From Planctomycetales bacterium (GTDB lineage: Bacteria > 4484-113): a DNA stretch of 64,000 nucleotides. Shown here one piece after another: positions 1 to 64,000 of this stretch; within the stretch, counting starts at the first letter, position 1; each line of letters opens with the position of its first letter. Below the pieces are notes generated by a model. The model had not been told where the DNA came from, did not search any database, and worked only from the letters and a program-made list of their open reading frames with translations. The stretch lies in the NCBI GenBank assembly GCA_030606285.1, contig JAUWGS010000002.1, positions 1 to 64,000 of the forward strand, written 5' to 3'. The position numbers were made by a program, and so were the translations under genes.

Positions 1-1
1 A

Positions 2-1726
2 ACCAGCAACGGATGTTTCGCGTTCACCCCTTATGGTCAGCAGGGGCCTGGCACGGACATCCTAGGGCGTTATTCTTATTACCTCGAACGTTGTCTTATA
101 TTGAGCCGGGACAACCTGCCGGCCGCTGCTGGCGGGCGCGCTGCAATGTTCGGATACGCCTGGCACAAGGTCATCGAGTCGAACCCCCCTGGTCCGGGAC
201 GTCAGGCCGCGTTGTGGAACTGGCTCGATTGGACCGATCCGATGATCATGGTTGGTGGCGGCGGTCCTGGTGAGGAAGGATATCCGATACTGCCCTACGA
301 GGGACCGGTAGACATCGCGGATGCCTTTGCCTGGGTATACGCGGAGGACGGCTCGGTGATTTCCGGTGGCGACGGCGACACGGACGCGGACATGGTGGAG
401 ATCTGGGTCCTGACTTCAGCCGACCCGCAGACAGTCTGGTTCGAGGCGCTGGCGCGAGCTTCCGAGGGTATCGACCTGCTCTACGAATGGTCGTTCGAGC
501 CGGGAGACCCGTTCCAGATGTGGACGCAATACACACAGCACTTGTACGGTGGCGGCATGGACCCCGACGGCCCCGGCCCGTTGGAGGATGGTGATCCGTT
601 CCCGGTGTTTGTGCGTACGTTCGATACTACCTTCGGCACCTACGCGGCAGCTCCGGGTGATTCGCGCGACAGCGACTCGGTGAGGATCAGAGTTCACGGT
701 CCGCCGCCGATCTACATTGAAGATGACGGTACTGTGATTGAGTCTGGCTACCAGCGCGATCCGTCCGGTAATGTCACAGTCGAGCTAGCCTTCAAGATCG
801 AGGGCGGCGTTCCACCGTACGACGACGTATGGATTGACTACGACTACGACTTCGTAACTTTCCAGGAACGTCAGGAGGTTCTACCGACCCCTGGCGAAGG
901 CCACACCGACTACGACCTGACCTTCCCCGCGACGGCGGGTCAGGAGTACTTCATCGCCGTCAGAGTCAGAGACACCGAGGCGCCCAACAGCGAGGACATC
1001 TACGCGTGGTTCGACGGAGTGTTCGTTGTTGCGGCGGTTCTGTACATTCGTGATGGTGCCTACTCGACGGCGCACTCGGCCCTCATCAACAGCCTGAACT
1101 CGTTCACCAGCGACTATATGGTGCTTAACAACACAACCGGCCTAACGTCCGACTTCATGCTGGCCTTCCCTGTGGTTATCTGGCAGACCAACTTCACTGG
1201 TGGCAACAGCCGGATTAGCTCTACTGAGAAGGCGATACTGAAGACCTTCTGGGATAACGGCGGCAAGGCCCTTATGATAGTCCCGTACGAGTACTACCGC
1301 TACATCGGCGGAAGCTACGACTATGGCTGGGTCAGCCAGTACTGGGGCCACTGGACCTCCTATCCATACACACGCCTCTACCGCTCAAGCAGCAGCTACT
1401 ACCGTTACCACCGTGGCAGCTCCACCTGGAGTCCGCTCAGCAGCGGTCCCGGCGGCACGGTCAACTACATCAACTTCTACACCGGCTATCCCTATCGCTA
1501 CCACTGCTATCTGGATAACAGGTACAATTCGACCCGTATAACCCGTCTTATCGAGCGCGGATACTATTCCTATTACCTCCGAGGCTGGTACCGCGACACA
1601 CCCGGTGGCGGGCGCAACGTTGTCTGGGGCCAGATGTGGTGTCCATACAACTACGTGAGCGGCTCCGCAGGTAATAATGGCGTTCTGCGCAACCTCATTG
1701 AGATTGCTAATCCCAACGCGCTCTAG
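2..1726 (+). CDS. Exported protein, 5'-truncated at window edge; paralogue of the 4260-7511 lipoprotein
   Basis: The reading frame is open from base 2, so the true start lies left of the window; 574 residues are visible. The first ~330 residues align with the C-terminal third of the lipoprotein at 4260-7511: both share SRDNLP, GYAWHKV, the YEGPVDIAD stretch and a WIDYDYDFVTF motif. After that this copy carries an extra C-terminal domain (about residues 345-574, beginning VLYIRDGAYSTAHSALINSL) that resembles the internal LIVQDN...VIW segment of the paralogue. The pattern V-I-W...GG-A-L-M-I-V suggests a glutamine-amidotransferase-like Rossmann fold, which is inference. The C-terminus is rich in Tyr, Ser and Arg. 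An extracellular or outer-surface role is likely from the family; the function is unknown. Confidence 0.75.
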   Translation, partial: TSNGCFAFTPYGQQGPGTDILGRYSYYLERCLILSRDNLPAAAGGRAAMFGYAWHKVIESNPPGPGRQAALWNWLDWTDPMIMVGGGGPGEEGYPILPYEGPVDIADAFAWVYAEDGSVISGGDGDTDADMVEIWVLTSADPQTVWFEALARASEGIDLLYEWSFEPGDPFQMWTQYTQHLYGGGMDPDGPGPLEDGDPFPVFVRTFDTTFGTYAAAPGDSRDSDSVRIRVHGPPPIYIEDDGTVIESGYQRDPSGNVTVELAFKIEGGVPPYDDVWIDYDYDFVTFQERQEVLPTPGEGHTDYDLTFPATAGQEYFIAVRVRDTEAPNSEDIYAWFDGVFVVAAVLYIRDGAYSTAHSALINSLNSFTSDYMVLNNTTGLTSDFMLAFPVVIWQTNFTGGNSRISSTEKAILKTFWDNGGKALMIVPYEYYRYIGGSYDYGWVSQYWGHWTSYPYTRLYRSSSSYYRYHRGSSTWSPLSSGPGGTVNYINFYTGYPYRYHCYLDNRYNSTRITRLIERGYYSYYLRGWYRDTPGGGRNVVWGQMWCPYNYVSGSAGNNGVLRNLIEIANPNAL

Positions 1727-1751
1727 CTCTCGCAGTGTGTAACTGTAAACC

Positions 1752-1784
1752 GGGGCCCCCGCTACGGCGGGGGCCCCTTCTTTT
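1752..1784 (+). terminator. Rho-independent terminator
   Basis: A 10-bp perfect stem (GGGGCCCCCG / CGGGGGCCCC) with a 6-nt loop is followed by TTCTTTT. It ends the transcript of the exported protein just before the uvrB promoter. Confidence 0.85.
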
Positions 1785-1812
1785 GCGCGGACGCGCCGCT
1801 GGCCCGCGCGGG

Positions 1813-1818
1813 TATAAT
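1813..1818 (+). promoter_or_regulatory. uvrB -10 box, leaderless start
   Basis: TATAAT ends 7 nt before the uvrB ATG and no Shine-Dalgarno sequence precedes the ATG. The transcript should therefore begin at or within a base or two of the start codon. No good -35 hexamer is visible. A mutated copy of this element (CATAAT) lies in the inverted remnant at 4151-4212. Confidence 0.6.
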
Positions 1819-1825
1819 TGACGCG

Positions 1826-4024
1826 ATGTCTCAGGCGCTGCCGACAACGGAGGAGTTCGCCCTAGAGGCGGATTTCGAGCCGACCGGTGACCAGCCGGAG
1901 GCAATCGAGCAGATGGTTACGGGACTTGAGCGCGGCGACCGCTTTCAGACGCTGCTGGGCGCGACCGGCACCGGCAAGACCTTCGCTGTCGCCAACGTGA
2001 TTGCGCAGGTGCAGCGCCCCACGCTGGTTTTATGCCACAACAAGACGCTCGCCGCGCAGCTCTGCGCTGAGTATCGCCGCTTCTTCCCGCACAACGCGGT
2101 GGAGTACTTCGTGTCCTACTACGACTACTACCAGCCGGAAGCGTACGTACCGGCGTCGGACACCTACATCGAAAAGGACGCCGCCATCAACGAGGAGATT
2201 GACCGGCTGCGGCACGCTGCGACGGAAGCGCTGCTGACACGGCGTGACGTGGTCGTCGTCGCATCGGTCTCGTGCATCTTCGGACTCGGCTCGCCGGAGG
2301 ACTACGAGAAGCTCTCGCTGCACCTGGCTGTTGGCAACAGCTACCCGCGCGCCCGGCTCATCCGCCGGCTGGTGGATATGCAGTACATGCGCAACGAGTT
2401 TGAGCTTGTGCGCGGCTCGTTTCGCTTCAAGGGTGAGGTCTGCGAGATCTACGCAGCGGACAGCGAGCGCATAACGCGCCTGGAGTTCTTCGACGACGAG
2501 CTGGAGCGGATTGTAGAGCTCAATCCAGTTACAGGACGAGTGCAGGAGGATTTGCGCCACGTCTTCCTCTTTCCTGCGTCCCACTACGTGCTGCTGCCGC
2601 AAAAACGCGAACTGGCGGTGAAAAGCATCCGCAAGGAGCTCAGGGAACGCCTCGCGCACTTCAAGGCCGAGGAGAAGCTGCTGGAGTACCAGCGCCTCAA
2701 GGAGCGCACCGAGTACGACCTGGAAATGATAGAGCACTTCGGATACTGCAAGGGCATCGAGAACTACTCGCGCCACCTGGAGGGCCGGATGCCGGGCGAG
2801 ACACCGAGCAACTTGCTGGAGTATTTCCCCGACGACTTCCTGATGGTGGTGGACGAGAGCCACGTGACGCTACCCCAGCTTCACGGTATGTACAAAGGCG
2901 ACCGTTCGCGCAAGGAGACCCTGGTGGAATATGGCTTCCGCCTGCCGTCGGCGCTGGACAACCGCCCGTTGCGCTTTGACGAATGGGAGCAGACAGTTGG
3001 GCAGGTCATCTTCACCACTGCCACGCCGGGGCCTTACGAGCTTGAGCACTCCGCCCAGGTTGTCGAGCAGATAATCCGTCCCACCGGCCTGGTGGATCCG
3101 GGGATCAAGGTCTACCCGACGCGCAACCAGATTGACACGCTCGTTTCCGAGCTGCGCAAGCGAGTCGAAGTCGGGGAACGGGCGCTGGTGACGACTCTGA
3201 CCAAGCGGATGGCCGAAGCGCTGTCACAGCATCTCGCCGAGCAGGATTTCAAGGTGCAGTACCTGCACTCGGACGTGGAGACGGTTGAGCGCATCCGCAT
3301 CCTGAAGGACTTGCGCCTGGGGACCTACGACATCATTGTTGGAATCAATCTGCTGCGCGAGGGCCTGGACCTGCCGGAAGTCTCGCTGGTGGCGATACTT
3401 GACGCGGACAAGGAGGGCTTCCTGCGCAGTTCGAAATCGCTCATCCAGATAATCGGCCGCGCGGCGCGCAACGTGAACGGCAAGGTGATTCTCTTTGCGG
3501 ACGTGACGACTGACAGCATCCGTACTGCGATAGATGAGACCAACCGCCGCCGGCGCAAGCAGATAGCATACAACGATAAGCACGACATCACGCCGCGCAC
3601 GATCGAGAAGGAGATCAAAGACATCACCGACGAGCTAAGCGAGAGCGGGCTCAATGTCATCCGCAAGCGCGGCCGGCGCGAAGCTGTGCCCGGCGAGGAG
3701 AGCGAGACGGAGGAGGCTGAGTACTACGCGCGCTACGCCGAAGTGATGGAAAGCGTGATGAGCGGTGATGGCGTTCCCGAAGAAGTGAAACGCCGGGCCG
3801 CGAAGGGCCGGGGGACGCTGCTGACGCCAAACGCTCTGGCTATGTCGCTGGACCAGCTTGTGCTGCGGATCACAGACCTAGAAGGCAAGATGAAACGGCT
3901 GGCGGAACTCCTTGAATTCGAGAAGGCTGCGGTGCTGCGCGATGAGATCCGCGACCTCAATGCGATAGTGAAACGCCGCCTGCGCGACCACTCCCAGAAG
4001 CTGTTCGCTGAGAAGGTGAGGTAG
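1826..4024 (+). CDS. uvrB: Excinuclease ABC subunit B
   Basis: UvrB is the DNA-damage-loading helicase-like subunit of nucleotide excision repair; it receives DNA from UvrA and recruits UvrC. Visible are the GDQPEAI motif near residue 21, Walker A GATGTGKT at 45-52, the damage-clamping beta-hairpin around [12 protein letters not shown] (98-109), the VVDESHV helicase motif near 345, the QIIGRAARN motif VI near 550 and a C-terminal UVR domain (about 680-715) that binds UvrC. At 732 residues it is longer than the usual ~660-680, with an acidic insert around [11 protein letters not shown] before the UVR domain. Start is the ATG 7 nt after TATAAT. It stands alone, without uvrA or uvrC nearby. Confidence 0.98.
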
Positions 4025-4076
4025 GGCATGGAGGGTTTCCCCACGACGAGCTGGATGCCGGCGCGTCTGGCCTACC

Positions 4077-4151
4077 TTATTCGCCCGCTGGCTTGCTTGC
4101 TCTCGGCAGGAACTCGTCTTCCGCGAACTCGACGAGATCAGCGCTAAAGCC
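4077..4151 (-). pseudogene. Remnant of the 3' end of a thioredoxin-like gene
   Basis: Read on the minus strand this stretch gives GFSADLVEFAEDEFLPRASK and then PAGE and a stop. That matches the C-terminus of the thioredoxin-like gene at 7632-8246 (GFSADLVEFAENDFLPKSAS...). The rest of the copy is missing. It is joined directly to a remnant of the uvrB 5' end. Changes are mostly conservative, so the copy was probably once functional. Confidence 0.8.
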
Positions 4152-4212
4152 GCCTCAAGAGCGAACTCCTCTGTTGTTGGCAGCGCCTGAGACACCGCGT
4201 CAATTATGCTCG
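4151..4212 (-). pseudogene. Inverted remnant of the uvrB promoter and first 15 codons
   Basis: On the minus strand a GTG at 4193-4195 opens [15 protein letters not shown], identical in protein to the first 15 residues of UvrB. Apart from ATG to GTG, the differences (CCG/CCA, ACG/ACA, GCC/GCT, CTA/CTT) are all synonymous third-position changes. The upstream ATAATTGACGCG is shared as well. After codon 15 the sequence switches to the thioredoxin-like remnant. It is not a working gene: the open frame that continues is antisense to the uvrB 3' end. Confidence 0.8.
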
Positions 4213-4259
4213 CACCAGGCTGCCGCGCATCCGCTGAAGTTGTCGTTCACCATCGCAAT

Positions 4260-7200
4260 CTATGCGTCTCCCTTGAAGGGCTCAAGCCACGCATACGTAT
4301 CATCGCCATTGGCTGAATCGGAGTCCGTGACCCGGATGGCGACGTAGTACTCGTAGCCCGCCTCTACATCTGGAATGTCAAGGTCGTAAGTGTTCGTGCC
4401 CTGAACCGGCAGTGGGAGAACCTCAACTAGTGGCTCGAAGGTTACGAAGTCGTAGTCGTAGTCAATCCACACGCTGTCATACGGTGGAACCCCTTCTTCG
4501 ATAATGTAGTCGAGGGTAACGGTCATGCTGCCGTCCGGGTTGAGGTCATACGGGCTGTTGTTAACGGTACCGTTGTCTTCGATGTCAACGGCAAGCTCTC
4601 CGGCGACCTCCACGAGCACGGAGTCACTGTCGCGTGCCTCAGGCGGCGCAGTGCCATAGCTACCAGCCGTAGAATCGAACGTCCGCACATTCACCGGGAA
4701 CGGGTCGCCATAGGCATCCGGGCCGGGGCCGTCGGGGTCAATGGCACCATAGTAGGCGTAGTTTGTGTAGCGTGTCCATATCTGGAACGGGTCTCCCGGC
4801 TTGAACGACCACTCGTAGATCAGGTCAATGCCCTCGGACGCTCGCGCAAGACACTCGAACCAGATTTTCTGCGGACCGCTAACAGCCGTTACTTCGACGT
4901 GTGCGCGATCAGATGGCGTGTCGCCGTCGCCACCAGAAATCACTGAGCCGTCTTCCTTGTATACCCACGCAAATGTATCCGCGATGTCTACAGGCCCCTC
5001 GTAGGGGAGTATCGGAGATCCTCCTTCTATCATCGGGTCGATGAAGTCAAGCCAGTTCCACAGCGCTCCGGCCCGTCCCGGAGCAGGGGGATTCGACCCG
5101 GTGACCTTGTGCCAGGCGTAGCCGTACGCTGAAGCACGCCCACCTGAAGCGCCCGGCAGGTTGTCCCTACTCGTCCAAGGAATACGATTGGTGTACCCAG
5201 CATACCGTCCCAGGACCTCCGCACCGCCCGGCATCGCATAATCCCAGGTGAACGCAAAATTCGTAGCCATGTTTTGAGCGTCGGGCATCCGTATCTGCGC
5301 AATTGTTCCCGCAGGACCCGACCCCACGTTCGCCGGATTCAAGTTCACCCAACCATCACCGCCCCAGTGGAACCAGCCGTTGTCGCCCTGGAACCCGAAC
5401 ATCATCTGCCACTGGGGCACACCGCCATAGTTGTTCCATATGCACCTGGTGCACAGAATTACGTTACCGCCGCCCTGGATGTAAGCGAGTATCCGTGACC
5501 GCTCGCCGCTGTCCACCTGCTCCTCATAGAACGCGTACATGTTGGTGCTCTGCGGCGGACACCAAATGACTAACAGGTAGTCCTCAAGATCCGACACATC
5601 TGTAATGTCACCTGTCGTCGCCAAATCGTAGCCATATCCAAGCGCGTCAAGATCGCTAGCGAACGCCTGCTGATGCTCCAGTGAGTCGCTCCCGGAAGGA
5701 GCGGTGTTATCCTGCACTATCAGTGTGGTACCCAAGCCGGGCTCACCGAGGTGACCGATTTCAATCTCCGGCGAATCTGCAAATACCTTATAGCCTTCCG
5801 TGGTTCCGTCGGGATTGCCGTCCCCGTCGTAGTCGATGGTGAACATCAATCTCGCCGTATACACGGCCTCGACGAAGTAATCGTGAATCGGGTACTGGAC
5901 GCTACTAGGCGTCACTGTCCCGTCTCGGAAGTTCCACAAAAACCAGTCATCGGCGAACCCGTTTACGTTATCCGTTGGCCCGCCATACGGGAATGCCTTG
6001 AAATAAATCGGGTCGCCTAAGTTCGCTATCAACGGGTTCGCGAAAATCTTGCACCCTAAGGGACCACCCATGCCGTAGCGCACTGCTACAGGGTCCTGCT
6101 CGAACTCTCCACCCTCCTCCAGAACGGAGTCTTTTTTATACACGTATAAAAATACCTCGTCGGGTACCATCGGGTCGAGGTAGTCCAGCCACCACATAAA
6201 GCCCTTCTCGAAGTACTGCCCGTATCGGTAATAGTGCCCCATCGGGCCCGTGAGCAATCGACCCCCTTTATCAATGAACGGGTCGGTCAGCGGCCATCCC
6301 AACCGGCCTTCCCACGGTGGATCCACACCCATGTTCCACACGTCGTCAGTCCAGCGTTGATGGATAACACCGAATGTCGGGAATGTCGCTATTGGCAGAT
6401 TATCCGATGCCTGCAGGTCAATCAGTCCCTGAATGTACTCGTTCGCCGACGACGTCAGGCCTACCATCCACGCTTCCCCGTAAGGCATCTTCTCCGCGTC
6501 GTAGAAGTATGGCTGGTATCTCGCATACGTCTCGTTCGGTGGGCTGGTCGACATGTACTCGATACTCACATCGTCCAGCGGCGTAATCAGTATGTCGTAC
6601 CATGCAAAGTCTATCATCTGCGAATAGCGCCGCACTGATGTAGACATCTGCAGCTTGTCGTATATGTAGTCGGCCACGAAGTACGCCGGCTCCGGCACGA
6701 AATCGTAGGTGTCCTCCGCCGGATACGACCACTCGCCCCAGTCAGCTATCGGAACGCTGTACGTCTGATACACCGCAGATAGCTCACTGGCTACTGCCGA
6801 GCCACGATTAAACTGGTTGGCAGTCGTCAGCCCCAGTTTCACGAACGACCGCCCCTGCTCGACAAACACGTCAACCCGCTGGATCCGGTCTTCGAGGATG
6901 TCCGCGTCACCACCGTCAGAACCCCACGGCGGATCTCCCGTGCCGTCCCAATCGTTCGGATCATACTCCCCGGGCACCGTATAGTATCCCGGCTCATCCG
7001 GCGGGATGTAGGGATAACTCGCGCTTTTCACCGGCATCACCGGCTCCAAACCACGGTTCACCCGCGCTGCGTTCTCGTGCCGCGCTGCAAGGCCCTCAAT
7101 GCTCAACGTTGGCGGCGGTGGCACCGGTGTGCTCATTGGCACCGATGCCTCCGGTGCATTCTGCTCCACCGCACCAACGGTAACCATAGTCTTTTCGACC

Positions 7201-7511
7201 ACATCCACATCCACGGATTGGGTCTCACGCGGCATGGTATCCGCTGTCGTTGAGGTCAACGGGCCATCCCACCCAGGATCATTGTACAGCTCCTGAAGTA
7301 CCGGGCTCAGCTTGTAGATATCGTCTTCCGATATGCAAGCCCCCCGATTCACCTGATCGAAGCTCGCGTTACTACCCCCCGAAGACGAGGATACCGACGG
7401 CAGCGTTCCCATCGTTTTCTTAGAACCACCACCGCAGCTCAAGGCAAGCCCTAATACAATCACTGCCAGTATCACATACGTAATTCTGGCAATCATTTTT
7501 GCCTTACGCAT
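4260..7511 (-). CDS. Large lipoprotein of unknown function
   Basis: This 1083-residue protein begins MRKAKMIARITYVILAVIVL and reaches a lipobox ending ALSC at Cys26, followed by GGGSKK, so it should be lipid-anchored. The ATG at 7511 is preferred over an in-frame start 38 codons upstream because GGGGAGAGGTGATC lies just before it. Residues ~595-760 form a Rossmann-like segment (TLIVQDN..., LLVIWCPP, GGGNVILCTR) that looks like a glutamine-amidotransferase-type domain; the last ~300 residues are shared with the exported protein at 2-1726 and look like beta-sandwich repeats. Asp, Gly, Tyr and Pro are abundant. It lies 120 bp after the thioredoxin-like gene. Function unknown; surface binding or structural role is a guess. 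Confidence 0.75.
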   Translation of the reverse strand: MRKAKMIARITYVILAVIVLGLALSCGGGSKKTMGTLPSVSSSSGGSNASFDQVNRGACISEDDIYKLSPVLQELYNDPGWDGPLTSTTADTMPRETQSVDVDVVEKTMVTVGAVEQNAPEASVPMSTPVPPPPTLSIEGLAARHENAARVNRGLEPVMPVKSASYPYIPPDEPGYYTVPGEYDPNDWDGTGDPPWGSDGGDADILEDRIQRVDVFVEQGRSFVKLGLTTANQFNRGSAVASELSAVYQTYSVPIADWGEWSYPAEDTYDFVPEPAYFVADYIYDKLQMSTSVRRYSQMIDFAWYDILITPLDDVSIEYMSTSPPNETYARYQPYFYDAEKMPYGEAWMVGLTSSANEYIQGLIDLQASDNLPIATFPTFGVIHQRWTDDVWNMGVDPPWEGRLGWPLTDPFIDKGGRLLTGPMGHYYRYGQYFEKGFMWWLDYLDPMVPDEVFLYVYKKDSVLEEGGEFEQDPVAVRYGMGGPLGCKIFANPLIANLGDPIYFKAFPYGGPTDNVNGFADDWFLWNFRDGTVTPSSVQYPIHDYFVEAVYTARLMFTIDYDGDGNPDGTTEGYKVFADSPEIEIGHLGEPGLGTTLIVQDNTAPSGSDSLEHQQAFASDLDALGYGYDLATTGDITDVSDLEDYLLVIWCPPQSTNMYAFYEEQVDSGERSRILAYIQGGGNVILCTRCIWNNYGGVPQWQMMFGFQGDNGWFHWGGDGWVNLNPANVGSGPAGTIAQIRMPDAQNMATNFAFTWDYAMPGGAEVLGRYAGYTNRIPWTSRDNLPGASGGRASAYGYAWHKVTGSNPPAPGRAGALWNWLDFIDPMIEGGSPILPYEGPVDIADTFAWVYKEDGSVISGGDGDTPSDRAHVEVTAVSGPQKIWFECLARASEGIDLIYEWSFKPGDPFQIWTRYTNYAYYGAIDPDGPGPDAYGDPFPVNVRTFDSTAGSYGTAPPEARDSDSVLVEVAGELAVDIEDNGTVNNSPYDLNPDGSMTVTLDYIIEEGVPPYDSVWIDYDYDFVTFEPLVEVLPLPVQGTNTYDLDIPDVEAGYEYYVAIRVTDSDSANGDDTYAWLEPFKGDA

Positions 7512-7631
7512 AAGATCACCTCTCCCCTGATTTCGTTTTCTAATAATCTCACGAACAACTGCTCTCTCCCCTCTCGTGTTCGTCTCCGCTCCCGATATTA
7601 TCAGTGACCACCTATTAATAATCATATCGTA

Positions 7632-8246
7632 TTAGTCCTCACGGGGCGACTTGCTTGCCGATTTCGGCAGGAAATCATTCTCAGCGAACTCGACGAGATC
7701 AGCGCTAAAGCCGGTGATGATGCGCACCGGCAGGCCTCCCTGCGCGAGATAGAATGTCAGCGGCAGGCCTTTCTCCTCCAGCAGCCAGATTTCTTCATTG
7801 AAGTGGCGGGCTCCGGGATCCCAGTACACTTCAAACTGCGGCAGCGTGGCTTTCTCCCAGTTCGCCTGCTCGAATCCACGGCTGCCCAGCGCGTCGAAGT
7901 TCACTGAAGCGACGATCAGGTTCGCTTCAGGATGTTCCTCCGCCCACTTCACGAGCTTGTTCATGTGGCGCACTTCCAGCTTGCACAGCGGGCAGGCGGT
8001 TACCCACAGCATTAGCACGGCGTTGTGCTCGTAAACCAGGTCGGTATAAGTTACCCTCTCAGCATTGCCGTGTCTGGGTGGTAGCGAAAAGAAAAACGGG
8101 CTCTGGTCGATTGCCTCCCGGCTGATAATGGGCTGGGGCTTTTCCGGATGCTCATTGTCCGCATCCTGGGCGAGAGTGACCCAGGTTCCGGCGAGCAATA
8201 TCGCGGCCAGTGCCAGTGTCATGAACGCAGTGAATCGCCTAATCAA
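7632..8246 (-). CDS. Thioredoxin-like (TlpA/ResA-type) exported protein
   Basis: This 204-residue protein has an N-terminal hydrophobic segment (FMTLALAAILLAGTWVTLAQ) and a thioredoxin fold with the redox motif CPLC in WVTACPLCKLEVRHMN, near residue 87. TlpA/ResA proteins reduce or oxidise cysteines of extracytoplasmic proteins, often during cytochrome c maturation. A TTG start at 8246 is chosen because AGAAGGAGA lies 6 nt before it; it overlaps the rimI stop codon (GTTGATTAG), implying translational coupling. A longer in-frame start at 8297 would put the signal sequence too far in. No cytochrome genes are nearby. A remnant of a second copy lies at 4077-4151. Confidence 0.8.
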   Translation of the reverse strand: MIRRFTAFMTLALAAILLAGTWVTLAQDADNEHPEKPQPIISREAIDQSPFFFSLPPRHGNAERVTYTDLVYEHNAVLMLWVTACPLCKLEVRHMNKLVKWAEEHPEANLIVASVNFDALGSRGFEQANWEKATLPQFEVYWDPGARHFNEEIWLLEEKGLPLTFYLAQGGLPVRIITGFSADLVEFAENDFLPKSASKSPRED

Positions 8247-8757
8247 CGGTTTTCTCCTTCTGCCGTGCGACGGTCGGAGTGATATCGCGCGATGCAAGCG
8301 CGTCTAGGTCGTTTAACGTCAGCAACAGCGCGTCCTCGCCCGTGTCTCTGTAGTATCGCCGCCTCAGTCCCACTTGCTTGAAGCCAAGCTTCTTATACAG
8401 GTTTATCGCCGCGAAGTTGTTCTCCCGGACTTCTAGGATAATGTAAGTGACGCCCTCGGCAAGCGATGTCCGCGCCGTGTGTATTAGCAGCGCTTCGGCG
8501 ATGCCCTGGCCGCGGAACTCGCGCTTGCTGGCGATTGTGCCCACGTGGCACTCGTCCTCGATTACCCAGTTGCCGATGTATCCCAGAAGCTCGCCGTCCT
8601 CGTCGTCGCTGCGCGCCACGAAGAATCGAGAGTTGGGGTTGCGCTTGAGGTCGTGTTCGTAGACAGTCCGGGTCCAGGGCGTGGGGAACGAGTACTGCTC
8701 GATCTCCATCACCTCGTCGAGGTCCTCCGGCCTCATCTGTCGGATGTAGAGCGCCAT
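8239..8757 (-). CDS. rimI: Ribosomal protein S18-alanine N-acetyltransferase-type GNAT protein
   Basis: This is a GNAT-fold acetyltransferase of 172 residues. RimI acetylates the N-terminal alanine of ribosomal protein S18. Features include MRPEDLDEVMEIEQYSFPTPW at the N-terminus, the acetyl-CoA loop REFRGQGIAEALL (Q/R-x-x-G-x-G/A) and the ILEVRENNFAAINLYKKLGF motif typical of RimI. A tail of ~20 residues (SRDITPTVARQKEKTVD) follows the domain. A TATAAT lies 12 nt before the ATG with no ribosome binding site. It is followed by the thioredoxin-like gene with overlapping codons. Confidence 0.85.
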   Translation of the reverse strand: MALYIRQMRPEDLDEVMEIEQYSFPTPWTRTVYEHDLKRNPNSRFFVARSDDEDGELLGYIGNWVIEDECHVGTIASKREFRGQGIAEALLIHTARTSLAEGVTYIILEVRENNFAAINLYKKLGFKQVGLRRRYYRDTGEDALLLTLNDLDALASRDITPTVARQKEKTVD

Positions 8758-8798
8758 TACCGCAAGAAGATTATAACGCAGGGCGCAGGAGCGCTCGC

Positions 8799-9593
8799 TT
8801 AGAATGGAAGCTCCTCGGGCCGCAACAGCTTCCTCAGCTTCGCCAGAGCCTGGCGCTGGAGGCGGCTCACATTCATCTGGGAGGTTTGCAGCCTTATCGC
8901 CACGTCGCGCTGTGGCAAGCCGTCCCAGAATCTCAGCCGCAGCACTTCCGCTTCCTTCTCGGTGAGGAACGCAAGAATATGCTTCCAGAAAAGGTCGCTT
9001 TGCACCTCTGCCAGGCCGGCTTCACGGGCTGTGGGTGACACAGACGACTCTTCCGGGACGGCTTCTTGTAGGATGTTGAGTGGATGGTAAGCGCTACCGA
9101 GTTCCATTGCTTCCAGCACTCGCTCTTCAGTGAGCCCCGCCTCTTCGGCTATTTGTGCGGGAGTGGGGGAATGGCCCAGCTTCAGCGCAAGAGTGCTCTC
9201 CACGGCGAACACCTTCAGGCTCTGCTCCTTTATCTGCCGGGGCACGGAGATAGCCCAGCTTTTATCGCGGAAATAGCGCTGGATTTCCCCGCGGATGGTC
9301 TGGTATGCATAGGTGGAGAAGCGCCAACCCCGGTCCACGTCGAACCGGCGAATCGCCTGCACCAGCCCGATCATCCCAACCTGCACCAGGTCTTCAAAGC
9401 TCTCGCGCCCGGGCGAGTACTTATGCGCGATATGGTAGACGAGGTTCTCGTACTGCTTGAGGATGCGGTCGGTGAGTTCCTCGGTGGGGTCGTCTCGATA
9501 GGCGGTGAATAGCTCGCGCTCTTCGGCTTCGGTCAGCGAACCATGCGAGGGGGAGTCCCCTGCTGGCGCGGCCTTGTCACGCCCTTTCCCCAT
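8799..9593 (-). CDS. SigB/SigF-type RNA polymerase sigma factor
   Basis: A group 3 sigma-70 factor of 264 residues. Region 2 spans ~47-110 (YHIAHKYSP..., FEDLVQVGMIGLVQAIRRFD, FSTYAYQTIRGEIQRYFRD), region 3 ~115-170 and region 4 ~205-260 (LTEKEAEVLRLRFWDG..., VSRLQRQALAKLRKLL). The family directs transcription of general stress or developmental genes and is held inactive by an RsbW-type kinase. That partner is encoded immediately upstream (9627-10034), 33 bp away on the same strand. A GAF-PP2C phosphatase at 11682-13892 is the likely upstream switch. Confidence 0.92.
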   Translation of the reverse strand: MGKGRDKAAPAGDSPSHGSLTEAEERELFTAYRDDPTEELTDRILKQYENLVYHIAHKYSPGRESFEDLVQVGMIGLVQAIRRFDVDRGWRFSTYAYQTIRGEIQRYFRDKSWAISVPRQIKEQSLKVFAVESTLALKLGHSPTPAQIAEEAGLTEERVLEAMELGSAYHPLNILQEAVPEESSVSPTAREAGLAEVQSDLFWKHILAFLTEKEAEVLRLRFWDGLPQRDVAIRLQTSQMNVSRLQRQALAKLRKLLRPEELPF

Positions 9594-9626
9594 GGGTTCA
9601 TTGTAATCTATCGGAACGGCGAACCG

Positions 9627-10034
9627 CTAATCCTTGAATAGGTTCTTCCGCCGGTCCTTCAGATCGAAGCGTATGCGGATGTCCGGCTCCTCGCCTTCGC
9701 CCACAGTGATCTCGTCCACAGCTCTTTTCTCGAGCACGTGGAAAAGGGGCACGCTTTCCACCTTGGTGAAGGTGTGGGACGGATCGGTGATGCTGATGTT
9801 CAGATTCTCCTGCGTCTCGTTCCAGCGGACCGTAATCGCGCCTTTCAGCCCCTTGCACCGGTTGGCAACCAGCAGGAACGTTTCTCCGATGCTGTCCTTG
9901 AGATCGTCAATTTCGTCCATAGTGAAGCCAAGACCCGTTGCCAAGCCCGAAACGAGTAGCCTTAGCGGAAAACGCATTTCCTCATCAGGCGGGAGCTTAA
10001 GCTCCAGGTTAACTAGCTTCCGAATATTCTCCAT
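9627..10034 (-). CDS. RsbW-type anti-sigma factor (HATPase)
   Basis: A 135-residue single-domain GHKL ATPase of the RsbW/SpoIIAB type. Visible are the short N-box stretch IGETFLLVANRCKG, with the E and N expected for Mg-ATP binding, and a degenerate G1 box (SITDPSHTF in place of D-x-G-x-G). In the family such proteins bind the sigma factor and phosphorylate an RsbV antagonist. The ATG at 10034 is chosen because GGTGATC sits 3 nt upstream; an in-frame GTG at 10043 has no ribosome binding site. It lies just upstream of the sigma gene on the same strand. No RsbV/STAS gene is visible in the window. Confidence 0.8.
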   Translation of the reverse strand: MENIRKLVNLELKLPPDEEMRFPLRLLVSGLATGLGFTMDEIDDLKDSIGETFLLVANRCKGLKGAITVRWNETQENLNISITDPSHTFTKVESVPLFHVLEKRAVDEITVGEGEEPDIRIRFDLKDRRKNLFKD

Positions 10035-10122
10035 AATGATCACCGAATGATTTCGTTCGCTTAGATTCTACCCACAATTCAGGCCTTCTAAGCGCTCTGA
10101 AGGCTGTCTGAGAACTGCTATT

Positions 10123-10521
10123 CTACGTGTTCTGCGGGCTTTGCTTCGGAGTTAGCACCAGGATAATCAGGTAGCCCAGGAGCGGCCCCAGCGTGTTTGC
10201 TAGCAGGTCAAAGAGGTTGCAGCTTCGCGTCGGTATCCAGATCTGGACTATCTCGGTCAGCGCACCGAACGCCATTACCGGCCAAATGGTGCGGGCGTAT
10301 GCGGCGAATGAAATCTCTTTGCCGCGGAATACGCCGATGAAGTAGGCAAAGCCGATGAGGATGAAGCCGCCCAGATGCTTGAGCGTGTCCAGCCAGTAGC
10401 CCCAGAAGAAAAAGGACATCGTCCCGCGGTGACTGCCGGTCTTCATCTGCAGGGACAGTGCGAGCAGCATCCCGATGATGGCCACGGCAAGAAACAGCGG
10501 GCGGTAAAACCGGATTCTCAC
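10123..10521 (-). CDS. VanZ-like family membrane protein
   Basis: A 132-residue protein with four hydrophobic segments (FYRPLFLAVAIIGMLLAL, LGGFILIGFAYFIGVF, WPVMAFGALTEIVQIWIP, LLGYLIILVLT). It has the VanZ pattern: K-H-x-x-x-F/G-G-F in the second segment, E-x-x-Q in the third, then R-x-x-N/x-D-x-x-x-N-x-x-G (RSCNLFDLLANTLGPLLGY). VanZ itself gives low-level teicoplanin resistance, but most homologues have no known role. The ATG overlaps the tadA stop codon by 4 bp, so the two genes are co-transcribed. Confidence 0.75.
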   Translation of the reverse strand: MRIRFYRPLFLAVAIIGMLLALSLQMKTGSHRGTMSFFFWGYWLDTLKHLGGFILIGFAYFIGVFRGKEISFAAYARTIWPVMAFGALTEIVQIWIPTRSCNLFDLLANTLGPLLGYLIILVLTPKQSPQNT

Positions 10522-10985
10522 TCGGCATCCTCCGCGCGCAGTCGCTCGAAGAACTCAGCCAGCAGGCCTTTCGCTTCTTCCGCTCGGAGCCCGCCATGGA
10601 AGCTCACCTTGCGGAACCGCTCGTGTCCTTCCAGCGAAAAGCGCGAAGACACGGCGCCGAACTTCGGCTCGTCGGTCCCGTAGTATACGTCGGCGATGCG
10701 CGCGAGAAGCATGGCGCCCAGGCACATCAAGCACGGCTCGACGGTTACGAACAGCCGCGCACCTTCGAGCCGGTGGTCGCCGAACTTCGCTGTGGCTTCG
10801 CGCAGCGCGACCATCTCCGCGTGTGCGGTGGGATCGGAGTCGCGGACGGTGCGGTTGGCGCCGCGCCCGATGACTTCGCCGTTCAGCTCAATGACGCAGC
10901 CCACCGGCACCTCTCTTGCCGCCATCGCTCCTCGCGCCAGCTCAATAGCCTCCCCCATGAGTTCTTCTTCCCGTGCAGTAAACAC
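10518..10985 (-). CDS. tadA: tRNA-specific adenosine deaminase
   Basis: TadA converts adenosine 34 of tRNA-Arg(ACG) to inosine. The zinc-dependent cytidine-deaminase fold is marked by HAEMVAL (His ligand and catalytic Glu) and PCLMCLGAM (two Cys ligands), with the family motif REVPVGCVI near the N-terminus and FGA downstream. The GTG at 10985 is preferred: it lies 7 nt after a TATAAT on this strand (10993-10998) and gives the usual TadA N-terminus (FTAREEELMGEAIELARGAM). An upstream ATG would precede the probable transcription start. 155 residues, normal length. Confidence 0.92.
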   Translation of the reverse strand: MFTAREEELMGEAIELARGAMAAREVPVGCVIELNGEVIGRGANRTVRDSDPTAHAEMVALREATAKFGDHRLEGARLFVTVEPCLMCLGAMLLARIADVYYGTDEPKFGAVSSRFSLEGHERFRKVSFHGGLRAEEAKGLLAEFFERLRAEDAE

Positions 10986-10992
10986 GGCCGAG

Positions 10993-11024
10993 ATTATACA
11001 CCGCTTCAAGCGCGATGCTACAAT
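10993..11024. promoter_or_regulatory. Divergent -10 boxes for tadA and the phosphoribosyltransferase
   Basis: On the minus strand TATAAT at 10993-10998 ends 7 nt before the tadA GTG. On the plus strand TACAAT at 11019-11024 ends 6 nt before the ATG at 11031. Neither gene has a ribosome binding site, so both transcripts look leaderless. The two start codons are only 45 bp apart. Confidence 0.55.
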
Positions 11025-11030
11025 GAAGCT

Positions 11031-11669
11031 ATGCTGTTGGCGAACCGAGCAGAGGCGGGGCGGAAGCTGGCTGAAGAGCTTAGGCCGCTAATAGGGGACT
11101 GGCCTGACCCGATTATCCTTGCGCTACCGCGCGGCGGTATCGAGGTGGGCGCGGAGATTGCTCAGGCACTCGACATTCAGATGACGGTCTTCATCGTGCG
11201 CAAAATCGGCGCGCCCGGAAATCCCGAATACGCCATCGGCGCTGTGGCGGAGACGGGAACGGTCGTAGTCTCAGATGTGACACTGGCTGATGAGCGCTAC
11301 CTGCAGCGCACAAGAGACGCCGAGCTCAAGCGCATCGCACGGTACAAAGAGCTTTACCGGAATGCCGAGGAGCTTCCGCCGCTTGACGGGCGGACGCTCA
11401 TATTCGTGGATGACGGCGTGGCAACCGGCGCGACATTGAAAGCCGCGCTGAAGGTCTTTCGCCAGCCGGATGCGCCAAAGCCGGCGAAACTGGTAGTGGC
11501 GATTGCGGTTGCGCCGGCTCAGTCCGCGCACGAAATCACCAGGCTTGCGGATGAAGCGATATTCCTGCACACGCCGGCGCTCTTTTTCGCCGTCTCGCAA
11601 TTCTACGATGACTTCAGCGACCAGCCGGACGATGTCCTGCGCAAGCTATTGGGGCTGGGGGAAGACTGA
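11031..11669 (+). CDS. Phosphoribosyltransferase-domain protein
   Basis: A 212-residue type I phosphoribosyltransferase fold. The N-terminus ILALPRGGIEVGAEIAQAL holds the pyrophosphate loop; the PRPP-binding motif is FVDDGVATGATLKAAL (V-D-D-G-x-A-T-G) near residue 128. The central stretch RKIGAPGNPEYAIGAVAE marks the subfamily often annotated as predicted phosphoribosyltransferases of unknown substrate, sometimes fused to hydrolase domains. The ATG at 11031 follows TACAAT by 6 nt; a much longer open frame upstream runs antisense to tadA and is not real. It converges with the PP2C gene, with 12 bp between them. Confidence 0.8.
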   Translation: MLLANRAEAGRKLAEELRPLIGDWPDPIILALPRGGIEVGAEIAQALDIQMTVFIVRKIGAPGNPEYAIGAVAETGTVVVSDVTLADERYLQRTRDAELKRIARYKELYRNAEELPPLDGRTLIFVDDGVATGATLKAALKVFRQPDAPKPAKLVVAIAVAPAQSAHEITRLADEAIFLHTPALFFAVSQFYDDFSDQPDDVLRKLLGLGED

Positions 11670-11681
11670 AGGACGAGCCGC

Positions 11682-13892
11682 CTACTCCAGCGGGCAGATA
11701 AACAGCAGGCCCTTCTCAATCTTCTTAATCTGCACGTCCGGGACCTTGTTCTTCACCATCTGCAAAGCGCCGGGAGGAAGCTGCTTTTCCAGCGGCGGGA
11801 CTGCGCTGTCGATCTCCAGGAGGTTTTCTTCGGCTAGATAGAGATTGGCGTCGAGCAGCGTTAGGTTGAATTTCTTTGGCTGGAAGTCTATGGAGACGAA
11901 AACACGCGGCGGAAGCCCGTCGTCGCGTTTGCGCGCCAGCAGCGCCAGTGCGGTCTCTTCAAGGACTGCCATCAGGCGTCCCAGAGCAACGCCGGGGAGG
12001 TTCATCCCCAGGTTGAGCCGCCCCACCTTGCGGATGAGCTTGAGCGTCTGGTCCATGTTGTTGAGGTAATGGCCCACCTTGGGCGCCGACGAATACGACA
12101 GGCTCAAGAATACCTCGTCGTCATCCGGCGTCGATCCGCGCCGCATCCGGCGAAGGTTCCACAGCACGAATTGGTGGAAGATGGGGTGCGGCAGGTTGGA
12201 AAAGCGGCTGATGAGCGTGTGAAGGTCGCTTTCGGAGAACTTGCTGGGCGCGGGGAATTCCGAGAGCAGCCCGTCGGTGTAGAGTGCGAGCTTGTCGCCC
12301 GGAGCCAGCTTCAGCCACTGGCGGCTGACCTGGGCTTCCTCGTCCAGGTCGAACAGCCCAACGGGCGGGACAGTGTTATCCAGGGCTGTCAGCATCCCGC
12401 TGCTGTTCTGGTAGAGGATGGGGCGTGGATGGGAGCAGTTGACGTACTCCATTGCGCCAGTCGCGTTATGTATCCTGCCGATGAAGAAGGTGGCGTAGTA
12501 ACCCAGATCCTTGAAGTTCACCGTCCAGAAGTCGTTCAGGGTCAGTACGACCGCCTCGACCGTCGGAGCGCGGGTCAGCATATTGTCCACGAACGAGAAG
12601 GTGGATGTGGATATCAGCGCCGAGCTGATGCCGTGCCCACTAACGTCGCCGACGATGATGTACGAGTACTCGCCCGACAGCCGCAGCAGCACGATATCGC
12701 CGCCTATGCTGTGATGGGCGCGGAAGTGGAGCGTGCTGTCGAGGTTGGGCGACACGAAGTCCATCGGGACGTTCATGTTCAGTATCTGCTCGGACACGCG
12801 TAGGTCCTGCTCCATCTGCGCCTGATACGTCTCAAGCTGCTGCGAGTAGTTCTTCAGGATCTCGTAGTCGTTGGCGCGCATTATCGCGCTGGCCAGCTCG
12901 TTGGCGAGCGTGTTCATCGACTCGATGTCGAACTCGTCGAAGCTGTTAGTTTCGTTGGCCTGCGCGTTGAGAACGCCCAGGACGTTGTCGCCCTGCAGAA
13001 TCGGCACTGCCAGCTCGGAAAGTGCCTGGACGGGTCCGGGGAACTCAGGCCTGTACTCCGGATCGGTGCGCGTATCCCGCGCGTAGTACGTTTTGTGGGT
13101 GCGGTAGGCGTGTCCCGTACAGCCTTCCTGAGTGTCCAGCGACATCGGAAGCGAAATCCTGTCCTCGAACTTGCCCGCGACCGCACGCAGGTCCAGGATA
13201 TCCTTTTCCTGGTCGTAGATGAATATGTATACGTTGTAGTAGTGGAAGTAGTTTCTGAGCAGGCGCGCCGTCGAGTCCAGGAGGTCGTCCAGGTTCAGGC
13301 TCATCAGGGCTTTCTCGGTGATCTGGTGCAGTAGTCGCATCTGCAGCAGGCGCTTGTCCTGGATGGGATCACGGCTCAGGGCGCTGACGGCGAGCGCTAT
13401 TAGCGGCAGGCAACCCTCGAGTAGCTCTATGGAGCTGTCCGGAGCTGGGGGCTCGTCTGATTCCAGCAGCAGGACTCCCAGCATCTGCGTGCCCAGGAAC
13501 AGCGGCGCCAGATAAGCGGTCTTAGTGGTTTTGCTCAGGATGCCGAAGCTCCCCAGTTGATCGGGAACTTCGCTGCCCGAAAAAGTCATCACGCGCCGGG
13601 AGAGCTTTGAGAAGGGGTTGTGGCCAGTCTTATCGTCTAGGCTGATTGTGTGTCCTTCTGCCAGTGATGGTGAATGCTCGCCGATGAGGTTCAAGCACTG
13701 AATGCAGTGCTCGGACGTGTTGTGGATCCAGAAGCTCATACCGCGGGTTTCCAGGCGGCTTTCTGCGACCCCGAAAAGCACCTCGAATAAGGTGTCCAGA
13801 TCCTGGGACTTGCCGAGAGAAGTCAGCGCTTCGGCAACGAATGCGGCAAGATCTGCATCTGTTTTCTCGCTGCCCATAACACCATCAGCCAT
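11682..13892 (-). CDS. GAF-GAF-PP2C (SpoIIE/RsbU-type) phosphatase with C-terminal HATPase-like domain
   Basis: A 736-residue signalling protein. GAF domains span about 20-165 and 190-345 (the second with GCTGHAYRTHKTYYARD and VPILQGDNVLGVLNAQ), then a coiled coil (~345-375), then a SpoIIE-type PP2C domain (~385-575) with metal-binding motifs IGGDIV, VGDVSGHG and LYTDGLL...DDDE. Residues ~614-736 resemble an RsbW-type HATPase (LNLGMNLPGVALGRLMAVLEETALALL) but lack clear ATP-lid glycines. In the family, such phosphatases dephosphorylate an RsbV antagonist to free SigB. A TAGAAT box 6 nt before the ATG and no ribosome binding site suggest a leaderless mRNA. Confidence 0.88.
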   Translation of the reverse strand: MADGVMGSEKTDADLAAFVAEALTSLGKSQDLDTLFEVLFGVAESRLETRGMSFWIHNTSEHCIQCLNLIGEHSPSLAEGHTISLDDKTGHNPFSKLSRRVMTFSGSEVPDQLGSFGILSKTTKTAYLAPLFLGTQMLGVLLLESDEPPAPDSSIELLEGCLPLIALAVSALSRDPIQDKRLLQMRLLHQITEKALMSLNLDDLLDSTARLLRNYFHYYNVYIFIYDQEKDILDLRAVAGKFEDRISLPMSLDTQEGCTGHAYRTHKTYYARDTRTDPEYRPEFPGPVQALSELAVPILQGDNVLGVLNAQANETNSFDEFDIESMNTLANELASAIMRANDYEILKNYSQQLETYQAQMEQDLRVSEQILNMNVPMDFVSPNLDSTLHFRAHHSIGGDIVLLRLSGEYSYIIVGDVSGHGISSALISTSTFSFVDNMLTRAPTVEAVVLTLNDFWTVNFKDLGYYATFFIGRIHNATGAMEYVNCSHPRPILYQNSSGMLTALDNTVPPVGLFDLDEEAQVSRQWLKLAPGDKLALYTDGLLSEFPAPSKFSESDLHTLISRFSNLPHPIFHQFVLWNLRRMRRGSTPDDDEVFLSLSYSSAPKVGHYLNNMDQTLKLIRKVGRLNLGMNLPGVALGRLMAVLEETALALLARKRDDGLPPRVFVSIDFQPKKFNLTLLDANLYLAEENLLEIDSAVPPLEKQLPPGALQMVKNKVPDVQIKKIEKGLLFICPLE

Positions 13893-13950
13893 GTTTAGAT
13901 TCTAACACAGGCGGGCGCTTCCGGCGCTTCCGTTGGCCCCCAAGATGCCC

Positions 13951-13956
13951 TACAAT
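13951..13956 (+). promoter_or_regulatory. -10 box of the 13964 gene, leaderless start
   Basis: TACAAT ends 7 nt before the ATG at 13964. The best -35 candidate 17 nt upstream is TTCCGT. No ribosome binding site is present. Confidence 0.5.
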
Positions 13957-13963
13957 GTAGGAT

Positions 13964-15274
13964 ATGCTGATGCGCCGGGCGGTTCTTATCCTTACAGTCA
14001 TGCTGCTGCCGGTTGCGGCATGGGCTGCGGACGTCTACTACATTGAGGAGAACTTCGACGGAGATTCCGGCTATTTCTACGAGGGCAAGATGGGCGACAC
14101 CACTTTCACCCGCTATCCTGAGGACGGGTACTACGAGATTGACGCGATGCAGAGCAAAAAAGGATCACTTGCCGCCCTCACGGTTGCCTTCGAAAGTTAC
14201 ACAGCCTCAGTGGACCTGCAGTTTTACGACTCCATCGTGTCAGATGAAATCTATGCGGGGTTGATCTTCCATTACCAGGAAGACCCGTCCGGACGCGCAT
14301 CCTTCTACTTGTTCACGGTATTCCCCGATGGCTACTTTTGCGTCTGGCTGGTGGACCGGGAAAACCGGCGCACGTACGCTTACCGTCTTACGCAAACACC
14401 GCTGGTCAATCCCGCCGGTCCGAACTCGCTCAAAATCATAGCCGAGGGCACGCGCTTCGAGCTTTATCTAAACGGGATGCTCCTCGACAGTTTCAGGGAC
14501 ACTTCGCTTGGCCGAGGCGGCGTCGGGATGTTCGCCTCGGCGGGGACGCGCGCCCGCTTCCGCGCCTTCCGCTGGCGAATCCGGGAGGAGGAATACGAAG
14601 CCCGGATGGAAGAGGGTGGAGTCTTCGGCTTCGTGCAAAAACACGAGCTACCGGCGGCGTTCAGGGACGACTTTACGCGCAAGCGCTGGCTTGAAGGGGG
14701 GTTTGCCGGAGCGCGCTTCAGTTACAGCGAAGGGCGTTATGCAATCGACAACACGAAGGGCGACACGATGGCCGTGAGCTACCGCACCGAACCGGTGGCG
14801 AAAGCTGGCTTTCTCACGGCGGTGGTTGCGAGCGTCGAAGGCGAGAAAGGAAACGGTTACGGAATCGCCTTCCGCTTCAACGTGCAGGACGAACAGCCGT
14901 CCTACTACGCCTTCATCGTTGCGCGCGACGGGACTTACAAGCTCTTCAAGAACCAGGACGGCGTTGCGACTCCGCTCTGTGACTGGCTGGAGATACCGTT
15001 TGACGTGGATTTCGGCCGGCCGCAGCTTCTCGGAGTGGCATACGTTGAAGAACCGGATGGCGCGCTGTGCATATTCCCGGGGCTGAACGGTCGGCCGCTT
15101 ATGGCTTTCGTGGACACGATGCCCCTGGAGGCCGGGGGATTCGCGATGATTGTCGCGCCGAGGCTTAATGTGGCGGTAAGCGAGATCCGCCTTGTGGATT
15201 TCGCCGGTAACGAGCAACTCGCGCTGGAAACGCTCAGTGCTGCATACCGGGAGGAGGATGAGAATGCGGGCTAA
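13964..15274 (+). CDS. Exported protein with two concanavalin-like beta-sandwich domains
   Basis: A 436-residue protein with a classic signal peptide (MRRAVLILTVMLLPVAAWAA). Two homologous halves follow: ~25-210 (NFDGDSGYFYEGK..., GLIFHYQEDPSGRASFYLFTV..., LKIIAEGTRFELYLNGMLLD) and ~225-420 (FTRKRWLEGGFAG..., YGIAFRFN...PSYYAFIVARDG). The pattern of F-x-F-x-V and a short Asn-Gly turn matches LamG/concanavalin-like lectin or DUF1080-type folds, which bind or cleave glycans; this is inference. No catalytic residues can be named. Its end overlaps the cyclophilin gene by 11 bp. Confidence 0.75.
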   Translation: MLMRRAVLILTVMLLPVAAWAADVYYIEENFDGDSGYFYEGKMGDTTFTRYPEDGYYEIDAMQSKKGSLAALTVAFESYTASVDLQFYDSIVSDEIYAGLIFHYQEDPSGRASFYLFTVFPDGYFCVWLVDRENRRTYAYRLTQTPLVNPAGPNSLKIIAEGTRFELYLNGMLLDSFRDTSLGRGGVGMFASAGTRARFRAFRWRIREEEYEARMEEGGVFGFVQKHELPAAFRDDFTRKRWLEGGFAGARFSYSEGRYAIDNTKGDTMAVSYRTEPVAKAGFLTAVVASVEGEKGNGYGIAFRFNVQDEQPSYYAFIVARDGTYKLFKNQDGVATPLCDWLEIPFDVDFGRPQLLGVAYVEEPDGALCIFPGLNGRPLMAFVDTMPLEAGGFAMIVAPRLNVAVSEIRLVDFAGNEQLALETLSAAYREEDENAG

Positions 15275-15860
15275 GTGGCTACTGCTGGGATTCGCAGTTG
15301 TAGCGGCTCTTGTGCCGCCTGTTGTCGCCAAGGCTGAAGGGTTGTCGAGCGGCGCGGAAAGGCTGCTCGGCGTCGAAGAGCTGGGCGGCGAAGACATGGA
15401 GAGCGTCCGCGTTAACATCGATACGGACAGGGGCAGCTTCCTCGTCGAGGTCTATCCTGATATTGCGCCGCTTTCTGCGCAGAATTTCATGCGCCTTGTC
15501 CTCGAGGGCTACTACGACGGCATAGTCGTGCACCGCGTGGTGGAGGGATTTGTAATGCAGGCGGGCCAGCCCACCGAGGAACAGCAGGACAAGCAGGAAT
15601 TGGATACCCGCATCCCTGACGAAGTGAACCGCGCGCATCACGACCCGGGCACCATTTCGTTCGCCAAGCTATACGACACCGAAACGGAGACTTACGTTCC
15701 GGATTCGGCCGGGGCGCAGTTTTTCGTCAACCTCGGCGACAACCGGCGCCTGGATGAGAATTTCACCGTTTTCGGCAAGGTCGTGTGGGGAATGGAGACC
15801 GTCCGCAAGATAGAAGTGGGAGACACAATCATCCGCGCTTACGTGGTGAACGTGCTGTGA
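15264..15860 (+). CDS. Exported cyclophilin-type peptidyl-prolyl isomerase
   Basis: Cyclophilins catalyse cis-trans isomerisation of proline peptide bonds. The 198-residue protein has a signal peptide (LLLGFAVVAALVPPVVAKA) and a cyclophilin domain from ~45 on: VNIDTDRGSFLVEVYPDIAP, AQNFMRLVLEGYYDGIVVHRVVEGFVMQ (the RVV...FVMQ active-site strand) and SAGAQFFVNLGDNRRLDENFTVFGKVVWGME. It acts outside the cytoplasm. The ATG at 15264 has GGGAGGAGG at proper distance; the ATG six bases upstream touches the Shine-Dalgarno sequence. It overlaps both neighbours (11 bp upstream; TGATG with scpB). Confidence 0.9.
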   Translation: MRAKWLLLGFAVVAALVPPVVAKAEGLSSGAERLLGVEELGGEDMESVRVNIDTDRGSFLVEVYPDIAPLSAQNFMRLVLEGYYDGIVVHRVVEGFVMQAGQPTEEQQDKQELDTRIPDEVNRAHHDPGTISFAKLYDTETETYVPDSAGAQFFVNLGDNRRLDENFTVFGKVVWGMETVRKIEVGDTIIRAYVVNVL

Positions 15861-16402
15861 TGGACGGTACTCCTTCCAACCGCCTGGCTGAGTTCGTAGC
15901 AGTTCTGTTTCGCGCGGGACGTGTCGTGCCTCTGGATAAACTGGTGGAGCACTTCGGCTGCAAAGCCCACGAGCTAGCTGTCACGGCGGAAGAGGCGAAC
16001 CAGCAGCTGGAGCCGCTTGGCCTGCAGGCTGGCTTCGTTGCCGGCGGCTATCGTCTGACCACGCGCCCCGAGGTGTACCATGCGTTGCGCGAGTTTTTCA
16101 CAGAGCTCCGCGAAGGCGGCATTTCGCCGCAGGGGATGGAAGTCCTGGCGATTGTGGCATACCGCCAGCCGGTGACCCGCACGAACGTTGAGGAGATAAG
16201 GCAGGTGAACTCGGAAAGCCCCCTGCGTTCACTGCTGCAGCGGCGGTTGATCAAGGTAAAGGGCCGGAGCGACCTCCCCGGACGCCCGTTCCTGTATGTG
16301 ACCACCGGTCGTTTCCTCGAAGTTTTCGGCCTGTCCACGCTGGATGACCTGCCGAAGATGGATCTGGACGAGCCCGCTCTCGGCGAGCGCGTCGGAATCT
16401 AG
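15860..16402 (+). CDS. scpB: Segregation and condensation protein B
   Basis: ScpB is the winged-helix (kite) subunit of the bacterial SMC-ScpAB condensin. The 180-residue protein shows the family pattern: an N-terminal winged helix (LAEFVAVLFRAGRVVPLDKL), a second one with QGMEVLAIVAYRQPVTRTNVEEIRQVNSE, then LLQRRLIKVKGRSDLPGRPFLYVTTGRFLEVFGL, which is diagnostic. The ATG overlaps the cyclophilin stop as TGATG. scpA and smc are not in the window. It converges with the peptidase gene with a 4-bp overlap. Confidence 0.93.
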   Translation: MDGTPSNRLAEFVAVLFRAGRVVPLDKLVEHFGCKAHELAVTAEEANQQLEPLGLQAGFVAGGYRLTTRPEVYHALREFFTELREGGISPQGMEVLAIVAYRQPVTRTNVEEIRQVNSESPLRSLLQRRLIKVKGRSDLPGRPFLYVTTGRFLEVFGLSTLDDLPKMDLDEPALGERVGI

Positions 16403-17685
16403 GCTCCTTCTTCGTCCCGCTCAGCGATGCGCACGGTTGTTCGCCGCTCAACGCCTCCGCGCAGATAGACGATTTCCGCCACATCCCCTGGCTTGAGGTC
16501 GCGCAGGATATCGGCCAGCGCCTGAAGGTCGTGCACCGGCCTGCGGTCAATATCGATGAGTATGTCGCCTTCCAGCAACCCGGCCTTCTCCGCCGGGCTT
16601 CCCGGAACGGTGCCTGAGATAGCCACACCTTCATCGACGTCGACGCTGAAATCGGGTATGACGCCGAGGAACCCGCGCTTGCCTCCGGTGGGGCGCGTCC
16701 GCTCGCCGAGGTCCACCCACTCGTAATCTGCCGGCGAGCCCAGGCCGTTCAGCACACGCCAGGTGAAATCCGCCACGCGTTCAAGGCCGGCGTAGTCGAT
16801 CCTGTCCGCGGTATCCGTCAGGCGTTCGTATTCCGCCGTGGCACCGCCGAAGAGAAAGATAAACGGCACCTGCTGCTGGTAAAACGCGAACTGATCGCTG
16901 GCTTCCCAGCCCTGCCGCATATGCTCTATGCCCAGGCCGGTAGCGGAAGCGATATCCTTCAGTCTCTTAAAGAACATCCCGGGATGCTCGTCCAGCAGGG
17001 CTGCAGCGTGGGCTACGAGCAGGTCGCGGCCGTTGAGTCCGCCCACCATATCCAGGTTGATGACCAGCGCGTTGTCCAGCGGTATGGGCGGATTCTCAGT
17101 GAACTCGTGCGCGCCGAGCAATCCCTGTTCCTCAGCGTCGAATAGCACAAAAACTACAGGATAGGGCGGTTGCTTTTCTGGCAGCGCTCGTCGTCTCGCG
17201 ATATCGAGCACAACTGCTACTCCGCTTGCGTTGTCGTTGGCGCCTGGGAAGTAGTACTGTCGCTCTCCGTCCTCGTCGGTGTACGATCCCATGTGGTCGT
17301 AGTGGGCGCACAGAATGAAGCAGCCATCTGCCACATCAGCGCTCTCAGTGCCCGGCAGCCACGCGACGATGTTGCGCGCTACGATTTCTTTCCCTTCATC
17401 TTCCGCTGGGGTAAGTGGGAAGTAGCGAAAATAGTGCGAGGCGCTGTCGCCAGGGCTTGTGCTTCCCAGCGGAAAGAGGCCCCAGCGCTGTAGCTCGTAG
17501 GCGATGAAGTCTGCGGCTGCGCGATGGCCCAGAGTACCTGTCCGGCGCCCGTTCATCGATGGGGACGCAAGCGTTTCTACTACTTCTGTAAGGTAAGTAC
17601 CGCCTTCCGCAGCCGCCGGTATGGCCGGTGCGACAGTGAGCATCACTGTCATGCTAAACAGAACTGAAGCGATTGCAGCGCGCAT
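16399..17685 (-). CDS. Exported M28-family aminopeptidase with PDZ domain
   Basis: M28 peptidases are di-zinc aminopeptidases. After a signal peptide (residues 1-26) the catalytic domain shows CAHYDHMG, GANDNASGVAVVLDIAR (bridging Asp), FDAEEQGLLGAHEF (catalytic Glu pair), INLDMVG and, near residue 290, the final His region replaced by DRIDYAG around TDTADRID. A PDZ domain (~345-425; GFLGVIPD..., VPGSPAEKAGLLEGDILIDIDRRPVHDLQ) follows and probably binds peptides or tethers a partner. TAGGAGG precedes the ATG by 5 nt and contains the stop of the upstream membrane-protein gene, so the two are co-translated. Confidence 0.88.
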   Translation of the reverse strand: MRAAIASVLFSMTVMLTVAPAIPAAAEGGTYLTEVVETLASPSMNGRRTGTLGHRAAADFIAYELQRWGLFPLGSTSPGDSASHYFRYFPLTPAEDEGKEIVARNIVAWLPGTESADVADGCFILCAHYDHMGSYTDEDGERQYYFPGANDNASGVAVVLDIARRRALPEKQPPYPVVFVLFDAEEQGLLGAHEFTENPPIPLDNALVINLDMVGGLNGRDLLVAHAAALLDEHPGMFFKRLKDIASATGLGIEHMRQGWEASDQFAFYQQQVPFIFLFGGATAEYERLTDTADRIDYAGLERVADFTWRVLNGLGSPADYEWVDLGERTRPTGGKRGFLGVIPDFSVDVDEGVAISGTVPGSPAEKAGLLEGDILIDIDRRPVHDLQALADILRDLKPGDVAEIVYLRGGVERRTTVRIAERDEEGA

Positions 17686-17694
17686 GGAATCCTC

Positions 17695-18600
17695 CTAGCG
17701 ATAGACCCGGGTGTATGGCACCGCGTAGGACAGCAGTGTCAGCAGCGAGCCGAGCAGTATGAGCCATCCGAGAATCCGGTTGCTGAATCTGGGAGCTCTG
17801 AGCGCAGTGGGCGTGAACCGGAAGAGGTCCCATCTGAGCAGCAGCGTTATCCCGAAGTACAGCAGCAAATAGAGCGTGCGGCTGTCGTTCAGGCTGTGCC
17901 CGAACGGCCAGGATCCCCAGGCATCCTGCCAGCCGAACGAGGCGCCCGTGATGTAGATTGCCAGCGGTACGCCTCCGATAAGGAGCGCAAGCCAGCCCCA
18001 GCGCATCGCCGCGTGAGCCCGGCTGGCGGTGGCCTTCTGCGCAAGATCGCCCATCCCGCCGAACACGAGCAGCAGCGCGTAATAGAGCGCGTGCAGCAGG
18101 TATATGCCGGCTCCGAAGAGCATCACAAGCTGCAGCAGGACAATCCACAGATTGAGTTCGCTTTTCCAGCGAACGGTCGGCAGGTGCGTTTCCGGGGCGC
18201 TCTCAGGTATGGCGACCGACGCGCCGCCGGAGTCGATTGCCGTGATGTAGTATTCAAAAACCTCGCCCTTTGCCTGTGACGGCATCTCTGCAACGTAATA
18301 CACGCTGCTGCCGACCCGTTCCATCAGTTTTCCCTGAAACGCCGGGTCGCCCTTTAGGCGGTAGTGCAGCTCCGCGCGTACAATGAGCGCGTTACGGTAC
18401 GACCAGATGAACGCGCTTATCAGGTGTCCCTGGCCGACGTTGCCGTATTTTACTGGCTGGTGGATGTAGCCTATTGCTTCTGTAGGAGCAGCCTTACGGT
18501 ACACCAGCGGACTGACCGAGTTATGGAATCCGAACAGGAAAATCAGGCCCGCGATGAGCACGATTAATGCTACGAACAAGGCCTGGCGATTGGTGGGCAC
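17695..18600 (-). CDS. Membrane protein with extracytoplasmic domain, unknown function
   Basis: This 301-residue protein starts at a GTG behind GGAGGAGG. One N-terminal membrane segment (ALFVALIVLIAGLIFLFGF) is followed by ~125 soluble residues with the pattern AELHYRLKGD...VYYVAEMPSQAKGEVFEYYITAID, which resembles an Ig/fibronectin-like fold. Four or five further membrane segments fill the C-terminal half (NLWIVLLQLVMLFGAGIYLL and others). It lies between the TPR gene (2-bp gap) and the M28 peptidase gene, in one operon. No family can be named. Confidence 0.7.
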   Translation of the reverse strand: MPTNRQALFVALIVLIAGLIFLFGFHNSVSPLVYRKAAPTEAIGYIHQPVKYGNVGQGHLISAFIWSYRNALIVRAELHYRLKGDPAFQGKLMERVGSSVYYVAEMPSQAKGEVFEYYITAIDSGGASVAIPESAPETHLPTVRWKSELNLWIVLLQLVMLFGAGIYLLHALYYALLLVFGGMGDLAQKATASRAHAAMRWGWLALLIGGVPLAIYITGASFGWQDAWGSWPFGHSLNDSRTLYLLLYFGITLLLRWDLFRFTPTALRAPRFSNRILGWLILLGSLLTLLSYAVPYTRVYR

Positions 18601-18603
18601 TGG

Positions 18604-18870
18604 TTATTCCTCCTCCCTGGTAACGCCGCCTGATTCTACCAGCTTGGCTCTAGCCTGGGAAGCCCAGTAGCCGTCCGGCGCAAGCTCCAGGTACAGCCGG
18701 TAGGTTTCCTGCGCAAGCTCCCCTCGTCCCATGGCATCGAATGCCAGGCCGAGGTTGTAGACCGCGCCCAGGTATTCCGGATCCCGCGCAAATTCCCGCA
18801 GAAGTTCCACTACGGCTGCTTCCGGGCGTCCTTGAGTGATCATCTTCTGAAAAGGTATGCACCTACTCAT
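18604..18870 (-). CDS. Small TPR-repeat protein
   Basis: An 88-residue protein made of about two tetratricopeptide helical pairs: EAAVVELLREFARDPEYLGAVYNLGLAFDAMGR and ELAQETYRLYLELAPDGYWASQARAKL, with the expected A-x-x-x-L-G and P spacing. Such repeats bind other proteins. GGGGAGA lies 9 nt before the ATG. It heads a three-gene leftward operon with the membrane protein and the M28 peptidase. Confidence 0.75.
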   Translation of the reverse strand: MSRCIPFQKMITQGRPEAAVVELLREFARDPEYLGAVYNLGLAFDAMGRGELAQETYRLYLELAPDGYWASQARAKLVESGGVTREEE

Positions 18871-18926
18871 GTTGATCGTTCTCCCCGTGGTGACGCTGCC
18901 GCAATCTTAGCACGTGCTTGGAACAG

Positions 18927-18955
18927 TGACAGCAGCATATGCGTCTAAGTATAAT
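18927..18955 (+). promoter_or_regulatory. Promoter of the 18985 gene
   Basis: -35 TGACAG and -10 TATAAT with a 17-bp spacer. The leader of about 22 nt carries AAGGGGA before the ATG, so this gene is translated from a normal leader, unlike its leaderless neighbours. Confidence 0.65.
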
Positions 18956-18984
18956 ACCTGTGAGTTCTTACCAAGGGGAATGTC

Positions 18985-20766
18985 ATGCGAAGAGCTGTGT
19001 CACTGCTGATATTTGTGGTTGTGCTAGTGGCGGCGCCCACGGGCGCTTACGCTAGGCTGGCGGAAGTCACCGGCGTGGAGACTGCGGTTTTTGCAGACCG
19101 CGAAGTCGTTGTGCTCAGGCACATTGGCAGCGTTTCCGTGTCTCCGAGGTACTTCATAGACAGCGACGACGCCTGCCTGACCATTGCTCTGGGCAACGTG
19201 CGCTTGAGTGAGCCCAGATACGTTGTCGCCAAACAGCCGCTGCTCGCGTCCGTCGAGCTTACGCCGGTGGGGGACAGGAATCGTGTGCTGCTGCGGTTGA
19301 AGCTCGCCAATCCCGATGTCCTGAAGCTCCGCAGCTTCCGCTTTGGCAGCTACTCTAGTCACGTTACACTTGTCGAGCTTTTCTCGCCGGGGGTGAGAAA
19401 GGAAGACCGTCCGAAGGTCGGCGATCTCGAAAGGCTGCTTGCAGGTGTGGATGAGCCTGTTAAGCCTGCGCCCGAAAAAGCGCAAGGGCTGCAACCGGAG
19501 CAGAGCGTGACCGTAAAGGCGGATCCCGAGCGGGTGCTTACGCAGATGCAGGGCAGGGACATCCTCTCGCTCGACACTCGTCTCACTATCATAGCCGAAG
19601 GCTCGGGGACAATTTCGAGCGACCAGGGGGGATACGGCCTGCGCTCTGCGCTGCAGGAAGGTGCTATCAGTGAAGTTGTTTTCATCGGTCATCCGGGTGA
19701 CGTCGAGAGCGCCCGCAGCTTCCTGCGCACAACGCGTTTTCGCTCGACTGCGCGGACTCTGAGCGCCGACACGGAGCGTACTCGTCGACCTGAAACTTAC
19801 GGCGATGACAACGCTGCGGACAGCGACTATCCGCGCCTGAGCGTGGACGAGCCGAGGGACCCGTTCGGGTACCAGCACCTGAAGGACCAGTTGTCGGACG
19901 TGCTGGTGAATCTACCCGCGACCTCAGGCTACAACTTCTATAAGACGCTGATGCTGCTCTCGCGGATGGCCGGTATCAGCATCATCATCGATCCTTATCT
20001 CGTTGACGAGCCGACGGGAAGCTGGCGCTCCAATAAGTTGGAGCCTCCCGGTGGTGGCGAAGACGGCGGACGCGGCTTCCGTGAAGCCGGACAGTTCGAG
20101 GCGATGGATCTGCATGGCGCGACCAACACCGTCATCGGCAATTTCGAAAACGTGCCTTTCGACCTTGCCCTTAAGATAATCCTGGAGGCGCACAACCTGG
20201 ACTACCTGGTATTCAGCACGCCAGAAACGGCCTACACCAAGCCCGTAATCCTCGTGAGCAGCAAGGAGCGTATTGAGCAGGAGATAGCGGGTGCCAACGA
20301 AATCGACCTCTACCAGCTTCATTATGGCGACCCGGTCGAGATCTACAACATCCTGGACAATATGGACCTGCTGCCGTCGCGTGAGCGCGGCTGGTGGGTT
20401 TACCAGAACCGCAACATAGGCGGAGGCGGCGGTCGTGGTGGCGGTGGCGGCCAAGGTGGCGGTGGTCGTGGCGGTGGCGGCCAAGGTGGCGGTGGTCGCG
20501 GAGGAGGCGGCGGTGGTTCCGGCGGAGGCGGCGGAGGAGTAGGCCCCGGCTCGCCGGGCGGTATGGGCGTTATGGGTTACGATGTCAACCCGCGCGAGGA
20601 GCAAGCGCTGATACTCGAGTTCGCGCCGAATACGCGCGATGACCGTCTGGTGGAACTGGTGAATCTCGCGGAGAGGGAAGGCTTGAGCCTGCTATCCGTA
20701 GGCTTCACCGGCCAGGAGCGCGAAGACGCAGCCGAAGGTCGCCTGCTGGTCATATTCCTGGGGTAG
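18985..20766 (+). CDS. Exported secretin-N-domain protein without channel domain
   Basis: A 593-residue protein with a signal peptide (LLIFVVVLVAAPTGAYA). Residues ~25-135 resemble an AMIN domain. Residues ~315-425 match the secretin N-terminal (STN-type) domain: MLLSRMAGISIIIDPYLVDE..., FENVPFDLALKIILEAHNLDYLVF, then PVILVSSKERIEQE and YQLHYGDPVEIYNIL. Where a secretin would continue with N-repeats and the beta-barrel, there is instead a Gly-rich linker (~475-530, repeats of GGGGRGG/GGQGGGG) and ~65 residues ending LLVIFLG. It could be a pilus-associated periplasmic adaptor, but it lies 7 kb from pilQ. Function unknown. Confidence 0.75.
   Translation: MRRAVSLLIFVVVLVAAPTGAYARLAEVTGVETAVFADREVVVLRHIGSVSVSPRYFIDSDDACLTIALGNVRLSEPRYVVAKQPLLASVELTPVGDRNRVLLRLKLANPDVLKLRSFRFGSYSSHVTLVELFSPGVRKEDRPKVGDLERLLAGVDEPVKPAPEKAQGLQPEQSVTVKADPERVLTQMQGRDILSLDTRLTIIAEGSGTISSDQGGYGLRSALQEGAISEVVFIGHPGDVESARSFLRTTRFRSTARTLSADTERTRRPETYGDDNAADSDYPRLSVDEPRDPFGYQHLKDQLSDVLVNLPATSGYNFYKTLMLLSRMAGISIIIDPYLVDEPTGSWRSNKLEPPGGGEDGGRGFREAGQFEAMDLHGATNTVIGNFENVPFDLALKIILEAHNLDYLVFSTPETAYTKPVILVSSKERIEQEIAGANEIDLYQLHYGDPVEIYNILDNMDLLPSRERGWWVYQNRNIGGGGGRGGGGGQGGGGRGGGGQGGGGRGGGGGGSGGGGGGVGPGSPGGMGVMGYDVNPREEQALILEFAPNTRDDRLVELVNLAEREGLSLLSVGFTGQEREDAAEGRLLVIFLG
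20420..20540 (+). repeat. Gly-rich coding repeat
   Basis: Within the 18985 gene, units such as GGTGGCGGTGGCGGCCAAGG recur in tandem and encode GGGGQGGGGRGGGG. The repeat is imperfect and probably changes length by slippage. No matching structure lies outside the gene. Confidence 0.7.
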
Positions 20767-20880
20767 GTAAGGCACCTGCAAGTACTGAGGAATCCGCGCA
20801 CTTCACAGGAGCGGCAGCCAGCCAAATGGTATGGCAAGCCTTCAGGCTGCCGAATCCTACAGCAATGATGCCGTGGGTTG

Positions 20881-22167
20881 TTACCCCCCAAACCGCGCGA
20901 ACACTTCTTCGCCCGCGTAGCTGCCCGACACTCCCAGGTATTCTTCGATGCGCAGAAGCTCGTTGTACTTGGCGACACGGTCGGTGCGCGCCGGCGCGCC
21001 GGTCTTTATCTGGCCCGCATTCGTGCCTACCGCCAGATGCGCGATGAACGTGTCCTCGGTTTCGCCGCTGCGGTGTGAAATCACGGGATTCCAGCCGGTG
21101 CGCTGGGTCATCTCAATGGCTTCTAGCGTCTCAGTAACCGTGCCAATCTGGTTGAGCTTGATGAGCACGGCGTTGGATGCCCATTCGGCGATGCCGCGCG
21201 CAATCAGCTCCGGGTTGGTAACGTAGATGTCGTCGCCCACAATCTGCAGCCGGTTGTACAGCTTCTTCGTAAACGCGGTGAAGCCGTCCCAGTCCTCTTC
21301 GTCAAACGGGTCTTCGATGCTGATTATGGGAAACTCGTCAATCAGCTTCTCGTAGTATTTAGCCAGTCCGCTCGCGGTGTACGACTTGCCTTCGGCCGTC
21401 AAGCGATACTTGCCATTCTTGTAGAACCCACTCGCGGCGCAGTCCAGCCCGATGCCAACCTGCTTGCCGGGCTTATAGCCCGCCTTCTTGATGGCCGTGA
21501 CGATAGCCTCCAGTGCGTCGGCGTGGGTTTTCAGGTTCGGCGCAAAGCCCCCTTCGTCGCCCACGTTGGTGCCAAGCTTCATCTTCTTCAGCACGCCCTT
21601 GAGCGTGTGGTAGATTTCCGCGCCCGCGCGGAGCGCTTCGCGAAACGATGGCGCGCCGTAAGGGATAACCATGAACTCCTGGATGTCGAGGGTGTTGTCC
21701 GCATGAGCGCCGCCGTTGAGGATATTCATCATCGGCACGGGCAGCACGTGCGCTCCTGCGCCGCCCAGGAACGCAAACAGCGGCTCTCCCAGCGCATTGG
21801 CGCTCGCCTGCGCCGCTGCCATAGAGACGCTTAGAATGGCGTTCGCGCCCAGCTTCTTCTTGGACGGCGTGCCGTCGAGCGTATTCATCAGAGTATCTAT
21901 CAGCCGCTGGTCGGGTAGGGCAAAGCCGACAAGCTCCGGCGCAATGACTTCCTCCACCGCAGTGACCGCCTTGAGCACACCCTTGCCACGATAGCGCTTG
22001 GCGTCGCCGTCGCGGCGTTCCAGGGCCTCAAATTTTCCTTTGGACGCGCCGGACGCAACGATAGCGCGCCCGATACTGCCATTGTCCAGAACAACCTCGG
22101 CTTCTACCGTCGGATTGCCCCGACTGTCCAGTACTTCACGCGCATTTATTGCTTCAATGTAGAACAT
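20881..22167 (-). CDS. eno: Enolase
   Basis: Enolase interconverts 2-phosphoglycerate and phosphoenolpyruvate. The 428-residue protein has the general acid/base and metal residues in place: [18 protein letters not shown] (metal Asp), [14 protein letters not shown] (metal Glu), [12 protein letters not shown] (metal Asp), LIKLNQIGT (catalytic Lys), SHRSGETED and [12 protein letters not shown]. The first mobile loop reads [17 protein letters not shown], with Lys in place of the usual Thr of SGASTG. The neighbouring ppdK is transcribed the same way, so phosphoenolpyruvate-forming enzymes are adjacent. It has its own promoter in the 46-bp gap. Confidence 0.97.
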
Positions 22168-22177
22168 AGGTACCTAT

Positions 22178-22206
22178 AGAATATCAGGTTTATATAGAGC
22201 CGGCAA
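22178..22206 (-). promoter_or_regulatory. Promoter of eno
   Basis: On the minus strand TTGCCG, a 17-bp spacer and TATTCT lie in the short gap after ppdK, 10 nt before the enolase ATG. Enolase can thus be expressed apart from ppdK. Confidence 0.55.
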
Positions 22207-22213
22207 AGGGCAG

Positions 22214-24865
<2,652 letters not shown>

Positions 24866-24918
24866 GAGTCGTTCCTCCCGGTCGTAATGAGTGCCCGAGC
24901 GTGTAATTCGGACGCATA

Positions 24919-24946
24919 ATTATACACAAGTCGCGGTGTAAGCCAA
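24919..24946 (-). promoter_or_regulatory. Promoter of ppdK
   Basis: On the minus strand TTGGCT and TATAAT are separated by 16 bp, with a leader of about 45 nt that contains GGGAGG before the GTG start. Confidence 0.65.
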
Positions 24947-24960
24947 TTGGTGAAGGCCCG

Positions 24961-25785
24961 TTATTCCTCGGTCTTGTCCGGCGGGGTATCCACATCCGGG
25001 CGTTCAGCCTGATCCTGGTGGCCGGGTTCTTCGGGTGCCTGGGATGCGGCATCTTCTACCGGCTCCGAGGCTTGTAGTTCCGGGTCTAGAATCTCAATTT
25101 CAGCGTCGGCCATTAGCGTGTCCATCCAGAGCACGTACTCGGTCTCAGCCTTCTGTCGCCTCAGATTCGCAACAACTTCTTCGCGGGAAGGCAAGGGCAC
25201 GTCCCCGCCGGGGTGGTTTCTTAGTATCTCCTCGTACATCTTGAGTTCCGCATCGATTTCCTCGTCCGTTATCTCAGTGTCCGCCGCGAAGAGTTCCAGC
25301 ATCTCCTTTCTGATCATCCAGGGACGTACCATTCTTCTCAGGTCGTCGAGGTCAAAGCCGATGTCGGCCTCCAGTGACGCAAGGAACTCCTCCTCGCTGG
25401 CGAACTCGCTTCTGAGTTCCGCATCGATGAAGGAATCGACTTCTTCGTCGTTGACCGAAACGCCTCGGTCTTCAGCGCCTTCAATGAGCAGCGTTTCCTC
25501 AATTATCTGGGTCAGCGCGGCTTGGCGCACTTCTCGGCGCATGTTTGCCGGTATATCCTCGTCCTTCATATCCATCATGCCCAGATTGGCCCGGAAGTAC
25601 TTGTCAACGTCCTCCGACTGGATCTCCGAGCCGTTGACTGTGGCGACAACACGGGAAGACGCTGAGTGTCGGGGAGCGCCTGGCGATTCATCTGTGGAGC
25701 AGGTGCGGGCGAGGCTGCCCGCGATGATCGCAACGGCGACGATGGCTATGAGTATCAGAAGCTCGCGTTTCTGGCGTCCGGTCAT
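24961..25785 (-). CDS. SurA/PrsA-type N-terminal domain protein, membrane-anchored
   Basis: A 274-residue protein with an N-terminal membrane anchor (ELLILIAIVAVAIIAGSLA) and a SurA_N-type chaperone domain: VVATVNGSEIQSEDVDKYFR, then helices with ALTQIIEETLLIEGAEDRGVSVNDEEVDSFIDAEL. It has no parvulin isomerase domain. The C-terminus is acidic and rich in Pro and Glu. In the family these proteins hold outer-membrane or secreted proteins during transit. It is the last gene of the leftward run that contains pilQ, so helping pilus or outer-membrane proteins is a reasonable guess. Confidence 0.78.
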   Translation of the reverse strand: MTGRQKRELLILIAIVAVAIIAGSLARTCSTDESPGAPRHSASSRVVATVNGSEIQSEDVDKYFRANLGMMDMKDEDIPANMRREVRQAALTQIIEETLLIEGAEDRGVSVNDEEVDSFIDAELRSEFASEEEFLASLEADIGFDLDDLRRMVRPWMIRKEMLELFAADTEITDEEIDAELKMYEEILRNHPGGDVPLPSREEVVANLRRQKAETEYVLWMDTLMADAEIEILDPELQASEPVEDAASQAPEEPGHQDQAERPDVDTPPDKTEE

Positions 25786-25904
25786 TGTCTCATATCATCG
25801 CGAGTAAGCAACGCGGGGCGCAATCGCCAACGGACAGCCGGCACCACATTCTGGTCGCGCCACAGCTCCGGCGCAGCAGGGGAAGGTCAGCCGCCGGGCC
25901 GTTC

Positions 25905-26828
25905 CTATCCGTCAGAGCTCTCGCCCTCAGCCTCCGTTTCGTCTGCTTCAGAATCAGCTTCGGCAGCCTCGTCCTCTGTTGCAGAGGTCGTATCTTCGCC
26001 CTCTTCCGGGGATTCCTCGGCAGCCTCAGCTTCCTCGGTGTCCTCGGTCGAGGTCTCAGGTTCTTCCACGGGCTCTTCGTCCAGCGCGGGCTCTTCTCCG
26101 GAGCCGTCTTCCTCAATCGTTACTCTAAAGGGTTGTTCTTCCGCTTCCGTTTCAGCCGGCTTCATCTTCTCCCGTTCCTTCTCCTGCTTCGCCTTCATCT
26201 CAGCACGCTTCTCAGGCGGAAGGTACAGGTAGTCAGTATCGGCGTTGGCCTTCAGCTCATCAATTGTGGACTCCCCCAGCATGTTGGCTCTGGTCAGCTT
26301 GAGTTGGTCGGTCACAAACTCCTTCATGTCCTCGTACGTAAGGTTCTCCACCTCGTCAACAGTCAGGTCGTATTCCCGCGCATATTCCCTTCGGTAGAAG
26401 TCAGGATTCATCTCGAATTCAGCTTTGACCTCATCATCAGTGACTACCACTTTGGACTTCAGCAATTCGTTGAACGTCAGGATGAACTCTTGGAAGTCCC
26501 GAAAGGACTCCAAGGTTGCTCCCTGGGATTCCAAGAATGCCAACATCGCTTCTTCGCTGCCGATCTGCTGCCTCATCTCTTCGATTTCTTCGTCAACCTG
26601 CTCTTTAGTGATAGAGATGCCCTTGGCGGAAGCCGCATCGTAGATCAGCAGCTTCATGGCTATGTTATCTACCATTTGCCTGAAGCCGGGCTCATCCTGT
26701 ATATCCTTCAGGGTTATTCTGTGGTCATCCACGGTCGCTATCGTGTAAGTGTCCGGCGTAATCGTGCACGCGCCAATGAGAAGGATCAGTGCGGCAGCGA
26801 CAACGACGATGTGTATGAAACGCATCAT
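25905..26828 (-). CDS. SurA/PrsA-type chaperone lipoprotein
   Basis: A 307-residue protein with a lipobox (ALILLIGAC). The first of two adjacent ATGs (26828) is chosen because AAGGAG lies 9 nt upstream. The SurA_N-like part runs TYTIATVDDHRITLKDIQDE..., LLIYDAASAKGISITKEQVDEEIEEMRQQ and continues to ~residue 190; no parvulin domain is present. The last ~100 residues are almost purely Glu, Ala, Ser, Thr and Asp. It is paralogous in layout to the gene at 24961-25785. A TACAAT (26860-26865, minus strand) may be its own promoter. Confidence 0.78.
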   Translation of the reverse strand: MMRFIHIVVVAAALILLIGACTITPDTYTIATVDDHRITLKDIQDEPGFRQMVDNIAMKLLIYDAASAKGISITKEQVDEEIEEMRQQIGSEEAMLAFLESQGATLESFRDFQEFILTFNELLKSKVVVTDDEVKAEFEMNPDFYRREYAREYDLTVDEVENLTYEDMKEFVTDQLKLTRANMLGESTIDELKANADTDYLYLPPEKRAEMKAKQEKEREKMKPAETEAEEQPFRVTIEEDGSGEEPALDEEPVEEPETSTEDTEEAEAAEESPEEGEDTTSATEDEAAEADSEADETEAEGESSDG

Positions 26829-26952
26829 ATTAACTCTCCTTGTCCGAATCGAGGATAGTATTGTAGCACAGGAAGATGACTGCAAACGAAAGAGTGACAG
26901 CGGGTGATCGGGGTAGACTGCTTACAAGCTCAGGCCTCGGTGTTGCCTTGCT

Positions 26953-27963
26953 TTAGCCGTACATTGCGGGTGGTAGGATGGGTGCTTCATCTCCGCCATT
27001 CTCGGTTTCTTTGCTTTCTCCGGACCCTTCATCTTCCTCAGCTTCACCGACAGTTGGCCTCTGGGGAATCGAGGAGGTCCCTTCCGGCTCGAGATCGCTG
27101 ATAATCTCTGTGGGTATGCTGAAAGCGTCGGTCAGGCCGAAATCCTGTGCCAGGTTGCTGATGAGAGATTCAAGGTCGTAGACCGTGTACTCCTTGACGG
27201 TGTAGAAGGCGGGAATCTCGAACAGCACATCGGGCAAACGGTTGCGCTGCAGGTTCACTAGTTGGAAGGTGACGTGGAACATTGAGGAGTCCAGCTCGTA
27301 GAGTAGCGGGAAACTGGTATCCTCCTCCAGGTAAAGGCGAAGGGTGAACTTGGTGTCGAAGTCGATGCCGGCTTCTCTCATCTCCGCGAGATCGGCCTTC
27401 GGTATCAATACTCTGAAGGACATCTCAATGCCGTTTGCCTTTAGCCCTTCGAAATCGCGACGCTTCAGACGCTTGGTGCCGATATACTTCACTCCTTCCT
27501 GGTTGAACGCTTCAATGAACTCCTTGCTGGTGAGAACTGCCATGGGGTCCTTGGGTTGGACCAGATCGTACAGCTCAGGCGGGAGCGTCAGACGGTACGC
27601 CTGGCGAGTGTTGTGGACGAGCAGTATGAGATCGTAAGTTTCGTAGCCTAGAAGGAGGCTGAAAACCTGGAAATCCTCAGTATCCGTGCCAACACCCGTC
27701 AAGGCTGCCGCAGGGAACTCAACATCTAAGCGGATAATCCCGTCCTGGCAGTACACCTTGCTGCGGAAGGGGATGTTAACCTGCCCCATCATCTCCTGGC
27801 CAAGCTGGCCAAGGCTTGTGCTGGAGGGGAGCCCTGGAATGGAGTGGAAGCTGATACCCAGGTAGACATCCCCGTAGAAGGTCTTAGCTGAAACTGGGGC
27901 TGCTGAAATCAGCAGCCCCAGTATGATTAGTCCAGCAATTACAAGTTTGCGGCAACCATTCAT
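26953..27963 (-). CDS. Exported protein of unknown family, pilQ operon
   Basis: A 336-residue protein with a signal peptide (LVIAGLIILGLLISAAPVSA). The body has alternating beta-strand character: FYGDVYLGISFHSIP, VYCQDGIIRLDVEF, LLLGYETYDLILLVHNTRQAYRL, TKFTLRLYLEEDTSFPLLYELD. The pattern of a film-like beta-sheet with IRLDV...and AYRL resembles LolA/DUF4412-type lipid-binding folds, but the match is weak. A flexible Glu/Ser-rich tail follows. It starts 15 bp after pilQ ends, so it is probably co-transcribed with the pilus genes. Confidence 0.65.
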   Translation of the reverse strand: MNGCRKLVIAGLIILGLLISAAPVSAKTFYGDVYLGISFHSIPGLPSSTSLGQLGQEMMGQVNIPFRSKVYCQDGIIRLDVEFPAAALTGVGTDTEDFQVFSLLLGYETYDLILLVHNTRQAYRLTLPPELYDLVQPKDPMAVLTSKEFIEAFNQEGVKYIGTKRLKRRDFEGLKANGIEMSFRVLIPKADLAEMREAGIDFDTKFTLRLYLEEDTSFPLLYELDSSMFHVTFQLVNLQRNRLPDVLFEIPAFYTVKEYTVYDLESLISNLAQDFGLTDAFSIPTEIISDLEPEGTSSIPQRPTVGEAEEDEGSGESKETENGGDEAPILPPAMYG

Positions 27964-27978
27964 CCGCGCACTCCTGGG

Positions 27979-30615
27979 TTACTCGTGAACTATCGGTGTC
28001 ACAAACACCATTATTTCGGTGCGTTCCCGGGTCTTGTGTTTGGACTGGAACAGCTTGCCGAAGAGCGGGAGATCTCCCAGAAGCGGGATCTTCCGCAGGT
28101 TCTCGCGTTCCTTCTCCGAAAGCAGGCCGGCGATGACGAACGTCTCACCGTCCTTCACCCGGATGGTGGCTGTGATTTGCCGCGTTTGCGTTTCCGGTGC
28201 CGACACTCCCGCGCCGATGTCCACGAACTGCAGAAGGGTGGAAACTGATGGATTCACTTCGATAGTGATGTTGTTGTCAATGTCCACTCGCGGCTTGAAC
28301 GAGAGTGTAATGCCCACAGCCTGGAAATCCACCTCAGCCGGAGTGAATGTGCCGGCTGTTTCCGTGGCGGGTCGAGTGATGTAGGGCACAAGGCGGCCCG
28401 CGAAATAGATGGCCTGCGTGCCGTCAATTGCCGAGAGGTTCGGCCGCGAGAGAATTCGAGCATTGCCCGATTCAATCTGGGTTTGCAGGTTCAATAGCAC
28501 CGAATACGGGTCGCGATAGAAGGTCTGGAGCCACAGCCCCATTGCTATGCCGCTGGCCCCTGGAGGGGTTCCCTCCCGCAAGGTTGTGCTAATGGTGTCT
28601 GGCACCTCGAAGCCGAGCTTCTTCAAGCCTTCTTCGGTTACTTCGACGATATTGGTTTCCAGCGTGACGATCTTCGGCTTGCGGTCGATGTCCGCGACCA
28701 CCTGGGCGATGGTCTCCATCTGTTCGGGCGTTTCCGTCACGATCAGTGTGTTGCTCTTGGCAGTAGACACCAGGCTGTCCATCTCGCGGATGTCGCCGGC
28801 ATTCACCCCGCCTTCGCCTTCAGAAAGGAACGTCCCGCCGGTTTTGACGGGCAGCGTCGTCGCTTCACCGTTGTAGACGCCAACGTTCTCCTCGGCAACA
28901 AGGCCGTTATCGATCAGAACCTGCTTTACCGCTTCGGCGTCTGCGTAGTCCAGCTGGAAAGCGCGGGTGATGTACCCTCCCAGGCGGCGGCCAATGTCGT
29001 CGCGAATACCCACGATTATAGTGTTGTGAACCACGCTGTATGACAGGTCGTTTGCTGCGGTAAGAGTTTCCAGGGCTTCCCGCAAAGGTGTGTCACGGAA
29101 GGACAGGGTTACTTTCGAATCGGAGACTGCGTCGTCGATTATCACGTTGAATGACGTCGACGCCACCATAAGGCTTATTGCCTGGTTGAGAGGCCCGTCT
29201 ACCCACTCGAACGTGATCCTCTCACGGTCCATCAGCGGCAGGGTGAGCCACTCCTTCTCCGGAAGCGGCTCGGGCAGGCTCTTCGGACGCTTCACATCCC
29301 ACGGATACGGGTACCCGTGCTGTTTGCGTGTATCCTTTAAAGCAGGCCGATCCTTCGCCGGCGTCCAGCCAGGCCGTTCAGCCTTGGTCTCAGGGGGCAG
29401 CTCGCTGCTCACTGCCAGATCACCTTGAAGCTCGCTTTCCGCTTTCACGTACTGGCCTTCGTCAAGCCGGATAATGGTCTCACCCGGATGCTCCGTCAGG
29501 TTCAGCAGCTGCTCTTCGGTAAGCAATTCAGTAATGGGCGGAGTGTCATTTTCCTCCACCGGTTCCGGCTCGGGAAGTGCTTCAGCAACCATCTCCGATT
29601 CTGGAGGGGTAGGGGTCTCAACGAGCGGCTCAGGTTCAGGGATGACCACAACCACAGGTTCCGGCTCGGGCGCCGCTTCAACGACCGGTTCGGGCTCAGG
29701 AATGACTACAACCACAGGTTCCGGCTCGGGCGCCGCTTCAACAACCGGCTCAGGCTCGGGGATAACCTCTACCACAGGTTCGATTGCCGCCGGTTCAACC
29801 TCGACCTCGGGTTGCGCTTTCTGAGGATGCACGAAGTCCTCGAAGTCGTAGTCGACGGCGGAGGCAGGTTCTTCGGATGGAGCTGGAGCCAGATCAAAGG
29901 AGTAGGGCGCGTTTGGCTCCTCGTCCATCCCCGCGACCTCGCCGCCAGGCGGAAGCTCGTCAATGCCCCGAGGGATGGTGAATGACAGCAGGCCGTCTGT
30001 GTAGAGCGCAGGCTGGGCATCTTTCGCTACGTCGTCTGAGCCGGGCTCAGGAGTGGCTTCAGTGGCGGCCTCGCGCTCTTCCGGCAGGGGCTGAAGCTGA
30101 AGCGGCGTGATCCGGTACGCGCGGTCTACGGAGGCTACTTCCCAGAAGCTGATGGGTGGATCCATGAAGCCGAGGGGCACTGTGAGCACACTCTCCTCGC
30201 CCGCGTCCACGGTGGGAATGACAATAGTCAGCTCATTCCCGATACGGTCGAGTTCGATGCACAGCGGTGTTGCCCGTTCGCCCAGAAGCAGGACCAACCT
30301 TGTGCCCGCGGGCGTGCTTTCGAGTCGGTAGCTGCGTACCCACTCAGCGACATCGTCGGGGAAATCATAGACATACGCAGTGAGCGAGGGCGTGAGGGAG
30401 AAGCCGGGGAAATCCACCAGCATCATCCACTCGGCGTAATCGAGGCTTTCCTCGAACGCCGGCGCAGCGTCAGCTTCAATCGTGAGGACGACCCGCCCGT
30501 CAGGATTTGTGGAGGATATGCCGGTGATCTCGCTCGCCTGCAGCTGTGCGGCGAACAGAACGACCAGCACAATCCAGACAGTTGAGTTACACACTGATTT
30601 CACGACTTGCCTCAT
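27979..30615 (-). CDS. pilQ: Type IV pilus secretin PilQ
   Basis: PilQ forms the outer-membrane channel through which the pilus fibre passes. The 878-residue protein has a signal peptide, an AMIN domain (~35-120) that can bind peptidoglycan, a long Pro/Glu linker with 20-residue repeats (~275-342), an STN domain (~470-540), a secretin N1-type domain, and the secretin domain (~645-878) ending VIAGLLSEKERENLRKIPLL...LPLFGKLFQS and IMVFVTPIV. The ATG at 30615 overlaps the upstream stop as ATGA and has AGGGGAAA before it; a longer in-frame start is not needed. It is the last structural gene of pilM-N-O-P-Q. Confidence 0.95.
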   Translation of the reverse strand: MRQVVKSVCNSTVWIVLVVLFAAQLQASEITGISSTNPDGRVVLTIEADAAPAFEESLDYAEWMMLVDFPGFSLTPSLTAYVYDFPDDVAEWVRSYRLESTPAGTRLVLLLGERATPLCIELDRIGNELTIVIPTVDAGEESVLTVPLGFMDPPISFWEVASVDRAYRITPLQLQPLPEEREAATEATPEPGSDDVAKDAQPALYTDGLLSFTIPRGIDELPPGGEVAGMDEEPNAPYSFDLAPAPSEEPASAVDYDFEDFVHPQKAQPEVEVEPAAIEPVVEVIPEPEPVVEAAPEPEPVVVVIPEPEPVVEAAPEPEPVVVVIPEPEPLVETPTPPESEMVAEALPEPEPVEENDTPPITELLTEEQLLNLTEHPGETIIRLDEGQYVKAESELQGDLAVSSELPPETKAERPGWTPAKDRPALKDTRKQHGYPYPWDVKRPKSLPEPLPEKEWLTLPLMDRERITFEWVDGPLNQAISLMVASTSFNVIIDDAVSDSKVTLSFRDTPLREALETLTAANDLSYSVVHNTIIVGIRDDIGRRLGGYITRAFQLDYADAEAVKQVLIDNGLVAEENVGVYNGEATTLPVKTGGTFLSEGEGGVNAGDIREMDSLVSTAKSNTLIVTETPEQMETIAQVVADIDRKPKIVTLETNIVEVTEEGLKKLGFEVPDTISTTLREGTPPGASGIAMGLWLQTFYRDPYSVLLNLQTQIESGNARILSRPNLSAIDGTQAIYFAGRLVPYITRPATETAGTFTPAEVDFQAVGITLSFKPRVDIDNNITIEVNPSVSTLLQFVDIGAGVSAPETQTRQITATIRVKDGETFVIAGLLSEKERENLRKIPLLGDLPLFGKLFQSKHKTRERTEIMVFVTPIVHE
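29642..29821 (-). repeat. 60-bp tandem repeat inside pilQ
   Basis: Two near-perfect 60-bp units starting at 29642 and 29702, and a third decayed one from 29762, encode PEPEPVVEAAPEPEPVVVVI-type 20-residue repeats. They form the flexible linker between the AMIN and STN parts of PilQ and are likely to vary in number between strains. Confidence 0.85.
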
Positions 30616-31604
30616 AAGGTTTCCCCTGTAGCGAGATGAATGATCTTGTTCGATTTGCGATCGAACATTCTCGCCAGACCATTTTCGGCGCCGATGAATA
30701 CATAGTCGTTTCCGACCAGCCATCCTGGGTGCGCCATTACAGTCATTTCACCGTCTCCACCGCTTACGGTAAACATGGCGGTGGTTGTATCGCCGCTTTG
30801 CGAGATCCCGATGAGCAGCACGGGTTCTCTCGTGCCAAGCGCTTCGCCGGGGAGGGGTAGTAGCGGAATATCCCCCGTTTCGGTTCCTTCAGGCAGGTCG
30901 GGCATGCCCACACTGGTTATGAGCTGCTCACCCGTACCTAAGAGTTCGCGCGGCAGTATTCTGCTTTGTGGAGGCGCAAAAGGACTGCGGCACGGCGAAA
31001 CACGGTTCACAGCGAAGAACCGTGATGCTTTGTAGTCCTTCTCGACCTCTTCATCAATGAAAGCGATTTTCGGAAGCGTCCCCGAGACAGGCGAGGGTTT
31101 CTCTTCCTCTTCGCCTGTGGCAGGAGATGTAGGCTCCTTGGCTTCAGCCGGGGCTTTGCCGGCTTCATCCGGAGCGGGTACCTTAGCTCCCTCTTCAACA
31201 GGGGCCTCAGGCCCTTCCGCTCCCGGCACAGTTTCCTCAACAGCCTCAGCAGCAGGTTCCTCTTCAGCCGTGATGTCAGTCGGCTTTTCTTCAGGTGCTG
31301 GCGCCTCTTCACCCGTATCCACTTGCAGCGGTTCTTCTAGCTCAGTCGCTTCCTCCTGCAGGGCTTCTTCAGCATCCGCGGTCCCGGCTTCAGAAGCTGG
31401 TATCGCTTCCGGACCTTCCTGTGGTTCCGGGCTGGCGGCTTTGGACGGTTGCTGTTCGGCAGAGACGGGAGCCGCCGGCGCCGGCGCGACTTGTGTTCGG
31501 GACCTGCCGTAGAACAATGACCAAACAACCACGGCCACGATCACCAGCACGCCAATCAGCACCAGTGCTGCTATCCTCGTTGTGTTGCGTCGCTCCTTTT
31601 CCAT
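30612..31604 (-). CDS. Pilus assembly protein in the pilP position
   Basis: A 330-residue protein: an N-terminal membrane segment (IAALVLIGVLVIVAVVVWSLFY), a ~130-residue linker of Pro, Ala and Glu, and a C-terminal domain (~185-330) with LPKIAFIDEEVEKDYKASRFFAVNRVSPCRSPF and short beta strands (LLIGISQSGDTTTAMFTVSG, YVFIGAENGLARMF). PilP in other bacteria is a lipoprotein that links PilO to PilQ. Here a membrane helix replaces the lipobox, but gene order and the beta-rich end fit that job. Its stop overlaps the pilQ start. Confidence 0.7.
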   Translation of the reverse strand: MEKERRNTTRIAALVLIGVLVIVAVVVWSLFYGRSRTQVAPAPAAPVSAEQQPSKAASPEPQEGPEAIPASEAGTADAEEALQEEATELEEPLQVDTGEEAPAPEEKPTDITAEEEPAAEAVEETVPGAEGPEAPVEEGAKVPAPDEAGKAPAEAKEPTSPATGEEEEKPSPVSGTLPKIAFIDEEVEKDYKASRFFAVNRVSPCRSPFAPPQSRILPRELLGTGEQLITSVGMPDLPEGTETGDIPLLPLPGEALGTREPVLLIGISQSGDTTTAMFTVSGGDGEMTVMAHPGWLVGNDYVFIGAENGLARMFDRKSNKIIHLATGETL

Positions 31605-31622
31605 ATCTGCACCCCTGGCGGG

Positions 31623-32417
31623 CTATTCGGTGGATTCCTCCGTTTCTTCTGTTCCAACGGGTGCTTCTGCGGGAACACGCGCGACCTTTATGAGCTCCTT
31701 TTCCTCTTCAGCGACTTGTTCCCCAAGCTTCGTTGGCAGGACTCTTTCGAGGCTCCGCCTTAGTTCATCAAACCTCTCAGCAATGTCAACTTTCAAGGTT
31801 GTGTAGTAGAGCCGGCCTTCCAGCTCAAAGCCTATGGCCTTCTTCTCAGCGAAGATCACCTCGCCTCCTCCGCGCTCGGGCGCAGTGATCTTGTTGATGA
31901 GGAAGAAACGGCTAGAGCGCTTGAGGTTCTCCATGAAGGCCAGCACGTTCTGGAAGCCCCCGCGTACGGTCAGACGGGTCTCGATGACCATGGTATTGTT
32001 GATGGTCTCTTCGTCCAGCTCCTTCTGCAAAGCTGCGAGTGACTCCTTGGTCAAGGTCGACGATGTAAGCTCTTTGGGGACATTCATATCCAGAATGAGC
32101 ACCTCGCAGTCGGCCTCGTCCACGTTCTTTTGGAGAAACGTGACAAGTTCCTTCTGTGAGGGATTATTCGGAAGAAGCTTGACCAGCTTCTGGCTTTCGC
32201 TCAGCATCTGTCCGCTGCGGTCGCTGATACTGGGCAGTTCTTCCCGTTTCGCGGCCATTGTCTTTGCTTTTTGGACAAGGGCATCCCGTTGGGTCTCTAG
32301 TTCCCCTGCCTTTTGGCTCGTGACGTAGAGGGCCACTGCGAGGAAAGCCAATACGAACAAGACAACGATGATGGTGTTGATCCAAACGAGTCTCACCATT
32401 CCTGTGCGTTCCCTCAT
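31623..32417 (-). CDS. pilO: Type IV pilus inner-membrane protein PilO
   Basis: A 264-residue protein with one membrane helix (TIIVVLFVLAFLAVALYV), a coiled-coil stretch (ELETQRDALVQKAKTMAAKREEL) and a ferredoxin-like C-terminal domain (VRGGFQNVLAFMENLKRSSRFFLINKI, the typical G-x-y-x-x-L-x-F-x-x-x-L-E-x-x-x-R-x-x). PilO pairs with PilN to form the alignment complex between PilM and PilP/PilQ. It overlaps pilN by 4 bp. Confidence 0.88.
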   Translation of the reverse strand: MRERTGMVRLVWINTIIVVLFVLAFLAVALYVTSQKAGELETQRDALVQKAKTMAAKREELPSISDRSGQMLSESQKLVKLLPNNPSQKELVTFLQKNVDEADCEVLILDMNVPKELTSSTLTKESLAALQKELDEETINNTMVIETRLTVRGGFQNVLAFMENLKRSSRFFLINKITAPERGGGEVIFAEKKAIGFELEGRLYYTTLKVDIAERFDELRRSLERVLPTKLGEQVAEEEKELIKVARVPAEAPVGTEETEESTE

Positions 32418-33115
32418 TTGGCCTCACCACCTTCTGGTTCAGGCACTGCCACTCGCACGCTAATCTCGAACCAGCGAACGACACCATCCTCTTCTTCCTC
32501 CAGTTCGCTTCCCAATAGGTACGGCTCGTTGAAGTATGGGTCGTCTTGGAGGTTCTTGATGAGAGTTGAGATTGGAAGAAGGGAATAGCCATTGACCATC
32601 CCCTGCAACGTGATCTCACCGGTGTGCAGCGGTGGGCCTGGCGCAGGCGGAGCCGGTTTCGAGGGTGCACCTTCCACAGTCTCCTCGGTTTCTCCGGTTT
32701 TCGCAGGCGCAGGCTTCTTCTTAGCGGCAGGAGCCTCGGTCACAACATCGCTTTTGATTTCCGTGAGCCAGATTCCATCAGCCAGGTTGGGCTCTAAATG
32801 GTACAGGAACAGGGGCCAGTCCACGTAGTGCTTCTCAAGATGCACGAAGAGCCGCTTGAGGTCCTCCAGGGACTTCACGGACTCTTCGGCCTGATCATAG
32901 GCCTGTGCGAATGGCTGCAGGCGGGTGATTTCCGCCTGAACCTCATCGATTTCGATTTCGAGGCCTTTGATGCGGTCAAGGCATGCGAGTCCTACGTAGA
33001 GGACGAGAAAGATGGAGAGCGTGTACAGAAGAGCCAGATAAATCGGGTGCCAGCGAATCGCCGGCTGCGGTAGGAACTCCGGCGGCAGAAGGTTTATGTC
33101 TAATCGTCTTTCCAT
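32414..33115 (-). CDS. pilN: Type IV pilus inner-membrane protein PilN
   Basis: A 233-residue protein starting MERRLDINLLPPEFLPQP; the INLLP motif is the docking sequence that PilN inserts into PilM. A membrane helix (ALLYTLSIFLVLYVGLACL), a coiled coil and a C-terminal alpha/beta domain (WLTEIKSD..., LHTGEITLQGMVNGYSLLPISTLIKNL) follow. A Pro/Ala/Lys insert (~125-170) interrupts the last domain. Overlap with pilO and a 4-bp gap to pilM confirm the operon. Confidence 0.9.
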   Translation of the reverse strand: MERRLDINLLPPEFLPQPAIRWHPIYLALLYTLSIFLVLYVGLACLDRIKGLEIEIDEVQAEITRLQPFAQAYDQAEESVKSLEDLKRLFVHLEKHYVDWPLFLYHLEPNLADGIWLTEIKSDVVTEAPAAKKKPAPAKTGETEETVEGAPSKPAPPAPGPPLHTGEITLQGMVNGYSLLPISTLIKNLQDDPYFNEPYLLGSELEEEEDGVVRWFEISVRVAVPEPEGGEAK

Positions 33116-33119
33116 ACGA

Positions 33120-34175
33120 TTACGTCAGGGATTCCAGAGCCAGCCCCAGCGCAGTGCTGAACTGAGGCATTGTCATGGACTCCTCTACCTCCGGTGTAAA
33201 AGTGAATGCCCTTTTGAGTTCCGACAGAGGATTGGCCAGCTTCACCTCTTGTTCCATGTCCTTCTCGATGAAGGCTGCAAGGTTCCGCGGCCAGACTCCT
33301 GTGCCGCAAAGCACAAGCTCGTCGTAGCTGTAATCGAGCATCTGCATCTGGCTTTTGTAGAAGGAGAGCGTACGCTCCACCTCCGACAGAACCATTTCCA
33401 CAAGCGGTTTCGCGAGGTCGGCGTGCTCTTCCGGCAGCTTGTAGTCATCCTGTTTGTAGCCGCCGATAGACTCTGTTTCCTCTTGTGTTTCAACCGCGCC
33501 GCTCAGCGTGTACTTCAGTTCAGCAAGACCCGCTGTTATGCGGCGAATGAATGCCAGGTTGCCCTTGTCAAACAGGATCACGTCGCCTCCGGCCTGCTCC
33601 AGATGCACCACGACGGCGTTTCGGTTGAGCAACCTCTCACTGGTCATGTGCAGCGCTGAGATGTTGGCGATTACCGGCAGGTCGATCCGCACCAGCGGTA
33701 GGCGCGCGGCTTCGACAGCTTCGATATACGGATATAGCGCGTTCTTGGGCACGATTGCAACAAGAATGCTGTACTTCGTCTGCCCCTCTTCGCCTTCGAC
33801 CTCGCCCAGGATGGTGTAGTCAATCGTGAATTCTTCGATGCTTTCTTCCATCACCTGGTCGAACTCGAACCGAATCGTGTTGGCCAGCTCGTCGTCCGGC
33901 ATGACGGGCATGGTTAGCAGGCGGAGAATGCTCTTTCGCTCCTGGAAGGCGACGGCAGCCATGTAATGCTTCAGGTTCGCAGACTGCAGGAAGTCCCGGA
34001 GCGAGATGGCCACTTCCTGTGGTTCGAAGTGAGTGGGGTCATCCTCCGGTGTGGGCAGGATGATACTCTGCATCGCAGTCACGCTGAACTTATTGGCTGT
34101 GCCGGCGACGGCCACGGCTCTTACGTGTCCGGGCAAGAAGTCCAGCCCCAGTACTCTGTGTGCCTTTACGGTCAC
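33120..34175 (-). CDS. pilM: Type IV pilus assembly ATPase-fold protein PilM
   Basis: PilM is an actin-like cytoplasmic protein that binds ATP and the PilN tail. The 351 residues show the FtsA-like phosphate motifs: VLGLDFLPGHVRAVAV at the start, VVHLEQAGGDVILFDKGNLAFIRRI in the middle and LVLCGTGVWPRNLAAFIEKDM near the end, with VAFQERKSILRLLTMPVMPDDELANTIRFE typical of PilM. The start is a GTG. It begins the pilMNO(P)Q operon; a strong hairpin separates it from pilA. Confidence 0.92.
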   Translation of the reverse strand: MTVKAHRVLGLDFLPGHVRAVAVAGTANKFSVTAMQSIILPTPEDDPTHFEPQEVAISLRDFLQSANLKHYMAAVAFQERKSILRLLTMPVMPDDELANTIRFEFDQVMEESIEEFTIDYTILGEVEGEEGQTKYSILVAIVPKNALYPYIEAVEAARLPLVRIDLPVIANISALHMTSERLLNRNAVVVHLEQAGGDVILFDKGNLAFIRRITAGLAELKYTLSGAVETQEETESIGGYKQDDYKLPEEHADLAKPLVEMVLSEVERTLSFYKSQMQMLDYSYDELVLCGTGVWPRNLAAFIEKDMEQEVKLANPLSELKRAFTFTPEVEESMTMPQFSTALGLALESLT

Positions 34176-34205
34176 TTCTTGTTTCCGCTCCCCTTAAAAT
34201 GATAG

Positions 34206-34253
34206 GCGGGCCGATAGGAGGCCAGATATCTACCCTTCCTCCTATCAGCCCGC
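34206..34253 (-). terminator. Long hairpin between pilA and pilM
   Basis: A 16-bp stem with one G-U pair (arms 34206-34221 and 34238-34253) and a 16-nt loop, followed on the minus strand by CTATCATTTT. It lies after pilA and just before the pilM ribosome binding site. It could be a leaky terminator or a processing site that keeps pilin mRNA levels above those of the assembly genes. Confidence 0.6.
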
Positions 34254-34317
34254 TAGAATGCGATTTTCAGGTTTTCAGCTCAACCGGTATGCTCTAGGCA
34301 ACCGGATCAGACAGTCG

Positions 34318-34719
34318 TTAGGTCTCCGTGATGTACCCGGTCTCTGTGATGGTGTAAATGGTACCGCCGATGTTAGCCGGGAGTGTTGCGGTTGCTATGA
34401 ACCCCTGGTCTACGTCAGTAAGGCCACCGTCAGCGTAGGCTACGCCCTCCTCCGTAAAGCCGCCACCAGAGAACCGGTCGTCGAGGAAGCCGTCGGTATT
34501 TAGCGTAATCCAGTCGGTGTACGCGCCCTCCCTTGCGTAGTATGCAGACTGAGCCGAGTGAATGTTCCGGAGCATGCCCTGAGCCTTGTTATCCAGCGCA
34601 GCTCCCCTTGAGGCCAGGAGCGTCGGCACCGCGATAGCTGCGATGATCCCGATGATCGCCACAACGATCAGGAGCTCGATGAGCGTGAAACCTTTACGTT
34701 CCTTTATTCGCTTCAACAT
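34318..34719 (-). CDS. pilA: Type IV major pilin PilA
   Basis: A 133-residue prepilin: the leader MLKRIKERKG is cut before FTLIELLIVVAIIGIIAAIA, with Glu5 of the mature N-terminus present. The hydrophobic helix is followed by RNIHSAQSAYYAREGAYTDW, as in pilins and GspG. It has no C-terminal cysteine pair. GGGGGTGA precedes the ATG. It lies between pilC and pilM and is the best candidate for the fibre subunit; a pseudopilin role is the alternative. Confidence 0.92.
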   Translation of the reverse strand: MLKRIKERKGFTLIELLIVVAIIGIIAAIAVPTLLASRGAALDNKAQGMLRNIHSAQSAYYAREGAYTDWITLNTDGFLDDRFSGGGFTEEGVAYADGGLTDVDQGFIATATLPANIGGTIYTITETGYITET

Positions 34720-34871
34720 TTGTTTTCACCCCCTTTTTCGCAAGTGAACTGCGTCCTTTATACTATCAACAATTTCCCTGTTTCGCAAACCAAGTTGTAT
34801 TATACCGTAAATCCCTTCATCCTGCATCCAACTCAATGAATAGCCCATTGCAAGCTCGCCGTCTGGATGAC

Positions 34872-36104
34872 TTATGTCATCTTCTGAACCTGCTTGATCA
34901 TCTCGAAGAGCGGCAGGAACATAGAAATCACGATGAAACCGACTACGGCGCCCATCACGGAGATCATTATCGGCTCGAGCAGGCTGGTGAGCGCCTTGAC
35001 CGTGGAGTCAACCTCGGCGTCGTAAAAGTCGGCGACCTTTGAGAGCATGCTGTCCAGGTCGCCAGACTCCTCCCCGACGGCGATCATTGCCGGGACCATC
35101 GGGGGGAAGAGCTTGCTGGCTTCCATCGGATCGGCGATGCTTTCCCCTTCCTTGACGGATTCCCTGATTCGTCTTATGGCTGTCTCGAAGACGACGTTCC
35201 CTGCGGCTTCGTCCACAATCTCCAGCGCTCGAAGAATCGGGATGCCGTTTGCCAGCATTGTGGCCAGGTTGCGCGTGAAGCGGGCAACAATCACCTTCTG
35301 AGTGAGCTGACCGAACACGGGCATCCTCAGCTTCAACCGGTCAAGCACGAGACGTCCACCGGTTGTATTGTTAATAAGCCTGACGGCAATGGGGAGTCCA
35401 AAGTAGATCAGAAGAATCGCCCACCAGTAGCTCTTCATGAATGACGCGGCGCCGATAAGGCCGCGTGTCATCGCCGGAAGCTGGCCGCCCAAAGAGCTGA
35501 ACATCTCAGCGAAGGTCGGGACGACGAAGATCATTATCACGGTCAGGATGATCAGTGCCGCAACCGCTATAGCTTGGGGGTACTTCATGCCCGCAGCGAC
35601 CTGGTTGCGCAGGCTGAGCTCCTTCTCCAGGGAATCCGCCAGCCGCGAGAGCACCGTGTCCAGCGCGCCCGACTCCTCGCTCGCTCGGACGAGCGAGATG
35701 TACAGGCGGGGGAACGCGTCCGGGTGCTTGCCCATCGCCTGAGCCAGAGTCTGGCCCTCGGACACGTCATCGTGGATTCTCGAGATAATGCTTTGGAAAG
35801 CAGGATTTGCAGTCTGGCGCGAGAGTATTTTCAGGCATCGCAGGACGTCAATGCCCGAGTCGATCATCGCTGAGAACTGCTTGCTGAACACGGCGAGGTC
35901 CTTGAGTGACACCTTCTTAACCAGGATTCCGCCTGCGCCGAAGCCCTTGCCGAGCGAAAGCGGCTTGCGTTTTTCTGAGATGGTGGCAACCATGAGGCCG
36001 GACTCGCGCAGCTTGTTGACTGCCACCCGGCGGTCGGCTGCTTCTATTTTGCCTTGAACCTTCTTGCCGGTTCTATCCCGCGCAATGTAAGAGAAATAAC
36101 CCAT
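34872..36104 (-). CDS. pilC: Type IV pilus inner-membrane platform protein PilC
   Basis: PilC/GspF anchors the extension and retraction motors. The 410-residue protein has the two GspF repeats (~70-195 and ~275-400: LAVFSKQFSAMIDSGIDVLRCL and VARFTRNLATMLANGIPILRAL), each followed by a membrane segment, and a third membrane helix near the C-terminus (LLEPIMISVMGAVVGFIVISM). The N-terminus MGYFSYIARDRTGKKVQGKI is typical. It lies directly after pilT, with 2 bp between. Confidence 0.95.
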   Translation of the reverse strand: MGYFSYIARDRTGKKVQGKIEAADRRVAVNKLRESGLMVATISEKRKPLSLGKGFGAGGILVKKVSLKDLAVFSKQFSAMIDSGIDVLRCLKILSRQTANPAFQSIISRIHDDVSEGQTLAQAMGKHPDAFPRLYISLVRASEESGALDTVLSRLADSLEKELSLRNQVAAGMKYPQAIAVAALIILTVIMIFVVPTFAEMFSSLGGQLPAMTRGLIGAASFMKSYWWAILLIYFGLPIAVRLINNTTGGRLVLDRLKLRMPVFGQLTQKVIVARFTRNLATMLANGIPILRALEIVDEAAGNVVFETAIRRIRESVKEGESIADPMEASKLFPPMVPAMIAVGEESGDLDSMLSKVADFYDAEVDSTVKALTSLLEPIMISVMGAVVGFIVISMFLPLFEMIKQVQKMT

Positions 36105-36106
36105 AA

Positions 36107-37186
36107 CTAACCCACCATACCCACAGATAGACTGCTCTTCTTGAAGGTCTCAGGGTGGATTGCCTTGCTGTAGCCCTCATCGAAGGTAATCAACCCCTTC
36201 TCGATCAGCTTCATCAGATGCATGTCAAGCGTCTGCATTCCCAGTTTCTGGGAGGTCTGGATGACCGAACTGAGCTGGTGCGTCTTGCCCTCGCGCACCA
36301 GGGATCGGACCGCGTTTGTGCCAATCATCAGCTCGTATGCCAGGATACGCCCGCCGCCAGTCTTGCGGCACAGCGTCTGCGACAATACCGCTTCCAACGT
36401 CGCTCCCATCTGGATGCGGATTTGCTCCTGCTGATTTGGTGGGAATGCGTCAACCAAGCGGTCGACCGCCTGGGTGGCATCGTTGGTGTGCAGCGTGGCC
36501 AGCACGAGGTGGCCGGTTTCGGCGGCAGTGAGGGCTGTCTCCATCGTTTCGAGGTCGCGCAGCTCACCGACCATTATCACGTCGGGGTCCTGGCGGAGGA
36601 CGTGCTTGAGCGCTGGGGCAAAGCCGTATGTGTCTTCGCCCACCTCTCGCTGATTCACAATTGCCTTGTCGTGGCGGAAGAGGTACTCGATGGGGTCCTC
36701 AATGGTGATGATATGGCAGCGGCGATTCTGGTTAATGTAGCTGACAATGGCCGCGAGAGTCGTGGACTTTCCGCTGCCAGTCGGGCCCGTAATCAGGACA
36801 ATCCCTCTAGGCTTGACGATGATGTCCTTCACAATCGGGTTGACGCCGATCTCCTCCAGAGTGCGAATTGTATGGGGAATAGTCCGCAGGACGGCGGCGA
36901 CTGATCCGCGCTGCTGGAATACGTTGACCCGGAAGCGCCCGATCTTGGGCCAGCTCATCGCGAAGTCAAGCTCGTGGGTATCTTCATAGATCTTGATCTG
37001 GCGCTCCATCATGGCGGAGTAGACGAGCTCCCTGATTGTCTCCGGGTCCAGCGTCGGCTCATCCATCGGGTGCAACTCGCCATCAATGCGCAGCGTCGGG
37101 GGAACGCTGGTAGTCAGATGTAGGTCAGAAGCGCCGCGTTCAACAGCCTCCTCCAGAAGATCCCTTATCGTTTTTACGAACTCTAT
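36107..37186 (-). CDS. pilT: Type IV pilus retraction ATPase PilT, apparent ATA start
   Basis: PilT powers pilus retraction. Walker A GPTGSGKSTT (~130-139), the Asp box ITIEDPIEYL, Walker B VIMVGELRDLETM and the His box ATLHTNDATQAVDRLVD are present. The first in-frame ATG (37075) would cut off the conserved N-terminus: in the same frame upstream lie LLEEAVERGASDLHLTTSVP and PTLRIDGELH, the standard PilT opening. No ATG, GTG or TTG precedes them. An ATA at 37186 lies 6 nt after GGGGAG and gives 359 residues, the family length. The pilB stop is 18 bp upstream. Confidence 0.93.
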   Translation of the reverse strand: MEFVKTIRDLLEEAVERGASDLHLTTSVPPTLRIDGELHPMDEPTLDPETIRELVYSAMMERQIKIYEDTHELDFAMSWPKIGRFRVNVFQQRGSVAAVLRTIPHTIRTLEEIGVNPIVKDIIVKPRGIVLITGPTGSGKSTTLAAIVSYINQNRRCHIITIEDPIEYLFRHDKAIVNQREVGEDTYGFAPALKHVLRQDPDVIMVGELRDLETMETALTAAETGHLVLATLHTNDATQAVDRLVDAFPPNQQEQIRIQMGATLEAVLSQTLCRKTGGGRILAYELMIGTNAVRSLVREGKTHQLSSVIQTSQKLGMQTLDMHLMKLIEKGLITFDEGYSKAIHPETFKKSSLSVGMVG

Positions 37187-37204
37187 GGTGAACTCCCCGT
37201 TTTC

Positions 37205-39235
37205 TTACGGTTCGGTGTTGCCGATATCTTCGACGCGGGCGACTCTAAGTACTTCTTCTATTGTAGTAATGCCCTTGGCCGCCCTGAGCATGCCGCATTC
37301 AACAAGAAGACTCATTCCCTCCTGTCGGGCTATTTCGCGTAGTTCTTCAGTGTCCTTGCCCGCCACAACGGCCTCTCTGAGGGCGGCGGTGACGAGCAGG
37401 ACTTCATAAATAGCCGTGCGGCCCTTGTAACCGGTCTGGTGACAGGCCGTGCAGCCTCGGCCGACTTTGAAGTGGTACTCAGTTCCCTTAGGAAGATACT
37501 GTTCCACGGTCTTCAGCTTCTCATCATCGTATTCCACTTCTTCGGCGCAGTTCGTGCAGATGGTGCGAACCAGACGCTGGGAGACGATGCCGGTTATCGA
37601 AGCCGAGATGAGGAACGGCTCGACGCCCATGTGCTGAAGGCGCGAGACGGTGCTCGGCGCGTCGTTGGTGTGGATAGTGGACAGCACCAGGTGGCCGGTG
37701 AGGGCGGCCTGAACTGCGATCTCGGCCGTCTCCTTGTCGCGGATCTCGCCGACCATGATTACGTCGGGGTCCTGACGCAGGAACGCTCGGAGCGCGTTAG
37801 CGAACGTGAGACCGGCTTTCTTATTCACGTTCACCTGGTTCAGGCCTTCGAGCTGGTACTCGACCGGATCCTCGACCGTGGTGATATTGATGTCGGGTTT
37901 GTTGATCTCGCTGACCATGGAGTACAGCGTCGTGGTCTTGCCGCTGCCGGTAGGGCCTGTAAGGAGTATGACTCCGTTGGGGGACGCGATCATCCGCCGC
38001 ACGCGGGACATCTCGTCATCAGTCATGCCCAGGCGGTCGATGGGAACAATGCCGCGCGACTTGTCGAGCAGTCGCATGACGAGCTTCTCGCCGAACACGG
38101 TGGGAACGCTGGAAAGCCGGATGTCCACCTCGCGCTTGTCCACAAAGACTTTGATCTTCCCGTCTTGCGGTCGGCGCTTCTCAGCAATGTCCAACTTGCC
38201 CATGATCTTGATACGGCTCGTAACCAGCGGCTGAACTTTCTTGGGCACGGTCATAGACTGGTGAAGGATGCCGTCGATGCGCTGCCGGATGCGCATGTTC
38301 ATAGGATTCGGTTCCAGGTGAATGTCCGATGCCTGTTCGCGGATGGCGCTCTCAAGGATCGTGTTGACGAGGCTGACAATGGGCGCGTCGTTGTATGAGA
38401 GCGAAAGGTCCTCGCCCGTATCGGCGGCTAAGTCTTCATCTCCCGACAGAAGCTCCAGCGCATCTTCAGCCGCGTGTGCGCCGAAGTACTTGAATACAAC
38501 CTTCTTAATATCCTCTTCCAGGCCCAGAACGGGCACTACAGACAGTCCTGTCGCGAGGCGGATGTTCTCAATCGCCTGGAAATCCAGCGGGTCGTGCGTC
38601 ACGACATACAGCTTGTTCCCCTGCCGCCGCAACGGCAGTACTGAGTAGCGCTCAACGAGCCGTTCGGGTATCAGATCGGCCACGCTGGGATCGTAGACGT
38701 AGTCCTTCACGTCGAAGTAGTCGATATGTAGCTGCTCGGCCAGGATTTCAGCAGTCTGCCGGGCGGAGAGCGCTCCCAGCTCCACCAGGATTGCCCCCAG
38801 CTTTTTCTTTGTCTGCTTCTGCTGGCTAAGAGCTTCGTCGAGTTGTTCCCGGTTGATCAAGCCGCGACGCATTGCGAGCGCGCCAAAGCTGTTGCGCACG
38901 CCGGCTTCGACTTCCACGGGTCGTGCTGGCAGATCGGTTTTCGCCTTCTCTTTCCGGGGTTTCTTCCCGTCTTCATCTACCTCTACGGCGACTTTCTCGC
39001 CCACCGCCTTTTCAGGCTTCTCTTCGGTGGGACGTTCGATGAGAGCGACCTCTTCGGCTTTCTCATCTGTTTCTTCCAGCAGCGCCTCAACCGCCTCCGG
39101 ATCGGTGGTTGATACGTCTAGGTGGTATACGGGTATGTCCTCGCCGTTTTCGTCGGCGGCGATGGCGGCAAGCTGCTCGTCGGTCAGCTCTTCGGTTTCT
39201 TCCTGAGTTCCCTCAAGTTCTTTTGAAACATCCAT
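37205..39235 (-). CDS. pilB: Type IV pilus extension ATPase PilB
   Basis: PilB powers pilus assembly. The 676-residue protein has an unusual ~105-residue acidic N-terminal extension rich in Glu (EGTQEETEELTDEQLAAIAA...), an MshEN/GSPII_E_N domain (~120-270, RRGLINREQLDEALSQQKQ..., DYVYDPSVADLIPERLVERY) that may bind c-di-GMP, and the ATPase: Walker A GPTGSGKTTT (~428-437), EDPVEYQLEGLNQV, VIMVGEIRDKETAEIA, STIHTNDAPSTVSRL, and two CxxC pairs (CTNC, CTAC) for zinc. No Shine-Dalgarno sequence is seen before the ATG. Confidence 0.96.
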   Translation of the reverse strand: MDVSKELEGTQEETEELTDEQLAAIAADENGEDIPVYHLDVSTTDPEAVEALLEETDEKAEEVALIERPTEEKPEKAVGEKVAVEVDEDGKKPRKEKAKTDLPARPVEVEAGVRNSFGALAMRRGLINREQLDEALSQQKQTKKKLGAILVELGALSARQTAEILAEQLHIDYFDVKDYVYDPSVADLIPERLVERYSVLPLRRQGNKLYVVTHDPLDFQAIENIRLATGLSVVPVLGLEEDIKKVVFKYFGAHAAEDALELLSGDEDLAADTGEDLSLSYNDAPIVSLVNTILESAIREQASDIHLEPNPMNMRIRQRIDGILHQSMTVPKKVQPLVTSRIKIMGKLDIAEKRRPQDGKIKVFVDKREVDIRLSSVPTVFGEKLVMRLLDKSRGIVPIDRLGMTDDEMSRVRRMIASPNGVILLTGPTGSGKTTTLYSMVSEINKPDINITTVEDPVEYQLEGLNQVNVNKKAGLTFANALRAFLRQDPDVIMVGEIRDKETAEIAVQAALTGHLVLSTIHTNDAPSTVSRLQHMGVEPFLISASITGIVSQRLVRTICTNCAEEVEYDDEKLKTVEQYLPKGTEYHFKVGRGCTACHQTGYKGRTAIYEVLLVTAALREAVVAGKDTEELREIARQEGMSLLVECGMLRAAKGITTIEEVLRVARVEDIGNTEP

Positions 39236-39896
39236 GTCCGCGTTTCAACGCCATTTGGGAGGTTGCACCCCCCCTGAATACATCGCCTCTTTTATGTTCA
39301 TAAGTATTCTAAGGCATAATCCGCCATAACGCTAGTCAGGTTTGTTGCAGCGCCTGCTCTGCGGGAGTTCTCAAAGTGCGCGCGGTGTCCGATCGGCGTG
39401 GTTGAGTGAGGACGGGAATCCCGTGTAGGCATTTGTCACCGGCTTGTAGGGCGTGGCTGACATGCGGCTGAGAACGGCTGTCCTCGCCTCCTCCCCTGCA
39501 AGCCCATACTCCGGTTCTGCAAGCTTCTGTGTCATGGACAGGCCACCACCAGTGCCTGCGCTGCCTACAAGTATACCATTTCTGGGTGACTCGCAGCTAT
39601 TGCGTGAAGAAGTTCATAGTTAGTGACAGGCAGCGGGTAGCAGGGGATGTAGGATGTTGGGAGTATGAAGTAGGAGGTAGGAAGGGGGGAGTAGGTCGGG
39701 CTGGCAACGAACCTGGGCTGACTAGCCCAGCGCTTACGAGAGGCGCTGGTCAGCACCGCATACTCATAACGGAGGCGGAACCGCGTACTCGAAACGGGAA
39801 CCACCCCGGGTAGGCCGGGCGCGGCGTCGCCATAGCGGCTTCGTCGCTATCGAGATGCGTGCAGCTTCTGATTCTCCAGCGGTGCCTGATGCGTCC
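39236..39896. other. 660-bp gene-free region with dispersed repeats
   Basis: No gene can be supported. Next to pilB is an AT-richer stretch with a TAGAAT box on the minus strand that may drive pilB. From 39616 to 39700 there is low-complexity text-like sequence (GGTAGCAGG, GTAGGAGGTAGGAAG). At 39718-39765 lies an imperfect palindrome pair (CTGACTAGCCCAGC and GCGCTGGTCAGCACCGC) also found inverted at 62265-62311 and in shorter form at 45247. At 39830-39850 CCATAGCGGCTTCGTCGCTA forms another small palindrome. Confidence 0.6.
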
Positions 39897-40394
39897 CTAC
39901 TGGAGCTTGCGCAGATTCGCCGATGATTCGAGTTCCAGTAGTTCGTCCCCCCGCCGGCCCTGAACCGTAATGAGCATTCGGCGTATGTTGGCTATGTTGC
40001 CGGTTTCGTTGCCGTTGGCATCAAAGTAGGTGAAGGTTACACTCTCCACGTGCGGGGCGATTACGGCTCCGTTTCTCCTGATTTCCTTGCCGCCAGCATC
40101 ATAGTAGAACGTCACGTCGTCGCCGTCTATCAAGACAGTCACGCTGTCGCTATCGATCGCCAAAACATCCTCGCACACTCGAAGCTCGTCCACCATCCTA
40201 TCCACGGAGTTCTGCAGGGAGGCCGTGACGTCGCTGCGGCGGTTCAGGGAAACGCCAGTGCGCGCCGTCGTCAAGAAGGCGTAGGAAACGGTGTAGAGGA
40301 CGATTGCCGCAAGTACAACGACTATGAGTATCTCTATGAGCGAGAAGCCGGCGTTCTTTCGCAGCACTTTCGTTTTATGCTTATGCTCTTTCAT
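39897..40394 (-). CDS. PilW-like minor pilin
   Basis: A 165-residue prepilin-type protein with leader KTKVLRKNAG before FSLIEILIVVVLAAIVLYTV (Glu5 present). The pattern LQNSVDRMVDELRVCEDVLAID and VTFYYDAGGKEIRRNG...VESVTFTYFDANGNET is characteristic of PilW/ComGF-type minor pilins. It is one of three contiguous minor-pilin genes, 1 bp after the next one upstream, and probably helps prime pilus assembly. Confidence 0.85.
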   Translation of the reverse strand: MKEHKHKTKVLRKNAGFSLIEILIVVVLAAIVLYTVSYAFLTTARTGVSLNRRSDVTASLQNSVDRMVDELRVCEDVLAIDSDSVTVLIDGDDVTFYYDAGGKEIRRNGAVIAPHVESVTFTYFDANGNETGNIANIRRMLITVQGRRGDELLELESSANLRKLQ

Positions 40395-40395
40395 G

Positions 40396-40857
40396 CTACA
40401 AGCCCCGTTTGTGTATTTTAGTTACGTGAGTCGTCACCAGTCCCGCTTCTTGCTCGACGCCGGCAGTCCCCGGGGCTGCGGCGCCGTAAACCCTCTCCCG
40501 GACAGTGTAGATCTTAATGGTTAGAGTCTTCACCCGCAGGGGAAATCCGGTGGCGGGATCGGTTTCAGAGACCACATCTGTACGGATGAGGAAGCTCCCG
40601 TCGTCGGTCGTCTCCCCGGTTTCACCAACAGGGATGTTCTCGTAGCCCAGCGCCTTGAGCGACTCTATCTTCTCGCGCGCAACGTTGTTGGCGTAAGATA
40701 GAAGTTCGGCGTCCCTCTGCGTGTGCACGGACTGGAACATCAACATTCCTACGCCGCCGAGAACGATGACCGCGATCACGCTCGCGACTAGAGTCTCGAC
40801 CAGGGTCATACCGCGCCGGCTCTTGAGCAGTTTTCTTATTAGGCTGGTCAATCTCAT
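40396..40857 (-). CDS. PilV-like minor pilin
   Basis: A 153-residue prepilin-type protein: leader RKLLKSRRG and helix MTLVETLVASVIAVIVLGGV (Met at +1, Glu at +5). YANNVAREKIESLKALGYENIPVG is the typical PilV motif (A-x-x-x-A-x-x-x-x-E-x-L). It directly abuts the PilX-like gene (no gap) and ends 1 bp before the PilW-like gene. Confidence 0.85.
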   Translation of the reverse strand: MRLTSLIRKLLKSRRGMTLVETLVASVIAVIVLGGVGMLMFQSVHTQRDAELLSYANNVAREKIESLKALGYENIPVGETGETTDDGSFLIRTDVVSETDPATGFPLRVKTLTIKIYTVRERVYGAAAPGTAGVEQEAGLVTTHVTKIHKRGL

Positions 40858-41985
40858 CTACAACTCCTCCCACGTTTTGAAATCAAGGCGGATGCCAGGA
40901 TCGCTGTACCAGGTCAGCGCCTGGCTGCTGTAGAGTATGTTTGGGTTGCCGCTGATACGCAGTTTCGAATGCGGTGACTTTATCCACATGCTCCCGATAA
41001 CATCAGGTGTGCCGTGGATCCACGCGCTGTCGCCGTGGACAATTAGCAGTCCGTGCCAGACCACGGTTCCGAAACCGGCCAGCAGGCTTCCACGGATGTC
41101 CAGAATCCCCCAGCCTCGAAGGGTTCCTCCAATCTCCATGTCACCGTTTACTATCACGATTACCGGGTAGTCCGGGCTCCCGAAAAACTCATCGCCGGTG
41201 AGCTTGGTGTATCCGTCGTACACAAAGTCGGCTATTTCGTCGAGCTGCGCTGAGTACGCATCAATGTCTACCGGAACCGTTTCGTCCGTGCCGACGCTGG
41301 GGTTGCCTCCCACTCCACTGACGCGGTTATTCTGAGGACCGCTCAAACCGTTGGTAACCCCGTTAGAGGCCGCAGGTTTAGTAGTTACAATGCCGTACTT
41401 GTCGGTTCCTCCCGGGGCGTTGCCGCCGGTTGCGGTGTGATCGTTACCGTTGATGCGAAAGGCGTTGCCGTTGAAGGTGCAGGAAGTATTATTGGCATCG
41501 ATATAGAGAGCAGCAGGTGTCTCCAGTACCGGGAAGTATTGTTCATAGTATTCGCAGCGGACGATGCGTTTGAAGTCCTGGCGCCACCCGTAGCCGACAA
41601 TGGCCATATCATCGGTAAGGTAGTAGCGGTAATCACCGCTCGTATCCTCTACGTAGTAGTAGTCGTCCAGTCCGTCGAGGAAGTCCACGTAGTCGGCGTG
41701 CGAGTAGCCATCCGGCAGCGTTATCTCGGCGGGCAGTTCCGCGTGCAGCGTGGTCAGGTCCAGCGCGCCCTTGTTCAGGCCGGACTCGGCGCGCTCCAGC
41801 GCCACCATGCGGTGCTCCTTGCTGAACGTGGTGACGTTCGAGGAGTATACGAAGGCTAGGGCTGCCGTGGTCATAAGGAACGCAAACACCAATAGGATGA
41901 TCACAGCGGCAAGCACCATTCCGCGTTCGTCGCGGAGGAGACTTCGAGAAATCCTGGAAGCTCGTTTGTAAACACTCTTTTCCAT
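40858..41985 (-). CDS. PilX-like minor pilin component
   Basis: A 375-residue protein with an N-terminal cytoplasmic part ([12 protein letters not shown]) and the helix [21 protein letters not shown], lacking Glu at +5 as in many PilX/GspK proteins. [21 protein letters not shown] fits the PilX_N A-x-x-x-A-E-x-G-x motif. The C-terminal ~200 residues form a beta-rich domain ([46 protein letters not shown]). It begins the minor-pilin operon; a TATAAT at 42067-42072 (minus) may be the promoter. Confidence 0.8.
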
Positions 41986-42208
41986 AGCGTTAGGCGGGCC
42001 TATCGGCGCCCGGTTCTCACCTTCCTTTTTGTGTGGAACCTGTGTGGTCCATCACCTCGTACCTATATTATACCATCGCAAGACCCTCCTCGGTGATGTT
42101 CCGCGAGCGGGGCAATACCCATACTGGGCCAGTGGCAAACCCCCGGCATTGGCATTGCGCGCTGTTTCTGCTACACTTCTTATTTGGACTCAGACGTGGA
42201 CTAATCCG
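41986..42208. other. Divergent promoter region between minor pilins and rpmH
   Basis: Leftward: TATAAT at 42067-42072 on the minus strand and a leader of ~75 nt with AAGGAAGGTGAG. Rightward: the rpmH promoter at 42149-42177. Although rpmH is often next to dnaA and oriC, no DnaA-box cluster or AT-rich unwinding element is seen here. Confidence 0.5.
42149..42177 (+). promoter_or_regulatory. Promoter of rpmH
   Basis: -35 TTGGCA and -10 TACACT with a 17-bp spacer; the leader is about 25 nt and has no clear Shine-Dalgarno sequence. Confidence 0.65.
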
Positions 42209-42343
42209 ATGAAGAGAACGTACCAACCGAAGAAACGTAGAAGGAAACGGGTGCACGGGTTCCGCGCGCGTATGCGCACGCCGGGCGGGAGGCGAATCAT
42301 CAAAGCCCGCCGGGCCAAGGGGCGTGCTCGGCTGGCGGCCTAG
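42209..42343 (+). CDS. rpmH: 50S ribosomal protein L34
   Basis: A 44-residue, highly basic protein: [20 protein letters not shown], then [22 protein letters not shown], the canonical L34 sequence. It is a structural component of the large ribosomal subunit. First gene of the conserved rpmH-rnpA-yidD-yidC-jag cluster. Confidence 0.98.
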
Positions 42344-42356
42344 CCGGAGCGGCGAC

Positions 42357-42701
42357 TTGGCTCGACTTTACTCTTTGCGGTCAACACGAGATTTCGACCG
42401 CGTCTTCCAGGAAGGGAAGTTCACGGTCAAGGATAATCTGGTTATGCACTTCGTTACTACCGGGGGGGAGCGGATTCGCTTTGGATTCGTCCTTCCGGCC
42501 AAAGTCGCTAAGGCGCACCGGCGAAACCTGCTGCGGCGCCGGATGAAGGAGATTCTCCGTGCGGCGCTTCCGCGCATCCGCACAGGGCACGATATCGTGT
42601 TCGCGGTGCGCCAGGACATAGACGAGGACTTCTTGGAACTCAAAAAAAAGATGATGTATCTCCTGTCGAGCCGGGGCCTGCTTATGAAGGAAACGCCGTG
42701 A
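42357..42701 (+). CDS. rnpA: Ribonuclease P protein component
   Basis: RnpA assists the RNase P RNA in removing tRNA 5' leaders. The protein has [42 protein letters not shown] (the RNR-type RNA-binding motif; usually K-x-x-x-R-N-x-x-K-R) and [21 protein letters not shown]. The start is uncertain: TTG at 42357 is preferred, 7 nt after GGAG, giving 114 residues; a GTG at 42324 inside rpmH would add 11. Its end overlaps yidD by 4 bp. Confidence 0.93.
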
Positions 42702-43021
42702 AACGGCTGCTGCTAGCGCTTATTGACTTCTACCGCCGCCGGATATCGCCGCGCGTCCCGCCCACGTGTCGCTTCACGCCCACGTGCAGCGCATATGCGA
42801 GAGAAGCCATAGAGCGGCACGGCGCACTCCGGGGGTGCCTGCTCGCGGTTTGGCGGGTGCTGCGCTGCAACCCGTTCGGCAGGGGCGGCTACGACCCGGT
42901 GCCTCCCGTGCGCAAGCAAGGTGACCAGCAGGAAGCGGAGCATCGCGCCGAAGCTGGGGAGGATGCCGGTAAGAACAACTCGTCCAATGACGATTCCGCC
43001 AGCCTATTCGTTGAAAGCTAA
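42698..43021 (+). CDS. yidD: Membrane protein insertion efficiency factor YidD
   Basis: A 107-residue protein with the YidD domain in the first ~75 residues: [43 protein letters not shown] and [13 protein letters not shown], including the two conserved Cys positions. A Glu/Asn-rich tail follows. YidD aids membrane insertion together with YidC, encoded directly downstream with no gap. Confidence 0.95.
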
Positions 43022-44209
43022 ATGCTGAAAATGCTACACAACCTGTTTCCAGCACTCGTCACCATTGCCCCGAGAGGCGGCGAGTCCTTCAGCGATCTGG
43101 TGCAGCAGACCGGCATTGGCACCTACAGGGGCCTGACCGGACCCATTGCCGAGTTTGTGCTCTACATCCTGATAGGTGTTTACCTGCTTTTAGGCAGCTT
43201 CGGGCTGGGAATCATCCTGACGGCGGTGGTCGTCCGGCTGCTTCTGCTGAACCTGACAATTGCCCAGATACGGATGATGAAGGTGAACCAGTACCTTCAG
43301 CCGCTCACCAAGAGAGTCCAGCAGCGCTATAAGGGCGACAAACAGGCGCAGAATAAGCGCCTGATGGAACTCTACGCCAAGTTCAAAATGAACCCGCTGG
43401 CGGGCTGCCTGGGGATGTTCATCCAGATACCGATATTCTTCGGCATCTATCGTGCGCTATACGATCCCATATTCCTCGGCCACAGCTTCTTTGGGGTGCA
43501 ACTGCTCTTCCCGATGAACCTGTACTTCGTGCGGAGTCTCGGCGGCGTCACGGACCTTACAAAGCTCATCTTTGATTACATTGATCAACATAACTTGGCA
43601 AGCTATCTCTGGCAATGGTGGGCCTTGCCGGGGAACCAGGAGCACGGATGGCGCATCGAATGGGGAGCCTGGCCCTTGGGGCACACCCCTGATTTGGCCA
43701 CTGCCACCCAGTGGGGCATCCAGCAGGGCGACAAAGTGTACGAATGGGCGCTCTACTGGCCGGCACTGCTGCTCGTAGTGCTTTACATCTTGAGCTCCTT
43801 CTGGATGCAGCGCGTGATGAAGCGGGTCAGCGAGCCCGACCCGGAACTCAAAGTCATACTCGAGGCTGCGGACAAGGGAAAGAAGAACCCCGGCGAGAAG
43901 AAAGCGCCCGACCTCGGCGAGCAGATGCAGCGCAACATGCGCTTTATGACCATCTTTTTGGTGCTTATAGCTTTCATTCTCTCGACCGGAGCGCTGCTCT
44001 ATTTCTTCATGCAGAACCTGCTGATGATTATCGAGTATACGCTCATCCCGCGCACGCTGAAGCTGAGTTTTTCGGCGGCGGATGTCCAGGAGGCGCTGGA
44101 GTCCATCGACAAGGGGCGTTCGCTGACGGGCGAGGAAAAGCCGGCCGAAGAAGTCGCCCAGGCGCCGTTGCGGGGGCCGCAGAGCCGCGGTTTCAAGAAG
44201 AAAAGGTAA
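43022..44209 (+). CDS. yidC: Membrane protein insertase YidC
   Basis: YidC inserts and folds inner-membrane proteins. The 395-residue protein lacks the large periplasmic P1 domain of proteobacterial YidC and starts close to the first conserved helix (GPIAEFVLYILIGVYLLLGSFG). The 60KD_IMP core follows: ILTAVVVRLLLLNLTIAQIRMMKVNQYLQPLTKRVQQRYKGDK, NPLAGCLGMFIQIPIFFGIYRALY (with the hydrophilic-groove Arg in the first core helix). A ~100-residue insert precedes the last helices, and the tail is basic. Confidence 0.95.
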   Translation: MLKMLHNLFPALVTIAPRGGESFSDLVQQTGIGTYRGLTGPIAEFVLYILIGVYLLLGSFGLGIILTAVVVRLLLLNLTIAQIRMMKVNQYLQPLTKRVQQRYKGDKQAQNKRLMELYAKFKMNPLAGCLGMFIQIPIFFGIYRALYDPIFLGHSFFGVQLLFPMNLYFVRSLGGVTDLTKLIFDYIDQHNLASYLWQWWALPGNQEHGWRIEWGAWPLGHTPDLATATQWGIQQGDKVYEWALYWPALLLVVLYILSSFWMQRVMKRVSEPDPELKVILEAADKGKKNPGEKKAPDLGEQMQRNMRFMTIFLVLIAFILSTGALLYFFMQNLLMIIEYTLIPRTLKLSFSAADVQEALESIDKGRSLTGEEKPAEEVAQAPLRGPQSRGFKKKR

Positions 44210-44229
44210 CCCACTGGGGGGAAAGACAT

Positions 44230-44847
44230 ATGGACAGACGTGTTCTCACCGGGAGCGACCCCGATCGCCTGGAAGCTGAGTTGCGCGAGCAGTTCAGCGG
44301 GCTGGACGTGCTGGTCTGGCGCGTGCAGGATGAAGAGGGCGAGGCGAGTGTGAACGCGGTTCCGGCGCACCAGGTCTACGAGTTCATTGAGGAAATCGCG
44401 CTGAAGGTCAGCCGGGTAATCGACCGCCACGCCAATGTGCGTGTCAAGCCGGACCGAAACGAACGCACGCGGGTTCTCATTATCATACACAGCCGGGAAG
44501 TGGGCACCTTCGTCGGCTGGCACGGGCAGACGCTGGATGCAATCGAGCTGATAATAAACGCCGTTGTAAGCCAGAACGTTGGGTTCAGGATGGATCTTTC
44601 TGTGGACATCGACCAGTACCGGAAGAAGCGCCAGAGCTTTCTCGACGCGCTGGTCAAGCGTACGGTGCGGGAGATTGAGCAGGACCACACCGAGCGCCCC
44701 CTGCCGAACCTGTTGCCCAAGGAGCGCCGGTATGTACACACCGTACTGTCAGACCATTCGTATCTCACGACGGAAAGCCGAGGGCGTGGCTCGCGCCGCA
44801 CGATCCACATCATCCCGCGCACCGATCTGGAGAACAAGGAGCCTTAG
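44230..44847 (+). CDS. jag: Jag (KhpB/EloR-type) R3H-KH RNA-binding protein
   Basis: A 205-residue cytoplasmic RNA-binding protein: a KH domain (VGTFVGWHGQTLDAIELIINAVV, G-x-x-G loop read as GWHG) and a C-terminal R3H domain (ALVKRTVREIEQ..., LPNLLPKERRYVHTVL, SRGRGSRRTIHIIPR). The start at 44230 has GGGGGGAAAG upstream. The N-terminal Jag_N domain is replaced by ~40 other residues. Placement after yidC is conserved in many bacteria. Confidence 0.92.
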   Translation: MDRRVLTGSDPDRLEAELREQFSGLDVLVWRVQDEEGEASVNAVPAHQVYEFIEEIALKVSRVIDRHANVRVKPDRNERTRVLIIIHSREVGTFVGWHGQTLDAIELIINAVVSQNVGFRMDLSVDIDQYRKKRQSFLDALVKRTVREIEQDHTERPLPNLLPKERRYVHTVLSDHSYLTTESRGRGSRRTIHIIPRTDLENKEP

Positions 44848-45069
44848 ATGGAGGAAAAGCGACCATACCGCAGGCTATATCGTGAGAAAAAGGGCCGCCT
44901 TATTACCGGCCTTTGCCAGGGGATTGGCGAATACTTCGCCATAGATCCGGTGATAGTGCGCTTGGTGGCGCTGCTTTTGCTGGTTTCGCCGGTCGGCTTC
45001 GGCACATTCCTGCTCTACTTCATCTTCGCGCTCGTCGTCCCCTCCCGCCCCCTGCCAACTGCGCCATAA
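44848..45069 (+). CDS. PspC-domain membrane protein
   Basis: A 73-residue protein: RRLYREKKGRLITGLCQGIGEYFAIDPVIVRLVALLLLVSPVGFGTFLLYFIFALVVPSRP in sum, of which GLCQGIGEYFAIDPVIVR is the PspC signature, followed by two membrane segments. PspC proteins sense membrane stress in other bacteria. Its ATG directly follows the jag stop (TAGATG). Confidence 0.9.
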   Translation: MEEKRPYRRLYREKKGRLITGLCQGIGEYFAIDPVIVRLVALLLLVSPVGFGTFLLYFIFALVVPSRPLPTAP

Positions 45070-45403
45070 GGACGGACGCGCAGTCTCCAGGCTGCGCGAT
45101 TGAAGGCATGTAAGGTGTGGCGGCCTGGAGATCGCCACTCCGGCTATTGGCGGGAGCAGACTCCCGCTCTATCCCACGAAGCGCCGTTCTTATTGACAAC
45201 TGATAGCTGGCAACTGAATATCACAGCGCTATCTTCAGTCCCCCCAATGAGTACGCCGGGCTCACCAGCCCGGCTCTTAGTTGGATGGTTGCGCGAGAAG
45301 GTGCTAAAAAGAAAGGGAGCGTTGCCACCCCCGGGGGAATCCTACTAGACGGACGAGCCGACGTTCAGATTCACCTATAGTTTAACACGAAAAGCCCTAG
45401 GTT
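45070..45403. repeat. Intergenic region packed with small palindromes
   Basis: No gene. Imperfect palindromes lie at 45080-45097 (CGCAGTCTCCAGGCTGCG), 45120-45137 (GGCGGCCTGGAGATCGCC) and 45150-45167 (GCGGGAGCAGACTCCCGC). Then comes a text-like stretch (ACAACTGATAGCTGGCAACT) and, near 45247-45280, GAGTACGCCGGGCTCACCAG followed by CCCGGCTCTTA, a unit shared with 62265 and, inverted, 39730. The region between convergent genes may act as a terminator cluster. Confidence 0.65.
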
Positions 45404-46741
45404 TCAACGCGATTCGTCGCTGGACTTCCCCCACGGCATCAGCGCTTCGATTTCTTTAGGTCTAACGAACCACCAGGCGAGAACAAGAGCAGCGACCGCT
45501 ACCACCAGCGCAGCCAGATCGACGGCAGTCCACATCAGGACCGTGCTTATCTGTTGGCGTGCAGGATAGAGTTGTATGAGTGTCTTGACCAGAGGGTCGA
45601 TGTAGATGTAATACAAGGTGCCAACAGCCATGCTGCCCAGTACGATCGCGCCCGCCGCGCGAAGTGTTTTATTGCTGAATGGATGGCTCGTGGCAAGCAG
45701 AAGTCCGCCAATGCTTCCCGCCAGCAGGATAATGAAAATCCCCGCGCTGCGTGCCATCCCCACAGGCGGCAGAAGCGACGGTGTGATTTTGATTGCGACC
45801 AGCGTGAGAACCATGAAGGACAGAAATTCCCGGGACGCAGCGCCATACTTAAGGAGCCACCAGCACAACACGATGATAACGAAGGTGACCATCCACGGAA
45901 AGCCCCCCAGGAGTAGGGGGTCGAAGAACCACGTCAATGCGTCCTGCCACCACAGGGCTCCGACGCTATTACCTACAAAATCAACAGCACATGCAATGAG
46001 TATTGTCGCTGTCAGGAGTACTGGTAGCTGCCACAGTCTCCCATTAGCATGTCGCAAGCGCGGAGTATTCGGTTTCGCCATCAGCGCAATTGGCAGCGTG
46101 ATTGAAAGCGGGAGCCAGATGAACTGGATTAGGTCTCTAGCTAGCCACGGTTGACTGAATCCCGACCATTCTGCGCTCCAGCTCAGAAATTCGAGGACGA
46201 TTAAGAGGTCTGCCGCCAAGAATACGAGGATAGTGCCCCTAAGCAGCGTACGCCCAAGCTGAGTCTTCAGATGTCCCCGGGCGCTCAATACCAGCATCAT
46301 CAGGAACAGGACTGCCGCTTCGGCGAGAAACGAGACCGGCAACATGTAGCGAAAGACATATGCGGAAACCAGCACAGCCATCAGGTCTATTACAGCCAGC
46401 GGAACTTGCGTTCGGTTCAGCCTCAATACGACGGCGTAGATGAGCGGCGGCACCAGCAGGCCCGAGAAAAGCCCGGGAGGACCGAAGTTGTTAAAGTACA
46501 TCAGCAGCTGCCAGGGCCCAAGCGATGGTTCCCCCACACTCCATGGGATGTCGATCCATAAAAGGGGCAGGGAGATGAGGAACGATATGCCATACACCCA
46601 CGCGCAGGTGACAAACGCAATCCACAGTGCGCGGCGGTGGAGCGCGGGGTCGACGCCTTCGGGCGCGGCATCGCCCACAAGCGCGTTGAAGATGCGTGAA
46701 AACACGCCTGGCCTGCGACCGGTTGCAGTCGCTTCACTCAT
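45404..46741 (-). CDS. Polytopic membrane protein, unknown function
   Basis: A 445-residue protein with about 12 hydrophobic segments spread over its whole length (IAFVTCAWVYGISFLISLPLL, LLVPPLIYAVVL, AEAAVLFLMMLVLSA, GFPWMVTFVIIVLCWWLL, SAGIFIILLAGSIGGLLLA and others). The N-terminal ~45 residues are cytoplasmic. The ATG at 46741 is preferred to a TTG upstream because a TATACT lies only 14 nt before it. It converges with pspC. No recognisable family motif; a transporter or glycan-lipid polymerase cannot be decided. Confidence 0.75.
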   Translation of the reverse strand: MSEATATGRRPGVFSRIFNALVGDAAPEGVDPALHRRALWIAFVTCAWVYGISFLISLPLLWIDIPWSVGEPSLGPWQLLMYFNNFGPPGLFSGLLVPPLIYAVVLRLNRTQVPLAVIDLMAVLVSAYVFRYMLPVSFLAEAAVLFLMMLVLSARGHLKTQLGRTLLRGTILVFLAADLLIVLEFLSWSAEWSGFSQPWLARDLIQFIWLPLSITLPIALMAKPNTPRLRHANGRLWQLPVLLTATILIACAVDFVGNSVGALWWQDALTWFFDPLLLGGFPWMVTFVIIVLCWWLLKYGAASREFLSFMVLTLVAIKITPSLLPPVGMARSAGIFIILLAGSIGGLLLATSHPFSNKTLRAAGAIVLGSMAVGTLYYIYIDPLVKTLIQLYPARQQISTVLMWTAVDLAALVVAVAALVLAWWFVRPKEIEALMPWGKSSDESR

Positions 46742-47034
46742 GAGAACTGCAACTAAGTATAGCAGCAACCCGCTCCCTCAGCGCCTTCTCCTGCTGACGA
46801 CCGCTCCCCTTCCTGCCTTCTACTTCCTACTGCTCTTCCCTCGCTACCCGCTATTTACCCGCCATAGCTTTAGCGACGGCGGGCTCGCTACTCGCTACTT
46901 CCCCTTCCCCTCCCTCTTCGCTTTCTCTTGCTGACGACTGACGGCTGACGCTTGCCCGCCATAGCTTCAGCGAAGGCGGGACTGATAGCTGACTCCCTCT
47001 AGCCTAATCCCCGCGCATTGGGTAGAATGATTTC
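46742..47034. repeat. Repeat-filled region upstream of tRNA-Sec
   Basis: Two palindromes of the same type lie at 46858-46883 and 46955-46980 (CCCGCCATAGCTT / AGCGA.GGCGGG). Text-like repeats surround them (CTGACGACTGACGGCTGACG, ACTGATAGCTGACTCC, CGCTACTCGCTACTTCCCC), related to those at 45197 and 62677. A TAGAAT at 47023-47028 may be the -10 box of tRNA-Sec. Confidence 0.65.
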
Positions 47035-47127
47035 GGAGGTTGATGGGGACTGGTGTCTCCCGCGGTCTTCAAAACCGTCGGCGCGGGGTTCCCTGCGCGG
47101 TGGGTTCGATTCCTGCCACCTCCGCCA
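47035..47127 (+). tRNA. selC: tRNA-Sec (anticodon TCA)
   Basis: A 93-nt gene with encoded CCA. The acceptor stem begins GGAGGT and closes with ACCTCC; the anticodon arm CGGTCTTCAAAACCG presents TCA; the extra arm is long (CGGCGCGGGGTTCCCTGCGCGG region); the T arm contains GGTTCGATTCC. The length, UCA anticodon and large variable arm are those of bacterial selenocysteine tRNA. No selA, selB or selD is in the window. Three partial copies of its 3' end lie downstream (49441, 52054, 54678). Confidence 0.95.
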
Positions 47128-47351
47128 CTACATTAGCTTTCCGCCTGAGTCGCCGACAACGGCCAAGCCGGCCTCCGAAGGGCTCTATGGAAGTGTTATA
47201 ATCAAATCTGAAAGGGGAAAGCCACGCATGTCGAGTTGAAATTGCCTTGAAAGTGGCAATACTAAGACTTGGCGGCAGTATGATTGCGGTAACAAATGGT
47301 GGTCATTAGTTCGATTAATTTCTCTGCGGGCGATTCAACGAATGTGGTTGT
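47128..47351. other. Gap between tRNA-Sec and the deacetylase gene
   Basis: The base composition drops in GC here. A TATAAT near 47195 lies ~150 nt before the deacetylase ATG and could start its transcript. TTGAAATTGCC...GGCAATACT near 47236 is a small inverted repeat. No open frame is convincing. Confidence 0.4.
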
Positions 47352-48368
47352 ATGAAATCACTATCGACCTTAAAACGTAATTCGAGAGGCACTTTCGTCG
47401 TTTCCCTTGATTTCGAACTTCATTGGGGAGTACGTGATAAGAGAACGATAGAGGGATACAGACGTAATCTCACAGGCGTTCGTAGGGTTGTGCCGCGCAT
47501 TCTGGAGCTGTTCAGACATTATGAAATCCACGCAACATGGGCGACTGTTGGATTTCTGTTTTTCGATAATAAGGGCGATCTAGTCAAGAACCTTCCTGCG
47601 TTGAAACCAGATTATTCCTGCTCCAGACTCACGCCTTACAGCGATATTAGCAACATTGGCGAAAACGAGGATAGAGACCCTTTTCATTACGCGCGTTCAA
47701 TAATCGATAAGATTGCCGGCGAGCCCAATCAAGAAATCGCCACACACACATTCTCCCACTACTATTGCATGGAAAAGGGGCAGGACATAAAGGCGTTCAG
47801 ATCGGATATCGAAGCCGCTGTCGCTATTATGAAAAAGTTCGGTCTCGCCCCTGAAAGCATGGTATTTCCAAGAAACCAGGTGAATCCGGGATACCTTAAC
47901 GTGCTGGAGGAATACGGGATCACCTCTTACAGGGGTGCCCCGTGGTTTTGCGTTGGGAAAGAAGAATCTTTTTTCTCCTACGTCAGAGCTGCCGCAAGAT
48001 TGCTGGATACTTACGTCCGCATCTTCGGGCATAACGCGTATTCGTATGAAACAATACAGAGGAGTATACCGTTCAACATTCAGTCAGACCGCATGCTCCG
48101 TCCGTATTCCCGGCGCTTGAGCATGCTTGAACCGCTGCGCCTTCGACGAATTCTATCCGATATGGAATTTGCGGCCAGGAGGAAGCGGGTTTTTCATCTT
48201 TGGTGGCATCCTCATAACTTCGGAGTCGAGCAAGAGAGAAATTTGGGTTTTCTGAAGAAAATCCTGGTTCATTTCGCAAAACTCCGCGAGCTGCACGGAA
48301 TGATGAGTTCCAATATGAGTGAACTGTCTCGTGAACTCATGCAAGCACGAAGCGCCGAGTCTCTATAA
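47352..48368 (+). CDS. Polysaccharide deacetylase-like protein
   Basis: A 338-residue NodB-fold protein. The first motif is VVSLDFELHWGV (Asp-x-Glu in place of the usual Asp-Asp), then IHATWATVGFLFF, the metal motif EIATHTFSHYYC (H-x-x-x-H) near residue 130, FPRNQVNPGYLNVL and HLWWHPHNFG at the end. The family removes N-acetyl groups from glycans such as peptidoglycan or surface sugars. Codon use is AT-richer than in the flanking genes, which suggests acquisition. With the formyltransferase 46 bp downstream it forms the first module after tRNA-Sec. Confidence 0.85.
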   Translation: MKSLSTLKRNSRGTFVVSLDFELHWGVRDKRTIEGYRRNLTGVRRVVPRILELFRHYEIHATWATVGFLFFDNKGDLVKNLPALKPDYSCSRLTPYSDISNIGENEDRDPFHYARSIIDKIAGEPNQEIATHTFSHYYCMEKGQDIKAFRSDIEAAVAIMKKFGLAPESMVFPRNQVNPGYLNVLEEYGITSYRGAPWFCVGKEESFFSYVRAAARLLDTYVRIFGHNAYSYETIQRSIPFNIQSDRMLRPYSRRLSMLEPLRLRRILSDMEFAARRKRVFHLWWHPHNFGVEQERNLGFLKKILVHFAKLRELHGMMSSNMSELSRELMQARSAESL

Positions 48369-48414
48369 TCGGAGCTGTAATATGCTCTCAACGAACACTT
48401 GGGGCTAAGACAGC

Positions 48415-49197
48415 ATGTCGAAAACACAAGAAAAGAGAATCATTATGCTGGTCGGCCCCGGTCAGTCCACACGCATTCTTTACCACGCGTTGAAAAACGA
48501 CTTGAGGATTGAAAAAGTCATCATTGAGGAGCGGGTCTCAAGATACAAGTTTCTGAAGCGCAGGGCGAAGAAACTCGGTTACTGGACCGTACTTGGCCAA
48601 GTACTATTCCGCTTGATCGTGGTGCCGTGTTTGAAAGCTGGTTCCATGAAGCGGGTAAAAGAGATCAAGGACCACTATGGATTAACTGATTCAGACATCC
48701 CGGAGAGCGTTACTTGTCGCGTCGCATCCGTTAATGCGGACGAGACAATCGCAATTCTCAAGGAAATCAATCCTGACGTCGTGATTGTGAACGGCACCCG
48801 GATTATCTCGCGTAATGTTCTCAACAGTGTTCCCGCGAAATTTATAAACGTGCACGCCGGAATTACTCCGTTATACAGAGGCGTGCACGGAGCTTATTGG
48901 GCGATAGTGCAAGGCGATATTAAGGCCTGTGGCGTAACCGTGCATCTAGTGGATGCGCGAATAGACACGGGAGATGTACTCGAACAGGCGGTCATACCCT
49001 TCGGGAAAGAGGATAATTTCACCACCTATCCAATGCTGCAACTGGCTGTCGGAATACCCCTGCTCAAAAAAGCTGTTCGGGACGCATTAGAAGATCGGAT
49101 TGAACTGAAATCCGGCGCAGAAGGAGTGTCGCGAATTTGGACCCACCCGACTCTTTGGGAATACTTACGGTGGCGGTTGTCCCGTGGGGTGAAGTGA
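48415..49197 (+). CDS. Formyltransferase-family protein
   Basis: A 260-residue protein with the formyltransferase catalytic core NVHAGITPLYRGVHGAYWAI (Asn and His of the catalytic triad) and the following VTVHLVDARIDTGDVLEQ (Asp). The substrate region PDVVIVNGTRIISRNVLNSVP precedes it. Homologues include methionyl-tRNA formyltransferase and sugar-amine N-formyltransferases; the N-terminus lacks the FMT pattern, so formylation of an amino sugar is more likely, fitting the neighbouring deacetylase. AT-rich codon use as in its neighbour. Confidence 0.85.
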   Translation: MSKTQEKRIIMLVGPGQSTRILYHALKNDLRIEKVIIEERVSRYKFLKRRAKKLGYWTVLGQVLFRLIVVPCLKAGSMKRVKEIKDHYGLTDSDIPESVTCRVASVNADETIAILKEINPDVVIVNGTRIISRNVLNSVPAKFINVHAGITPLYRGVHGAYWAIVQGDIKACGVTVHLVDARIDTGDVLEQAVIPFGKEDNFTTYPMLQLAVGIPLLKKAVRDALEDRIELKSGAEGVSRIWTHPTLWEYLRWRLSRGVK

Positions 49198-49440
49198 AAT
49201 GCATTCAGAAGCAATATCGTGATAGATACTTGCATGGTATTGAATGATCGAGCCCGGCATTTTCACAGATTTGACTGTGAAGAGGTGAGCTTTGTTGATG
49301 TCTTTTGCTCGGCATGAGGCTCTTCCGCGAATACTGGCGCAAACACGATATCGCGTACATGAAAAAACGCGGGCCGAACAGTTTCCGCGCAGCGATTTCA
49401 CGACGCGTTCGGTCACAGCCATCTGTAAGCGAATCAACAG
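49198..49440. other. Gene-free stretch ending the first module
   Basis: An open frame from an ATG at 49314 (MRLFREYWRKHDIAYMKKRG...) runs for ~45 codons and then into the tRNA-end repeat. It has no ribosome binding site and no recognisable family; it may be a gene fragment left by insertion. No other signal is seen. Confidence 0.35.
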
Positions 49441-49523
49441 CCTGCCACCTGCGCCACTTCATTAATCCCGCCACGCCACGCTCCCGTAACCGTCTTTTCT
49501 AAACGAACCTGTTAGTATTGAGC
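49441..49523 (+). repeat. Repeat copy A: degenerate tRNA-Sec end plus conserved promoter region
   Basis: 83 bp that match 52075-52157 at 81 positions. The left part (CCTGCCACCTGCGCCACTTC) is the tRNA-Sec 3' end with one change; the right part contains CGTAACCGTC and CGAACCTGTTAGTATTGAG. It lies just upstream of the first ECF sigma gene. The tRNA part looks like an attachment-site remnant; the rest may be the promoter read by the sigma factor itself. Confidence 0.8.
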
Positions 49524-49577
49524 AGACTCGTTCGTCTGAGTCTATGAGCGGCCGTTTCCGCTGGCAATTGCGCAACC

Positions 49578-50099
49578 ATGAGAGAGTCGCGTTTAATCAG
49601 GTTCAAGAACCTGCTTCACAAGGCTCTGCCTGCTGCAAGCCGTTTCGCCCGGCGGCTCACCGGCTCTGAGGACGGCGAAGCCGACCTGATGGCTGAAGCA
49701 GTTGCTGCGGCCTTCCAGAACTTCCATCGGCTGCGCGACGAATCGCGGTTCAAGTCGTGGCTATTTAGCATCATCCGCAACACCCACATCACCTTGCTCC
49801 GTCGCAGGAAACTGCGACCTGTGGTGCCGCTAGAGCGCATCGGTGAAACAACGACCGGCGTATCGAACCCACACGACCAGGAGTGGCTGGATGGAGTGCT
49901 CTCGCTGCTTCGCTTGCAGGAGAGGGAGGCTGTTATCCTCCACTACCTGGAGGGCTTTTCCGTTGCCGAAGCGGCACGTATCGCTCGCACCAATCCTGGT
50001 GCGCTAAACATGCGGTTGGCTAGAGCACGGAAACGGCTCGCGGAACTCATCGGTCATCCCGGAGTGAAGAGCGAGCTGGAGGAGAAGAACAACAGATGA
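49578..50099 (+). CDS. ECF-type sigma factor, cassette 1
   Basis: A 173-residue extracytoplasmic-function sigma factor. Region 2 (~20-80) shows DLMAEAVAAAFQNFHRLRDESRFKSWLFSIIRNTHITLLRRRK; region 4 (~105-160) shows LLRLQEREAVILHYLEGFSVAEAARIARTNPGALNMRLARARKRL. It resembles the factor at 52212-52712 along its whole length. The next gene overlaps it by 4 bp (ATGA) and encodes a membrane protein that is the probable anti-sigma partner. Confidence 0.93.
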   Translation: MRESRLIRFKNLLHKALPAASRFARRLTGSEDGEADLMAEAVAAAFQNFHRLRDESRFKSWLFSIIRNTHITLLRRRKLRPVVPLERIGETTTGVSNPHDQEWLDGVLSLLRLQEREAVILHYLEGFSVAEAARIARTNPGALNMRLARARKRLAELIGHPGVKSELEEKNNR

Positions 50100-52045
50100 A
50101 CGAGCGTCGAAACACGGACGAGCTTCTGCAGGAAATGAACGAAACACATCGGAATCACGCAACGAAACTCGATGCGGATTCGCTGCTTATGCACGCGCTG
50201 GCGGCACGGCCCAAGCGGTCGCGCTGGGCGGCGCTGGGCTGGATAGCTGCTGCGCTTGTTATCATTGGCATCGTTCTGAAACCGATGCTCCCCGCGATGG
50301 GCGGCAAGCCCTACGTTGACCACAATCTGGGAGGAGTCCGCGTGAGGACGTTCCCTTCCCCCGGTGAATACCATCCGGCGATCTATCATCAGTGCTCCCT
50401 TGGAGATATGGAGTTCTTCATTGTCCAGTATGAGGAGCAACAACCTGAAGGCCGCTTTGCAGCTACGATTAAAGTGGACGGGCTATTTTGCCAGTTCTTT
50501 CCCAGTGATACGGCGTTGGTCGAGCCGAACATTTCAGAGGTCGAGGAGTTGCATCCTCATATCGAGATTGTCCGTGAGGTGTCTGCACAAATGGATTCGG
50601 TCAGGATGTGGCCAGCTGACCTGTGGAGCATCAGGCCTTTTGTGAGAAAGCTGGTTCGCGGCGAGTATAGGCTTGCGTATACAGAGCCTGTAGGTGCCGG
50701 ATACGTGCTCGCCCCCAAGCTGCTTTACGGTGAAGATGTGGGTTACCGGTTCGAGGCATACGGTCTTGGTTCAGTGGGAACCGGCTCCGACGAGCCGCTG
50801 CCAATCAGGCTATACATCTGGCCGCACGGTTTCACTCTTCAGGCCTTCGTCAAACCGAATGAATACAAACTCTACCTAAGAGGCGACTCACGCGGATATG
50901 ACGCATATCAGACCTCGGAACGATGGGGGGAAGGAGTGCGTGAAGGCATGTCCCGTATCAATGATTGCATGCGTCAATACCCGCAGCTCCTGCCGCTACT
51001 CGGGGATGAAGTCTCGTCCGCTTTCGCGCAGAGTCTACGACAGACGGTGGACGTGGTCTGCGAAGGCGAGCCACGAGCGCTGTACCGTGCTGACGATTAT
51101 GAGCTGTACCACTGGATGGAGCCCTGGCGACCTGCACACCTGGATGAAGACGAGGAAAGCAGACAGAAAGAAAGCCTCGCGGGTCTGAGGCCGGAGTTCT
51201 CATTCGAATGGCAGGGATTGACGATCTCCAGCCACAAGGACTGGCAGAAATTGACGCTGAAGCGGGGGGATCTGGAGTTTAGTTTTCTCACGCCATACTG
51301 GTATCATGCCGGCGTCTATCTGCGCCGCAACGACGAACGTCTCTTGACAAGGATGTTCGTGCTCAACGAGGGAATGTTCCCTGAGCTGACGTGCGAAGTA
51401 AGGCCCGAGGTCGAGGCGCTGCTGGGCGAGGTTTCCGCCATGGCAAGGGACGCTCTGGACGCCCCAGTGAAACTGTGGCCCGCCGGGGACTTCCCACAGG
51501 AGTACGTGACCAACTGGCTCAGGGCACTCCGCGACCGGCGGGTGGCAGTGTGGGACTCGCACAGCAAAGCTAAGCTCTATACGGTCATACAGCGTGAAGG
51601 AGGAACATCGGAACTGATAATCAACGTTGGATTCCCCACACCCGAACTGAATCTCCGCTTCATGCGACGCGGCTTTGAACTGCTCAACATAGGAAACGGG
51701 TACTTCGTGTCGCAGCTTGACGGAGAACTCAGGGCAGTACGGACCGCAGAGGCCAAGCCTGAAGTTCTGACACCGGCGAATCTACGGCGGGCTGAGACGG
51801 TATTGGGTTTTCTGAGTCAGGCGGAGTGGGACATCCCATCGGTGGTTCGACCGAGCATCGATGCTTTTCACGACTTGTTGGGTACCGGGGCGTACCCGCC
51901 AGCCGAATTGGTGTCCGAGTTGCCGCCAATACGGTGGTCTTGGAGAGCTTTGAACGATCGCAATGATATCATCGGTTTCGCGTACTCGCTCCCCACTATG
52001 GTTCAGAATCTGGAGCGGCAGGAGGCGTCCACCGCCGAGGAGTGA
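50096..52045 (+). CDS. Large single-pass membrane protein, probable anti-sigma factor, cassette 1
   Basis: A 649-residue protein: ~43 cytoplasmic residues, one membrane helix (WAALGWIAAALVIIGIVL, 44-62), and ~585 residues outside. The short cytoplasmic part has MNETHRNH at 14-21, in the same place as MRNTHENR in the cassette 2 protein; no zinc-binding HxxxCxxC motif is present. The two extracytoplasmic parts share blocks such as KLWPAGDFPQEYVTNWLRAL / SAWPEGKVPEPYLESWLSAI and YPPAELVSELPPIRW / LPPAETVTELPKLTW. Translational overlap with an ECF sigma gene points to an anti-sigma/sensor role, by inference. It ends 8 bp before the next tRNA-end repeat. Confidence 0.8.
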   Translation: MNERRNTDELLQEMNETHRNHATKLDADSLLMHALAARPKRSRWAALGWIAAALVIIGIVLKPMLPAMGGKPYVDHNLGGVRVRTFPSPGEYHPAIYHQCSLGDMEFFIVQYEEQQPEGRFAATIKVDGLFCQFFPSDTALVEPNISEVEELHPHIEIVREVSAQMDSVRMWPADLWSIRPFVRKLVRGEYRLAYTEPVGAGYVLAPKLLYGEDVGYRFEAYGLGSVGTGSDEPLPIRLYIWPHGFTLQAFVKPNEYKLYLRGDSRGYDAYQTSERWGEGVREGMSRINDCMRQYPQLLPLLGDEVSSAFAQSLRQTVDVVCEGEPRALYRADDYELYHWMEPWRPAHLDEDEESRQKESLAGLRPEFSFEWQGLTISSHKDWQKLTLKRGDLEFSFLTPYWYHAGVYLRRNDERLLTRMFVLNEGMFPELTCEVRPEVEALLGEVSAMARDALDAPVKLWPAGDFPQEYVTNWLRALRDRRVAVWDSHSKAKLYTVIQREGGTSELIINVGFPTPELNLRFMRRGFELLNIGNGYFVSQLDGELRAVRTAEAKPEVLTPANLRRAETVLGFLSQAEWDIPSVVRPSIDAFHDLLGTGAYPPAELVSELPPIRWSWRALNDRNDIIGFAYSLPTMVQNLERQEASTAEE

Positions 52046-52053
52046 GTGATTAA

Positions 52054-52157
52054 CCCTGCGCGGTGGGTTCGATTCCTGCCACCTCCGCCACTTCATTAAT
52101 CCCGCCACGCCACGCTCCCGTAACCGTCTTTTCTAAGCGAACCTGTTAGTATTGAGC
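52054..52157 (+). repeat. Repeat copy B: 39-bp exact tRNA-Sec 3' end plus conserved promoter region
   Basis: 52054-52092 is identical to 47091-47129, that is the last 37 bases of the tRNA-Sec gene (extra-arm end, whole T arm, acceptor 3' strand, CCA) plus two bases after it. 52075-52157 matches copy A at 81 of 83 positions. The element separates the two sigma/anti-sigma cassettes and has the form expected of an att site at a tRNA gene. Confidence 0.88.
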
Positions 52158-52211
52158 TAGTTCATTCATCGTAGTTAGTGTGCGGGCGGATTGCGCGTCC
52201 GCGGTAACGCC

Positions 52212-52712
52212 ATGAGACCCGGTGAGCTTTCGCGGTTTGAAGCGCTTCTGGAGGAGGCGCTGCCGGTCGTGAGCCGGGTGGCGCGTGGTCTGGCGGGAAG
52301 GGCGCACGCGGAGGACTTGCTGGCAGAATCGGTAGCGTCCGCACTGGTGGGATTCCGCTCTCTGCGGGACGAAAGCCGCTTCACGCCCTGGCTGCTGACT
52401 ATCATCCGCAATTGCTATCGCATGATGCTGCGGCGGCGCAAGCTGCGCCAGATTGTTCCGCTGGAAGCCATAACGAATCATACGCAGGGCGGGACGAATC
52501 CCGGCGATGAGGCGTGGCTGGACGGTGTGCTGGCGATGCTGCGCCCCGTTGAGAGGGAAGCGGTGGTGCTGCACTATCTGGAGGGCTTTACCGTTGCAGA
52601 AGCGGCGCGCATCGCGCGTACCAGCCCCGGAGCGCTGAATATGCGCCTCGCGCGCGCCCGCATGCGCCTATCGGAGCTGTTGGTGAGGAGAACTAACGAT
52701 GCAAAAGAATGA
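52212..52712 (+). CDS. ECF-type sigma factor, cassette 2
   Basis: A 166-residue ECF sigma factor and clear paralogue of the one at 49578. Region 2: DLLAESVASALVGFRSLRDESRFTPWLLTIIRNCYRMMLRRRK; region 4: LRPVEREAVVLHYLEGFTVAEAARIARTSPGALNMRLARARMRL. The ATG at 52212 aligns exactly with the start of the cassette 1 protein (MRPGELSRF / MRESRLIRF), so the TTG 21 bp upstream is not used. Its 3' end overlaps the partner gene by 14 bp. Confidence 0.93.
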   Translation: MRPGELSRFEALLEEALPVVSRVARGLAGRAHAEDLLAESVASALVGFRSLRDESRFTPWLLTIIRNCYRMMLRRRKLRQIVPLEAITNHTQGGTNPGDEAWLDGVLAMLRPVEREAVVLHYLEGFTVAEAARIARTSPGALNMRLARARMRLSELLVRRTNDAKE

Positions 52713-54669
52713 TGAACTGAACGGCATAATTGATGAGATGCGCAATACGCACGAGAATCGTAGCCGCCCACCTGATAAGAACCGGATGGAGCAATCGGTG
52801 ATTCGTCGGCTCGTATCGGGGATTCGCCTCGGACGGATGATCATTGCGCTGCTGGTGGTATTCATCGCGGCGGCGCTCGTCGCCGGTGTCTACTGGAAGT
52901 TCTTCCGCCCAACTGATGCAAAGGATGGAAAGGTAACGTGGAATGTCGGCTCGGTTGAGGTCACTAGGTACATCCCGGATGGCGAGATGGAGAATCCGCC
53001 TGTTTATTACCTAGTTTCCTACCACGACCGGCTGCTGCACGAGGGCTCGTTTTTCCATATCATCGAATGTGAGGAGCCCCTGGAAGGTTGCCGCTACATC
53101 GCCAGGGCGATTGATGACGACGGGTGTTATTTCTTCTTCCCGGCAGACGAAAACGTGCCTAATGAGCACTTTAACGTGCCTAATGAGCACTTTAACGTTC
53201 ATGGGATGCATACCCTGCCAATGTACAAAATCTCCAGCGCTGCCGAGAAGATGCTGGCGGTGAAGCTCTGGCCTGCGCCATTGTGGAAGCTGCGCCCGGT
53301 GATAGAAAAGCTCAACGCCTACAGGTATCGCCGGACCAGTCCGGGCCCCTATTCGTGTTACATCACTGCAACCAAAAAGCATTTCGGCAACGAATACGTG
53401 CACACTCTACGCGGCTTGGATTGGGGCGCGGCTTACATGGTGAATCTTACGGTTTGGCCTGACCACTTTGCTATTCAGCCCTCTACTAGCGGTCAGTTCA
53501 CCTTGCTTGGCGACGAATCAGGCTACACGGCATACCAGCAAGAGAAGTACTGGGGCTCAAATGTGAAAGAGACGATTATCCGGTCGAAAAAATCGCTATG
53601 GATGCACTCTCAGTTCCTTGCGCTGTCTCCGCGCAGCGTGTCGCCGGAGTTATCGCGCAGCCTGTCAGGGGTTGTGGACGTCCTCTGGCAGTACGGTCCC
53701 GGCAGCCTGCAGAGCGCCAGCTTGAATGAGCAGGAAATGATGCTAAGACCGTGGTACGAGGAGGGTCGGACACCGGGGATGGAGAAGCGACGTAATGAAT
53801 ACCGGAATACGCGTCCCGACCTTATACCGTGCACTATCGGCGGCGTTGAGATATCTAAACCAAAGGGTCGTAGCATGAAGCTTGCGCGCAGCGATACCGC
53901 GCTTTATGTCGAGAGCAACTATACGAGCGTCGGCACCTACGTTGACCTTCAGGTGAACGAGGAGGACAAGCTCAAGTTCTACATCCGGCACGAAAAACCG
54001 TACCCGGTTCTGGAAACCACGTTTGACGAGGAAACAGAAGCGCTGCTCGCGGAGGCTGCCGACATCGCAAGCGCGGTTTTGGGCGAGCCCGCAAGTGCTT
54101 GGCCTGAGGGCAAAGTACCCGAGCCATATCTGGAAAGCTGGCTGAGCGCCATCGCTTCACGCAGGATCGTATTGCAAACAGAGTCACACCTGGTGTTCGT
54201 CTACTCGGAGATTCACTGGGAAGGCTCAGAGCCTGCAATGGCGATGAGTTTTGGCGAATACAAGTATCCTGACATTGACCTTTTGCTGGAGCCGCGCGGC
54301 TTCCAGCTTCACCTGAAAACATCGGGGAGTCTGCTGGCTTGCGAGTCGGGCAAGATGAAGCTGTTGCAGGCTCCGGGCGGCAGAGAGGAAGTCCTGTCAG
54401 TTCGTGAGCTTGAAAGACTCAAAGCGTGCGTTGCAGCTCTTGATGCTCTCAAGGACTACAGCCCTGCCAGAGTCTCGCCCAGATCAGAGTTCTCATACGA
54501 AGGCGCGTTAGGCCAGAAGCTGCTGCCCCGGATACTTCCAGGCATAGAAGAGCTTCGCTTATTCCTTGCTGACCCGATGCTCCCGCCCGCTGAGACAGTC
54601 ACCGAGCTTCCCAAGCTTACCTGGGATTACGATGCAGTCCTGGCGCGAAACGAGCTGCTCCGCAACTAG
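52699..54669 (+). CDS. Large single-pass membrane protein, probable anti-sigma factor, cassette 2
   Basis: A 656-residue protein with the same build as its cassette 1 paralogue: cytoplasmic tail with MRNTHENR at 14-21, one membrane helix (MIIALLVVFIAAALVAGVYW, ~47-66) and a ~590-residue extracytoplasmic part. A 21-bp tandem duplication at 53153-53194 repeats NVPNEHF. The sequence is strongly diverged from the paralogue except for short blocks. It ends 8 bp before tRNA-end copy D. Sensor/anti-sigma role is inferred from the overlap with the sigma gene. Confidence 0.8.
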   Translation: MQKNDELNGIIDEMRNTHENRSRPPDKNRMEQSVIRRLVSGIRLGRMIIALLVVFIAAALVAGVYWKFFRPTDAKDGKVTWNVGSVEVTRYIPDGEMENPPVYYLVSYHDRLLHEGSFFHIIECEEPLEGCRYIARAIDDDGCYFFFPADENVPNEHFNVPNEHFNVHGMHTLPMYKISSAAEKMLAVKLWPAPLWKLRPVIEKLNAYRYRRTSPGPYSCYITATKKHFGNEYVHTLRGLDWGAAYMVNLTVWPDHFAIQPSTSGQFTLLGDESGYTAYQQEKYWGSNVKETIIRSKKSLWMHSQFLALSPRSVSPELSRSLSGVVDVLWQYGPGSLQSASLNEQEMMLRPWYEEGRTPGMEKRRNEYRNTRPDLIPCTIGGVEISKPKGRSMKLARSDTALYVESNYTSVGTYVDLQVNEEDKLKFYIRHEKPYPVLETTFDEETEALLAEAADIASAVLGEPASAWPEGKVPEPYLESWLSAIASRRIVLQTESHLVFVYSEIHWEGSEPAMAMSFGEYKYPDIDLLLEPRGFQLHLKTSGSLLACESGKMKLLQAPGGREEVLSVRELERLKACVAALDALKDYSPARVSPRSEFSYEGALGQKLLPRILPGIEELRLFLADPMLPPAETVTELPKLTWDYDAVLARNELLRN

Positions 54670-54677
54670 TCTTCCCA

Positions 54678-54692
54678 CCACCTCCGCCACTT
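54678..54692 (+). repeat. Repeat copy D: 15-bp tRNA-Sec 3' end
   Basis: CCACCTCCGCCACTT equals the final acceptor strand and CCA of tRNA-Sec plus the two bases that follow it in copies A and B. It lies right after the cassette 2 membrane gene and closes the array. Confidence 0.65.
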
Positions 54693-54747
54693 ATTTCCCA
54701 GCTACCGTTGCGGACGGGGCGCTGCGAGGGTAATATATCTATAGCTA

Positions 54748-54776
54748 TTGACACCCGTGAATGGGTTTGGTAGTCT
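54748..54776 (+). promoter_or_regulatory. Promoter of the 16S rRNA gene
   Basis: A consensus -35 TTGACA and -10 TAGTCT with a 17-bp spacer, ~130 bp before the mature 16S start. The leader holds a hairpin (GCCCGGA/TCCGGGC, 54784-54801), a boxA-like TGCACTTTGAAA (54826-54837) and a second hairpin (CCTGCG...CGCAGG, 54877-54897). Confidence 0.75.
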
Positions 54777-54907
54777 AAGTGTCCGCCCGGAGCCTTCCGG
54801 GCACCGGATGACTCGTTTCATCCACTGCACTTTGAAAGCAGGGAATTGGGAAGAGGACGCACCATGAACACTATTCCTGCGGCTTTTGTTCGCAGGAAAC
54901 CCACAAA

Positions 54908-56421
<1,514 letters not shown>

Positions 56422-56649
56422 TTAGGGAGTAACAGGGGAGCGCCGCGCCTGGCGCTGGCGTATCCTCCACTCCTAGGTCGGCGGTTGCTGCAAGGCTCTG
56501 CGCTGTAAGTAGCGGGAAACCGCGATGGATAGCGCAACTTTGAAGGCGGACGATGCCGGGAATTCCCGGCCACGCCGCAACCGGTCCTCCCAATTCCCTT
56601 GCTTTCTTCTACTCGAAGCCCGCACCCGCGGGCTTTTGGCGGCTGTCGA
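56422..56649. other. 16S trailer with terminator
   Basis: No gene. The trailer carries CGCCGCGCCTGGCGCTGGCG near 56441 and ends in the 21-bp element CCAATTCCCTTGCTTTCTTC (56590-56610) followed by a terminator hairpin (56617-56637). The same element and a hairpin recur at 57429-57479. Confidence 0.6.
56617..56637 (+). terminator. Terminator of the 16S transcript
   Basis: A 7-bp stem AGCCCGC / GCGGGCT with a CACC loop, then TTTGG. It lies just past the 3' end of the HEPN gene on the other strand and could serve both directions. Confidence 0.75.
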
Positions 56650-56988
56650 TTAACGACCTGTCTTCAGGATGTCGGAAATAGCTCGTTTCGCCTCAGGAAG
56701 CCTGCCTTTTATGGTCTTCCATACGAGCGCGTAATCAACACCGAAGTATGCGTGAACGAGCCTGTCTCGCATCCCCGCCATTTCAGTCCACGATAGGTTC
56801 TGTGCTGATTGCTTGATGCTCTCAGGAAGATTCTTTACAGCTTCACCTATTACTTCCAGCTTCCTCACGACCGCGCTCCTTGTCTTGTCATCGCTGAGAA
56901 ACGCCCTTTCATCCATTCCCTCAACGAAGCTTTCTATGCTCGCAATCGCTTCCACAATGTCCCGCAGATAGAGCGTGAAATCCCTCAT
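56650..56988 (-). CDS. hepT: HEPN-domain RNase toxin of a HEPN/MNT pair
   Basis: A 112-residue HEPN (DUF86) protein. The catalytic motif R-x-x-x-x-H is MRDRLVHAYFGVD (Arg ~76, His ~81), with KLEVIGEAVKNLP as the other family motif. HepT-type toxins cut RNA unless AMPylated by the partner MNT enzyme. Its start overlaps the MNT gene by 4 bp. The pair lies between two copies of a terminator-linked repeat, as if inserted downstream of the rRNA gene. Confidence 0.92.
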   Translation of the reverse strand: MRDFTLYLRDIVEAIASIESFVEGMDERAFLSDDKTRSAVVRKLEVIGEAVKNLPESIKQSAQNLSWTEMAGMRDRLVHAYFGVDYALVWKTIKGRLPEAKRAISDILKTGR

Positions 56989-57275
56989 ATGCTGAGTGCC
57001 TCGCTCAATATCCCGTCGCGCAGCTCTGCCTTCAACGCGCGCTCGGTTACCAGGTCAACCTTTCTGCCGAGCTTGCGCTCCAGGAACTCAGCAAGACGGA
57101 TGAAGTCAAGAAGGTCAGCGGTTTCAGAAAGCTCAACGAGGATGTCAATGTCGCTCGCTGCGCTTTCCTCTCCACGGGCGAAAGAGCCGAAGACCTTCAG
57201 GCTCTTCACCTTGAAGCTATCGCGCAGCTCCTCGCTCAGGTTCCTGAGTTGGTCAACTGTCGCAAAATTCTTCAT
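56985..57275 (-). CDS. mntA: MNT-type minimal nucleotidyltransferase antitoxin
   Basis: A 96-residue minimal nucleotidyltransferase: KSLKVFGSFARGEESAASDIDILVELSE holds the GSFARG...SDIDILVE active site with both metal-binding Asp. MntA antitoxins AMPylate the HEPN toxin. The ATG at 57275 is preferred over the TTG just before it. On the minus strand TATACT (57313-57318) and the palindrome CAAACATGTTTG (57289-57300) lie upstream and may be the promoter and an operator. Confidence 0.92.
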   Translation of the reverse strand: MKNFATVDQLRNLSEELRDSFKVKSLKVFGSFARGEESAASDIDILVELSETADLLDFIRLAEFLERKLGRKVDLVTERALKAELRDGILSEALSI

Positions 57276-57288
57276 CAAGCAACCACTC

Positions 57289-57300
57289 CAAACATGTTTG
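57289..57300. promoter_or_regulatory. Palindromic candidate operator of the HEPN/MNT operon
   Basis: A perfect 12-bp palindrome CAAACATGTTTG sits between the -10 box and the mntA start codon, where a repressor would block transcription. Autoregulation is inferred from the usual behaviour of toxin-antitoxin operons. Confidence 0.45.
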
Positions 57301-57428
57301 CAGGCACGCTAAAGTATATATCATGTGTCGCCCACGACCTACTTTGCCTACAGAACCATTGGGGAAGGCGCCGCGCGGAGCCATCCACAGGCTGGTAAAA
57401 TCCGGCCCCGCCGCCGGTGGGCAAGCTA

Positions 57429-57479
57429 CCAATTCCCTTGCTTTCTTCTCACGCCCGCCCCAGCGGGCTTTTGCGTTTT
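57429..57479 (+). repeat. Second copy of the 16S trailer element with terminator
   Basis: 57429-57449 repeats the 21-bp element at 56590-56610 exactly over CCAATTCCCTTGCTTTCTTC; it is followed by GCCCGC / GCGGGC (57453-57468) and TTTTGCGTTTT. The two copies bracket the HEPN/MNT pair in direct orientation. Confidence 0.8.
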
Positions 57480-57580
57480 CAAGACATGTACTAATCCCCC
57501 GCCCAGACTCAGCAGCAATGTGTTATCCTATGCACAGCGATGGGTCGCAATGGGCGGCCAGAATCCGTGGAGGTGGAGAT

Positions 57581-58639
57581 ATGAGGAAACGGTTTCTTGT
57601 TGCAGGCACAGCAGTTCTTGTGACGCTGCTTTCCGCTTCGGCACTCGCTTCAGAGCAGTGGCAGTTCAGCTACCCGATAGTGCAAGTCGGATGCCTTCAG
57701 TTCTCTGTAGACGGAGTAAACGAGAAGATTACGATTGAGCTGCCATCCCATCTGCTTTTCACTGAGCCGGCGCAACGTGTAGCTCGTGTGCGCATTACCC
57801 TCGACGGTGTTACCACAAATGAGCTGACATTGCTCGACCTCGTGGAGGCGCAGAGCGGAAATGCTGGTGAGAATGAGCACGGTGAATCGCAGCCGCTACC
57901 AATGACCGTGCCGGTCGCCAGTCCAGAATTGTTTGTTGTCGTAGGCAGGTATCTGCTGGAGGTAACGGTTGTGAAGGGAGACGGCTCGGAGGAGCTTATT
58001 CTCTCGCGCGAGGACCTTTTCAGCAGCGCAGACCTTAACTCGCTGCAATACCGCCTTAGGTTCGCTAACGCCGTGCTCGACGCGCAAATGAAGGCAGCGG
58101 AACGAGCGATTGAGGTCTTAGAGCACGCTGACCCAATACTGTTCGAGCCTGATTCCTACGGCATGCGGCCTTTGCGTCCCAAATTTGCGCGGTGGGCCAA
58201 GGAGCATCTTGCGATCGGTGAGCGTGCGCTGGCGAGCTGGCCGCGAACCGCCGACAGTGAGATCTTGCAGCCCGCCGGGCCTGTGGTGGAGCGCGAGTTC
58301 TTGCAGAAACGGGTTACAGACCGTGAGCGTTTGGCTTACGATGAGCACGGTGCCAGTTTTGGCCGGATGATAATTCTCAAAGAGCTGTTACCGCATGTTC
58401 GATGGGGCCTCGATAGCGTGAACACAAGGCTTACGCAGAACCGGATGGAGCTTGAGGACTACTCCAGCCGCACCGCGCCTACCGACCGTGAAAAGCGCCA
58501 CATAGAGAAACTCAGAGCGCGGATTGCCAAACTTGAGCAGGAGCAGCGCCTGCTTTCCGAACTCTATCTTGACATCGAGCGACAGTGGGTAGCCACTCCT
58601 GCTTTCGCGGGTGGATGGTTGGAGCAGACAAACTCCTAG
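57581..58639 (+). CDS. Exported protein of unknown function
   Basis: A 352-residue protein with a signal peptide (RFLVAGTAVLVTLLSASALA). The first ~150 residues look beta-rich (FSYPIVQVGCLQFSVDGVNEKITIELP, RVRITLDGVTTNELTLLDLVEAQ); the rest is helical with likely coiled coils (KLRARIAKLEQEQRLLSELYLDIERQW). The ATG at 57581 has GGAGGTGGAG before it, so the long open frame upstream is not coding. It stands alone after the second terminator copy. No family recognised. Confidence 0.75.
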   Translation: MRKRFLVAGTAVLVTLLSASALASEQWQFSYPIVQVGCLQFSVDGVNEKITIELPSHLLFTEPAQRVARVRITLDGVTTNELTLLDLVEAQSGNAGENEHGESQPLPMTVPVASPELFVVVGRYLLEVTVVKGDGSEELILSREDLFSSADLNSLQYRLRFANAVLDAQMKAAERAIEVLEHADPILFEPDSYGMRPLRPKFARWAKEHLAIGERALASWPRTADSEILQPAGPVVEREFLQKRVTDRERLAYDEHGASFGRMIILKELLPHVRWGLDSVNTRLTQNRMELEDYSSRTAPTDREKRHIEKLRARIAKLEQEQRLLSELYLDIERQWVATPAFAGGWLEQTNS

Positions 58640-58670
58640 CTGTTAGGCGTAAGCTTAACCAGCCGAGCGC

Positions 58671-59387
58671 CTATTCCCCCGGCACGGTGATGAAGAACTC
58701 GCCTTTGGCGATCATCTTCTCCATATAGCCGCCTTCGGGGTCCCATTCCCAGTCTTCGCCGCCAGAGTCAAAACTCCACGAGCCGCCGCCCGTCTCGCCC
58801 TTGATGTAGACATTGTACTGGAAGAAGCAGCGGTACTTGCCCGGCTTGCCCACGAATGCGTCGGGGAACGGCTTGGACTTTTCGGCATCGTAGCCCGTCG
58901 TGCCGGGCTTGGCGTCCAGCTCGCAGCCGTCCTCGCGGTCCACCGAGTCGTAGATGTAGATCAGCTGCTGGTCATAATCCAGGTTGCCGTACTTGAATGC
59001 GGCGCGGCCATAGGCGATGGCCTTGCCCGGCTTGCCGTCCGTGCCGACAGGGTCTATCCACATCTCCAACACGGTGTGGTCAACCCGCGCGTTGATGAGG
59101 ATTCCCTTATCCTCGATCTGTTTGATCAGGTCAGCGTAGATCTCACCGCGCGTGCGCGGGAAGAAAACGCGGCAGTCGAGGTGGTCGAACTTCCCCCAGG
59201 TGAATTCCGTCGCGAGGCCTTTCCATTCGGCTTCCTTGTTGAACGGCAGCCGCTCGCCGAAGATCATGTTGCCCAGAAACGGGTCGGAAGTGTCGCGGTG
59301 CTTGCTGGGCGCGACGATTTTCGCCGACGCCACGAGTGACAGCGCAAGCAGCGCCAGCGCACAGTACGCAATAACTCTTGTTTTCAC
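58671..59387 (-). CDS. Exported protein of unknown function
   Basis: A 238-residue protein with a signal peptide (VIAYCALALLALSLVASA). A GTG start at 59387 lies 7 nt after AGGAGGG. Short motifs include FPRTRGEIYADLIKQIEDKGILINARVDHTVLEMW and GKYRCFFQYNVYIKGETGGGSWSFD; four Cys residues could form disulfides. Aromatic, Gly and Asp content suggests a beta-rich secreted domain. Converges with the 57581 gene. No family recognised. Confidence 0.7.
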   Translation of the reverse strand: MKTRVIAYCALALLALSLVASAKIVAPSKHRDTSDPFLGNMIFGERLPFNKEAEWKGLATEFTWGKFDHLDCRVFFPRTRGEIYADLIKQIEDKGILINARVDHTVLEMWIDPVGTDGKPGKAIAYGRAAFKYGNLDYDQQLIYIYDSVDREDGCELDAKPGTTGYDAEKSKPFPDAFVGKPGKYRCFFQYNVYIKGETGGGSWSFDSGGEDWEWDPEGGYMEKMIAKGEFFITVPGE

Positions 59388-59530
59388 GTCAATTCCCTCC
59401 TCCTGAAAATTCACACAATGTGGGCAAACTCTATCGTGAAGCGCCTTTTCTGTCAATGCGATGCGCGCACTGTGCCGAACGATTGTCGGTTCGCGCCATT
59501 CAACCAAGACGGTATAATGGACTGGCATCC

Positions 59531-59761
59531 ATGCCCACAGTGCTGAGAACGACTGCAAAAAGCGTCCGCTTTGACGCGGAGATGATGCACGTGCAGCTAT
59601 CGGACGGTCGCGAGATAAGCGTGCCGCTGGAGTGGTTCCCGCGCCTGCGCGATGCCAGCGAAGAGCAGCGCTCGGACTGGCGGCTCATCGGCAAGGGCGT
59701 GGGCATCCACTGGGAGCAACTCGACGAAGACGTCTCCGTAGAAGCCCTTCTGCGCTGTTAG
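59531..59761 (+). CDS. DUF2442 protein
   Basis: A 76-residue protein with the DUF2442 pattern: VRFDAEMMHVQLSDGREISVPLEWFPRLRDASEEQRSDWRLIGKGVGIHWEQLDEDVSVEALL in sum, of which SDGREISVPLEWFPRL and GIHWEQLDEDVSVEALL are diagnostic. Such genes often lie next to DUF4160 partners in toxin-antitoxin-like pairs, but none is here. TATAAT lies 12 nt before the ATG with no ribosome binding site. Confidence 0.88.
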   Translation: MPTVLRTTAKSVRFDAEMMHVQLSDGREISVPLEWFPRLRDASEEQRSDWRLIGKGVGIHWEQLDEDVSVEALLRC

Positions 59762-59861
59762 CGTAAGTCACAGCGCGCGGCGGGTGCAGCGAATCCGCTC
59801 AGCGTCTTTGAACACGACGCGCCGTCATCGTGTCCTAAGATTGATGTTAGGGGGAGGAAGT

Positions 59862-60014
59862 ATGAACCGGCGAAGAACCATAAGCTGGCTTGCGGCCTGC
59901 GTAGTGCTCATCGCGCTTGCCGCGTCTACAATCGTCTGCACCACCTGCGGCGTCATACATCTCAGCGTGGCTATTCGCTCGCTAACGGCCGCGCACAGCA
60001 CGGCTGTGAGTTAA
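59862..60014 (+). CDS. Small membrane protein
   Basis: A 50-residue protein: MNRRRTISWLAACVVLIALA, then ASTIVCTTCGVIHLSVAIRS. One membrane segment with a Cys-x-x-Cys at its outer end (CTTC). GGGGGAGGAAG precedes the ATG at good distance, which supports expression. Two perfect hairpins follow the stop codon. Function unknown. Confidence 0.55.
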   Translation: MNRRRTISWLAACVVLIALAASTIVCTTCGVIHLSVAIRSLTAAHSTAVS

Positions 60015-60019
60015 AGGAA

Positions 60020-60065
60020 ACGCCTCCGCTGCCGGAGGCGTCGGGATGGGGATACTATCCCCATC
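60020..60065. terminator. Two tandem perfect hairpins
   Basis: ACGCCTCCG-CTGC-CGGAGGCGT (60020-60041) and GATGGGGAT-ACT-ATCCCCATC (60045-60065) are 9-bp perfect stems with tiny loops, without a U-tract. They lie between the small membrane gene and the convergent hicA gene, and could block read-through in both directions. Confidence 0.55.
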
Positions 60066-60118
60066 GATGCACAACTGCATTATACCTGAAACGTGATGCG
60101 ATCGGCAGGCAAGAGCAA

Positions 60119-60325
60119 CTAATGAGACTCAATCCCTGCCTGCTTGAGTAAGAATTGCTGAGTGCCCTTCCTCAGCGTCTTGTTGCCATGCACCGGCACG
60201 GTGAGTATGACCTTGGAATCCTTCTTGCTCAGAATATGATGGCTCCCGTGAATGCGGATTACTTGCCAGCCGTGCTCCCGCAACAGCCGGAGCATTTCCC
60301 TATCCCGCCACAGGCGGGACTTCAA
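60119..60325 (-). CDS. hicA: HicA toxin, module 1
   Basis: A 68-residue HicA mRNA interferase with the double-stranded RNA-binding-like fold: REMLRLLREHGWQVIRIHGSHHILSKKD (catalytic His in GSHH) and VILTVPVHGNKTLRKGTQQFLLKQAGI. It starts at a TTG overlapping the hicB stop codon. Paralogue of the HicA at 60673. HicA cuts mRNA and is held by HicB. Confidence 0.9.
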   Translation of the reverse strand: MKSRLWRDREMLRLLREHGWQVIRIHGSHHILSKKDSKVILTVPVHGNKTLRKGTQQFLLKQAGIESH

Positions 60326-60525
60326 ATCGTGACCTCAATCAGCTCCGTATCGGGTTCTTCGGCAGTAATGAGATCGGCAACTTCCAGCCAGCCGAGAATG
60401 GCCTCCTTGATGTTGGCCCTCAGCTCTTCCATCGTCTCGCCTTCACTGACGCAGCAGGGAAGGGACGGAACTTCCGCCCAGTAGCCGCCTTCCTCCGCCT
60501 TGTGTACCAGCACTTTGTAGACCAT
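60322..60525 (-). CDS. hicB: HicB antitoxin, module 1
   Basis: A 67-residue short HicB: YKVLVHKAEEGGYWAEVPSLPCCVSEGETMEELRANIKEAILGW has the partial RNase H fold core (G-Y-W-A-E-V-P-x-L-P-x-x-x-x-x-G-E-T). No DNA-binding domain follows. The ATG at 60525 is chosen because GGGTGA is 5 nt upstream and it gives the same length as module 2. Upstream lie TATAAT and the palindrome ATTCACCCGAGTGAAT (60529-60544). Confidence 0.9.
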   Translation of the reverse strand: MVYKVLVHKAEEGGYWAEVPSLPCCVSEGETMEELRANIKEAILGWLEVADLITAEEPDTELIEVTI

Positions 60526-60528
60526 AGG

Positions 60529-60548
60529 ATTCACCCGAGTGAATTATA
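60529..60548 (-). promoter_or_regulatory. Promoter and palindrome upstream of hicB, module 1
   Basis: On the minus strand the -10 box TATAAT (60543-60548) runs into ATTCACTCGGGTGAAT, a palindrome with 6-bp arms that covers the start site and the ribosome binding site. It is a candidate operator or mRNA hairpin. Module 2 has TATAAT and GAGGTGAAA in the same places but no palindrome. Confidence 0.5.
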
Positions 60549-60586
60549 CCCTCTAAGGATATGCAACAGCTCCTTCATTTGCGCAT

Positions 60587-60670
60587 CTACTCCCACATCT
60601 CTTCCATCCTCCGTTTCAAGTTCTGGGTCGCCACGCGTCCTAGCACGGCCATTCGCCGGGGACGACGGTG
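60587..60670 (-). pseudogene. Remnant of the trxB 3' end and its downstream region
   Basis: On the minus strand CGGCGAATGGCCGTGCTAG reads GEWPC-stop and matches the trxB end (GEWPR-stop). The following ~45 bp match the sequence after trxB (61137-61180), including GCGTGGCGACCCAG. It lies between the two HicBA modules, showing that module and trxB end were duplicated together. Confidence 0.75.
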
Positions 60671-60672
60671 CT

Positions 60673-60894
60673 TCATCTCAGAAGCTCTTCAACCTCCTCC
60701 CAGGTGATCCCCGCGTCCTTCAGGATGCCGTGTTGCACCCCGAGTTTCAGCACGCGCTTGCCGTGCACCGGCACCGAGATGACCGCATCGTGTCCTTCTT
60801 TCAGGAAGATGTAATGGCTTCCCCGGATGCGCTTAAGCTCCCATCCCTGCTTCTTCAGGAGTTTCACCACCTCCGGGCCGGTCAGAGGTTTCAC
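60673..60894 (-). CDS. hicA: HicA toxin, module 2
   Basis: A 73-residue HicA: GPEVVKLLKKQGWELKRIRGSHYIFLKEG (catalytic His in GSH) and VISVPVHGKRVLKLGVQHGILKDAGITWEEVEELL. The GTG start overlaps the hicB stop (GTGTGA). Paralogue of the toxin at 60119. Confidence 0.92.
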   Translation of the reverse strand: MKPLTGPEVVKLLKKQGWELKRIRGSHYIFLKEGHDAVISVPVHGKRVLKLGVQHGILKDAGITWEEVEELLR

Positions 60895-61094
60895 ACACTG
60901 ACCTCAATCAGTTCCGTGTCGGGGCTCCTCTCCGCCTGTTCGTTGAGAACCTCCAGGCACCCAGCAATAGCCTCTCGCACATTCTCAATGAGCTCTTCCA
61001 TTGTCTCGCCCTGAGTGTAACAGCCTTTGATGGCGGGCACCTCCGCCCAGAAGCCGCTTTCTTTCGCCTGGTGAACGATCACTGTGAGTTTCAT
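60891..61094 (-). CDS. hicB: HicB antitoxin, module 2
   Basis: A 67-residue short HicB: TVIVHQAKESGFWAEVPAIKGCYTQGETMEELIENVREAIAGCL. GAGGTGA precedes the ATG by 8 nt, and TATAAT lies 20 nt upstream, so it has its own promoter downstream of trxB. The C-terminus DTELIEVSV matches module 1 (DTELIEVTI). Confidence 0.92.
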   Translation of the reverse strand: MKLTVIVHQAKESGFWAEVPAIKGCYTQGETMEELIENVREAIAGCLEVLNEQAERSPDTELIEVSV

Positions 61095-61183
61095 CCGCGT
61101 TTCACCTCAGCAAGATTATACCTCAGCCTTCCTCCCTCATATCTCATCCATTCTCCGCTTTACATCCTGGGTCGCCACGCGCC

Positions 61184-62134
61184 TCAGCGCGGCCACTCGC
61201 CGGTGATGATGAAGCGTCCCGCTTCGATGGCTGCGGTCGCGCCTTCGCCCACTGATATGGTCATCTGCTTTAGGCTCATATACGTCGCGTCGCCCGCCGC
61301 GAACACGCCGGGCTTTTCCGTGCGCATCCGCGCGTCAACGAAAATTTCGCCGGTGCCCGCAAGTTGCAGGAATCCCTCGGCGAACTGCGTGTTTGGCGTG
61401 TGCCCGATGTAGACGAACACCGCAGAGGTCGCCATCTCTTCTTCCTCACCCGTCTGCGTGTTCTTCAAGCGCACGCCCGTGACTTTCTCGTCGCCCAGCA
61501 CTTCAGTGATGATGTAGTAAAGCTTGAAGCTTACATTCGGCAGCGCCCGCGTGCGGCTTACCGCTATCGGCTGCGCACGGAATCCCTCGCGCCGGTGCAC
61601 GAGCGTTACATGCTCGCACACGGTTGCCAGGTACTGCGCCTCTTCCATCGCCGCGTCGCCACCGCCCACAACAATAACGTCCTGGCCCTTGAAAAACGGC
61701 CCGTCGCAGACTGCACAGTAAGACACGCCTTTGCCGTAGTGCTTCTTGGCGTTTTCGGCTTCCAGCAAATAGGGGCGGCTGCCGGTAGCGATGATGATGG
61801 TCTTGGTCGCGACTTTCTCGCCGGTCGCAAGCTCCAAGAAGTATCCGCCGTCGGGATTGTCCGCAAGCCGCTCCACGGTCTTGTTGAGCACCGGCGTCTC
61901 AAATTTTTTAAGGTGCTCGTCGAGCTTCTGCGCAAGCTCCATCCCGCTTATGGACGGAAAGCCGGGGTAGTTTTCCACCTCGTTGGTGAGCGCGATCTGG
62001 CCGCCGGTGTAGGCCTTTTCAATCAACAGCGTCTTGAGTTCGCCGCGAATGGCGTAAATCGCCGCCGTGACGCCACCCGGCCCGCCGCCGATGATTACCG
62101 TGTCCCAGTTTTCCTTCCAGGGCGCGAACTCCAT
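61184..62134 (-). CDS. trxB: Thioredoxin reductase
   Basis: A 316-residue NADPH- and FAD-dependent disulfide reductase. FAD motif VIIGGGPGGVTAAIYAIR, redox motif CAVCDG (~136-141), NADPH motif VVGGGDAAMEEAQYLA with HRREGFRA, and the C-terminal FAD motif GVFAAGDATYMSLKQMTISVGEGATAA. The substrate is thioredoxin, which is not encoded nearby. CGGAGGATG lies before the ATG. Its stop codon is 90 bp from hicB module 2, and a copy of its last codons sits between the HicBA modules. Confidence 0.96.
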   Translation of the reverse strand: MEFAPWKENWDTVIIGGGPGGVTAAIYAIRGELKTLLIEKAYTGGQIALTNEVENYPGFPSISGMELAQKLDEHLKKFETPVLNKTVERLADNPDGGYFLELATGEKVATKTIIIATGSRPYLLEAENAKKHYGKGVSYCAVCDGPFFKGQDVIVVGGGDAAMEEAQYLATVCEHVTLVHRREGFRAQPIAVSRTRALPNVSFKLYYIITEVLGDEKVTGVRLKNTQTGEEEEMATSAVFVYIGHTPNTQFAEGFLQLAGTGEIFVDARMRTEKPGVFAAGDATYMSLKQMTISVGEGATAAIEAGRFIITGEWPR

Positions 62135-62454
62135 GGAGCATCCTCCGGACGAAACGTCCGCCCCGCCTTCCGCGCGGGATCGCCCCCATCATACCCCCTC
62201 CCCGCATCCCTGCCAAGCGCGATGCCCACCGAGTACGCCGGGCGCGCCGTGCCCTTCCCTTCCCCAAGAGTACGCGGTGCTGACCAGCGCCGCTCTTAAT
62301 AGCTGGGCTAGTCAGCCGTTCGGCTGAGCTCAGGCTGAAGCCCAGCCTACTCGGTTTTAGCCTTCCCTGTAGGGCGGGGACCTGTGCCCCGCCGTTGTCC
62401 CGATTACATGAATCCTCCGTCTGTCGCGCCTGACTTGAGGTATACTCTGTATTG
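62135..62454. repeat. Intergenic region with several repeat families
   Basis: No gene. GAGTACGCCGGGCGCGCC near 62233; a composite at 62263-62345 with GCGGTGCTGACCAGCGCC and CTGGGCTAGTCAG, the inverted counterpart of 39718-39765; then the palindrome GTAGGGCGGGGACCTGTGCC / CCGCCGT at 62371-62395, which recurs at 62638-62664 after the next gene. These look like REP-type elements. Confidence 0.65.
62441..62446 (+). promoter_or_regulatory. -10 box of the lone hicB-like gene
   Basis: TATACT ends 8 nt before the ATG at 62455, again without a ribosome binding site. Confidence 0.45.
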
Positions 62455-62640
62455 ATGCGCACATTCAAGGTAATCGTTGAGAAGCATCCTGACGGCTACG
62501 TCGCCTATCCGGTTGGCTTAAAGGGTGCAGTCGTCGGCGAAGGCGGCACTTACGAAGAAGCTCTCGCGGACGTGCAATCAGCCATCCGCTTCCACATTGA
62601 AACCTTCGGCGAAGAAATACTTCCGGATTCTCTTCTGTAG
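62455..62640 (+). CDS. HicB-family antitoxin-like protein without partner
   Basis: A 61-residue HicB/UPF0150 fold: FKVIVEKHPDGYVAYPVGLKGAVVGEGGTYEEALADVQSAIRFHIETFG, with the Y-V-A-Y-P-x-G pattern of the long-standing UPF0150 family. No HicA gene is adjacent; the next element is a palindrome and a transposase. The TTG immediately before the ATG is an alternative start. Confidence 0.85.
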   Translation: MRTFKVIVEKHPDGYVAYPVGLKGAVVGEGGTYEEALADVQSAIRFHIETFGEEILPDSLL

Positions 62641-62664
62641 GGCGGGGACTCCGCGCCCCGCCGT
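62638..62664. repeat. REP-like palindrome
   Basis: GTAGGGCGGGGACTCCGCGC followed by CCCGCCGT forms a strong hairpin; a close relative lies at 62371-62395. The first bases overlap the stop of the hicB-like gene. Confidence 0.7.
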
Positions 62665-62715
62665 CTTTGTTTCTGACGGCTGACAGCTGATAGCTGATGA
62701 CAGCGAAGCTTGCCA

Positions 62716-62749
62716 CCCATGCAAACAACGAAAAGACCGGATATACTTG
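62716..62749 (+). repeat. Left direct repeat around the RAYT element
   Basis: CACCCATGCAAACAAC and AAGACCGGATATACTT recur, with three or four changes, at 63507-63540. The right copy precedes the small membrane gene at 63570 and looks like part of its promoter (TATACT), so the left copy is probably a duplicate made when the element settled. Confidence 0.65.
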
Positions 62750-62766
62750 GGATGGCGCGGTTTCTT

Positions 62767-62790
62767 GTAGGGGCAATTCACGAATTGCCC
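62767..62790. repeat. Left palindrome of the RAYT element
   Basis: GTAG plus the palindrome GGGCAATTCACGAATTGCCC. Its 24 bases are the exact reverse complement of 63464-63487 on the other side of the transposase gene. Confidence 0.9.
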
Positions 62791-62824
62791 TCTTACAGGC
62801 TCAGACGAATCGCGAGCTTGGCAA

Positions 62825-63442
62825 ATGGAATATCACGTGAAAAAGCGCGATCGCAGGTCAGTAAGAATGGTGAGTTACGATTATTCCGCCCCGGGAGCCT
62901 ATTTCATCACAATCTGCACATCCGGCAGAGCGAATACTCTGGGTGAGGTAAGAGGCGGCATCGCGCGTTTGTCGGCTGCTGGTAAGATCGTGGAACAATG
63001 CTGGCTTGAGATTCCGCAGCGTTATGAGAACGTCCGGTTGGACGAGTTTGTGATAATGCCCAATCACTTCCACGGGGTATTACTGCTGGATTCAGTTGAT
63101 GATTCGCCACCGCATACCAGCGCAGAAGGGGCAGGCCAAGCACAACCAAATTCGCTTAGTTATCCGCTTGTCCATCGGCGCCAAATGCTAATCCCCCGCA
63201 TAGTGGGGTACTTCAAGATGAACTCGGCGAAGCGCATCAATCGACTGCGTGGCACGCCCGGCGAACGTGTCTGGCAGAGGAACTATTACGAGCGCGTCGT
63301 TAGAAGCGGCGTTGAATTGCGCCGGATACGGGAGTATATCGCGGGTAATCCTGCGAGCTGGGAATTTGACACGGAGAATCCTAAATCAGCGAATTTCGGG
63401 CTCGATCATGTCAGTTATTTCAAAGACATCTACGGTGAATAA
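62825..63442 (+). CDS. REP-associated tyrosine transposase (RAYT, Y1/HUH type)
   Basis: A 205-residue TnpA_REP-family protein. GAYFITICTSGRANTLGE is the typical N-terminal motif, MPNHFHGVLLL contains the HUH metal-binding His pair (~79-81), and IVGYFKMNSAKRIN and WQRNYYERVVRSGVELRRIREYIAGNPASWE carry the catalytic Tyr and the family C-terminus. RAYTs cut and move REP palindromes. Inverted GGGCAATTC...GAATTGCCC palindromes flank the gene at ~35 and ~20 bp. Confidence 0.93.
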   Translation: MEYHVKKRDRRSVRMVSYDYSAPGAYFITICTSGRANTLGEVRGGIARLSAAGKIVEQCWLEIPQRYENVRLDEFVIMPNHFHGVLLLDSVDDSPPHTSAEGAGQAQPNSLSYPLVHRRQMLIPRIVGYFKMNSAKRINRLRGTPGERVWQRNYYERVVRSGVELRRIREYIAGNPASWEFDTENPKSANFGLDHVSYFKDIYGE

Positions 63443-63463
63443 TCTGGTGGAATGGCGGCAGAA

Positions 63464-63487
63464 GGGCAATTCGTGAATTGCCCCTAC
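63464..63487. repeat. Right palindrome of the RAYT element
   Basis: GGGCAATTCGTGAATTGCCC plus CTAC, exact reverse complement of 62767-62790. Together the two mark the ends of a small mobile unit of about 0.72 kb. Confidence 0.9.
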
Positions 63488-63506
63488 AAGAGAATTTCCC
63501 ATCCCC

Positions 63507-63540
63507 CACCCGTGCAAACAACACCAAGACCGGATATACT
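63507..63540 (+). repeat. Right direct repeat around the RAYT element, likely promoter
   Basis: Matches 62716-62749. TATACT within it lies ~30 nt before the ATG at 63570. Confidence 0.6.
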
Positions 63541-63569
63541 TATTGCAGTACGGGGTGAGTGTCGGGAAT

Positions 63570-63764
63570 ATGGGAAAGACAAAGTGGAAACGCTGGCTAC
63601 TGAGGATAGCGGCAGGTGCGGGTGGCGTGCTGCTGGTCACGCTCTCAGTGATGCTGGTGTGCATGATAACGGGCACTATCGATTACCATCCTTATACTCC
63701 CGTTGTCATCGGTGAAGTCCTCTTCCTGGCATTGATCTTGGTTTTGGCGGTTGCTTTCCGATGA
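63570..63764 (+). CDS. Small membrane protein with two membrane segments
   Basis: A 64-residue protein: basic start MGKTKWKRWLLR, then IAAGAGGVLLVTLSVMLVCM and, after a short Pro/Tyr-containing loop (GTIDYHPYTP), VVIGEVLFLALILVLAVAF. The ATG at 63570 has GGGAA close by. It probably forms an operon with the membrane gene starting at 63837. Function unknown. Confidence 0.6.
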   Translation: MGKTKWKRWLLRIAAGAGGVLLVTLSVMLVCMITGTIDYHPYTPVVIGEVLFLALILVLAVAFR

Positions 63765-63836
63765 ATTTCGAGAACATGACCAGCCCTGGGCAGCCGGCAA
63801 GCGGGAAGGTGTGGCGCTAACGCGAGGAGGCATCAA

Positions 63837-64000
63837 ATGAAGGCAACAGTTGCATTGTCAAACCTGGGAAGATTGGCCGTGGCGTACTGGTTCATAGAAG
63901 CCATTGTTGCAGTGTGGTTCTTCTTGGCTACGCGATTCATGCTGCGTTCGTGGGCGTTCGTGGTCTTCTACGTGATAGTAGTCTGCGCTTTGTACGTTCT
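63837..64000 (+). CDS. Membrane protein, cut by right window edge
   Basis: 54 residues are visible from an ATG with GCGAGGAGG 6 nt upstream. WFIEAIVAVWFFLATRFML and SWAFVVFYVIVVCALYV are two membrane segments. The gene continues past the window. Too little is seen to name a family. Confidence 0.6.
   Translation, partial: MKATVALSNLGRLAVAYWFIEAIVAVWFFLATRFMLRSWAFVVFYVIVVCALYV

Follow-up and report, generated by a model that had tools for sequence, protein, structure and literature searches.

The DNA downstream of the tRNA-Sec gene (selC) in this planctomycete is arranged as tandem gene modules separated by tRNA tails, and is probably an additive, tRNA-anchored, integrase-less island of CIME-like kind that grew by insertion at the selC end while its repeats recombined with one another. 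The analysis covered a window of 64,000 nucleotides (the whole stretch of DNA, to which all coordinates refer), the remainder of the genome, and a sister species (G001), the only genome of the same genus that was compared. The features of the island are as follows.

47034–47126, + strand: tRNA-Sec gene (selC), intact, found by ARAGORN; left border of the island
47352–48368, + strand: module 1, polysaccharide deacetylase-like protein (Pfam PF01522, E 4.5e-7)
48415–49197, + strand: module 1, formyltransferase (Pfam PF00551, E 7.9e-19)
49441–49458, + strand: displaced selC 3′ end with one mismatch, CCTGCCACCTGCGCCACT
49459–49524, + strand: first copy of the repeat block that follows the tail (98% identity to copy 2)
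49578–50099, + strand: ECF-type sigma factor 1 (PF04542, PF08281; TIGR02937 above cut-off)
50096–52045, + strand: putative anti-sigma 1, a single-pass membrane protein whose start overlaps the stop of sigma factor 1; paralogue of 52699–54669
52054–52092, + strand: selC 3′ end copy of 39 bp, 100% identical
52093–52158, + strand: repeat block behind the tail, copy 2
52212–52712, + strand: ECF-type sigma factor 2 (sister-species ortholog, 82% aa)
52699–54669, + strand: single-pass membrane protein, putative anti-sigma 2 (sister-species ortholog, 68% aa)
54676–54692, + strand: outermost selC 3′ end copy, also present at this position in the sister species; forms the island's right border

The selC gene and the displaced copies of its 3′ end

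The first-pass annotation of this DNA had described an intact tRNA-Sec gene, three partial copies of its tail, and large membrane genes whose ends respect the borders set by those copies. All three descriptions held. The gene found by ARAGORN also matched Rfam RF01852 (47035–47123, 70.3 bits). The genome encodes SelA, and selC is therefore probably in use. Copies of the tail were located at 49441–49458, 52054–52092, and 54676–54692. The first large membrane gene stops at 52045 and the next copy begins at 52054; the second stops at 54669, with the next copy beginning at 54676–54678, placing the stops 6–8 bp ahead of the copies.

Five matches to a 16-mer of the selC tail, with up to three mismatches allowed, were present in the window versus 0.74 expected, and none of 100 shuffled sequences reached that number. 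This count, the genome search, and the controls of the tRNA scan given below ruled out a chance origin of the repeats. Neither the tail nor the block behind it was found elsewhere in the 2.3-Mb genome; both are confined to the selC locus, which ruled out a dispersed genomic repeat and the occurrence at many unrelated loci that had been named earlier as an argument against a site-specific insertion point. A phage-borne attP of the same sequence was rejected, there being no exact match in IMG/VR. Tail copies are not a general property of selC, as none were found behind eight actinobacterial selC genes with a similar 3′ end or behind selC in three further genomes (G004, G007, and G009). Behind the selC gene of G003, which belongs to another family of the order, lies a pure tandem array (L039, 8125–8393) of 3.3 copies of an 82-bp unit made up of the selC tail and 61 nt.

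The copies themselves had been correctly described, but not their extent, since the repeated unit is longer. Starting in the tail copies at 49441 and 52075, a block of 84 bp (tail part included) is 98% identical, and this identity stops abruptly, within ~20 bp. The proteins encoded behind the two blocks are only 62% (sigma factors) and 28% (putative anti-sigma proteins) identical. Because the blocks are so much more alike than the proteins, a recent duplication of the whole unit is excluded, and the tail and the 84-bp block appear to have been homogenised, by exchange or conversion between copies, after the genes diverged. The amplification of sigma cassettes raised in the first-pass annotation consequently fails in its simple recent version, the cassettes being old paralogues behind a nearly identical upstream block. 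The sequence immediately after selC showed no significant homology to the 84-bp block (p 0.72).

Just upstream of the island, a REP-like inverted repeat, CCCGCCATAGCTTTAGCGACGGCGGG, occurs at window positions 46855–46883 and 46952–46980; repeats of this kind recur in this genome and in G001.

Gene content of the modules and the search for a recombinase

Module 1 had been taken for a regulatory cassette, and Pfam assigned it instead a polysaccharide deacetylase and a formyltransferase, which may modify envelope polysaccharide. With a GC content of 48.5%, versus 57% around it, the module is a compositional outlier. The deacetylase gene has a 78% DNA match at a different locus in the sister species, where the pair of genes is part of an exopolysaccharide cluster, with surE on one side and a glycosyltransferase on the other. 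The same cluster is present in this genome without the pair, surE and the glycosyltransferase being ~150 bp apart. Because the loci differ between the two species, the pair was either relocated in one lineage or gained separately. No direct repeats that would explain its movement were found at the exopolysaccharide locus.

In both remaining modules the sigma gene overlaps the gene for its membrane protein, a protein that is short on the cytoplasmic side and long on the outer side. Both modules had been called sigma/anti-sigma cassettes. The sigma half of this call was confirmed by Pfam and TIGR02937, whereas the anti-sigma role of both large membrane proteins, which matched no Pfam or NCBIfam model, is suggested by gene order. 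No homologs of the putative anti-sigma proteins were detected in GTDB contigs, and AlphaFold gave a model of quality too low for interpretation (pLDDT 58). Contig C6 (L037, 4123–5874) carries a third paralogue, which has no adjoining sigma gene and is missing most of the cytoplasmic extension, a combination that would fit sigma binding by that extension. Each sigma/membrane-protein pair may constitute a signal-responsive transcription switch with an extracellular sensor. Putative anti-sigma 2 also carries an in-frame 21-bp tandem duplication (window 53152–53193).

No integration genes were found inside the selC modules, in agreement with the earlier description of tandem modules without an integrase. 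The first-pass annotation had also proposed a search for a distant tyrosine recombinase. Two such proteins are encoded in the genome, neither of them in the island; both scored best with XerD/XerC models, one fell below every curated cut-off, and neither is a dedicated integrase. No serine recombinase or Resolvase-domain protein was found in the draft genome, which is 91% complete, and an integrase may be missing from the draft for that reason. The recombinase picture in G001 is the same. The modules showed no decayed integrase and no ICE remnant, and the genome yielded no helper element.

These results bear on the class of element. An ICE, IME, or prophage at selC was rejected because no integrase of its own lies next to the tRNA, and an integron cassette array because both tyrosine recombinases score far below the integron integrase (IntI) cut-off. 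A tycheposon combines a tRNA border with a dedicated tyrosine recombinase (PMC10872708); this class was rejected as well, the XerC/XerD-like pair being all that is present. Of the features of an additive tRNA island or CIME array, the following were found: an intact tRNA at one border, the tRNA 3′ end directly repeated both between the modules and at the opposite border, and modules free of integration genes. Relatives differ in the presence of a cassette at tRNA-Glu (see below); the selC region of the sister species falls in an assembly gap.

The sister species and the other tRNA genes

Contigs C85 and C49 of the sister species match the flanks on either side of the island, and the neighbouring genes are collinear. 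The selC gene, module 1, and sigma 1 fall in the assembly gap between these contigs. Beyond the gap, sigma 2 and anti-sigma 2 are followed by the tail GCCACCTCCGCCACTT and then by the same 16S leader. Because the outermost tail copy has been kept in G001, it is older than the split of the two species. The modules would be ordered by age, with the oldest nearest the 16S gene and the youngest nearest selC.

The 16S gene occupies 54908–56421, and no 23S gene is present in the rest of the window (to 64000), so that the rRNA operon is possibly unlinked. Farther on, a HepT-like/nucleotidyltransferase (HEPN/MNT) pair (56650–57278) is enclosed by two copies of the 16S 3′ flank and its terminator (window 56587–56638 and 57426–57473). 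The sister species has one copy of this flank, and neither the HEPN/MNT pair nor the 438-aa open reading frame that follows it.

The tRNA genes of the genome were listed, and ~10 kb downstream of most of them was searched for the gene's own 3′ end. Displaced 3′ ends were found at six of the 47 tRNA genes scanned (Sec, Pro, Leu, Leu, Glu, and Ser). The scores were bimodal: tail copies of these six tRNAs scored 17–42, no other tRNA exceeded 11, and the reverse-strand control never exceeded 15. The cassettes at the tRNAs other than selC (loci L126, L148, L151, and L152) contain one or two genes. Between tRNA and displaced tail lies HicAB at tRNA-Glu and tRNA-Pro, GIY-YIG at tRNA-Ser and one tRNA-Leu, and a decayed GIY-YIG gene at the other tRNA-Leu. 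HicAB at tRNA-Glu was named from sequence; for the tRNA-Pro pair, HicA was above the Pfam cut-off and HicB was a weak match. The arrangement is thus neither special to selC nor confined to regulatory cassettes, as had been supposed at first, since at least five other tRNA genes have displaced 3′ ends behind HicAB or GIY-YIG modules.

Comparison of these sites between species gave varied results. The sister species has an empty site at tRNA-Glu: the sequence that follows the tRNA there matches what follows the displaced copy in this genome, the result that a clean insertion or excision should leave. Because a HicB-like stretch occurs at this tRNA-Glu in G002, a more distant relative, G001 may instead have lost the module. 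The tRNA-Ser comparison is ambiguous, as the GIY-YIG gene is missing from G001 but related sequence flanks the site on both sides. At tRNA-Pro, HicBA and the tail are present in both species; the tRNA and its displaced tail both read TTCGAATC here, and both read TTCAAATC in G001. One T-loop base therefore differs between the species and agrees between tRNA and tail within each, which suggests conversion between tRNA-Pro and its tail at this one site.

The two tRNA-Leu modules have a conserved right end in common, each then being followed by the tail of its own tRNA; therefore, the duplicated tail is that of the target. A tRNA-Leu module is also present in G001, with 90.7% DNA identity. At a contig end of C58 in that assembly (L169/L189), the tail is followed by the start of the tRNA-Leu GIY-YIG module once more; 55 bp of it are repeated, giving a 379-bp unit, as a tandem copy or a circle would produce.

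Proposed growth of the island and comparison with known systems

Serial insertion at selC, the idea put forward in the first-pass annotation, is the best supported: the outermost module and its tail are common to the sister species, and module 1 is a compositional outlier that lies elsewhere there. The direction of events is our inference. The cassettes would have entered one after another at the selC 3′ end, the incoming DNA bringing a 3′ end that re-made an intact tRNA at each insertion. Each insertion would have pushed the old 3′ end and the older cassettes downstream, so that the oldest cassette adjoins the 16S gene and the youngest adjoins selC. Later exchange or conversion between the repeats would have kept the tail and the 84-bp block uniform while the genes diverged, and the same process would have operated at several other tRNA genes of the genome. 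The recombinase may have been supplied from outside by a phage, plasmid, or helper element. Against this reading, the 84-bp identity extends well beyond the tRNA and is longer than the usual att core, the sigma cassettes have a native base composition, and no empty or differently filled selC site was read, selC lying in the gap of the G001 assembly.

Tandem duplication is a possible but unlikely alternative. A native unit starting in the 3′ half of selC (tail, spacer, sigma, and anti-sigma) would have been copied in place by unequal recombination; the genes would then have diverged, conversion would have kept the repeats uniform, and module 1 would be a later, unrelated arrival. The two sigma cassettes are indeed paralogous, in the same order, and behind the same upstream block, the selC array of G003 is purely tandem, and the tRNA-Leu unit of G001 looks tandem too. 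Duplication, however, leaves unexplained the tail-bounded HicAB and GIY-YIG modules at other tRNAs and the empty site in the sister species, as well as the tail copies that close module 1 and the outermost cassette on the right.

A broader reading, which we regard as improbable, is that small units are inserted or duplicated at the 3′ ends of genes for stable RNAs by some trans-acting process of this lineage that is not a classical integrase. The units would range from the geneless 82-bp unit to cassettes of 2.6 kb and would include the 16S 3′ flank duplication around the HEPN/MNT pair.

Homing is very improbable. Here free-standing GIY-YIG endonucleases would cut the T arm of the tRNA, spread by repair, and leave duplicated tails, with other cargo coming along or using the same breaks. 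Three of the six sites do hold a GIY-YIG gene, in one case decayed; two different tRNA-Leu genes share the conserved right end; and the GIY-YIG module is better conserved between species (90.7%) than the neighbouring gene (80%). The selC island and the HicAB modules, however, contain no GIY-YIG gene. No single-domain GIY-YIG protein is known to produce duplications of 20–40 bp. An assembly or binning artefact that joined unrelated fragments at the tRNA tail is hardly credible even for a draft of 36 contigs, and is largely refuted by the independent sister assembly, because the window lies inside one contig of 253,759 bp, the outermost junction is independently present in G001, and the tRNA-Leu and tRNA-Pro modules recur there.

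An additive, integrase-less island grown at selC would have close counterparts. As judged by its sequence, the selC island has the structural features of a known additive kind, and tandem modules without an integrase have already been described. In Dehalococcoides, tandem islands lie downstream of ssrA, bounded by a ~20 bp direct repeat of the 3′ end of the RNA gene, with the crossover inferred in the T loop. An integration module is absent from 15 of the 31 islands, and these 15 were read as cis-mobilizable elements joined by accretion (PMC3146451). The likeness lies in tandem islands behind one RNA gene, bounded by repeats of its 3′ end. Many of the islands there have the serine integrase DsiB, whereas no serine recombinase was found here, and the cassettes here are 0.2–2.6 kb and target selC and at least five other tRNAs.

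Additive flexible islands built from cassettes at tRNAs, with part of the tRNA directly repeated where a cassette ends, are known from Alteromonas (PMC4119200), ‘Ca. Actinomarinales’ (PMC7771536), and ‘Ca. Methylopumilus’ (PMC10872708). As in those islands, several tRNAs are used in one genome, and the cargo in Actinomarinales also includes envelope polysaccharide genes. The island described here differs in its one- or two-gene cassettes, including sigma/anti-sigma pairs, HicAB, and GIY-YIG, and in the 84-bp block that starts in the tail, is common to the copies, and appears homogenised. CIMEs retain att sites, lack integration and transfer genes, and accrete in tandem at tRNA 3′ ends (PMC5704250). 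The integrase-less tandem elements here are alike in this respect, but no decayed integrase, ICE remnant, or helper was found with them.

The pathogenicity islands at selC of enterobacteria are large, are inserted at the 3′ end of the gene, and carry a P4-type integrase next to the tRNA. They share with the present island the target gene and its 3′ end, and differ in their size and their P4-type integrase.

The present case is less usual in how small its cassettes are, in how many tRNAs of a single small genome are used, and in its homogenised block. Cassettes lacking an integrase are already known from tRNA ends. Here several minimal cases (HicAB, GIY-YIG, and sigma/anti-sigma) lie side by side in one small genome, and, with the empty site in the sister species and the hints of concerted evolution of tRNA and tail, the way in which such cassettes move becomes testable within one genus. 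These cases also indicate that sigma/anti-sigma switches and toxin-antitoxin pairs can sit in such cassettes.
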